A stretch of DNA of 27,170 bases, from the IMG/VR virus record IMGVR_UViG_3300027721_000065, positions 1-27,170 of that record, one strand, 5' to 3'. The position numbers and the translations under genes were made by a program. This document shows, piece after piece, positions 1 through 27,170 of the stretch. Below the pieces are notes generated by a model. The model was not told where the DNA came from and did not search any database. It was given only the letters and a program-made list of their open reading frames with translations. Numbering within the stretch: position 1 is the stretch's first letter; the number at the start of each line of letters is the position of its first letter. This stretch comes from a virus.

Positions 1-2061
1 GAACGATGTTGCATAAACGTTTAATGTTTCAAGGTTAATGTTACTTCCGATATTTGCCGTCCCACTCGTCGCAGCAAGTACCGTCGTACCCGTGACATAA
101 GCATTCCCCGATACTTGTAGTTTGTAATCCCCCGCGTCGGTTGTGGTGTTGACAAGCACTTCGCCATACAATGACAAAGGCACATAATCGGAAGCCCCTC
201 CGGCCGTTATCCATCCATAGTTCCCGCTTGAAGAATACCCAACGGTTGTCGCATTGGTTATCCATGATGCGGGTGTTAAATTTCCGTTTGCAATCAATCG
301 AGTTGAAGAACGTACATCCCCTATTACATCTAATTTGTACGAAGGTATCGTAGTGCCTATTCCAACACTTCCACTTGTACCCGCAAATACTGCTCCCCCG
401 CTTGACAATATTGCCCCGTTTACTTGTAGTTTGTAATCCCCCGCGTCGGTTGTGGTGTTGAGGAGTAGTTCGGAGCCAGTGTTTAACCTCATCGATTCTG
501 TCCCGTTGGGCGCAAAGATTAATCTTTGACCACCTCCGTCAAGTCGCAACATTGTCGTTAAACTTGTCGTACTTGTTTGAGGACTCCCTAAATTTTGTTG
601 CACCCTGAAAAGCATTTCACCCGCCCAATTACCCGCAATATTTTGACGCTGCCCAATAGTTGCAGCATTTATATTTGTTGTTCTATCCCAATATTCAACC
701 GCTACGGCTGCGTTAGTTGTTCCGGCATCACCGTTTCGCAATCGAACCAATGAAACATAATCGCTTGTTAAATTACCTTGCACATCAAGTTTTGCGGATG
801 GTGTGGTAGTTACTCCTATGCCAACATTTCCGCTCGTTGCTGCGAATATTGCGCCCGTTGTATTATGAATACCCCCCGCCACCTGCAGCATATAATCACC
901 CGCATCGGTGGTTCTATTTATTTTTACCTCCCCATCATCATAAACCAAACTATTCCCAATTGTTGACGTTCCCGTGAATTTCGGCACATAGTTAGTTGTT
1001 CCCGTTCCCGTTACGGGATTGGTTAGTATGTTCTGCTTAACCAATGCCAATGAATCTACGACCTTGCCCACCCGCAAACGTGATGCGACGATTGCAGAGT
1101 CAACGATAATCGTTCCCGTCGTGGTTATTGTGCCACCGGATAAGCCGTACCCCGTTGCGACTGATGTAACCGTTCCGCTTCCCTTTGTTGCGATGATTGC
1201 ACCTAAAGAATCGTCACCCTTCTGCCTCCAATCTCTTGTCGAAATTTCGGTAGTGTCAATGAATTGAGTTATTGAAGCCGTTCCCGCTAAATTGCCATCC
1301 GTGTCAGCGGTGACCAGTCTTGTAGATGCCGATGCAAGGTTGTTGACTCTAAATTGTCCGGCACTTGTAAACCGTCCACGTGTTGCGTTATTGTTGCGGA
1401 AAATTAAATCACCCGCCGGATTATTTGATATCGTTAAATCCGTTCCGTTCGAAAGTATGTACGATTTTTCAGCATCCCCAACCTTCAAGATATACGCTGC
1501 ATTTTCACTCCCATTCACATCCATCGTCCCATACTCCGCAGCACTTACCGAAGGTGTTGTGGTATTGAACATTAAATGATTCCCCGATTGGTAAACTTTT
1601 GAGTTTATAACGGAACGTGTGGCATCGAAAATAGGGAGATAGTTTGCATTTCCTGAACCACGGAGATAGGGAGTAAGCATCGAAGATGTGTCCGCGATGT
1701 TTACTTTCAGGTTGATGCGGTTGGAAAGCCATACCGTGTCCGATTCTTTCAGGTAAGGTGAAAGCATCGCGGTCGTGTCTGCATCGCGGAGGTAGGGCAA
1801 CAACATTGCAGCCGTGTCGATATGAACGCCCAATCTGCGCCATTGTGAACCCGTCCAATAATAGACGGATGAATCGGAGATTTGATAACGTACCGCGCCG
1901 GAATCAGTCGGCAACTTTTGACGCTTCGGAAGGTAAAAAATAGAATCCGTCCGAAAGTTTCCACGGGATACGACGGTCGTCGTCGGTGCGCCGATGGTCT
2001 GGATCGTTTGCGATTGAGCGGTCGCGAACAATGCCGCGATAATGAAAAGTAATCGTTTCAT
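1..2061 (-). CDS. Tail fibre protein, partial (C-terminus beyond left edge), with signal peptide
   Basis: The reading frame is open for 687 codons from ATG at 2061 to base 1 with no stop; I checked every codon. The start overlaps the previous stop as ATGA. The N-terminus (MKRLLFIIAALFATAQSQ) looks like a Sec signal peptide with a Bacteroidota-style A|Q cleavage site. Residues about 82-133 carry three copies of a DTxxMLxPYL motif. Downstream there are repeated modules with a DAGDYxLQV motif (Asp near residues 386, 539 and 642) and a VGIGTTxPSxKLDV-like motif, typical of repetitive Bacteroidota phage fibres and surface adhesins. Family knowledge suggests host-receptor binding at the tail tip. 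A C-terminal intramolecular chaperone is common in such fibres but would lie outside the window. The fibre assignment is an inference from repeats and position at the end of the virion operon; a host-surface adhesin is the alternative. Confidence 0.8.
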   Translation of the reverse strand, partial: MKRLLFIIAALFATAQSQTIQTIGAPTTTVVSRGNFRTDSIFYLPKRQKLPTDSGAVRYQISDSSVYYWTGSQWRRLGVHIDTAAMLLPYLRDADTTAMLSPYLKESDTVWLSNRINLKVNIADTSSMLTPYLRGSGNANYLPIFDATRSVINSKVYQSGNHLMFNTTTPSVSAAEYGTMDVNGSENAAYILKVGDAEKSYILSNGTDLTISNNPAGDLIFRNNNATRGRFTSAGQFRVNNLASASTRLVTADTDGNLAGTASITQFIDTTEISTRDWRQKGDDSLGAIIATKGSGTVTSVATGYGLSGGTITTTGTIIVDSAIVASRLRVGKVVDSLALVKQNILTNPVTGTGTTNYVPKFTGTSTIGNSLVYDDGEVKINRTTDAGDYMLQVAGGIHNTTGAIFAATSGNVGIGVTTTPSAKLDVQGNLTSDYVSLVRLRNGDAGTTNAAVAVEYWDRTTNINAATIGQRQNIAGNWAGEMLFRVQQNLGSPQTSTTSLTTMLRLDGGGQRLIFAPNGTESMRLNTGSELLLNTTTDAGDYKLQVNGAILSSGGAVFAGTSGSVGIGTTIPSYKLDVIGDVRSSTRLIANGNLTPASWITNATTVGYSSSGNYGWITAGGASDYVPLSLYGEVLVNTTTDAGDYKLQVSGNAYVTGTTVLAATSGTANIGSNINLETLNVYATSF
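112..461. repeat. Exact 41-bp direct repeat inside the fibre gene (copies at 112-152 and 421-461)
   Basis: Bases 112-152 and 421-461 are identical over 41 bp and 309 bp (103 codons) apart, in the same reading frame. They encode the DAGDYKLQV motif of two fibre modules. The third module, near 880-912, has the same protein motif but has diverged in DNA. This indicates recent duplication or recombination of one fibre module. Confidence 0.9.
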
Positions 2062-2435
2062 ATTTTGATGACTAATGCTTGTATTTTTTCGCCCAATGCA
2101 AGGGCGGTTGAAAATGTGATCGTGTCGCCGGATTGCGTGTGATACGATGAGCCATCGCCGGGATCCTCCCAATCGGATAAAATGGAGTTGCGATATAGCC
2201 ATACAGTTGCATCCTCGAAATCCGCATCCGTCCATGTCGTGTCACCGTCACCCGGGAAACCAACGTCGCCAACGATGAACCGCTTTTTTACGGTGCCGAT
2301 ATTCGCCGAGATGAACGCGATGATGTCGGATATATTCGCCTTATAGGAATACCCCGTCAATGGATCACCGACGATCATGAGATCCGTCAGTTCCGGCGTC
2401 CGTTCATCGAGTTGGTTAATACGTTTTGTTAGCAT
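2058..2435 (-). CDS. Fibre- or baseplate-associated structural protein, function unknown
   Basis: A 125-aa protein with ATG at 2435, 3 bp after the preceding stop, and its TGA overlapping the fibre ATG. The N-terminus (RINQLDERTPELTDLMIVGD, residues 5-24) is followed by GYSYKANISDIIAFI; a short helix-like start of the type 'RINQL...D.lvvgDp.tG..yK' recurs in small Bacteroidota phage proteins next to fibres. The C-terminal half is acidic and beta-rich. No catalytic motif is visible. Direct coupling to the fibre gene suggests it attaches the fibre or helps its assembly, which is inference only. Confidence 0.65.
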   Translation of the reverse strand: MLTKRINQLDERTPELTDLMIVGDPLTGYSYKANISDIIAFISANIGTVKKRFIVGDVGFPGDGDTTWTDADFEDATVWLYRNSILSDWEDPGDGSSYHTQSGDTITFSTALALGEKIQALVIKI

Positions 2436-2438
2436 CCC

Positions 2439-2876
2439 TTAAAATATAAAATCGGACGGAACTTGGCAACGATCGGCGGCATACGGAATATCGATCAATA
2501 CGCGAGCGGTAACTCCGGCGAGTAGATCGGGCGTGGTATCGGTTATGAAAGTGATGTCGCTCGAATTACCGACGGTGAACTCGAATCCCGGATACCTTAA
2601 TTGTGCGATGATGTCTTGCGCCACCGATAACATTTGCGATTGAATCTCGCGCTCGTTCTCCAGATCCGCAACCAATCGATCAATGAAGAACATTTGAAAG
2701 GGTATCGACATTGATCCGATGGAAAGTGATCCGGTAGTCGCGTCGAACGTGAACAAAGGATACTTAACGTCGCCGATCGCGAGTCGATCCATTACCGCGC
2801 CGTTGAATGTCGTTTGAATCATTTCGTGCGCTTCGCCCAATCGTTGTATCGTGTCGATCACTTGCTTTAGTGTCAT
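2439..2876 (-). CDS. Putative tail terminator / neck protein
   Basis: A 145-aa product from ATG at 2876 (MTLKQVIDTIQRLG); a TTG nine bases upstream would add only three residues, so I prefer ATG. The pattern fits a small structural family I associate with Bacteroidota phages: an amphipathic N-terminal helix, then strands with KYPLFTFD (about residues 38-45), FQMFFIDRLV (about 60-69), a helix 'QSQMLSVAQDIIAQL' and a C-terminal RVLIDIPY...CQVPSDF. Size, fold order and position after the connector match tail-terminator or tail-completion proteins (gpU / gp17 type). That role is inferred from context and overall pattern; no enzymatic residues are seen. Confidence 0.6.
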   Translation of the reverse strand: MTLKQVIDTIQRLGEAHEMIQTTFNGAVMDRLAIGDVKYPLFTFDATTGSLSIGSMSIPFQMFFIDRLVADLENEREIQSQMLSVAQDIIAQLRYPGFEFTVGNSSDITFITDTTPDLLAGVTARVLIDIPYAADRCQVPSDFIF

Positions 2877-2949
2877 CGCTTTCAATTTTACGCAAGTACG
2901 CCCGGAGGCGTTCTTGATTCTTTACGGAATATGTTTTGTTGCCTTTCAT
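2764..2949 (-). CDS. Small overlapping protein of unknown function
   Basis: The gap between the connector stop and the next ATG is filled by a frame starting at ATG 2949, which shares a base with the connector's TGA (TGATG), a classic coupling arrangement. It encodes 61 aa: MKGNKTYSVKNQERLRAYLRKIE looks like a real, basic amphipathic peptide, whereas the last 40 or so residues lie over the next gene in another frame and are Asp/Arg/Ser-rich, as expected of shadow sequence. The frame is also open upstream of 2949 to 3006 (TTG). It may be a genuine short gene with an incidental tail, or only spacer. Confidence 0.35.
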   Translation of the reverse strand: MKGNKTYSVKNQERLRAYLRKIESDDTKASDRHDTTIGRSARNDSNDIQRRGNGSTRDRRR

Positions 2950-3533
2950 CAATCGCAGCAATTCGGGGAATCCCCTTGGTACTTTTGTTCGTAGGTTTTC
3001 GGGCAATGTTTGTCGTGACCTAAATAAACGGTCGATGCGTAAACTTGCCGCTCCGGTTGAATGATATCGACCCCCGTTCCCGGGTTGATGTACTCCTGAA
3101 AATATACCCCTTTGGACGCGGTTTCCTTGACGTACAATATCATCCGGTTGGCGTAAAATTCCGCACGTGCTTTGTATCGGTTCGCTACCTCAATCAACTC
3201 TTGAACGTTCGGTTCCGTCTGGTCGGTTCCGGTTTTCCGGATCACCCCTTTGTTGTAAAATTGGAACGACATTCCCATCGGGAGTTCGGCCAATGTGTAA
3301 TAAACGAGCGCGGGGGTGATGTACGTGTCGAGTAAGTCTTGCTCCTTGTCGGTGAGGTTGTTATTCTCGATGCCGTCTTGTAGTCGAGTGTAAAGACCCG
3401 TTCCGAGCGCCGGATGGATGAACATATCTTGCGCCGTCATAATCTCCGGATTGACAAGTTTTTCGTCGACATTGGCGTGCAATCCGGTGCGCTCCTTAAT
3501 CGTGGCCGGGGATATGAAAAGTATTTTCCTCAT
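2949..3533 (-). CDS. Head-tail connector / head-completion protein
   Basis: A 194-aa product, ATG at 3533 one base after the portal TGA. It is mostly helical, with an early segment IMTAQDMFIHPALGTGLYTR and later TYITPALVYYTLAELP and ANRYKARAEFYANRMILYV. This layout resembles the gp6/gp15-type head adaptor fold and the DUF6712-like connectors of Bacteroidota phages. Following the portal is the usual place for a connector. The C-terminus contains several Cys and His (HDKHCPKTYEQ...NCCD), which could bind metal or form disulfides; this is an observation without known function. Family name is from memory of the pattern, not from a search. Confidence 0.65.
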   Translation of the reverse strand: MRKILFISPATIKERTGLHANVDEKLVNPEIMTAQDMFIHPALGTGLYTRLQDGIENNNLTDKEQDLLDTYITPALVYYTLAELPMGMSFQFYNKGVIRKTGTDQTEPNVQELIEVANRYKARAEFYANRMILYVKETASKGVYFQEYINPGTGVDIIQPERQVYASTVYLGHDKHCPKTYEQKYQGDSPNCCD

Positions 3534-3534
3534 G

Positions 3535-5526
3535 TCATTTCTTTTTGCGGATTACAACATTTGACCTCCATTCATGCCGACATGACGGCGACGCGGGTTT
3601 CCCGACACCTTGTCCCCACCATCCGCCGCCGCGATCGAACACGGAGTACCCGAGGCGTTGGGAAAGCGTTTCAATTTCGCGGCGTGTCCAGTATCGATCG
3701 AGATCCATCAGTTTCACGCAGAACGGACGCGATGGATGTTCTTCGGTGTTTCTTTGCGTTGTCGGAACCTCCGGCTTCCATTCATACGAATACCGGATTT
3801 CGAACCGCGTCCGCGATGGCTCGTCGACAATCTCACTCACCGGGCGCGTGGGACGCAATCCTCCACCCCTTCCGGTCGCTAAAACTTCCATGTCGACCAT
3901 TTTCTTTATTCGCGCCTCAACGTCCGTGATCGGCCTCCGGATCGCTTTGGCGATGTCCGCCGGAGGTGTCAAAGGTTGACGTTGGAGGATCTCGAGGATC
4001 TTAACGTCGTCGGCTTCGGTTATGTCCGCGAATTTCAACGGCGAAGATTGAACGATGTCGAAATTTTCGCGGTGTTCGCCATATTCGCGAAATGCCGCGA
4101 TCGTGTCATCGAGCGACAAATATTCGTCGAATTGTTCCTCCGCCCCGATCATCGTGTTCACTTCCTCATCGCTCAATCCGTACCCGCTGCGCAGCATCAT
4201 GGACGCTTGTTCGCGTGTGATCTTGCCCTTTGAAAACTCTCGTACTATCCGCGTCATTTGCTGCCATTGGCGACCACTCATCGACCGAAGGTTATCATTC
4301 ACCGCGTCAGAACTTTGAGCGGCGGGAAGGGCGGTTTCCGTGGGCGTGGGAGTGGTTATGTACTTACTTTCATCGATACCCGCTTTTTCCAATATCCATT
4401 CACGCGGAGCGACGGAGGTAATCGCCGCCTCCGACAACTCCAATGCGATTGGTTCGACGGGGATTATTTCCAATTCCGAGGAGGATCCGGAATACGACAA
4501 TAGCCGGGTGAACACCCCTTCGAGGTATTGCTGCTTGTCGTTGACGTATGTATTTTTGAATATTTCATAGGCATCCCGCATCTGCGAACGTGTTCCGAGT
4601 TGGCCGGGTTCCTGAATGCCGAAAAGCGTTGGCGTTGTGATTTGATGCCCGGCGAAAATGTTTTGCTGAATGATCGTATCAACCCGCCCGAAATCCTCTT
4701 TCGTAAGATCCGACGCTCCCAGATCCTCGATGATCGGTTTTTGCCCCGCGTTGTCGACGAACGAGATCATGAATTTTTTCCCGTCGGATCCGCCGAACGT
4801 ATCCCGGAATCGACGATCAAGGTTGCGCTGCTCTTCGACCGGAGGCGTTCCGTTCGGGAGCGTGATCAACTTCGAGGCGTTGAATCCGGTTTGCGCGTTG
4901 CCGAGTACGTGTTTAGAAACCTCGATGTCGGATTCGATGTAGTTCAGTGCTCCCAAATATCCGGGCAAGGCGTAAGCGTCCAACCCCGGGCGGTACTCTT
5001 TTATGTAAAGGATTTGCCTTCCTTCCGGTTGTTTAGGATTGAAAGCGGGAATTGTGTCGATCTTGCCGCGACGATCGCGCCATCCGTCGGCCTTGTACCA
5101 AAATGAGGTGTTATCCGTTGAGGTACGAACCTTCGTGTAATCAATGTGCGACATTGACGCGATGGATCCGCCGACAACCGACCACACGATGTCCAGATAT
5201 GCACCTCCGAAAATCTCGATGTCGAGAGATATTTTCCGCGTAAGTTCTGCGAGTGATTCGTAGGCGTTCGGTTGATCGATAAACCTTTGCGCGGCGGCGT
5301 CGTCTGGGTTGTCGGATTTCCACCCGTTCCCGGTTATGTAGTTCACCTTGCCCTTTACAATCGCGTTATGCTTCGCGCTCTTATTGAAAAGATCGAGCAA
5401 ATAATCCGGATAATCGTTCAACTCCCCGAACTCGATGTATCCTTGCCCTTTGCGTTCGCGGTACTCCGGTTGACGCGCTTCGGCGAACCTTAACACCGCG
5501 ATGTTATTTAAATATTGTTCCGTCAT
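3535..5526 (-). CDS. Portal protein with C-terminal winged-helix-like and Cys/His-rich extension
   Basis: A 663-aa protein; ATG at 5526 overlaps the previous TGA as ATGA. Residues 1-400 have portal features: an early FGELNDYPDYLLDLFN, KHNAIVKGKVNYITGNGW, a helix LTRKISLDIEIFGGAYLDIVW, and a later stem/crown-like part around NIFAGHQITTPTLFGI and LGTRSQMRDAYEIFK. Portals form the dodecameric DNA channel at one capsid vertex and dock the terminase. Beyond the core, residues about 506-555 (DDVKILEILQRQ...RIKKMVDMEVL) resemble a winged helix, and residues 597-655 contain FCVKL (C603), GGGWWGQ and SCRHEW (C649, H651). This last part is reminiscent of MuF/minor-head C-terminal domains, suggesting a portal-minor head fusion. 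Confidence 0.85.
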   Translation of the reverse strand: MTEQYLNNIAVLRFAEARQPEYRERKGQGYIEFGELNDYPDYLLDLFNKSAKHNAIVKGKVNYITGNGWKSDNPDDAAAQRFIDQPNAYESLAELTRKISLDIEIFGGAYLDIVWSVVGGSIASMSHIDYTKVRTSTDNTSFWYKADGWRDRRGKIDTIPAFNPKQPEGRQILYIKEYRPGLDAYALPGYLGALNYIESDIEVSKHVLGNAQTGFNASKLITLPNGTPPVEEQRNLDRRFRDTFGGSDGKKFMISFVDNAGQKPIIEDLGASDLTKEDFGRVDTIIQQNIFAGHQITTPTLFGIQEPGQLGTRSQMRDAYEIFKNTYVNDKQQYLEGVFTRLLSYSGSSSELEIIPVEPIALELSEAAITSVAPREWILEKAGIDESKYITTPTPTETALPAAQSSDAVNDNLRSMSGRQWQQMTRIVREFSKGKITREQASMMLRSGYGLSDEEVNTMIGAEEQFDEYLSLDDTIAAFREYGEHRENFDIVQSSPLKFADITEADDVKILEILQRQPLTPPADIAKAIRRPITDVEARIKKMVDMEVLATGRGGGLRPTRPVSEIVDEPSRTRFEIRYSYEWKPEVPTTQRNTEEHPSRPFCVKLMDLDRYWTRREIETLSQRLGYSVFDRGGGWWGQGVGKPASPSCRHEWRSNVVIRKKK

Positions 5527-5909
5527 CGTGTTATGAATGTGTTGTCCGTGTTGTAATGCGTGACTTCATAGGTATCTCCGTCCGCTTCGATAAGCGACGC
5601 TACCCCGAAGGCAAGCAGATTCGCGGCGGCGGTGTAATCGGTATTGGATGTGGAGGCTTGTTCGTAAACGTAGAAATAATATTCCCCGATCATTCCGCAA
5701 AAAAGTTGATCGACATCGAATGAGAATTTACGGTACCGATCCGGATACGCGGATGTATCGTCGGAGGATGTTTTCACGAACGTGATTTCCTCATTCGTCG
5801 TCCGTTGAACGAATCGAAAAAGATAGTTCGGCGATGTCAATGTCTCCGCGTCCTTTAACGGGATCAACACATTGACGACGGTACCCAATTTTAGATAGAT
5901 CATGAACAT
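5523..5909 (-). CDS. Virion structural protein of unknown function
   Basis: A 128-aa frame from ATG 5909 (MFMIYLKLG), or 126 aa from the second ATG at 5903; the frame is open further upstream but that part contains the terminator hairpin, so a later start is preferred. The protein is beta-rich: NYLFRFVQRTTNEEITFV, a segment DRYRKFSFDVDQLF, then GEYYFYVYEQAS and AANLLAFGVASLIEAD. This 'ride-along' pattern of a strand-rich small protein beside the portal recurs in Bacteroidota phages, often with unknown role. It is the first gene after the hairpin at 5939-5968 and its TGA overlaps the portal ATG. A tail or neck role is likely from context only. Confidence 0.6.
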   Translation of the reverse strand: MFMIYLKLGTVVNVLIPLKDAETLTSPNYLFRFVQRTTNEEITFVKTSSDDTSAYPDRYRKFSFDVDQLFCGMIGEYYFYVYEQASTSNTDYTAAANLLAFGVASLIEADGDTYEVTHYNTDNTFITR

Positions 5910-5938
5910 AATTAGCGGAACCCCGAAAGATTGGACAT

Positions 5939-5968
5939 AAAAAAGCCGAGGTAGAAACCCCGGCCTTT
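5939..5968 (-). terminator. Rho-independent terminator after the putative tail-tube gene
   Basis: On the transcribed strand an 11-bp stem (with two G-U pairs; core GCCGGGG/CCTCGGC) encloses a 6-nt loop (TTTCTA) and is followed directly by six Ts. It lies 27 bp past the tail-tube stop and just before the start at 5909, so it could end or attenuate transcripts carrying capsid and tail-tube genes before the portal gene. Confidence 0.75.
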
Positions 5969-5994
5969 CAAACCCATTATCCCAAAATATATCA

Positions 5995-6507
5995 CTATGA
6001 AACCAATCCCGAAATGATGCCACTCGACACCGTCGGAGCGAGTTCCTTTTCACCTCCGGTGAATGTCAACTGGTACCCGTTCCGGTCGGCTTGCGCCAAT
6101 CCGCTCGATGCGGTTCCGGTCGTGATGTCCAGACCGTTGTACCTTCCGAGTAGCCAATATACACCATTCTGATCTTCGACGACCGCCATCAACGTATTCT
6201 TTGCGAGCAACAAAATTTCGTTCCTCATGGAGGTGTTCATCTTGTTGATCGTGATTAGCAATTCTTGATTGAATACGACGGTTCCGTTCTCAATGGTGGA
6301 CGCGATGTTTTCCGTGTAGGACGAGGTGTTGCGGACGAGTTGGTACTTGTAGAATACCTTCCCGCTTGCCTTCGTGATTGCGGTAATGTTTCCGCTTGAT
6401 TCGGTTACGGCGGTTACATCGTTGTACCCGATGAACCAAACATTTTTAATGCCTCCGATATTGTCTTTACAATCGAAGGTGTATCCTTGTGTTAATGCGC
6501 ACGGCAT
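5995..6507 (-). CDS. Putative major tail protein (tail tube)
   Basis: A 170-aa protein from ATG 6507 (MPCALTQGYTFDCKDNIGGI); the open frame extends 15 codons further, but that part covers an AT-rich leader, and the MPCALTQ start with DCKDNIGGIKNVWFI resembles small structural proteins that follow the capsid gene in Bacteroidota phages. The rest alternates short strands and turns (FYKYQLVRNTSSYTE, TVVFNQELLITINKM, a helix MRNEILLLAKN, WLLGRYNGLDITTG, YQLTFTGGEKELAP), compatible with a tube-type beta barrel. The terminal TGGEKELAP pattern is typical of tube or decoration proteins. Role is inferred; a capsid decoration protein is the main alternative. Flanked by hairpins on both sides, it may be expressed at high level with the capsid. 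Confidence 0.6.
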   Translation of the reverse strand: MPCALTQGYTFDCKDNIGGIKNVWFIGYNDVTAVTESSGNITAITKASGKVFYKYQLVRNTSSYTENIASTIENGTVVFNQELLITINKMNTSMRNEILLLAKNTLMAVVEDQNGVYWLLGRYNGLDITTGTASSGLAQADRNGYQLTFTGGEKELAPTVSSGIISGLVS

Positions 6508-6536
6508 GATATGTAATTTTTTAAGGTGATAAAATG

Positions 6537-6558
6537 AGGGCGGATATTTCACCGCCCT
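6537..6558 (-). terminator. Hairpin between capsid and tail-tube genes; weak terminator or attenuator
   Basis: A perfect 7-bp stem (AGGGCGG/CCGCCCT) with an 8-nt loop, 10 bp past the capsid stop. On the transcribed strand it is followed by CATTTTATC, a poor U-tract, so it is either a leaky terminator or a 3'-end stabilising structure for capsid mRNA. Confidence 0.5.
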
Positions 6559-6567
6559 TTAATTTGT

Positions 6568-7521
6568 TTACACCTCGAATTTCACGATCTCGGAAGGGAA
6601 CGCAACTTGCACACCCATTTTGAACTCGACAACGAACCGAACTTGGTCGGCTTCGCGTGCGAAGAACAACTCCCAACGGTTTTGATCCTCATCGAGCAGA
6701 TCGGTGCCGATGTACATATTCGACAACCTCATGGCATAAATGCCATTTTTGCCGTTCAATCCGGGGGTTCCGATTACGCGGATGTCGGTGCCGGGGAGGA
6801 AAAATTCACCATTCGGGCGTGCTTCGGTTTGGTAATGGAAAAGGTTGGCGTTCTTGATTTTTACGGTGAGCGTACGGAATACGTCCATGCCGCAGAAAAT
6901 CACAACGTCGTCCTTGTCGATTACTTGCGCCGGAATTGCTTTGTAGATTGAATCGAAGATCGCAACCACATTTGAATCGGTGATCGACGTTTCAACGCTT
7001 CCGTGGAATGCAACGGAGTTCGCGTTAACGACGGCGGTAGTTGCGTCCTTGATGATCTCGCAAAATCCATCGAAACGCGAAAGGTTGGCGTCGACGCTCG
7101 TCGTGTCACCTTGCCACAATGCTTTTTCGAGTTGGCTCGCGATTTTCTCGGCTTTGCGAGTTGTGTAATCGGTAGCGAAGGCGATGGTGTCGTAGCGACT
7201 TCCGGCGGGGAGTGCCTTTTGCGTGTAGTACGCTTCCAGATCTTTCGGGCAAAGTGATTCGTTCACTTTGATCTTGCCGACGGTTACTTGACGCTGCGTG
7301 ATTGAGGTCGTGCCGGATGTTGTGAATCCGCATGATCCACCCGCTTGGAAAATCGCGTCGGTGTCCATGATATTGATCGTTTCGGCAGACTTCACATTTG
7401 CCATGATCGTGCCGCCTGACTGGATCAATCCGGCAGTTTTCGGGCCGAGTACGGAGGCGGCGACGAGCAGTTGTTCGTTTTGCTCAACGTAGGCGGTTAA
7501 TGAACCTAAAGAAAATCCCAT
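6568..7521 (-). CDS. Major capsid protein (HK97-fold)
   Basis: A 317-aa protein, ATG at 7521. The scaffold-like gene lies immediately upstream. Residues 121-139 form a helix ending in LEKALWQGD, followed by LSRFDGFCEII (147-157), the 'spine helix then w.Gd....f.Gl' pattern of HK97-type capsids. Later come the P-domain-like helix SNVVAIFDSIYKAIP, VIFCGMDVFRTL, and a beta-rich C-terminus with GTDIRVIGTPGLNG, MYIGTDLLDE and READQVRFVVEFKMGVQVAFP, a usual C-terminal signature of capsid proteins. Its A-rich leader and the hairpin after the stop suggest a strongly expressed, stable message. No N-terminal prohead delta domain is obvious, which agrees with the separate scaffold gene upstream. Confidence 0.85.
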   Translation of the reverse strand: MGFSLGSLTAYVEQNEQLLVAASVLGPKTAGLIQSGGTIMANVKSAETINIMDTDAIFQAGGSCGFTTSGTTSITQRQVTVGKIKVNESLCPKDLEAYYTQKALPAGSRYDTIAFATDYTTRKAEKIASQLEKALWQGDTTSVDANLSRFDGFCEIIKDATTAVVNANSVAFHGSVETSITDSNVVAIFDSIYKAIPAQVIDKDDVVIFCGMDVFRTLTVKIKNANLFHYQTEARPNGEFFLPGTDIRVIGTPGLNGKNGIYAMRLSNMYIGTDLLDEDQNRWELFFAREADQVRFVVEFKMGVQVAFPSEIVKFEV

Positions 7522-7555
7522 GTTATTGTTTTTTTACTTGTTTGTGTTATTGTTT
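7522..7555 (-). promoter_or_regulatory. A-rich leader of the capsid gene with a repeated decamer
   Basis: On the coding strand the decamer AAACAATAAC occurs twice (7546-7555 and 7522-7531), the second copy touching the ATG; the interval is A-rich with no Shine-Dalgarno sequence. A-rich unstructured leaders are known to favour translation in Bacteroidota. No promoter motif is seen here, so the signal, if functional, acts on translation. Confidence 0.4.
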
Positions 7556-8126
7556 ACTTTCTTTCTTTCAGTTGATCGAAGATTGACGCGACGCGCTTCA
7601 TCTTTTCCTCTTTTGTTGAGGTTGTAGCGGCGAAGGTGTTGCGCGGCTCTTGGAGCGGAGCGGCGGCGGGCATCTCAACGAGTGCGGACACAACGTCGGC
7701 CAATCCACGGAGTTTCACGTTCATGGATTCGAGTTCGGCGCGGAGTGCGTCGTTCTCGGCTTTGAGCGTGTCGCGGAGTGATGCGGCGGCGGCTTCCACT
7801 TCGGCGAACTTTGCGACCATATCCTCCGGCATCTCGACGGGAGCGGCGGGCATTGCCACGGATGTGATCACGCCATTTTCGGCCACGGTAATCGTCGTAC
7901 CGTCGGCGAGTTTATGATCTCCGGCGGGAGCGGGAACGGATGATCCGTCATCCTTCACGACGGCGACCATTCCACCGACTTCGAGTTCGGATACCATTAC
8001 TCTCGTGCCGTCTTCCAGAACATACTCTTTCGCTTCCATCTTCATTGGAGCGGGTTCCGGATCGGGTGTCATTGCCGCGTCGGCGAACAATTCCCGGATT
8101 TTATCTAATGCTTCTTTTGCGTTCAT
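7554..8126 (-). CDS. Capsid scaffolding protein (putative)
   Basis: A 190-aa product from ATG 8126 (MNAKEALDKIRELF). The frame is open upstream but that part has no good start and overlaps the intergenic gap. Residues 33-90 hold two short beta units with the L(E/A)DGT pattern (38-41 and 73-77), common in Bacteroidota phage scaffold-like proteins. Residues about 101-150 form an Ala/Glu/Leu coiled coil (FAEVEAAAASLRDTLKAEND onward). The C-terminus (KMKRVASIFDQLKERK) is a basic amphipathic helix, the usual capsid-binding end of scaffolds. Strong Ala/Glu/Pro bias and position directly before the capsid gene support scaffold function. No protease residues are present; the protease is encoded separately at 9723-10778. 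Confidence 0.7.
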   Translation of the reverse strand: MNAKEALDKIRELFADAAMTPDPEPAPMKMEAKEYVLEDGTRVMVSELEVGGMVAVVKDDGSSVPAPAGDHKLADGTTITVAENGVITSVAMPAAPVEMPEDMVAKFAEVEAAAASLRDTLKAENDALRAELESMNVKLRGLADVVSALVEMPAAAPLQEPRNTFAATTSTKEEKMKRVASIFDQLKERK

Positions 8127-8176
8127 CTTACTTTTATTTAGGATGATTTGTGATGTGTACCATTTAGGAAGGATGC

Positions 8177-8419
8177 TCAATCGTTCAATGGCTTTTTTTC
8201 GGATGCGAGAAATTCGCCGTTTCCGTTCGTGAAAAGGTTTTTCGCGATATACGCTCCGAGTGCCGTCAATGCGGCCATGCCGATCGATTTCCAATCTTCA
8301 CCGTTCGGGAAATGTCCGGCGTTGAGGATCGTTGAAACCATACCCAGAACGGTCGCGAGTGCGGCGACGATTGCGCCTTTTGCGAGGTCGGCCAGATTGA
8401 TTGTGAAAAGTTTACTCAT
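8177..8419 (-). CDS. Holin-like small membrane protein
   Basis: An 80-aa product from ATG 8419 (MSKLFTINLADLAKG). It has two hydrophobic segments, KGAIVAALATVLGMVSTIL (about 14-32) and IGMAALTALGAYIAKNLF (about 46-63), separated by a short GHFPNGEDW loop, and a charged C-terminus. Length and topology fit a class II holin, which would pore the inner membrane at lysis. No endolysin is recognisable in the window, so a lysis role rests on topology alone; a virion-associated membrane protein is possible. It sits between an exported protein and the scaffold. Confidence 0.6.
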   Translation of the reverse strand: MSKLFTINLADLAKGAIVAALATVLGMVSTILNAGHFPNGEDWKSIGMAALTALGAYIAKNLFTNGNGEFLASEKKPLND

Positions 8420-8430
8420 TGTATTTTGTT

Positions 8431-8832
8431 TTATTGTGTGACGGTTGCGGCGGCTCTTGTTGCACGGATAGCGCGACGGCGGGCGGCTTCTTGTAGGTTG
8501 AGATGCTTCATAGCATAGTTGGTCGCCGTGCGGTTGTGGAATGGCTTCGCGACCCATTCGCGGTAATCGGCTCCGGCGATGGTGATATTCCCGTCTGCCA
8601 CGATTGCTCCGGTTGAATCCGACAACTTGTAATAAATCGTCGCGGAGGATTCGCAGTTGTCGAAGGCGATGACGACATCGATATCGTTCGCGTCGTATTG
8701 TACACCATCGCGCCAAATTTTGACCTCCTTAATTGGTCGCTTGTTGGGGCGGATAGAATCGACCGCCGTGGAATCTTGCGCGTATCCGGTGACGGAAAAT
8801 AGCGCGATGAATAGGATCAGTAAATACTTCAT
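8431..8832 (-). CDS. Exported protein of unknown function with signal peptide
   Basis: A 133-aa product; ATG 8832 overlaps the previous stop by 4 bp. The N-terminus MKYLLILFIALFSVTGYAQ is a clear Sec signal peptide with predicted cleavage A|Q, the usual Bacteroidota pattern. The mature part has EVKIWRDGVQYD and a strand-rich middle (ATIYYKLSDSTGAIVADGN, ITIAGADYREWV), then an Arg/Ala-rich C-terminus (LQEAARRRAIRATRAAAT). It lies beside the holin-like gene, so a lysis accessory or periplasmic role is possible, but short beta-rich proteins with signal peptides also occur beside tail fibres in Bacteroidota phages. Function unknown. Confidence 0.7.
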   Translation of the reverse strand: MKYLLILFIALFSVTGYAQDSTAVDSIRPNKRPIKEVKIWRDGVQYDANDIDVVIAFDNCESSATIYYKLSDSTGAIVADGNITIAGADYREWVAKPFHNRTATNYAMKHLNLQEAARRRAIRATRAAATVTQ

Positions 8833-9347
8833 ATTTGCGTTACGGTTAAGATGACGGAAGGAATCGCTGGGCGTGTGGGGTTGCTTTGTGTCGCGAATGC
8901 CTCAAGGTATAATTGAGTGTCGGCCGAATGCCAACACAATTCGAAATAATCCCCGGCGGACGCTGCTTCAAGGAAATTCCACGACGCAATCGATCGGCCA
9001 TCGTTCCCGACGACCACGACCTCGGTGTTGGAATTGGCGACGTTTTGCCCGTTTTTTTGCAGCCAGATGTCTATCCGATCCGACCCGGAATCATCCTTGA
9101 ATATTTGCGCCGAAAATTGAATGTTATACACTCCGGCATTAGCCATCGTGATGCGGGAATTGGAAACGATGGATACTCCGTACGATAAGTTGGTGACGTT
9201 GTACGTCATTTTATTTGTTGATGTTGCCCCGGCGTTCAACTGATCGACCGTTGACACGAACGCGCCATAATATCGTTGGTAATTCGCGTCTTGCGTGAAC
9301 GTGTTGATCTCGACGATCTCTTCCGTGACATTTATTTCGTAACTCAT
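8829..9347 (-). CDS. C1q/TNF-like jelly-roll virion protein
   Basis: A 172-aa product, ATGA-coupled on both sides. Residues about 60-172 match the C1q-like trimeric jelly roll: strands ITMANAGVYNIQFSAQIFK, RIDIWLQKNGQNVANS, RSIASWNFLEAASAGDYFEL and CWHSADTQLYLEAF, in the order 'G.Y.i.f...........i.l.kNG..v......~.......~.l.~GDy.el.~........l...'. Such domains occur as trimeric heads of phage fibres and as capsid surface decorations and bind glycans or proteins. The N-terminal 50 residues (FTQDANYQRYYGAF) may anchor it to the particle. Receptor binding or capsid decoration is inferred; the fold call is fairly firm. Confidence 0.65.
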   Translation of the reverse strand: MSYEINVTEEIVEINTFTQDANYQRYYGAFVSTVDQLNAGATSTNKMTYNVTNLSYGVSIVSNSRITMANAGVYNIQFSAQIFKDDSGSDRIDIWLQKNGQNVANSNTEVVVVGNDGRSIASWNFLEAASAGDYFELCWHSADTQLYLEAFATQSNPTRPAIPSVILTVTQI

Positions 9348-9694
9348 GCGGGTTCGGTGACCTCCTCGACCACTTCAAATTTGCCTCCGATGTAAGTTTT
9401 ATAGATCCCGGCATTCACGACGAGCATATCCCACACATAATCCCCGGCGGCAATATTTACGCGCTTGGATACCGTGACCTCGTTCGATGATGCACCCCCT
9501 ACGGTTATCCCATCCGCTTCCGTGATCGTTACCTCCGCCGTCGTGGATGTCGCCTTGCGCCGGATCTGGATTCGCACTTCCGCCGCCGATAAATTTACCG
9601 GAACGGAATCCTTGAAGATCGTGAACGACGTTTCCCACGTGTTCCCCTTCGTAAGTTTTATGTTGTAGGTCGCCGGAAGAAAATTGCCCGCCAT
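9344..9694 (-). CDS. Ig-like / BppU-N-like small tail or baseplate protein
   Basis: A 116-aa product with ATG 9694 and TGA overlapping the next ATG. The sequence follows a BppU N-terminal-like beta-sandwich pattern: LTKGNTWETSFTIFKDSVPV, LSAAEVRIQIRRKATS, a middle DGITVGGASSNEVTVSKR, then AGDYVWDMLVV and YIGGKFEVVEEVTEP. Proteins of this type attach receptor-binding domains to the baseplate. Here it lies directly before the C1q-like gene, suggesting the two form an adaptor plus receptor-binding head, which is inference from adjacency. Confidence 0.65.
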   Translation of the reverse strand: MAGNFLPATYNIKLTKGNTWETSFTIFKDSVPVNLSAAEVRIQIRRKATSTTAEVTITEADGITVGGASSNEVTVSKRVNIAAGDYVWDMLVVNAGIYKTYIGGKFEVVEEVTEPA

Positions 9695-9722
9695 GTCGTT
9701 AATTAGTGGTTTGCGTAAATTG

Positions 9723-10778
9723 TTACCCGATGGATTGGAGGATGTCGATGATCCGCGCCATTATTTCCTCGTCATTGGTATGATCCGCCCGTTCGTATTG
9801 GAAGATTCCCTCGACGGAAAATCCTTTGACCTCCCCGGCTTCGACCTTTGCCCAACCCTCATCGTCGGTGATCTTCATCGAGCCGAACCACGTTCCGTCC
9901 GGGAGATCTTCGTATCCTTTCATCCCGCCGATCCCGCGTTCGCTATCCTTTACCCATGATTCGAACAATACCGCATCGACCCGTTGATCCTTGTCATGTT
10001 GGAGGTTGACGTTCCTTTGGTATCCTTGCTTGGCGAACCGGATGGCGATTTGTTTAATCGTCTCCGGCGAAAACTTTATGAAATATTCCCCCTGTTGATC
10101 GCGGCGGAGGATCAATTTATCTGGGATCATCAACGCTCCGGACACGATCCTTTGCGCGGAATCTTGGATCGCCAACTTCACCTCGGACGCTTGGCGTAGA
10201 ACATTTCGCGACCAACGCAATCCGGATTTTCCGCCCCATGCGTCGTACATGAGTTTTCCGCATCCGTCCGAATATCCTTTCGATGATTCCAGATCCTTTT
10301 CGTGGCGTGACAAAAAGGAGTACATCCGGCGAACGGTGTCGAGCGATACCGCCCCGGACGGATCCGCGAGTTGCGATGCGCGACGTTTCCCGACCGGAGT
10401 ACCGCAAGATCCCCAACCATTTTTGTCCGCCCATTCGACCGCATTCCGGGCGTTGGCGCGTACGTCGTCGGGGATGTCCTTTATGCTTTCCTCGAAATCC
10501 TCACCCATGCCGTCACGATTACGCCATTTCGTGTAACATATCGCCGCCGCTTGATCTTGTTCGTACCCTTCGCCAATCATTGCCGGGATGCAGCGTCCTA
10601 TAAATTCCTCTTGCGTTTCGGATTCCCCGGGTTCGACGAATTGATCCGCGAACGCTTGGAAATTCCGTTGTATCGCCGGACGGTCGACAAGTGCGATGTA
10701 GTCGACCTCGAAATTCCCTTCGTCGGCTTCGGATATGGTGAGTTCGTAAATTGGTAGTTCCTCTTGCATGATTGCCAT
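9723..10778 (-). CDS. XkdF-like prohead serine protease with insert domain
   Basis: A 351-aa product; ATG 10778 or a second ATG at 10769. Residues about 7-45 (YELTISEADEGNFEVDYIALV onward) and 205-335 make the XkdF/peptidase S78_2-like fold: NLQHD (H261 as putative catalytic His) and GFSVEGIF (S321 as putative nucleophile), with DGTWFGSMKITDDEGWAKV between. Between the halves, residues 55-190 hold a conserved module of Bacteroidota phages: FIGRCIPAMIGEGYEQDQAAA followed by SCGTPVGKRRASQLA, MYSFLSRHEKD and YDAWGGKSGLRWS. It would mature the prohead. Unusually, it sits after the tape measure gene and five genes away from the capsid gene. Confidence 0.75.
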   Translation of the reverse strand: MAIMQEELPIYELTISEADEGNFEVDYIALVDRPAIQRNFQAFADQFVEPGESETQEEFIGRCIPAMIGEGYEQDQAAAICYTKWRNRDGMGEDFEESIKDIPDDVRANARNAVEWADKNGWGSCGTPVGKRRASQLADPSGAVSLDTVRRMYSFLSRHEKDLESSKGYSDGCGKLMYDAWGGKSGLRWSRNVLRQASEVKLAIQDSAQRIVSGALMIPDKLILRRDQQGEYFIKFSPETIKQIAIRFAKQGYQRNVNLQHDKDQRVDAVLFESWVKDSERGIGGMKGYEDLPDGTWFGSMKITDDEGWAKVEAGEVKGFSVEGIFQYERADHTNDEEIMARIIDILQSIG

Positions 10779-10796
10779 TTTTGATAATTAGAAATC

Positions 10797-12905
10797 CTAT
10801 CCCAACCTTGCCGCGCGGTTCAATCGCGATACCCGCTCTTGCGACGATGTTATGTCGGATTCGACAACGTATGCCCGTGTCGATGCGGTGTTGATGCCCC
10901 GGAGTGATTGTTGCCCCAATTCAAATACTTGCGCCGACGGGCGTTGCGGTTGTAGCGGTGCCGCTCCTGAAACGGCGGGTGCGCTGAATGATCCACCTCC
11001 GAATGACGGCGCAGATCCTCCGCCTCCGGATGAGTTCGGAACCCGAACCGATGCGATTTGCCGGACGCGAGCGATACCCGCGACGAGCGAAGATGCCGCG
11101 ATGATGTACGGATATGCCGGATTCGCAATCGTTACCGGATTCGCGGACGCCGCCCTGAATTGGCTTGCGGTTGCGGTGTAGGTATCAATCGTCGCCGCTG
11201 CGATTGCCAATGCTTTCCCGGCTGCGGTATTTTGCCCGACTAAATTGGCGAGGTTGTTTAATCCTTGCGCGACCGCATCGAGCGTCGCAAGTTGTGCCGC
11301 CTTTTTATCTTCTTCGATCTTGATTTCAGCCGTCGCAATCTCTTTTTTGCGCTTCACGTATGCCTCATAATCGATTATTCCTTTCGCGAGGTATTGCGTG
11401 TTTAGTTTGTCCGCTTGCCTCAATGCTTCCTCCCGTGCTTCAAGATCGGTTTGCGGATCCAACCCAACCTCTTGCAATGCCTCGAGCGACAACAATTTTC
11501 GTTCGATTTCTTTTTCCGTTGCCTCTTGCGCCAACTGATCGCGCAATTCTTGTTCCGCCGCTGCATTGGCTGCGATCCGTGCCGCTTCGTCGTCGAATGC
11601 CTTTTGATTGATCGCCTGAATTTCCGTGTCGGCTTTTTTCCGCGCCTCGATGATGATTTGCGTTTTCAGATCCTCCGACAACTTTGTGGCGTTCACACGA
11701 TCTTCGGTCGCCTTTAAGTCGAGTTCTATTTCCTTTATCCGTCGCTGATCCTCGTCCTCTATTGCCGCGAGTAAATTATCCCGGCGTAATGCCGCGAGTT
11801 CCGTTTCTCCTTGTTGCTCGATTTGCAACCGTTGATCCGCCGCGGCCTTCGCTCGATCCGATGCCGCCTTTTGACGATCCGATTCCTTTTTCGCCGCATC
11901 TTCCGCAACCTTATCCGCCGCCGCTTGTCGATCCTTTTCAGCCGCTGCGATGTCGCGATTCGCGCGTTCCCGAGATTCTTTGATGAACTTGTCGCGATCT
12001 TGTACGGATAGGCTTTCGTCCTTTGTGAGTTCCTCAAACGATTTGCGGTACCGCAGATTCGCTTCGATCTTCCGTTTGGTGTAATCGTCGTACTTGTCGC
12101 CGTTTACGTCCAATTCGCGCTCCGTTGCCCTTATTGCGGCGGCGTTGGCTTTTAATACGCGCTCCGTCTGGCGTTGTGCCTCGGAGGATATGCCGATAAA
12201 ATCCGTGATTCGGTTATACACCCGACCGATGGCATCCGCCGCCGATGACAATCCCGGAATAAAATCGAGTACCGCTTTTTTAACCTTGTCGAAATTCTGG
12301 ACAAGCGCGATCAATCCAATGGCAAGCGCACCGATACCCGTGGCGACAATGGCACCGCGCAATATTTTGAACCCGGTCGAGGTTGTAACGGTAGCGATGC
12401 CCAACGCCTTTTGAGTTGCCGCGGTTGCGAGATTCGCGGCGGCAAGTCCTTTCTGAAATACCGACGTTTGCTGAATGACGGCGTTCAACCGTTGAAAATC
12501 CTTTGCGGAATCCGTGATCCTTGATAATCCTTCCGACAATGCCAACGCGGATTGAACTTTCAGGAGTTGTTTTTGCAAGTCCTCGGATTCCACGCCAACC
12601 AACCCGAGCGCACCCTGAACCGCTGCGAACCCTCCGGCCACGGCGTTCAATGCGCCGGAGAACGCCGCGAACTTTGCTCCCGGATCGAATAGTTTCGCCG
12701 TCTCCGCTGCTTCGGATACACGATCGCGGAGTTCCGCCACACGCTTTGCCGCCGTGATCGCCTCTTGCGAATATTCCCCGAATTGCGATTGCGCCTCTTG
12801 TAATGCGATTGTCGCCTCACGGATTTCTTTCCGGACATTTCCAACGGATTTCGTGACTTGCGAACCGTCGACCTCTATTTTTATACCTACTTTTTCCTCC
12901 GCCAT
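10797..12905 (-). CDS. Tail tape measure protein
   Basis: A 702-aa product, ATG 12905 right after the preceding TAA. Long helical, Ala/Lys/Glu/Gln-rich sequence; hydrophobic stretches at residues 181-203 (ILRGAIVATGIGALAIGLIA) and near the C-terminus (YPYIIAASSLVAGIARV), a long coiled coil over about 240-560, and a Gly/Ser/Pro-rich linker (SSGGGGSAPSFGGGSF) before an end segment AYVVESDITSSQERVSRLN. This is the architecture of tape measure proteins that set tail length and aid DNA ejection, and the end segment recurs in Bacteroidota phage tape measures. By the usual residue-to-length rule the tail would be of moderate, siphovirus-like length; no sheath gene is seen. Confidence 0.85.
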   Translation of the reverse strand: MAEEKVGIKIEVDGSQVTKSVGNVRKEIREATIALQEAQSQFGEYSQEAITAAKRVAELRDRVSEAAETAKLFDPGAKFAAFSGALNAVAGGFAAVQGALGLVGVESEDLQKQLLKVQSALALSEGLSRITDSAKDFQRLNAVIQQTSVFQKGLAAANLATAATQKALGIATVTTSTGFKILRGAIVATGIGALAIGLIALVQNFDKVKKAVLDFIPGLSSAADAIGRVYNRITDFIGISSEAQRQTERVLKANAAAIRATERELDVNGDKYDDYTKRKIEANLRYRKSFEELTKDESLSVQDRDKFIKESRERANRDIAAAEKDRQAAADKVAEDAAKKESDRQKAASDRAKAAADQRLQIEQQGETELAALRRDNLLAAIEDEDQRRIKEIELDLKATEDRVNATKLSEDLKTQIIIEARKKADTEIQAINQKAFDDEAARIAANAAAEQELRDQLAQEATEKEIERKLLSLEALQEVGLDPQTDLEAREEALRQADKLNTQYLAKGIIDYEAYVKRKKEIATAEIKIEEDKKAAQLATLDAVAQGLNNLANLVGQNTAAGKALAIAAATIDTYTATASQFRAASANPVTIANPAYPYIIAASSLVAGIARVRQIASVRVPNSSGGGGSAPSFGGGSFSAPAVSGAAPLQPQRPSAQVFELGQQSLRGINTASTRAYVVESDITSSQERVSRLNRAARLG

Positions 12906-12906
12906 C

Positions 12907-15054
12907 TTATTCGTATGAAAGTTCCATGACCTTTAATAATTCCACTTTGGTCGATTCGCCGCTCAACGGGTTAAAATCGATGATTCGGTTCAATCGCCAC
13001 AACGCGCCGTCGATGTATATCAAGCGGGCGAAATCCAATCCGTAAATGTCCATCTCGTTCAACCTGAAAAACGCGGACATCAACTTTGAGTCCTTGTCCG
13101 TGATTTCCGCGACATAATCAAACCAAAATCCGGTGAACAAATTAGCCGACGGATACTGATTCGTCAGGTTGAAATAAATTTCCTCCGGTGTACCGAAATT
13201 AATGTCCGATTGTGGCGTATCCGGATCGTCGAGGTGTCCGGCGTATCCGTATGTCGTGAGCGATTGCTTCACCGTTCCGCCGTCCTTAACGTCGTATGAT
13301 GTTACCCCGGTTTTTTTCTTGATCTGGAGGATCCGGATATTATGCTCCGTTTTGTCCTCCGTCGTGCCGGATAATTTCCACACCGTCGAAACCTTTTTAT
13401 CCTCCCCGGTATAGCCAACCAATGCGGACGCCGAGAATATCAGTTCCGCCGTTTGTTTTTCCTTTGCGAACTCATATCCGGAATCCTCGAGGTAATCCCC
13501 GTATCCCTGACCGAATTTCTTCAAATATTGTTCGTTGTAATAATCCGCGTCGGGCTTGTACTTGTACTCGAAATATCGACCATTGAGTTCCGACATTGGT
13601 TTCAGGCGGATCGGCTTGGATCGATCAAGACGGTACGTCCAATCGCGCGATGTCGTCGATCCGTCCTCCAACAATAGGGCGTTTGTTTGATCGACCATGA
13701 AAATCGTCGTGAAATCATCCGTCGCCAATACCGTGAGCGCATCTTCGTAGTAATCCCGATACGGTTGGATAATGAGATGCTTTTCTCGCGAGGTCGATTC
13801 CGTCACGTATAGGTTGAACATTTTCACGACCGACGAAAAGAAATCGCGTTGAAACACGCCGCGCGGTATCGTGTCATTGATCGCGATTTCATCGCCGTAT
13901 CCCAATGTTACATAGGTCGGTGTCGCGGATATCAGCGTCAGCGTACCCTCCGTTATTTGAATGCCCAACCCCCGAATGTCGGTGTCGATGTAAACGGATA
14001 ATGTGTCGTTCTGGTTAAATGTCACCCCACCGATCGAGGCATTCACCGACACAACGTCGTTTAGGTTGGCCGAGTTGATATGCGTATAAATCGACGTTCC
14101 GTTTTTCCGGATCTCGATTTCGAGTGACGTCCCGGCCTCCAGAACCTCCCCCATCAATACGACATCGAGCGTTCCGGTAAACGGCGTGGCGGAGTTGTAC
14201 GTGAATATGGTATCCGGCGCGTTCAATGTGAAATCTCCGAGCGACCCCGGTTCCCATGAAATGTTGCCGACGTTGGTGTAGGTTTCAGCATCCGCCACGA
14301 CCGATAACCCCGTCGAGGTGAACCGCTTCAATACCTTTTGATTGTTCGGCACGACAAGGCGGTGGAATAGTTGCGTATCGAAGAAATCCGATTCGTAGGT
14401 GTACCCGGATCCGGCGATGATCTTCCGGAGGTACTCTTTAACGTACAATGCCGGACGATATGCCCGGAAATCCCAATCCTTTTTATTGGTGGATACCCCG
14501 CCGTAGTCGACGAGCGGGTAAAAATACCCCGACGCCGGATAATACCCGGTCAGGGTCACGCCCGAAACGGAAATCCCGGTCGTCGGCTCCCATGACCCGG
14601 TTATGTTCGCCATCGTCCATTCGTGATCGTATGCCGAGAAATCGAGATCCTCGATCTTGCCGTTTCCGAGTGCATTAATGAACCCGCCCAATTCGCCGAA
14701 TATGGCGCATTCGTACTCGATCTCCCCGCCATCGCGGACGATTTCGAGTAGCCGAATCACCCCCTTCATGATCTGGATCTTGTCAACGTACACGTAACAA
14801 GTCGCCGCCTTCGATGCGTTGAAATTATACCCCCGGTTGGCGGTATTTTCGTCGTATGCGTTTTGCGATCCGAACTCGAAAACGAAACCGAACAACTTGT
14901 TATTATTCGCCGTGCCGGGGAGTACGACCGTTTTTGAAAAGTTCGTTTCACGTGATGCGAACTCCTTAATGTCGTCGATTTGATATGTAAACTCGACGGA
15001 TAGATCCTCCGTAAGATCCAACCGACGGCCTTCGATGTAAATTTCCGTCCTCAT
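12907..15054 (-). CDS. Large tail / baseplate protein
   Basis: A 715-aa product; ATG 15054 overlaps the previous TGA. It starts IYIEGRRLDLTEDLSVEFTY and has NFSKTVVLPGT (38-48), then NNNKLFGFVFEFG; this N-terminal signature recurs in large structural proteins beside the tape measure gene of Bacteroidota phages. Downstream are many strands, YPLVDYGG, RPALYVKEYLRKIIAGSGY and later a FEYKYKPDADYYNEQYLKKF region. No hydrolase or lytic motif is evident. Position upstream of the tape measure gene and size fit a tail-tip, distal-tail or baseplate-hub part. The exact part cannot be told from sequence alone. Confidence 0.65.
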   Translation of the reverse strand: MRTEIYIEGRRLDLTEDLSVEFTYQIDDIKEFASRETNFSKTVVLPGTANNNKLFGFVFEFGSQNAYDENTANRGYNFNASKAATCYVYVDKIQIMKGVIRLLEIVRDGGEIEYECAIFGELGGFINALGNGKIEDLDFSAYDHEWTMANITGSWEPTTGISVSGVTLTGYYPASGYFYPLVDYGGVSTNKKDWDFRAYRPALYVKEYLRKIIAGSGYTYESDFFDTQLFHRLVVPNNQKVLKRFTSTGLSVVADAETYTNVGNISWEPGSLGDFTLNAPDTIFTYNSATPFTGTLDVVLMGEVLEAGTSLEIEIRKNGTSIYTHINSANLNDVVSVNASIGGVTFNQNDTLSVYIDTDIRGLGIQITEGTLTLISATPTYVTLGYGDEIAINDTIPRGVFQRDFFSSVVKMFNLYVTESTSREKHLIIQPYRDYYEDALTVLATDDFTTIFMVDQTNALLLEDGSTTSRDWTYRLDRSKPIRLKPMSELNGRYFEYKYKPDADYYNEQYLKKFGQGYGDYLEDSGYEFAKEKQTAELIFSASALVGYTGEDKKVSTVWKLSGTTEDKTEHNIRILQIKKKTGVTSYDVKDGGTVKQSLTTYGYAGHLDDPDTPQSDINFGTPEEIYFNLTNQYPSANLFTGFWFDYVAEITDKDSKLMSAFFRLNEMDIYGLDFARLIYIDGALWRLNRIIDFNPLSGESTKVELLKVMELSYE

Positions 15055-16193
15055 CGATATTGAGAATTTACCGGGCGTGAATAGTTGATATCCAACGTGA
15101 GGTTGAACATTTTATCGACCGTCCGGATACGTTCCGCCCAATTATTCGTGCCGACCGTGACAGGATAATAGTAGCCGGATTTTTCGAGGTACACCTCCGG
15201 CGACATGATCAGATCCCGCAGCCATGTGTGATCGGTTTCGGTGAGGAAATCGGAGGTAAGCCGGAATGTCACCCCTTGCGAAATGACATGATTAACGCGC
15301 CCAGCATACATTTTTTTGAACGAATCATACCGCGCAACCGTATCCGATACCACTTCCCATCCCGGACGTTGGTACGACTCCCGTGTGGCGGTTCGTTCCT
15401 CACGGTTGACGAGCCGGAATGTCATTGTGTCATAGCCGCCCAATGAATTAAGGAAATGGAGCGTTTCGACTTCGTATCGATTACACGCTAACTTGATCGT
15501 GAGGTAATCGCCCGTATTGATGCGGACGCGGTATTGTGTGGCCGTCGACGGGATGACCGTCGATCCGAAATATGTGTTAATCGCGCCCGGGGATACGTCG
15601 AATATTTGCAATGCGTTGGTGAAATTCCCCGTGCCGGATTGCTCGGATCCGCCATCGACGGTTACTTTCAACGCTTGCGATACGTCCGGGAATCCGTAGT
15701 TGAACCACGACGCGAAAAGTTTTTCGGTGTACCCGCAAGTCAATGCGGATCGATCGCGACCCGTGAGCCATTTCCCGATGAAAGTATCCAGATATGATGT
15801 CGACCAATCCCGGAAAATCGGGTTGTAGAAATTGAACGCCTCGTAATTCGCGGTCGTAAGGTTTGTGTAAAGGGTGCCGCCGTATTCCTCGCCGAACTTT
15901 ATCGTGTACGCCACGAATATCCCATCCGTGGAGTGGCTAAACGCCGTTTGCGTTGTGTTGGGTTTGAAATACGTCGTCCAATAATTCCGGATAATGTTCC
16001 CGGCGTTGAACGTTCCGCAATCCTCATTCGGATCCGGAAATAATTTTATACGAGCAACAAGCGTCGTGGAAATGTAAACGTCGAAAACATACTTGAATCC
16101 GGTTTGTCCGGTATTGTTGGATGTCACAACGTGCCATAAGTCGTCGTGCATGGATGCCCGGTTTTCCGGTGATTGCACAATAGTAATTGCCAT
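15051..16193 (-). CDS. Tail-associated structural protein
   Basis: A 380-aa product with ATG 16193; TGA overlaps the next ATG. It opens with ITIVQSPENRASMHDDLWHV then VVTSNNTGQTGFKYVFDVYI, an arrangement I recognise from tail proteins of Bacteroidota phages ('p.~~~~yndlwyvv.S.nt...~f~y~fdvy'). Later segments include CGTFNAGNIIRNYW, FGEEYGGT, LHFLNSLGGYDTMTF and LTSDFLTETDHTWLRDLIMSPEVYLEKSG split by turns. The LNSLGGYD.~~F and WL..L..SP~Vyl motifs are typical of this family, which probably forms the distal tail or baseplate with the adjacent 715-aa protein. No enzymatic site visible. Confidence 0.65.
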   Translation of the reverse strand: MAITIVQSPENRASMHDDLWHVVTSNNTGQTGFKYVFDVYISTTLVARIKLFPDPNEDCGTFNAGNIIRNYWTTYFKPNTTQTAFSHSTDGIFVAYTIKFGEEYGGTLYTNLTTANYEAFNFYNPIFRDWSTSYLDTFIGKWLTGRDRSALTCGYTEKLFASWFNYGFPDVSQALKVTVDGGSEQSGTGNFTNALQIFDVSPGAINTYFGSTVIPSTATQYRVRINTGDYLTIKLACNRYEVETLHFLNSLGGYDTMTFRLVNREERTATRESYQRPGWEVVSDTVARYDSFKKMYAGRVNHVISQGVTFRLTSDFLTETDHTWLRDLIMSPEVYLEKSGYYYPVTVGTNNWAERIRTVDKMFNLTLDINYSRPVNSQYR

Positions 16194-16201
16194 GCCATTA
16201 A

Positions 16202-16894
16202 TTAGGCATTTTGAGCCGGATTGAACTTCCGGACGGCGACGCGTACATCAAAGGATGCAGCCTTCGCGACGGCTTGGGCGAATGTTTTTCCGAAATAAGC
16301 GTTAACCGCTTGATCGAAATATCCCGTGTAAGGCAATCCGCGCCGTTTTATGGCGAGGGCAATCGCGTAGGCAAAATCCCCTTGCGGATCTTGTTCGGCG
16401 GCGATATTGCGGCGTTTCTGCTGCAATCGCGACAAGTCCTCGCGTTGATCCTCATTCCTTGCCGCGATACCGTTCACGCGTAACCATCCTTTGATTTCCT
16501 CTACCATAACGGGCGGTGCGGAAAGTTTACGGAATTGGTACGGCGATGATGCGGGTTGGCCGGATCGGATACCACGTACCCCTTTATTGACGAAATCCCA
16601 ATATTTCGCGGCGGGATCATTTTTATCGTATCCGATTTCGAGCGTGTAGGTTGACCCGGATTGAACCAGATCTCCGGCGGATACCCCGTCAGTCAATCCT
16701 CCCGTGGATACCTTGCCGAGCCGATCGAGGTTTTCTTGAACGGCGATAACAAACTCCCCGGCTAATTTTATGATGAGATCCGAAACGGCATTATTCGTCG
16801 GAGCGGATCCGGGATCGACGGGATCATCCGCGAGCGTGTCGAGGTATCCGCTCGTTAATAGTTCGTCTTGGACTTGTTTCAGGGATTTCGCCAT
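16202..16894 (-). CDS. Tail completion / tail structural protein
   Basis: A 230-aa product, ATG 16894, two bases after the preceding stop. Helical N-terminus (SLKQVQDELLTSGYLDTL), then ISDLIIKLAGEF-like helix, strand STYTLEIGYDKND, AKYWDFVNKGVRGI, and helical C-terminus AIALAIKRRGLPYTGYFDQAV. The 'y..fvn.GvrG...........f.......~~~~i..wi......~~~~~~ai...I.~~Gi..t.~~~~~~' order is like HK97-gp10/neck-type tail completion proteins in which a C-terminal helix holds the I..rGl..t motif. It lies between the chaperone and the large tail proteins, supporting a tail role. Confidence 0.55.
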   Translation of the reverse strand: MAKSLKQVQDELLTSGYLDTLADDPVDPGSAPTNNAVSDLIIKLAGEFVIAVQENLDRLGKVSTGGLTDGVSAGDLVQSGSTYTLEIGYDKNDPAAKYWDFVNKGVRGIRSGQPASSPYQFRKLSAPPVMVEEIKGWLRVNGIAARNEDQREDLSRLQQKRRNIAAEQDPQGDFAYAIALAIKRRGLPYTGYFDQAVNAYFGKTFAQAVAKAASFDVRVAVRKFNPAQNA

Positions 16895-16895
16895 G

Positions 16896-17162
16896 TCATT
16901 TCAGCGCGGCTTTTTCAAACTCCGCCTTCGCTTTTAAGTAGGCAACGGCGTTCAAATATTCCAATGTCGGAACTTCCCAAGCGTCGCTCAAAGGTATTCG
17001 GAGATATTCCGCGACGCGCTCGGTCGTATAATGCCATCCATAACGTGACATAAATCGTTCACGAACGCTTCCGCCTCCGCGACCGGGAGGTTCTGCCGTT
17101 TCATCAGTTCCCTCACCAAATAAACCCGGGAATTGTTTATCAACGTCAGATATACGTCGCAA
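16896..17162 (-). CDS. -1 frame extension of the tail assembly chaperone (T-like part)
   Basis: This frame has no upstream ATG near its start. Its first codon after the T9 run is TTG at 17162, exactly where a -1 shift from the 220-aa gene would enter. The fused product would be about 251 aa: residues 1-163 of the chaperone plus 88 residues. The 88 residues begin with a polar, Gly/Pro-rich linker (GEGTDETAEPPGRGGGS) and end with a compact helical part (SRYGWHYTTERVAEYLRIPL and YLNAVAYLKAKAEFEKAALK). The latter resembles the small domain found after chaperones in Bacteroidota phages. Alternatively, translation could start at ATG 17051 to give a separate 51-aa protein; the context favours the fusion. 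Confidence 0.6.
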   Translation of the reverse strand: MRRISDVDKQFPGLFGEGTDETAEPPGRGGGSVRERFMSRYGWHYTTERVAEYLRIPLSDAWEVPTLEYLNAVAYLKAKAEFEKAALK

Positions 17163-17650
17163 AAAAAAAGAACGGATCCGAGTACGGCGGGAATCGGAGC
17201 ATGGAGCATATCTTCGGCATATTCTGAATGACGGGATGCGTCGTACTTATCGTCGATCCACCCGAGTAACCAATGCCGCTTTTGAGGTATGACCATACAC
17301 GCGGCGACCTTATGGAGTTCTTTGTGAACGTCTTGGCCGAATACCTTGGATTCGATATACCGTGCGGCGGGCATCATCGTCACATCGTAGACGCATCGAT
17401 ACCGCTTTCCGCGTACCTCTATGATGCGTTGCGCTTGCGGTTGTACGGCGGTATGTACGAATGCGATCTGCTTTCCGACCTCAACGATTTCAGCGGTGGA
17501 TAATGAGTCAAGTTCATGCTCCGTGCGATCCATGATGATTGCCGCCGGACGAACGACATTATCGAGCCATGAGTTGCCGCGCTCGCCGAAGATGCTTTGG
17601 ATTTGCTGCCATTGCCCGACGTTGCAATCGTTCCACGTGTAACATTTCAT
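16988..17650 (-). CDS. Putative tail assembly chaperone (G-like product)
   Basis: A 220-aa product; ATG 17650 overlaps the previous TGA. It starts KCYTWNDCNVGQWQQIQSIF, typical of Bacteroidota phage proteins ('~~~~dit~~qyq~i~~i') that precede tail genes. Helical segments follow: HELDSLSTAEIVEVGKQIAF, KVAACMVIPQKR, PIPAVLGSVLFFCDVYLTLI. The zero-frame end, after the T9 run at codons 161-164, is a good helical sequence (SRVYLVRELMKRQNLPVAEA). I call it a chaperone from the frameshift signal, the helical nature and the position upstream of the tail and tape measure genes. It would bind the tape measure protein during tail assembly. No direct motif proves this. Confidence 0.6.
   Translation of the reverse strand: MKCYTWNDCNVGQWQQIQSIFGERGNSWLDNVVRPAAIIMDRTEHELDSLSTAEIVEVGKQIAFVHTAVQPQAQRIIEVRGKRYRCVYDVTMMPAARYIESKVFGQDVHKELHKVAACMVIPQKRHWLLGWIDDKYDASRHSEYAEDMLHAPIPAVLGSVLFFCDVYLTLINNSRVYLVRELMKRQNLPVAEAEAFVNDLCHVMDGIIRPSASRNISEYL
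17160..17170 (-). other. Slippery run (C-T9-G) for a probable programmed -1 frameshift
   Basis: Nine consecutive Ts on the coding strand, read as CTT TTT TTT TGC in the 220-aa frame (codons 161-164). Both P- and A-site Phe tRNAs can re-pair after slipping back one base. The two frames overlap for 175 bp downstream, and both remain open. Tail assembly chaperones of siphoviruses commonly use such a site (G/GT system of lambda). Confidence 0.6.
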
Positions 17651-17823
17651 TGCTCCGGATTTGTTTTTACGATTGTAGTTAGCGCATCTTGAATCGCTTG
17701 GCTTTGCAAGAGTTTTTCGAGTTGCCTCGCTTGTTCAATGTATTGCTGCGTGACCCAATTCATTTTAATATTTTGCCCGTACGACAATTTACGAACAAGC
17801 CATTCAACCGCGCTTAATTCCAT
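17647..17823 (-). CDS. Small protein of the TAVEWL type, function unknown
   Basis: A 58-aa product from ATG 17823, ten bases past the large terminase stop; the longer open frame upstream lies inside the terminase gene and is rejected. Sequence MELSAVEWLVRKLSYGQ then QYIEQARQLEKLLQSQAIQD: a WL-containing first helix and a second helix with Q-A-x-x-(L/M)-E. Very small proteins with this pattern are frequent in Bacteroidota phages, mostly of unknown role. A second copy of the same layout is at 25858-26085. TGA overlaps the chaperone ATG. Confidence 0.6.
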   Translation of the reverse strand: MELSAVEWLVRKLSYGQNIKMNWVTQQYIEQARQLEKLLQSQAIQDALTTIVKTNPEQ

Positions 17824-17833
17824 AGTTGTGAAT

Positions 17834-18997
17834 TTACACAAAAGTATATTTCCCCGTCGTCCGTGACCGTTGGAATTTATGCCATGCCAAACCCAACCCC
17901 ATAACGCAATCATCCGTGAACCCCGTGGGCGCGGCATAGCGTACCCCGTGCGCGGTGTATTGATATTCAAATACCTCGAGTTCCCGGGTGATTTGGCCCT
18001 CCGGGAATGATATGATCCGTTGTTGTATCGCCGTTACCAACCCGTCCATGAGTTGTTGTTTGCTCTGCGACGAAAACTTGTACCCCTCCACCGGACGACC
18101 GTCACGGGCGAGATCCTCGAATATTGGATCGCCGACACCCGTGGAATCGATCAACGTCGGAACGCGTGGGAGTGCGGAAATCGCTTGTTTTGTCTGCCTC
18201 CAATCCCGCTGAAATCGTTCATAATGACACACCCCGCCATTCGCATCGATTCCGATGATCACCGTCCAATCGACGGACTTCGCGAGATCCACCCCGAAAC
18301 AAACGGGTGGTGCGGTGCTGATCGGATAGATACATTGACGGATGTAGGTTCCGCCAAAGGGATTCGCTGCATTGTCCATTGGATCGGCGAGGTACTCTTG
18401 CCGGAATACGTCCGCCGGGAGTTGATCCCGTGCCGCGTCGATTTCCATCCCGGAGATGTGCGGGTTATCGTAGGATGAATATTTGAACGACTGCCAGTCC
18501 GGATCGGATCCGTCGCCCTTCATGAAAAGGGAGTAAAAATAGTTTTTACCTCTGGGCGTGGAAAGGAATAACGCGTTCCCGGCGTAGTCCGTCAATGTCG
18601 GACGAATCGAGTTTTGCCAACCTTCTTCGAGGTTCGGGATGAAAGACGCCTCGTCGATGATCGCAGTATGGAACGATTGACCCCGGAGGCGATCGAGTTT
18701 TTCCCCGGTGAAAAATCGGATTTGCCCTCCGTTGAACTCGATCAACTTGTCCGACCCGTTCCGGTATATCGTCGGCGGTAATTCCTTCGCGAGTGCGTCA
18801 AAGAACACCCCGGCGAGTAAATAAGTCGGCGTGATATACGCCACTTTTTTACCCTCCCCGCATTTCATGAGCGCGATGATTTGCGCGATCAATGATTTCC
18901 CGAATCGCCGCCCGCACATGAGCACACGAAACCTTGCCGACGAATCGAGGACGGTTTGTTGCGCCGGGTGCGGTATGTTAGCAATCTGGATTTTCAC
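17834..18997 (-). CDS. terL: Terminase large subunit
   Basis: A 387-aa product from GTG 18997, three bases after the DUF3310 stop. It has all the hallmarks: Walker A CGRRFGKS (28-35), Walker B IIDEAS (113-118), coupling motif STPRG (146-150), and RNase H-like nuclease acidic residues in GVDLAKSVDWT (D237), LIDSTGVGD (D284) and DDC (D362/D363). It is the motor that pumps DNA into the prohead through the portal and cuts concatemers. Length is somewhat short for the family but complete in both domains. A 58-aa protein and the tail genes follow, whereas the portal gene is 12 kb away. Confidence 0.95.
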   Translation of the reverse strand: MKIQIANIPHPAQQTVLDSSARFRVLMCGRRFGKSLIAQIIALMKCGEGKKVAYITPTYLLAGVFFDALAKELPPTIYRNGSDKLIEFNGGQIRFFTGEKLDRLRGQSFHTAIIDEASFIPNLEEGWQNSIRPTLTDYAGNALFLSTPRGKNYFYSLFMKGDGSDPDWQSFKYSSYDNPHISGMEIDAARDQLPADVFRQEYLADPMDNAANPFGGTYIRQCIYPISTAPPVCFGVDLAKSVDWTVIIGIDANGGVCHYERFQRDWRQTKQAISALPRVPTLIDSTGVGDPIFEDLARDGRPVEGYKFSSQSKQQLMDGLVTAIQQRIISFPEGQITRELEVFEYQYTAHGVRYAAPTGFTDDCVMGLGLAWHKFQRSRTTGKYTFV

Positions 18998-19000
18998 CCG

Positions 19001-19309
19001 TTATCGTTTGCTTAATCTATCTTTCCGCCATTGCTCCATGGCCTCAAGCCGTTTAATATCGTTCTCTTGCTCTTTCATAACCATTTTGTCCCATTCTTCT
19101 TTTGGCGGAAAGTCGTCTATCTTATTCTCTTTCTCCCATTCGGCAATCAATATTTCGATGTAATGCTTTGCCTTCCGAAGGTCGTCGATGCCGCCTTTCA
19201 ATCCGTACCGAGATACATACTTTATTATGTTCCCCTCGCAGAATCCAAGACCGTTGGCCATGATGTAGGTGATCGGCTGTATCTCCATGTCGTAATGTTC
19301 GGGCGTCAT
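19001..19309 (-). CDS. DUF3310 family protein
   Basis: A 102-aa product whose ATG shares a base with the previous TAA (TAATG). The sequence EHYDMEIQPITYIMANGLGF, then NIIKYVSRYGLKGGIDDLRK and AKHYIEILIAEW, matches DUF3310 (PF11753), a small family common in phages and described as nucleotide-kinase-related in annotation, with unproven activity. The C-terminus is charged (KEEWDKMVMKEQENDIKRLE). It sits directly before the large terminase gene. Confidence 0.85.
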   Translation of the reverse strand: MTPEHYDMEIQPITYIMANGLGFCEGNIIKYVSRYGLKGGIDDLRKAKHYIEILIAEWEKENKIDDFPPKEEWDKMVMKEQENDIKRLEAMEQWRKDRLSKR

Positions 19310-19656
19310 TATTCTTTCGTTTCGATTGTGATTTCCAATTGTTTACCTGAAATGAGTTGATCGATTATATCCTCCACGATCGCACGTTGATCAACCGGGA
19401 GTAGTGCCACCTTTTCGGATATGGCCGGGATGCTGAAATTATCCGAGTTCCACTCCTTGCGGATGCCATCGCGGACAAGATCGGGGAAATGTGGGCATGA
19501 TAATAGATCATTCGCGATCCACTCCAATCGCTTGCAATATCCGCCGAACATCCTTTCCGCGAGTGATCCCGGACGTTCCCGGATGAAACTTTGCCAATGA
19601 TCGTAAGCGCGGCGAATGGATTGAATGCCGGATACGATGTCGGATTCTCCTTTCAT
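19309..19656 (-). CDS. Hypothetical phage protein
   Basis: A 115-aa product, ATG 19656, located just downstream of a terminator hairpin. It is helical at the start (GIQSIRRAYDHWQSFIRERP), then AERMFGGYCKRLEWIANDLL, then CPHFPDLVRDGIRKEWNSDN and a last helix DQRAIVEDIIDQLISGKQLE. The 'Y.kRieWI.nD~l......f...vr.gi~~EW' layout recurs in Bacteroidota phages near the packaging genes; no function is known. No DNA-binding motif is clear. Expressed with DUF3310 by overlap. Confidence 0.6.
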   Translation of the reverse strand: MKGESDIVSGIQSIRRAYDHWQSFIRERPGSLAERMFGGYCKRLEWIANDLLSCPHFPDLVRDGIRKEWNSDNFSIPAISEKVALLPVDQRAIVEDIIDQLISGKQLEITIETKE

Positions 19657-19663
19657 AGTGTGT

Positions 19664-19693
19664 AAAATTAAGCCGGAGGATTTCTCCCCCGGC
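19664..19693 (-). terminator. Rho-independent terminator after the 68-aa gene
   Basis: An 8-bp stem GCCGGGGG/CCTCCGGC (one G-U pair) with a 6-nt loop AGAAAT, followed by TTAATTTT on the transcribed strand. It lies 7 bp past the stop of the 68-aa gene and before the next start at 19656. Confidence 0.65.
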
Positions 19694-19700
19694 GATTATA

Positions 19701-19907
19701 TTAAATCCATCTTAAAAATACCTCTTTGGGTGCGCTGCTTTTTCCGATTTGCTTAAACTCGTACCATTTATTTGCAATGTAACTCTTTTGAAATTCGCAA
19801 AGTTGATCATCGATGATACATTGAACGTAGTTTGTTGATTTTACCAGAACCTCTTTTGTTTTTACGATTTCGATGATCTGATCGGCGGTAGTGTTAAGCG
19901 TTGTCAT
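19701..19907 (-). CDS. Small AT-rich moron-like protein, function unknown
   Basis: A 68-aa product, ATG 19907. It stands as its own unit: Bacteroidota-type promoter at 19937-19969, 30 bp leader, gene, terminator at 19664-19693. The gene is AT-rich relative to neighbours (19 of 60 bases G/C in 19741-19800). Sequence MTTLNTTADQIIEIVKTKEV then YVQCIIDDQLCEFQKSYIAN and KWYEFKQIG; no recognised domain. Such independent cassettes ('morons') often carry host-benefit or superinfection-exclusion genes expressed at times different from virion genes; that is known for the class, not shown here. Confidence 0.65.
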   Translation of the reverse strand: MTTLNTTADQIIEIVKTKEVLVKSTNYVQCIIDDQLCEFQKSYIANKWYEFKQIGKSSAPKEVFLRWI

Positions 19908-19936
19908 TTTAGTGTGTTTTCGTTTGATTGATATAT

Positions 19937-19969
19937 CAAAGATAACACATCTTCAACACAACTTCCAAA
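19937..19969 (-). promoter_or_regulatory. Bacteroidota-type promoter (TTTG - 21 bp - TATCTTTG) with overlapping palindrome
   Basis: On the minus strand TATCTTTG (19937-19944) matches the TAnnTTTG -7 consensus, and TTTG (19966-19969) is the -33 element, 21 bp upstream. A 12-bp perfect palindrome TTGATATATCAA (19928-19939) overlaps the -7 box and the start region, a plausible operator. It drives the 68-aa gene 30 bp downstream. Confidence 0.65.
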
Positions 19970-19991
19970 TTTATTTTTCAGTTTCGGCAAA

Positions 19992-20357
19992 TTATTTTCC
20001 GAGCGTAATCACTATCTTTTCCTCCGACTTCACATCGATTGATTCTCGTGGTTTCCCGTACACGCGCGTTAATAGCGTTTCGATCGAATATAGCGACCCC
20101 TTTTCGATACTCTTCCGGATTGCCGCTGCGATTGTCTTTTCGAGGACGGTCGCCTTCGGATTCTTCCACACCTCGCCGAGTTCCTCGATCGTCATGGATA
20201 GCATGACTTGAATGGCGTCATTCACCTCCGCGAGGCGGTATCCTTGCGCACGGAGTTCCGAAACGAACTTGCGCGGCCTTCCGTTCGGGTTCATCGTTTC
20301 TCCCTTCGCTGGTCTTGTGAGCGTCCCTCCGTGCGATTGTTTCACTTGTCTTGCCAT
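19992..20357 (-). CDS. Terminase small subunit (putative)
   Basis: A 121-aa product from ATG 20357. The start region GGTLTRPAKGETMNPNGRPR is typical of Bacteroidota phage small terminases and DUF5681-like proteins, which favours this start over an in-frame ATG at 20294 that has a better Shine-Dalgarno-like AAGGGAG. Later helices include DAIQVMLSMTIEELGEVWKN and KTIAAAIRKSIEKGS, then LLTRVYGKPRESIDV, a hallmark 'l.d..yGKp.q' of the family. It would recognise the packaging site and load the large subunit. The large subunit gene follows after a moron cassette and two small genes. Starts 20 bp after the methyltransferase stop. Confidence 0.75.
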   Translation of the reverse strand: MARQVKQSHGGTLTRPAKGETMNPNGRPRKFVSELRAQGYRLAEVNDAIQVMLSMTIEELGEVWKNPKATVLEKTIAAAIRKSIEKGSLYSIETLLTRVYGKPRESIDVKSEEKIVITLGK

Positions 20358-20377
20358 CCCGATGATTCCCCGATGTT

Positions 20378-21547
20378 TTAAATTACCTCCCCGTTCCGCT
20401 TGATCACCAATGCCGGATCGAGTTTCCGCATCCGATCGACGATTACTTGGCAATATTTCGGATCAAGTTCCATGCCGTAACATTTGCGGCCGAGTTGATG
20501 CGCGGCGACCATTGTCGAGCCGGATCCGAGGAAAAGATCAAGTATAATTTGATTGCTTTTACTGCTGTTTTTTATTGCGCGTTCCGGTAGTGCTATTGGT
20601 TTTTGTGTTGGATGATGCTCATTTTTTTGATCCTTTTTTAATTCCCAAACCGTCTTTTCGTCTGTCGCTCCGAACCATTGCGGCGAGCATCTTGATTTAT
20701 GCGCATATATGCATGGTTCATGATTTGGAATATATTGCGACATAAAAGCTCCAAGTCCGCTCTTGATTTTATACCAACATATAACCGCCCTAACATCTAA
20801 ATCTAATTTCGCAAAAGATGTAAATGTTTCAACCTCCTTTTTGTTTGCGTACCATATATAAAATGCAGAATGATCATGAGTATAGGCAATTGCCAATGAA
20901 AGACTTTCATAGAACAAATTTGTTATATCATCGCCCTTCAGGGTGTCATTTTCGATTCCTTTTCTTTTTTTCTTGTTGTGCCCACCTTCGTAACTAACTC
21001 CATACGGCGGATCCGTGAACACCATGTCGGCCTTGTCCCCATTCATCAACCGCGCCACATCATCCGCGTTTGTGCTATCCCCGCATAACAATCGATGGCC
21101 ACCGATCTCAAACATATCCCCCGGCACGATGTCCGTCGTGATTGTTTCCGGTACTTCGTAATCATCTTCCTCCGCTTCGGGTTCAACCTTAAAATCCGGC
21201 ACATCCAATCCCCACTCATCCAACTTTTCCGCCTCCCAATTATTCGCGAGTTCCTCCCAGTCCCAATCGCCCGTATTTGCGTTTAATCGAATATTTAATT
21301 CCCGCTCATCTTCCGGACTTAAATCAACTATTACGCACTCGACTTCTTTGTAACCAATTTTTTTCAATTCACGTACTCGGAAATGACCTCCGACAATATA
21401 CCCCGTTTGCTTATTGAAAATGATCGGTTCAACCACTCCAAATTTTTCAAGACTTGCTTTTAATTGCTTTTCTTGCTTTTCCGTGCTTTGCCTTGGATTG
21501 TATGGCGCGGGAATTAAGTCGGATAGTTTTTTCTTTTCTATTATCAC
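20378..21547 (-). CDS. ParB-domain / DNA adenine methyltransferase, mosaic gene
   Basis: A 389-aa product from GTG 21547, coupled as GTGA to the HNH stop. Residues 8-75 are a ParB N-terminal-like domain (LIPAPYNPRQ, then YIVGGHFRVREL). Residues 140-389 are a beta-class N6-adenine-type methyltransferase: GDMFEIGGHRLLCGDS (143-158), catalytic DPPY (179-182), HPTQKP (312-317) and SAM motif LFLGSGST (338-345). It modifies phage DNA, likely as anti-restriction. Base composition changes sharply: the 5' end and the central part (about 20540-20990, residues 186-336, covering the target recognition region) are AT-rich, while 21001-21280 and the 3' end are GC-richer like the rest. I read this as recombination swapping segments. 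Target sequence is unknown. Confidence 0.85.
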   Translation of the reverse strand: MIIEKKKLSDLIPAPYNPRQSTEKQEKQLKASLEKFGVVEPIIFNKQTGYIVGGHFRVRELKKIGYKEVECVIVDLSPEDERELNIRLNANTGDWDWEELANNWEAEKLDEWGLDVPDFKVEPEAEEDDYEVPETITTDIVPGDMFEIGGHRLLCGDSTNADDVARLMNGDKADMVFTDPPYGVSYEGGHNKKKRKGIENDTLKGDDITNLFYESLSLAIAYTHDHSAFYIWYANKKEVETFTSFAKLDLDVRAVICWYKIKSGLGAFMSQYIPNHEPCIYAHKSRCSPQWFGATDEKTVWELKKDQKNEHHPTQKPIALPERAIKNSSKSNQIILDLFLGSGSTMVAAHQLGRKCYGMELDPKYCQVIVDRMRKLDPALVIKRNGEVI

Positions 21548-22020
21548 GAGTATCTATTTGAAATGTTCAATTCATGTAATTTTTTATTGTACGCTTCTTT
21601 TGCTTTGTGTTTTTCTTCATAGAATCCTAAATGGTACCATTTTTTGTTATGTTGCAAATATGATCTCCATTTGTTTTCTTTTTTTGCCCAACAAACCCCA
21701 ACCTCGTAACCAGACCTCTTTCTTCTATGAGATTGGTTTTCCATTTGACTAACATATTCTAAATTATTTAATGCGTTATTCAAAATGTTTCCGTCTTTGT
21801 GATTGACTTGCATATCGCTTTTGCCAAGAAAAGCCCATGCAATCAATCTATGTTTACGGAAATAAATGTTCTTTTTTTCGTCACTCACCAATGTTATTTT
21901 CAAATAACCATCTTTGTCCTTCGCTCCTTTAATTTCTCTTTTGCCTTTTTTGTCAAGTGCGAATACTTTACCGCAATCACTAAATGTGTATTTACTGAAC
22001 CCGTCTATTTGTTTTTCCAT
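21544..22020 (-). CDS. HNH homing endonuclease with AP2-like C-terminal domain
   Basis: A 158-aa product from ATG 22020; an ATG at 22035 is an alternative and a TTG at 22047 is unlikely. Residues 6-22 (DGFSKYTFSDCGKVFAL) resemble the NUMOD4 'y.vS~~GrV' start. The nuclease core has RLIAWAFLG (58-66), NHKDGNILNN (73-82) and LEYVSQMENQSH (87-98), typical of HNH_3 endonucleases. Residues 106-150 (VGVCWAKKENKWRSYL, YHLGFYEEKHKAKEAYNKKL) resemble an AP2-like DNA-binding module. The gene is strongly AT-rich (17 of 60 G/C in 21601-21660) and ends coupled to the methyltransferase gene. Such enzymes cut homologous alleles lacking the insertion and spread by repair. It lies in a scar of a ParB-like gene. 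Confidence 0.85.
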   Translation of the reverse strand: MEKQIDGFSKYTFSDCGKVFALDKKGKREIKGAKDKDGYLKITLVSDEKKNIYFRKHRLIAWAFLGKSDMQVNHKDGNILNNALNNLEYVSQMENQSHRRKRSGYEVGVCWAKKENKWRSYLQHNKKWYHLGFYEEKHKAKEAYNKKLHELNISNRYS

Positions 22021-22024
22021 GTTA

Positions 22025-22032
22025 CAAATATA
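22025..22032 (-). promoter_or_regulatory. Possible -7 element (TATATTTG) just before the HNH start
   Basis: TATATTTG matches TAnnTTTG and ends only 4 bases before the ATG at 22020, which would make the mRNA leaderless. No clean TTTG lies at the -33 position (TTTAG is the nearest), so this may be chance in AT-rich DNA. Confidence 0.25.
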
Positions 22033-22052
22033 CATACTATCCCCCAATAAAA

Positions 22053-22118
22053 CTAAATCGTCCGGGGATTGTTCGGGTTCGCTTTGACCTCCGATATTTT
22101 GACCTCTTGAATTTTCAT
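22053..22118 (-). pseudogene. 21-codon remnant of a ParB-like gene start
   Basis: ATG at 22118 overlaps the methyltransferase stop as ATGA, like the other genes of this operon. It encodes MKIQEVKISEVKANPNNPRT plus one residue and then a TAG at 22053-22055. The sequence is the characteristic start of ParB-type domains (K.s.lk.NPnNPR), whose remainder is missing. The next full gene of this type begins again at 21547 with its own ParB start (NPR at residues 17-19). The remnant is GC-rich like the resident genes, and the following DNA is AT-rich. I infer that the resident ParB/methyltransferase gene was interrupted here. Confidence 0.7.
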
Positions 22119-22807
22119 CGTCTGCGTAATATTCGGTTATGAACTACGGATCCGATATACTCCCAATCATCGTTCTGCGTGAACGGAGGGAATACCTCAT
22201 CGACCGCTTTCGATACGGATTCTATCCCCCGGAAATATCCGTCTGGCATATCCAGTCGATTATTGCAATCGTCGATGACCAGATACCCGCCCGGTTTGAC
22301 CAATGGCGCGTAATGCTCAATGTCGGATTTCACCACATCGTAAGCGTGTCCGCCGTCGATGTAAAGGATATTAAATTCGGGTTTACTTCGCGTTAATTCA
22401 ATAATCCTCGGCTCCGTCGATGAACCTTTTAATAAAACAAAATGTTCATGTATTTTGAATTGTTCGTGCAGTTGCATGATGTCGGATAGGTAGTCGCTTT
22501 CCCAATGTCCATCGCTTGAATCAAGCGGCGTTATACCGTACCTTTCGACAAACTTCCCGGATCTTGTCGCCAAATATTCCACGATTGCGAGGATCTGGCC
22601 TCGAAATACTCCTATCTCTAAAAACGTGAAATCCTCCGGCATCTCATCGACGATCCGTTTCCACATCCATAAGAAACACCGTTCGCCGAATCCGAAGGCG
22701 TTGGCCTCGATCCAATCACGGTAAGATTTCAGGAACGGATCGGCGTTCACCTTCGCGGTGTAATCGGCGACGATCTCCGCCATCGGTCGTTTTAGTTCCT
22801 CGATCAT
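22115..22807 (-). CDS. SAM-dependent methyltransferase (Methyltransf_24-like)
   Basis: A 230-aa product; ATG 22807 overlaps the PLOD-like gene's stop as ATGA. Motif I LEIGVFRG (63-70), a SAM/acidic site in ITPLDSSDG (92-100), YIDGGHAYDVV (149-159) and PGGYLVIDD (172-180) place it in the class I methyltransferase group with cephalosporin hydroxylase/Methyltransf_24-like members that act on sugars or small molecules. As the last gene of a glycosyltransferase operon it probably methylates a sugar or caps the glycan made by the three upstream enzymes. The actual acceptor is unknown. Confidence 0.8.
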   Translation of the reverse strand: MIEELKRPMAEIVADYTAKVNADPFLKSYRDWIEANAFGFGERCFLWMWKRIVDEMPEDFTFLEIGVFRGQILAIVEYLATRSGKFVERYGITPLDSSDGHWESDYLSDIMQLHEQFKIHEHFVLLKGSSTEPRIIELTRSKPEFNILYIDGGHAYDVVKSDIEHYAPLVKPGGYLVIDDCNNRLDMPDGYFRGIESVSKAVDEVFPPFTQNDDWEYIGSVVHNRILRRR

Positions 22808-23418
22808 AAGCGTTCGTAAAATTTAGTCATGTCGGTTCTTCCGTTCCCGTGTATAAATAGCGGCATCGTACCCGTTACATTGTTTTGCAGTCGATCGTAA
22901 ACGAATGAGAAATCTCCCTCCTCCTCGAATGCGATGGATTGAAAGTTCACGCAATTCGAATCTATTCCAACGCCTTGCCCGCAAGCGCGATCCGTGTACC
23001 AAATTTGATCATTGTCGGCGTCCTTCCACGGGAATAGATCGACAAGTTGCAAAAACGTTTTTGAGTTCCCGTATATCTGTCCGGAGTTGGGATACCTCCA
23101 CGGCGTACCGTACTCAAAGAAATGCGCCTTTTCGGGATGCGGGAAACATTGCTTTTCGCCGGAGATAATTACCCCGCTATCCGTCAACTTAACGAAATCA
23201 CGCGGCGGAGCGATGCAGTACGTGTCGAAGGCGTCCATGAGGATAAATTCCTTATCGCCGCTTTGCCGGAGATACTTTGCGAGTTCGCTGATCTTGTACC
23301 CAAGTCCCCGGAACGGTTCGACGATCTCGACGTAATCCCAACCGTGACGGCGTAAGGATTCCGTAAGTTTAAGTTGTCCGGGGTGATTCGGGTTGTCGCT
23401 GATTATGATAACTTTCAT
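22804..23418 (-). CDS. PLOD / procollagen galactosyltransferase-like glycosyltransferase
   Basis: A 204-aa product from ATG 23418 (MKVIIISDNPN), overlapping the previous stop as ATGA; the longer open frame upstream is inside the GT2 gene. The order of motifs matches the glycosyltransferase domain of lysyl hydroxylases (PLOD): GLGYKISELAKYL (38-50), ILMDAFDTYC (59-68, acidic metal-binding pair D62/D65), IISGEKQCFPHP (84-95), YPNSGQIYG (109-117), DNDQIWYTD (135-143) and FIHGNG (188-193). In eukaryotes and giant viruses such domains glycosylate hydroxylysine of collagen-like proteins. It is compact, apparently complete, and encoded beside other glycosyltransferases. The acceptor here is unknown. 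Confidence 0.8.
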   Translation of the reverse strand: MKVIIISDNPNHPGQLKLTESLRRHGWDYVEIVEPFRGLGYKISELAKYLRQSGDKEFILMDAFDTYCIAPPRDFVKLTDSGVIISGEKQCFPHPEKAHFFEYGTPWRYPNSGQIYGNSKTFLQLVDLFPWKDADNDQIWYTDRACGQGVGIDSNCVNFQSIAFEEEGDFSFVYDRLQNNVTGTMPLFIHGNGRTDMTKFYERL

Positions 23419-24209
23419 GCGTTGAACGGGTTGTAATAAATTGGACGGGATCCGTTGCGGTACTCCCGAGAAATCCGGATCACCTCTTGCGTGACCTCGG
23501 ACGAATGATCCTCTTTCCACTTTTGGTATGGGGTATCACCCGGATCTATGTGATCGATTTCGATGTGCGGGAGGAACACCGACCAATATCCCGCGGTCGC
23601 GGCACGATGTGCTGCGAGTACGTCATCGTACCCGTAAAGCGAAGGTTGATATAAATACCCGATCTTGTCGAGGAATGCGGAGTTATACATTTGGCACGTA
23701 CCCATGACATGAAAAACGCGCTCTCCAACTATCCACCTTTCCCCGGCTTTGTGCGGTAGCATGAATAGCGTGGAGCGTAAATCCGGTTGCTCATGTTCTG
23801 GGTGTTCCCAACAATCCTTACGTTTCAGTCCGCATATCCCAATTTTCGGTTCGCGTTCGATGGCATCACGCAGTTGATCAATCCATTTTAGATCGTGGAT
23901 GAATACGTCGTTATCCATCTTCACGCAATGTTGGCCGGGTTGGCGATACCTCCATGCCTTGTTAATTGCCTCCGCCGTTCCTATGTTCTTTTCGTTCGTG
24001 ATCAGGACAACGCGGGGATGATCGGATGCCTCGCGGAGATATTGGCGCGTTTTGCTGCAAGTCGAGGCGTTATCGATTATGTAAAGTTCATGGATGCATC
24101 CGGTACGATCAATCGACTGCAATACCTGATCGATGCAGCGCATTGTAAATTCTGCCCGTTTATTCTCCGGCGAATCATGGACGGCCATGCCGATTAAAAC
24201 TGATTTCAT
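23415..24209 (-). CDS. Glycosyltransferase family 2
   Basis: A 264-aa product from ATG 24209, coupled by ATGA to the GT4-like gene. It shows the GT-A, GT2 pattern: an early VLIGMAVHDSPENK, IIDNAS (44-49), NIGTAEAINKAW (75-86), the DXD-type KMDNDV (97-102) and a later YGYDDVLAAHRAATAGYWSV with HIEIDHID. It would transfer a sugar from a nucleotide-sugar donor with metal help. It is soluble with no membrane segment. It belongs to the operon with the GT4-like, PLOD-like and methyltransferase genes. Confidence 0.85.
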   Translation of the reverse strand: MKSVLIGMAVHDSPENKRAEFTMRCIDQVLQSIDRTGCIHELYIIDNASTCSKTRQYLREASDHPRVVLITNEKNIGTAEAINKAWRYRQPGQHCVKMDNDVFIHDLKWIDQLRDAIEREPKIGICGLKRKDCWEHPEHEQPDLRSTLFMLPHKAGERWIVGERVFHVMGTCQMYNSAFLDKIGYLYQPSLYGYDDVLAAHRAATAGYWSVFLPHIEIDHIDPGDTPYQKWKEDHSSEVTQEVIRISREYRNGSRPIYYNPFNA

Positions 24210-25246
24210 TTGATTAGGGTTTGATAAAGTTCTTTCCGAGTGACGTTCCATTTTTTGAGGTCGTGATTCTCCCGGCACCACTCGCCGTTGGCCTCGCCCA
24301 TATCGAATCGATATTGCGCATCCTTTGCGAGATTCCGGAATGTATGGTACCAATCTTGTTGGCGGTCGATCTTCAAGGCGTGCGGACAATCATCGTATGG
24401 CGGAACGTTGGACACGATGATCGGGATATTTTTCACTCCGGCCTCCAATACTTTTATATTGGATTTGCACGAATTGAAAAGCGACGGAACCAATGGCGCT
24501 ACCGCAATGTCCGCTTCCGCATAAAACGCCATGTATTGGTCGGGCGGGAGTGGTGCGCGGACGTATCCCTCCATGCTGAACCCGCAAAGGTAGTCAGAAA
24601 TCATGCGATGCCATATCGGAGTTACTCGCGGATTTGAATCGTCATACCCGGCCATGATCATAAACAACCGATCCCGTAGCCACGTATCTGACGCGATGCG
24701 CTTTATGGGATTTTGCAATAGTGCGACATCACGTTCGTGGGTGATCCCTCCGGCATATAATACTCGGAGCCGTTTCGTATCCTCGAAGATTCCGTCCTTA
24801 TGAATCCCGGCCACCTTCTGCATCGTGAACTGATCCTCGCCATACGGCAAGGCGTTGGGGAGTATCTCGCAATTCGGATTGTGCAGCAACACCGCACGGC
24901 GGAGGCGTTCGTGTGTGACGGTGACCAGATCGGCGGCCTCGATGTGATCGACAACGACGGCGGAAGGGAACCCGGCGGCGAGGATATGCCACGGATCCAA
25001 TTTCCAATAATCGTCGATGTCGACGATCATTTTGAAACCATACTTTGCCCGTAGGTCGAGTAACGTTTGCAATTCAACTCCCGGGATGTAACGGTTGAAC
25101 ATTACGATGTCAAAGCCGCGTTCGAGTACCTCATCATTGATGAAATCCGTGAATAGGACATACACCCCCGGCATCTTTGAAAGCGGTAACATGACGCGGT
25201 GGTAACCGACGCCGGACATTGGTTGAGTGACGGCAAGGATCCTCAT
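24206..25246 (-). CDS. Glycosyltransferase (GT-B fold, GT4-like)
   Basis: A 346-aa product; ATG 25246 overlaps the previous TGA. N-terminal Rossmann half begins RILAVTQPMSGVGYHRVMLP, with VDIDDYW (75-81) as in many phage GT4-like enzymes; C-terminal half has RVLYAGGITHERDV (161-174) and the donor-binding NSCKSNIKVLEAG (258-270; E269), then PIIVSNVPPYDDC. It is the first enzyme of the four-gene glycan cluster. No transmembrane part is visible, so action is cytoplasmic. Substrate unknown. Confidence 0.85.
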   Translation of the reverse strand: MRILAVTQPMSGVGYHRVMLPLSKMPGVYVLFTDFINDEVLERGFDIVMFNRYIPGVELQTLLDLRAKYGFKMIVDIDDYWKLDPWHILAAGFPSAVVVDHIEAADLVTVTHERLRRAVLLHNPNCEILPNALPYGEDQFTMQKVAGIHKDGIFEDTKRLRVLYAGGITHERDVALLQNPIKRIASDTWLRDRLFMIMAGYDDSNPRVTPIWHRMISDYLCGFSMEGYVRAPLPPDQYMAFYAEADIAVAPLVPSLFNSCKSNIKVLEAGVKNIPIIVSNVPPYDDCPHALKIDRQQDWYHTFRNLAKDAQYRFDMGEANGEWCRENHDLKKWNVTRKELYQTLIK

Positions 25247-25620
25247 TTCTTCTTTTTAGGGCGACCCGCTTTTTTCTTGATCGGCGCATCTATTACCGTA
25301 TCGCCGCGCTGCACGGTGATGGTATCGAGATCGTCCGGGAAAACGAATTGTGCGGCCACGTTTGCCGCTCCGGCTTGAAGTGATAACATTTCCTCATCCC
25401 GAATGCCATCATACCACGCGCCCAACTTTGTGACCATATCGATCACGCATTCGCTGCACCACGGAGTCAGGACATACCCGGGTTGAACGTACTTCACAAA
25501 TATCGCGTTGAAACGATCCATTACCCACGGCGAAAATCCGTGAAGGAATTTCATTTTAGCTTGCTCAAAATATACTTTGTGCGCGTCGAGGAAACCTCGA
25601 TCATCTTGCGTCAAAATCAT
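25243..25620 (-). CDS. Conserved phage protein of unknown function with basic tail
   Basis: A 125-aa product; ATG 25620, TGA overlapping the GT4-like ATG. The pattern FLDAHKVYFEQAKMKFLHGF, then VKYVQPGYVL and WCSECVIDMVTKLGAWYD, recurs in Bacteroidota phages; the C..C pair could bind metal. The C-terminus (KKKAGRPKKKK) contains a GRP core like an AT-hook and is very basic, suggesting nucleic-acid contact. It overlaps the upstream membrane gene by 20 bp. Confidence 0.6.
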   Translation of the reverse strand: MILTQDDRGFLDAHKVYFEQAKMKFLHGFSPWVMDRFNAIFVKYVQPGYVLTPWCSECVIDMVTKLGAWYDGIRDEEMLSLQAGAANVAAQFVFPDDLDTITVQRGDTVIDAPIKKKAGRPKKKK

Positions 25621-25861
25621 GATTGCGGTTTTTAAGATTGTTCATCATGTTGTTGAATAACCACGCCACCACGGGAGATCCGAAAACGATGGCGACCGCT
25701 TCGGATACCCAATCGGGCGTGAAATATAGGGCGGCGGATATGTACACGGGCAAACAAACAACGCAACCGAATGGACGGGCGGGGAGTTTCCATTTTTGAG
25801 GTAGTCCAGAAAGCGTGGCGAACCAAAACGTAAATAATGCGGAGGCAACTATTGTCATCAT
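25601..25861 (-). CDS. Small membrane protein with CxxC motif
   Basis: An 86-aa product from ATG 25861. Hydrophobic segments at residues about 2-19, 31-48 (CVVCLPVYISAALYF) and 52-71 (VSEAVAIVFGSPVVAWLF) suggest two or three membrane passes. A CVVC motif follows PFG. Function unknown; small CxxC membrane proteins beside such genes occur in Bacteroidota phages. Both ends overlap neighbours (ATGA upstream, 20 bp downstream). Confidence 0.6.
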   Translation of the reverse strand: MMTIVASALFTFWFATLSGLPQKWKLPARPFGCVVCLPVYISAALYFTPDWVSEAVAIVFGSPVVAWLFNNMMNNLKNRNHDFDAR

Positions 25862-26085
25862 TTGCCGAAGGTTTCGTTGTAGTATTGTTGTACTATATCA
25901 TCATGATCGGTTTCTAAACGCATAGGTTCTTCAGTTGAAATCTTGCTCATCCAATGCAACAGACCAATCAACTGCCATAACTCCATTTGCTTTGCTTGTT
26001 GATACGCATCGAACGCGTATTTCGTCGATGTCCATTCAACCGGAATTTGCTCAAATAACCAATCGACTGCTGTTTGCTCTGCCAT
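25858..26085 (-). CDS. Small protein of the TAVEWL type
   Basis: A 75-aa product, ATG 26085. MAEQTAVDWLFEQIPVEWTS then AYQQAKQMELWQLIGLLHW resembles the 58-aa protein at 17647-17823: AVxWL in helix one and QA.QME/QLE in helix two. The C-terminus is acidic. No function known; the two may be distant paralogues. Confidence 0.6.
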   Translation of the reverse strand: MAEQTAVDWLFEQIPVEWTSTKYAFDAYQQAKQMELWQLIGLLHWMSKISTEEPMRLETDHDDIVQQYYNETFGK

Positions 26086-26095
26086 GTGTTTCGTT

Positions 26096-26773
26096 TTATG
26101 TGTTTCGTGTTAAAATGATTCGCAGATCCGACATTCTCCGAAATGCCGGACGATTCTTTATCGCCTCGGATATCCCATCTTGCATCGCCTCGAGTTCATC
26201 GCACACCTCGTCCGTGTTGGCGTCCCGTCCGACGGCGATTTCCACCGTGAGCCGGGCGCGAATGATGCGCGTCGGTTTCTCGCCTTGTTTTATATCCTTT
26301 GCCAATGTTCGTTTCGTTTTTTTGATCGTCTTAAAAAGTGATCGGTAAGGGATCCCGGTTTCGCGTGAAATCTTTGCCACGTTCCGTCCGTTCTCGGAGT
26401 ATATCTCGATTAGTTTACGTTCGTACCAATGCAACCCGGAAAGATGCCCTTCGATCGATTTCTCCGCCCCTTCCGCGCCCTCATCCGGTATTCGCTCACC
26501 AATATCCCCCAATTCCTCAAACCCCCGCCGGAATCGATTGTAAAATGTCGATCGATCCGACTTGATCATGTTTAGCATCGTTCGAACGATGTAGTACCTT
26601 AACCATCCTTCCCGGTGGCGTTGGATCAGCAACGCCTCATCCATTTCAGCCAACACCAAAAAAATCTCTTGTCGCAGATCGTCGCGGAGTTCCGGCGGAT
26701 CCATTTTACCAATCGCGGCGGAAATATCCGGATCGGCATACATCATCCGGAGTATTTCATCCCGTGACGCCAC
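26096..26773 (-). CDS. Sigma-factor-like transcription protein
   Basis: A 225-aa product from GTG 26773 (17 bp overlap with the nuclease gene); ATG at 26746 is an alternative. Residues 29-43 (LRDDLRQEIFLVLAE) and 57-71 (WLRYYIVRTMLNMIK) resemble sigma region 2, and residues 116-155 (WYERKLIEIYSENGRNVAKI, then SRETGIPYRSLFKTIKKTKR) hold a helix-turn-helix like region 4. A further 70 residues follow (IIRARLTVEIAVGRD...). Proteins of this layout in Bacteroidota phages are usually annotated as sigma-70-like. It may direct host RNA polymerase to phage promoters. Lack of a clear -10-binding set of aromatic residues makes sigma activity uncertain. Confidence 0.65.
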   Translation of the reverse strand: MASRDEILRMMYADPDISAAIGKMDPPELRDDLRQEIFLVLAEMDEALLIQRHREGWLRYYIVRTMLNMIKSDRSTFYNRFRRGFEELGDIGERIPDEGAEGAEKSIEGHLSGLHWYERKLIEIYSENGRNVAKISRETGIPYRSLFKTIKKTKRTLAKDIKQGEKPTRIIRARLTVEIAVGRDANTDEVCDELEAMQDGISEAIKNRPAFRRMSDLRIILTRNT

Positions 26774-27137
26774 GGTAATCCTCCCATTTTTGGACGTTCG
26801 GTTGCCCGTCTAATTCCCGCACTATATACACCCGGCATTCCCGTGCCGCCGCTCCATTCATGAAATCGACTTGATCTTGCGATAACCGATCGCCCGTCGT
26901 CTTGATCTCCGCATAAACCGCCCGACCTTCGAGATCGTGTCCGATGATGTCCGGAACTCCTTTCATCCCGATGAACTTACGACCGCGTGTTGCGTGGTTA
27001 TTTTGACGCCAGACCGTGCATCCCCAAGCGTTCAACACCCGGAGCGCGTACGTAGTCAGTTCACCCGCCGTCAGGTGACGCGGCGCAAAGTTGGTCGACG
27101 AGGTAGATGATTTTCGCGGCTTTGATTCGACGCTCAT
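26757..27137 (-). CDS. VRR-NUC domain nuclease
   Basis: A 126-aa frame from ATG 27137. Conserved residues: E26 in an early helix (GELTTYALRVL), GVPDIIG (60-66, D63), EIKT (77-80, E77/K79) and LSQDQVDFM (85-93, Q88), the PD-(D/E)XK VRR-NUC arrangement used by phage Holliday-junction-type or structure-specific nucleases. The domain begins at about residue 22; the first 20 residues are Ser/Arg/Thr-rich and overlap another frame (see 27061-27170). No other start codon of the usual type is available downstream before E26, so the ATG is kept. The protein would process recombination or replication intermediates. Confidence 0.8.
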   Translation of the reverse strand: MSVESKPRKSSTSSTNFAPRHLTAGELTTYALRVLNAWGCTVWRQNNHATRGRKFIGMKGVPDIIGHDLEGRAVYAEIKTTGDRLSQDQVDFMNGAAARECRVYIVRELDGQPNVQKWEDYRGVTG

Positions 27138-27170
27138 GTTCTTCGGTGTATTTTTTCGCCTCGTCCCAAA
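27061..27170 (-). CDS. C-terminus of an upstream gene (partial, off right edge)
   Basis: A frame open from the window edge ends at TGA 27061-27063 and encodes WDEAKKYTEEHERRIKAAKI then IYLVDQLCAASPDGG (35 residues). It has good helical, charged composition, unlike the overlapping N-terminus of the nuclease gene. It overlaps that gene by 77 bp. Function cannot be told. Confidence 0.5.
   Translation of the reverse strand, partial: WDEAKKYTEEHERRIKAAKIIYLVDQLCAASPDGG

Follow-up and report, generated by a model that had tools for sequence, protein, structure and literature searches.

The frameshift that joins the two reading frames of tail chaperone genes is among the most conserved recoding events in phages and has been taken to be ribosomal. 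Lambda-type tail chaperones use ribosomes for the change of frame, the lambda slip site being of the GGGAAAG kind, and conservation of this frameshift among siphophage chaperones was reportedly described by Xu et al. in 2004. RNA polymerase is the agent in other cases: in Shigella mxiE two overlapping frames are brought together by a U added within a U run, and a longer protein results (PMC1088944), a process like the one proposed here, and the tape measure protein of an Acinetobacter prophage, the product of a different gene, is apparently made by transcriptional slippage (PMC6095929). Among open-licence papers on tail assembly and transcriptional slippage we found no tail chaperone made by polymerase slippage, and in those on slippage or frameshifts in tail genes, on Bacteroidetes/Flavobacterium phages and on phages P12024S/L the site analysed here was not described. 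The site is genuine: it serves a tail chaperone-like pair, which forms a new family, as a -1 recoding site under strong selection. In a large family of phages from aquatic habitats, a -1 slip on a run of nine Ts (T9) appears to yield a second, longer form of a tail-building helper protein. Our main reading, of moderate confidence, is that the pair is a G/G-T chaperone pair and that RNA polymerase is the most likely agent of the slip.

The stretch of DNA analysed (the window) is a 27,170-base IMG/VR record, in which the minus strand is the coding strand for the chaperone-pair genes and the tail module (Table 1). A preliminary description had placed a probable programmed -1 frameshift in this region; the locus was described correctly and we add the strand. 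In the order of transcription, the terminase large subunit is followed by a 107-aa ORF, the G-like gene, its -1 extension and the 230-, 380- and 715-aa proteins, and then by the tape measure gene, the head maturation protease, the capsid-like protein and the portal. The pair forms part of the tail module and precedes the tape measure gene on the same strand, with three genes (230, 380 and 715 aa) between them, as had been noted; this is a less usual spacing for a chaperone pair. Two further features of the window are unusual. The order of genes from 18997 to 3535 (minus strand) puts terminase, pair, tail genes and tape measure gene ahead of protease, capsid-like protein and portal, and the portal carries a C-terminal extension with a winged-helix HTH-like segment (residues ~507-548; PF13412 match with E 8.7e-5, just above its cut-off), which is unusual for a portal.

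Table 1. Features of the chaperone-like pair and its neighbourhood in the window
Feature	Position	Strand	Evidence or remark
Terminase large subunit, neighbour 5' of the pair	17834..18997	-	phrog_2, E 1.9e-39; Terminase_6N
107-aa ORF between terminase and G-like gene, function unknown	17647..17970	-	ORF list
0-frame G-like gene, 220 aa	16988..17650	-	codons CTT TTT TTT TGC over the run
T9 slip run	17161..17169	-	T1 = 17169, T9 = 17161; phase C TT TTT TTT T GC
U_UUU_UUU heptamer (T2-T8), in phase for ribosomal -1 re-pairing	17162..17168	-	sequence; heptamer rule in PMC4066793
-1 frame T-like extension	16896..17162	-	88 codons from TTG at 17162, plus stop (16896-16898)
Dual-coding overlap of the 0-frame C-terminus (57 aa) and the -1 frame	16988..17161	-	codon-position differences
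230-aa protein, first gene 3' of the pair, weakly HK97-gp10-like tail component	16202..16894	-	PF04883, E 0.092, below cut-off
380-aa tail-module protein	15051..16193	-	no family match
715-aa protein	12907..15054	-	weakly related to proteins of Elizabethkingia phage TCUEAP1 and Nonlabens phage P12024L
Tape measure protein, 702 aa	10797..12905	-	phrog_1538, E 2.3e-4
Head maturation protease	10778-9723	-	3' of the tape measure gene
Capsid-like protein	7521-6568	-	3' of the protease
Portal	5526-3535	-	3' of the capsid-like protein

The plus strand at 17161-17169 reads c-AAAAAAAAA-g, nine As that give T9 on the coding strand with flanks C and G, and the sequence bears out the nine Ts and their phase as given in the preliminary description. 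The run encodes L161, F162 and F163 of the G-like protein, and residues 1-163 are common to both products. From the run to its stop the -1 frame extends for the 88 codons claimed, and the predicted length of the fusion (163 + 88 = 251 aa) matches the product of about 251 aa that had been expected. The earlier view of this frame as beginning at the run has to be amended, since it is also open for 28 codons 5' of it (to about 17246) and the run is therefore not the edge of the open frame. Its start indeed has no ATG, the first lying not before residue 38, and the overlap of the frames after the run is 175 bp, as claimed. T9 is the only A/T homopolymer of at least eight in the window, against a background in which 182 of the 254 Phe codons in the window's main genes are TTC. 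On the sequence evidence, T9 is a selected -1 recoding site at which a helical protein of about 163 residues is predicted to be joined to an 88-residue tail.

Normal decoding would yield the 220-aa G-like protein, and a -1 frame change at T9 would yield a rarer 251-aa fusion ending in a separate helical T-like domain, which may connect the tape measure and tail tube proteins. In the mechanism that we propose, RNA polymerase on the nine-T run would give some transcripts one additional U (U10), and ordinary translation of the U10 transcript would then read on into the T domain. An identical protein would come from -1 slippage of ribosomes on U_UUU_UUU, which may contribute.

Comparison with homologues, recommended in the preliminary description, found the T run and both frames kept across relatives. 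Direct searches with each frame recovered six close relatives that keep both frames, and T9 is present in seven out of seven sequences including the window. Profile searches extended this to a set of 45 loci and to two sets based on the -1 domain (362 relatives, 80 kept; 480 relatives, 80 kept), which have an exact in-phase T9 in 79/80 and 80/80 kept loci, respectively. A further set was built with the upstream protein alone as profile and was thus blind to the second frame; among its 566 relatives, all 80 kept loci contain the exact in-phase T9 and all have the second frame open (five run off the contig end). T9 occurs in 41 members of the 45-locus set, the others being two loci cut off ahead of the site and two without T9. 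These four were dropped: L054 and L056 begin past the site, L057 lacks a T run and is apparently chimeric, and L062 is a weak match without T9. Three loci of this set (L019, L022 and L023) come from the same contigs as L002, L006 and L004 and were left out as well, and contigs recur between searches, such that locus counts are not counts of independent phages. The T9 loci comprise 189 distinct sequences, with 68 representatives below 90% identity. A pattern scan of the whole collection, using seven Ts, 0-4 bases of any kind and a fixed flank (7 to 11 positions), returned 89 matches in 88 stretches; 80 matches belong to the family, all with T9, and nine are unrelated. Two contigs, 3300002835_000289 (49,966 bp; L154/L163) and 3300043436_001856 (63,203 bp; L184/L216), have two G-like genes each, with the copies ~31-33 kb apart, and may be concatenated or chimeric genomes.

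The only other run length among the 80 loci kept from the 362 relatives is T5, in contig IMGVR_UViG_3300045125_000006 (L140), whose 0 frame is also broken nearby and which is probably an indel-prone assembly; it lies outside the sets used below for isolate sites, run census, codon counts and tree, all of which consist by construction of T9 sites only. Apart from this contig, the outcomes that the preliminary description had named as telling against a frameshift (a run of 8 or 10 Ts, or a distant start belonging to the second frame) were sought and are absent. A homopolymer sequencing error, a decayed gene or a tract that is phase-variable through replication slippage could be read into L140 and into L389, a locus where the site is locally repeated, but we consider such an origin extremely improbable: the length is constant in independent assemblies and cultured phages, when a phase-variable tract should vary, and selection acts on both frames. 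The constancy of T9 in independent contigs and cultured phages led us to reject sequencing error, a pseudogene and phase variation alike.

Cultured representatives were reached through the G-like protein of one relative, which found the Nonlabens (Persicivirga) phages P12024S and P12024L with E values of 0.03-0.06. The gene after the terminase in these phages has an exact T9, read as CTT TTT TTT TAT, at the aligned place, and no stop interrupts the -1 frame before a tail-like end. The G profile matches P12024S with a probability of 94.9% (E 4.5e-8) in an alignment that runs through the FF of the run, and the G fold matches I6R9M9 from the P12024S/L side (E 9.9e-9). The P12024S/L pair differs from that of the window in a shorter G-like protein (175 aa) and a shorter overlap, and the P12024S T extension is not significantly similar to the T profile (E 0.035, probability 1.5%). 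GenBank names the P12024S/L pair as two separate, unrelated hypothetical proteins. In P12024S (JQ823122.1; L148:5923-6617), P12024S_39 (AFM54700.1, 55 aa) corresponds to the 3' portion of a longer -1 frame, which is entered by way of the T9 in P12024S_38; the record mis-annotates the pair, and P12024L (L150) has the same T9. Because of the homology to P12024S/L, and because the 715-aa neighbour has relatives in P12024L and an Elizabethkingia phage, our analysis suggests that the phage lineage infects Bacteroidota. A host search with the T profile on genome contigs for prophages gave 30 pattern-matching stretches and no confirmed relatives.

Flavobacterium phage 6H presents a different arrangement. 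Its fold match R9VW65 (E 1.8e-3), taken by length to be N375_gp10 (191 aa), lies upstream of a T-like open frame in a stretch without annotated genes (L311:10048-10927, minus strand). There is a stop in the -1 frame between N375_gp10 and the T-like frame, and no T9; 6H was left out of the counts. The T-like frame of 6H may have a different mode of expression or may not be homologous.

Selection on the run was quantified by counting parsimony changes on a tree of 102 representatives (total length 20.2). No wobble change was detected at either of the Phe codons of the run, compared with 8-29 changes for every one of 22 conserved two-fold codons further upstream in the gene. Phe at the site is encoded by TTT 136 times and never by TTC, while upstream in the same genes of 68 representatives the counts are 190 TTT and 126 TTC. 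In a census of 251 ORFs (196 kb) from 37 representatives, T9 occurs 37 times, which equals the number of representatives, and other long runs are depleted relative to the numbers expected after synonymous shuffling: no run of eight Ts (5.4 expected), seven runs of seven Ts (28.3 expected), two A9 runs (9.3 expected) and no run of A10 or longer (6.1 expected).

The second frame is also under selection. Pairwise differences at 0-frame codon positions 1/2/3 are 0.25/0.18/0.57 upstream of the run. In the first 44-base block of the overlap they change to 0.22/0.39/0.39, as is typical of sequence that codes in two frames. The corresponding differences at -1 frame codon positions 1/2/3 of the conserved T domain are 0.30/0.15/0.55. 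The -1 frame extends for at least 75 codons past the run in 67 of the 68 representatives, the exception being L389 with its locally repeated site. A programmed -1 frame change, as claimed in the preliminary description, is strongly supported by the conservation of T9 and of the second frame in relatives. The T domain could instead be a small gene of its own whose start lies within the overlap, perhaps the ATG of the FMxRYGW motif; this Met is present in nearly all members, and P12024S is annotated with an ATG-started gene of 55 aa. We regard this as very unlikely: a conserved slip site leads into the second frame, the internal ATG lies 3' of conserved -1 residues, and the codons ahead of it show both conservation of the -1 frame and dual coding. 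Moreover, P12024S has no Met at the equivalent place of the alignment, and a separate gene leaves the invariance of T9 without a reason.

Whether polymerase or ribosome makes the slip depends on properties of the run that go beyond its presence. Slippage by RNA polymerase, which was absent from the preliminary description, fits the invariant T9 at least as well as does a ribosomal site. Bacterial RNA polymerase slippage needs at least seven Ts and occurs on T runs more than on A runs (PMC6260861), and in many bacteria selection against A/T runs on account of polymerase slippage is usually seen at a length of nine (PMC1088944). T9 is an uninterrupted run of that length, and selection beyond the heptamer is evident in the invariant wobble of T8, the eighth T of the run, and in the lack of other lengths in the G-based and pattern sets. 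We favour the polymerase, firstly, because T8 is never C even though a C would be silent in both frames (Phe TTT/TTC; Leu TTR/CTR) and would turn the heptamer into U_UUU_UUC; secondly, because nine A/T is a slippage-prone length and these phages deplete long runs elsewhere; and thirdly, because no conserved downstream RNA structure was found. The last of these rests on 37 representatives and 60-nt windows starting 0-20 nt past the run, in a search over pseudoknot-free folds, where the mean z ranged from -0.44 to 0.02 and was no lower than in other parts of the genes; ribosomal sites often, though not necessarily, have such a structure. The region 5' of the run was inspected by eye for a Shine-Dalgarno-like stimulator; the G-rich stretch there follows Gly codons.

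The same chaperone pair may alternatively be produced by a purely ribosomal change of frame, through tandem tRNA-Phe -1 slippage on U_UUU_UUU as in lambda-type systems, an account we find possible but rather less than probable. An X_XXY_YYZ heptamer (U_UUU_UUU) is in the right phase at every T9 site read, U_UU.U_UU.U gives measurable shifting in E. coli in the absence of stimulators (PMC4066793), and tail chaperones are the classic ribosomal case (PMC5009743). On its own, however, this account leaves unexplained that none of 102 representatives has a C at the wobble position T8 and that run lengths of 7, 8, 10 and 11 are absent, and no conserved downstream structure was found in the 37 representatives. 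With respect to T8, U_UU.C tetramers shift at least as well as U_UU.U in E. coli, and H_HH.U_UU.Y heptamers are among the most efficient on E. coli ribosomes with stimulators (PMC4066793).

Several points temper the case for the polymerase. A preference of the host's ribosomes for U_UUU_UUU over U_UUU_UUC might account for T8; replication errors can be another cause of long-run depletion; and the amino acids [V/L/I] and [Y/C], not run length, could be the constraint on T1 and T9. Furthermore, the perfect in-phase ribosomal heptamer inside the run speaks against a slip made by polymerase only, as does the reliance of lambda-type chaperones on ribosomes. The chances seem to us evenly balanced that an aquatic phage lineage, probably infecting Bacteroidota, sets its chaperone ratio by polymerase slippage on T9 and not by ribosomal frameshifting.

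Structure prediction for the G-like protein (pLDDT 85.1, pTM 0.81, 29 sequences) places the run inside a long predicted helix (153-186). The model of the -1 extension (pLDDT 72.7) comprises a short helix, a low-confidence linker and a compact C-terminal helical domain with the motif FMxRYGW ... YLNAVAYLKAKAEFEK, in keeping with the compact domain after a flexible linker that had been described from the sequence. Searches of PHROGs, Pfam and PDB sequences with the window proteins of the pair gave nothing significant, and no chaperone family model in PHROGs or Pfam passes the cut-off for the pair. Among 29 G-like members of the family, 15 have a match to phrog_32199 (best E 6e-7), whose function is unknown and which the P12024S G-like protein matches along its full 175-residue length. 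Phage_TAC_7 of Pfam, which covers tail assembly chaperone proteins E, 41 or 14, is matched weakly by six of the 29 members with a best E of 0.047, which is not significant, and not by the window protein itself. Fold searches of the PDB gave a best E of 1.1 for G with Foldseek, also not significant, and best Z scores of 3.3 (G) and 4.0 (T) with VIA-align, none of which was called a relative, although absence from these lists excludes nothing. In a viral fold library 34 entries match the G model with an E value of at most 0.001, all of them lacking a named function, and one named chaperone appears at E 0.99. The BFVD entry A0A6J7WJY4 (243 aa) resembles the G model (E 1.5e-7) as well as the T model (E 0.012); its length is close to that of an in-frame fusion and it could be a natural or assembly-made G-T fusion.

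The name of tail assembly chaperone, given to the pair in the preliminary description, is consistent with its architecture and neighbourhood and goes further than the library matches, none of which passes its cut-off. We infer the chaperone identity from architecture and position, sequence homology being sub-threshold, and a role as chaperones, like the polymerase step and the ratio of the two products, is inferred likewise. The family is not named as a chaperone in the PHROGs and Pfam models scanned and is mis-annotated in the cultured phages P12024S/L, and T9 together with a second frame offers a simple annotation signature for a chaperone pair that is missing in many uncultivated phages. 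If the polymerase reading is true, it would represent a new way to make a known protein pair. An invariant T9 site with the properties expected of a polymerase slippage site permits a clean test of whether ribosome or RNA polymerase sets the chaperone ratio.

Compared with the best-known systems, the pair shares with lambda gpG/gpG-T two products made from one start by a -1 frame change, the location of both frames in the tail module ahead of the tape measure gene and a short helical extension on a common N-terminal part. It differs from gpG/gpG-T, to which it has no recognisable sequence homology, in its invariant T9, its long dual-coding overlap and the three genes that precede the tape measure gene. 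Finally, Shigella mxiE is a regulator gene, whereas the genes of the pair are phage assembly genes with an in-phase ribosomal heptamer inside the run.

Follow-up and report, generated by a model that had tools for sequence, protein, structure and literature searches.

A putative phage homing element joining an HNH endonuclease gene to a substitute 5′ end of its ParB-domain target gene

In a viral contig of 27,170 bases, here called the window, the gene for a ParB-domain methyltransferase breaks off after 21 codons, an HNH endonuclease gene follows, and the methyltransferase gene restarts behind it with a foreign 5′ end; all parts of the locus are read on the minus strand (Table 1). The locus is very probably a homing element in which the HNH gene is combined with a replacement for the front of its target gene, inserting at the NPR codons of ParB1 genes, where the endonuclease would cut. 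Comparison of the sequences established empty and filled sites, a mosaic origin of the restarted gene, joint mobility of the HNH gene and the ParB2 5′ end, and recurrence at the same codons with two types of HNH.

Table 1. Features of the HNH/ParB locus in the window.
Feature	Position	Strand	Remarks
SAM methyltransferase (Methyltransf_24), resident upstream gene	22115..22807	-	TGA stop overlaps stub ATG (ATGA)
Stub, first 21 codons of resident ParB1 plus TAG; displaced native 5′ end	22053..22118	-	
Conserved left edge of HNH element, ATTGGGGGATAGTATGTATATTTGT..ATGG	22017..22048	-	Kept in most HNH-A copies, with differing flanks
HNH-A, homing-type endonuclease	21544..22020	-	NUMOD4-HNH_3-(AP2); start 22020 (or 22035/22047)
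Foreign replacement 5′ end, ParB2 N-domain, codons 1–92	21272..21547	-	90% aa identity to L157/L160, 28% to L245
Right crossover zone, codons of shared W-D-W motif	21271..21285	-	Resident homology starts at 21271
Resident hinge and start of methyltransferase domain, residues 93–182	21003..21271	-	85–90% to L245
Middle of methyltransferase, residues ~183–333, third source	20549..21002	-	76% to L127, 19% to L245; 37% GC
Resident 3′ end of methyltransferase gene, residues 334–389	20378..20548	-	93% to L245
Resident downstream gene, DUF5681 (weak match)	19992..20357	-	84–92% DNA identity to L083–L085

The original prediction, made from the window sequence, had described an ATGA shared by the SAM methyltransferase stop and an ATG at 22118, a ParB-type start closed by a TAG after 21 codons, an AT-rich HNH/AP2 reading frame behind it, and a second ParB start at 21547 opening a full ParB-methyltransferase gene, and these features were all found in place. 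The 21-codon frame, hereafter the stub, translates as MKIQEVKISEVKANPNNPRTI and is closed by the TAG at 22055–22053. In its maximal reading the HNH ORF spans 21544–22047, and its GC content is 32.5% compared to 49.7% for the window. The start codon at 21547 is a GTG that overlaps the HNH stop by 4 nt and opens a protein of 389 aa with ParB_N and N6_N4_Mtase domains, which matches phrog_498 (ParB-domain DNA methyltransferases) over nearly its whole length (E 4e-119). The upstream SAM methyltransferase displayed 83–93% aa identity to the copies in the HNH-less contigs L083–L085, and the downstream DUF5681 gene is, judged by its position, possibly the small terminase subunit. A separate IMG/VR record, L082, was 100% identical to the window over 10,053 bp, arrangement included. 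This identity, and the succession of stub and HNH gene in ten other distinct contigs, rule out misassembly of a single contig as the origin of the layout.

The relatives lacking the HNH gene, retrieved via the upstream methyltransferase and via ParB, revealed the uninterrupted locus. In L083, L084 and L085, which are 83–90% identical to the window, homology stopped at positions 22056, 22066 and 22053, respectively, and a break that in three relatives coincides with the last codon of the stub or misses it by no more than about 10 nt rules out coincidence. The ParB frame is uninterrupted in all three, as in L083, which reads MKIQEVKISEVKANPNNPRTIRDEKFRKLVESIKTFPEML..., and a peptide identical to that of the stub opens the intact ParB1 of L083 and L245. 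As the original prediction had expected of phages without the HNH gene, the 21-codon frame continues in frame as ParB1 in L245, L083, L085 and L246. At the DNA level, L245 was 96.8% identical to the window over the first 63 nt, gave no match across the ParB domain, and resumed with 84% identity over 21271–21000 and 85% over 20550–19928. The restart of homology at 21271 was common to L245, L085 and L246 (84–96%), and many other relatives also start there. The more distant relatives L086, L092, L101, L111, L115, L120 and L127 (approximately 65–69% DNA identity) harboured a complete ParB1-methyltransferase gene at the corresponding position. The presence of HNH-A is sporadic among otherwise similar genomes, as seen for the window versus L083, L085 and L245, and in a second backbone, where it was found in 3 of 49 scorable relatives.

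The restarted gene is a mosaic. Residues 1–92 of the window ParB are approximately 90% identical to those of L157 and L160 and 28% to L245, residues 93–182 are 85–90% and residues 334–389 93% identical to L245, and the short stretch of residues 93–115 is 87–100% identical at the aa level to L245, L085 and L246, being 100% in L246. In the tree of the N-terminal part (residues 1–92) the window is located inside the ParB2 clade with a support of 100/100, and a grouping with L245 was rejected (p-AU 1.9e-44). In the tree of the C-terminal part (residues 97–182) the window and L245 form a clade (100/99), and a grouping with L158 was rejected (p-AU 1.6e-4). The two trees thus conflict, and the N-domain of the window belongs to another ParB_N subtype than that of its resident relatives. 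In the predicted structure (mean pLDDT 78) the crossover falls at residues 92–96, in a loop that follows the last helix of the ParB-like domain; the PDB matches listed for this structure were DNA/RNA methyltransferases, that is, they concern the half other than ParB. The view that the resident gene was invaded and its 5′ end replaced by DNA brought in with the endonuclease consequently largely holds, since residues 1–92 are of the donor type and residues 93–182 and 334–389 are resident. The accompanying jump in composition is also present, although not as one block: 21272–22048 constitutes the HNH element and approximately 20549–21002 a separate replacement. The latter segment lies between the DPPY and SGSTM motifs of the methyltransferase, and its different source led us to reject the whole AT-rich stretch as a single import; it is a separate swap of the probable target-recognition region, outside the HNH element.

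The architecture around this gene is variable. The ParB N-domain with its hinge was joined to many different C-terminal modules in L083 (5699–7080), L085 (597–1040), L246, L157, L160 and L172, the modules being a methyltransferase, short tails of 60–80 aa or, in L083, a separate gene of 262 aa. As judged from these arrangements, the N-domain and hinge are a modular hub at this locus. ParB N-domains were swapped also in lineages without an HNH gene, with five label changes on the tree of the C-terminal part.

Relatives of the HNH gene with 85–86% identity were found in phages of a different backbone with 31–34% GC. In L157, L158, L160, L161 and L162 a ParB1 stub (MKLVKISEVKPNPKNPRIN or MQIVKISEVKPNPKNPRVN, each followed by a stop, or close variants) precedes the HNH gene and a ParB2 start; L159 duplicates the arrangement of L158 and is not counted among the five. 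Among these five phages the HNH gene (500 nt) was 99–100% and the ParB2 5′ end (276 nt) 98–100% identical, with identities of 44–88% for the upstream flank, 81–98% for the stub, 75–92% for the hinge and 43–53% for the downstream flank. Such a distribution of identity indicates that the HNH gene and the 5′ end of ParB2 form a single mobile unit with sharp edges. The divergence between the window and L157 was nearly equal for the two parts (83% identity for HNH and 84% for ParB2), as expected if both travel together.

The surroundings of the unit belong to the recipients. Up to its end the stub follows the backbone in which it is found, with 93% identity of L157 to L366, 90% of L160 to L373 and 92% of L162 to L407, the latter phage in each pair being HNH-less. 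Likewise, the C-terminal modules joined to ParB2 are of recipient origin: L158 is 95% identical to L382, L160 97–99% to L340 and L389, and L172 99% to L366. All four reference phages carry ParB1 N-domains, and L382, L389 and L366 are HNH-less; the N-terminal parts of L158, L160 and L172 do not exceed 37% identity to any ParB1. When the gene upstream of ParB was followed through 78 relatives in the second backbone and the cases counted by eye, 46 had an intact ParB1 start and 3 had stub, HNH and ParB2, while for the remaining 29 the stretch scanned contained no recognisable ParB start. The original prediction had taken a short frame kept as a peptide gene in relatives to speak against a scar. 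Such frames do, on their face, occur in L157–L162, yet those phages carry the HNH element, and where the HNH gene is absent from that backbone ParB1 is complete (46 intact versus 3 interrupted).

In the HNH-A protein NUMOD4 and HNH_3 both scored above the Pfam gathering score, and the AP2 match was weak. The HNH motif is intact, with N74, H75, D77, G78, N82 and N83 invariant in six homologs, and a dN/dS of approximately 0.06 relative to L157 indicates strong purifying selection. The sequence ATTGGGGGATAGTATGTATATTTGT upstream of HNH-A is strongly conserved even where the proteins are only about 65% identical. Within this left edge, TATATTTG resembles the −7 box of Bacteroidota, which suggests a candidate promoter or start region borne by the element. 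A DNA pattern search for the left edge returned no copies beyond those already known. Among GenBank phages, the ParB-methyltransferase had no match of at least 60%, the SAM methyltransferase only two distant matches (31%), and the HNH matches were below 60% save for two records at 60–80%. An HNH alignment scan of bacterial and archaeal genomes gave two weak matches (36–43%), in Treponema and a Clostridia assembly.

The scar that the original prediction had proposed is there, only it is not a one-off event; the insertion belongs to a recurrent element with a nearly fixed insertion point that carries a replacement 5′ end. A stub followed by an HNH gene was found in ten further distinct contigs of several backbones and with two HNH types, and a replacement ParB start was present in 9 of the 10. 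The second type, HNH-B in L172 and L175, is a NUMOD4-HNH_3 protein with 44% identity to HNH-A over 102 residues and a different C-terminal end. Both of these contigs have the stub MKLVKIS(E/D)VKPNPKNPRIIFVIV with its stop, then HNH-B and then ParB2 with an ATGA overlap; they are 99.3% identical in HNH-B and 96.4% in ParB2, compared to 45% upstream and 47% downstream. In the HNH-B relatives L415 and L417 the stubs end with NPNNPRLK and a stop, and in L417 a rescue of the ParB1 type follows. The stretch 2918–3560 of L415, the same in L416, contains a ParB1 stub and HNH-B with no ParB gene after them, and the rescue part seems to have been lost or never carried. Counted from the NPR codons, the distance to the edge of the element is 13 nt for six copies of HNH-A and either 7 or 12 nt for those of HNH-B. 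In all 11 distinct filled alleles the distance is 7–13 nt, except for 42 nt in L163, which has NPS there. L163 contains a relative of HNH-A (71%) behind its own longer stub, with a rescue of the ParB1 type. Stub (3883–3963) and rescue (4477–4566) of L163 are both ParB1-type, with numerous silent differences around NPNNP, a pattern that would fit a rescue copy no longer open to attack by the endonuclease.

Three contigs, L015, L164 and L196, displayed HNH-A in front of ParB2 with no recognisable ParB1 stub. In the HNH-less L216 the preceding gene runs directly into the same ParB2 start as in L015; by this uninterrupted junction HNH-A was seemingly inserted at the ParB2 start codon in L015, with ATGATA at both ends. 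The unit of HNH and ParB2 5′ end could have arisen from an L015-like site. Endonuclease-like genes of two further types were located directly before ParB2 starts in L010 (11–742), L014 (636–1367), L207 (1004–1735), L187 (3357–4004) and L013 (3418–3990), and from these positions the ParB2 start looks like a hot spot for HNH genes.

The formation of the locus may be depicted as follows. The HNH endonuclease would cut an uninterrupted ParB1 gene at the codons just past the NPNNPR motif, as the nearly fixed insertion point suggests, and during repair the element would be copied from a donor phage in the same coinfection. The left side would retain the first 19–21 codons of the recipient up to the break. 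On the right side pairing could occur only at the conserved hinge after the ParB domain (the W-D-W codons, window 21271), since there is no DNA homology between the N-domains of ParB1 and ParB2; the N-domain of the recipient ParB1 would thereby be lost and that of the donor ParB2 put in its place. The product would be a stub, an HNH gene and a chimera of ParB2 and the resident gene that restarts within the HNH stop codon (GTGA or ATGA), and in the window the chimeric gene would be expressed by a restart at the GTGA overlap. With this restart the broken gene would be rescued as an open frame and the ParB1 site would be gone. ParB2 differs in sequence from ParB1 throughout; the rescued allele is presumed to be resistant to cutting and the chimera to be active. 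Since the stub ends in a TAG and a new start follows the HNH gene, splicing need not be invoked to explain the gene.

Ordinary phage mosaicism, by which the HNH gene and the ParB2 start were pasted in at random and spread by homologous exchange with the endonuclease idle, is an improbable explanation. N-domains and C-terminal modules are indeed shuffled widely at this locus, also in phages without a nearby HNH, and homologous exchange could yield part of the pattern once one phage had the element. However, the left edge is found at nearly the same codons in 11 of 11 filled alleles despite usable homology farther upstream, the site is common to two HNH types, the low dN/dS reveals an HNH gene under strong purifying selection, and the unit is 98–100% identical across backbones whose flanks share 43–92%. 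Against the reading as a homing element count the swaps of ParB N-domains in lineages without an HNH gene, the missing stubs of L015, L164 and L196, the missing rescue of L415 and the 42-nt spacing in L163; by the stubless contigs and by L415, which lacks the ParB gene, a rescue is not always present.

The two remaining alternatives concern the stub. That it encodes a working leader peptide, or is a small gene in its own right, selected for translational coupling, and no scar, would agree with its ATGA coupling to the upstream gene and with its being open, at 19–26 codons, in 11 of 11 filled alleles, but wherever the frame was found in HNH-less relatives a complete ParB1 begins with it, and its sequence follows the recipient backbone. 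As the insertions appear to be recent, selection is not required to keep the stub open, and we regard this alternative as very improbable, although a remnant could have an additional coupling role. Least credible of all is a tandem of ParB genes of which the first was later truncated, the resident 5′ end never being replaced. A second complete ParB start does follow the stub, but residues 93–115 are the resident's own and residues 1–92 are not, and no relative with ParB1 and ParB2 in tandem was noticed among the loci read. A tandem duplication was rejected since the sequence past 21271 belongs to the resident. The homing element joining an HNH gene to a substitute 5′ end remains the preferred reading.

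Free-standing phage homing endonucleases are usually intergenic, and insertion into a needed gene is expected to destroy that gene. The element described here suggests how a phage HEG that is not part of an intron or intein may attack conserved coding regions, by carrying its own repaired front end. It also offers a tangible route by which phage genes could exchange domains, one for which filled and empty alleles are already known, and the same design of stub, HNH and substitute start occurs in several unrelated phages. With less assurance than for the window locus itself, we favour the general view that phages carry natural cut-and-rescue homing elements, in which diverse HNHs would attack ParB-domain genes at their conserved NPR codons, be accompanied by a replacement N-domain of divergent sequence and thereby drive the exchange of ParB N-domains between unrelated phages and between C-terminal modules.

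Related arrangements are known from fungi and phages. Fungal mitochondrial mORFs carry foreign C-termini in atp6, atp9, cox2 and nad3 of Allomyces and Glomus (PMC3630166), and Tremella introns carry N-terminal duplications (PMC7315562). In these, as in the phage element, an endonuclease ORF and a foreign gene end are found in a gene, a hybrid is made and the native end displaced; the mORFs, however, are mitochondrial and replace the C-terminus, and the N-terminal cases in Tremella are described as introns, whereas here the phage HNH is free-standing and the hybrid has its own start codon. For T4-like phages, the part of the source available (PMC2988022) describes seg and mob genes as free-standing, sporadic HEGs with co-conversion of flanks, of which mobE and mobA are located inside genes and split them into two coding regions; a carried replacement end is not described in that part, whereas here a foreign 5′ copy is carried and the native start is left as a stub. 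In HEG islands (Barth et al. 2023, PMC10448857) phage nuclease genes mark the edges of exchange and carry cargo, but an island has at least 2 HEGs plus cargo genes and no discrete boundaries, in contrast to one HEG and a partial gene with sharp edges here. In the open-licence literature searched, a scope that leaves most subscription papers outside, no precedent was found for a phage HEG with a replacement 5′ end.

The closest parallel is found in the WHO elements of Torulaspora and Lachancea yeasts (Coughlan et al. 2020, PMC7282813), in which an endonuclease gene is accompanied by a resistance-conferring 3′ end of FBA1; homing replaces the end of the target, makes a chimeric gene and leaves a displaced native fragment, and diverse endonucleases share the one target. 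The phage element likewise joins an endonuclease gene to a replacement end of the target and leaves a native fragment, the 5′ end of the recipient. WHO elements, however, concern the 3′ end of a nuclear gene, encode an intein-like domain and a zinc finger and have been shown to cleave (PMC7282813), whereas here an HNH is combined with the 5′ end of a phage ParB gene and cleavage is deduced. The window protein contains HNH_3, NUMOD4 and AP2 and not the intein-like and zinc finger domains of the WHO family. The phage element would thus work like WHO in a mirror-image layout and would not be WHO by descent, the likeness implying no common ancestry. Its logic matches that of synthetic cleave-and-rescue drives and of the yeast WHO elements, here in phages, where homing is testable by coinfection.
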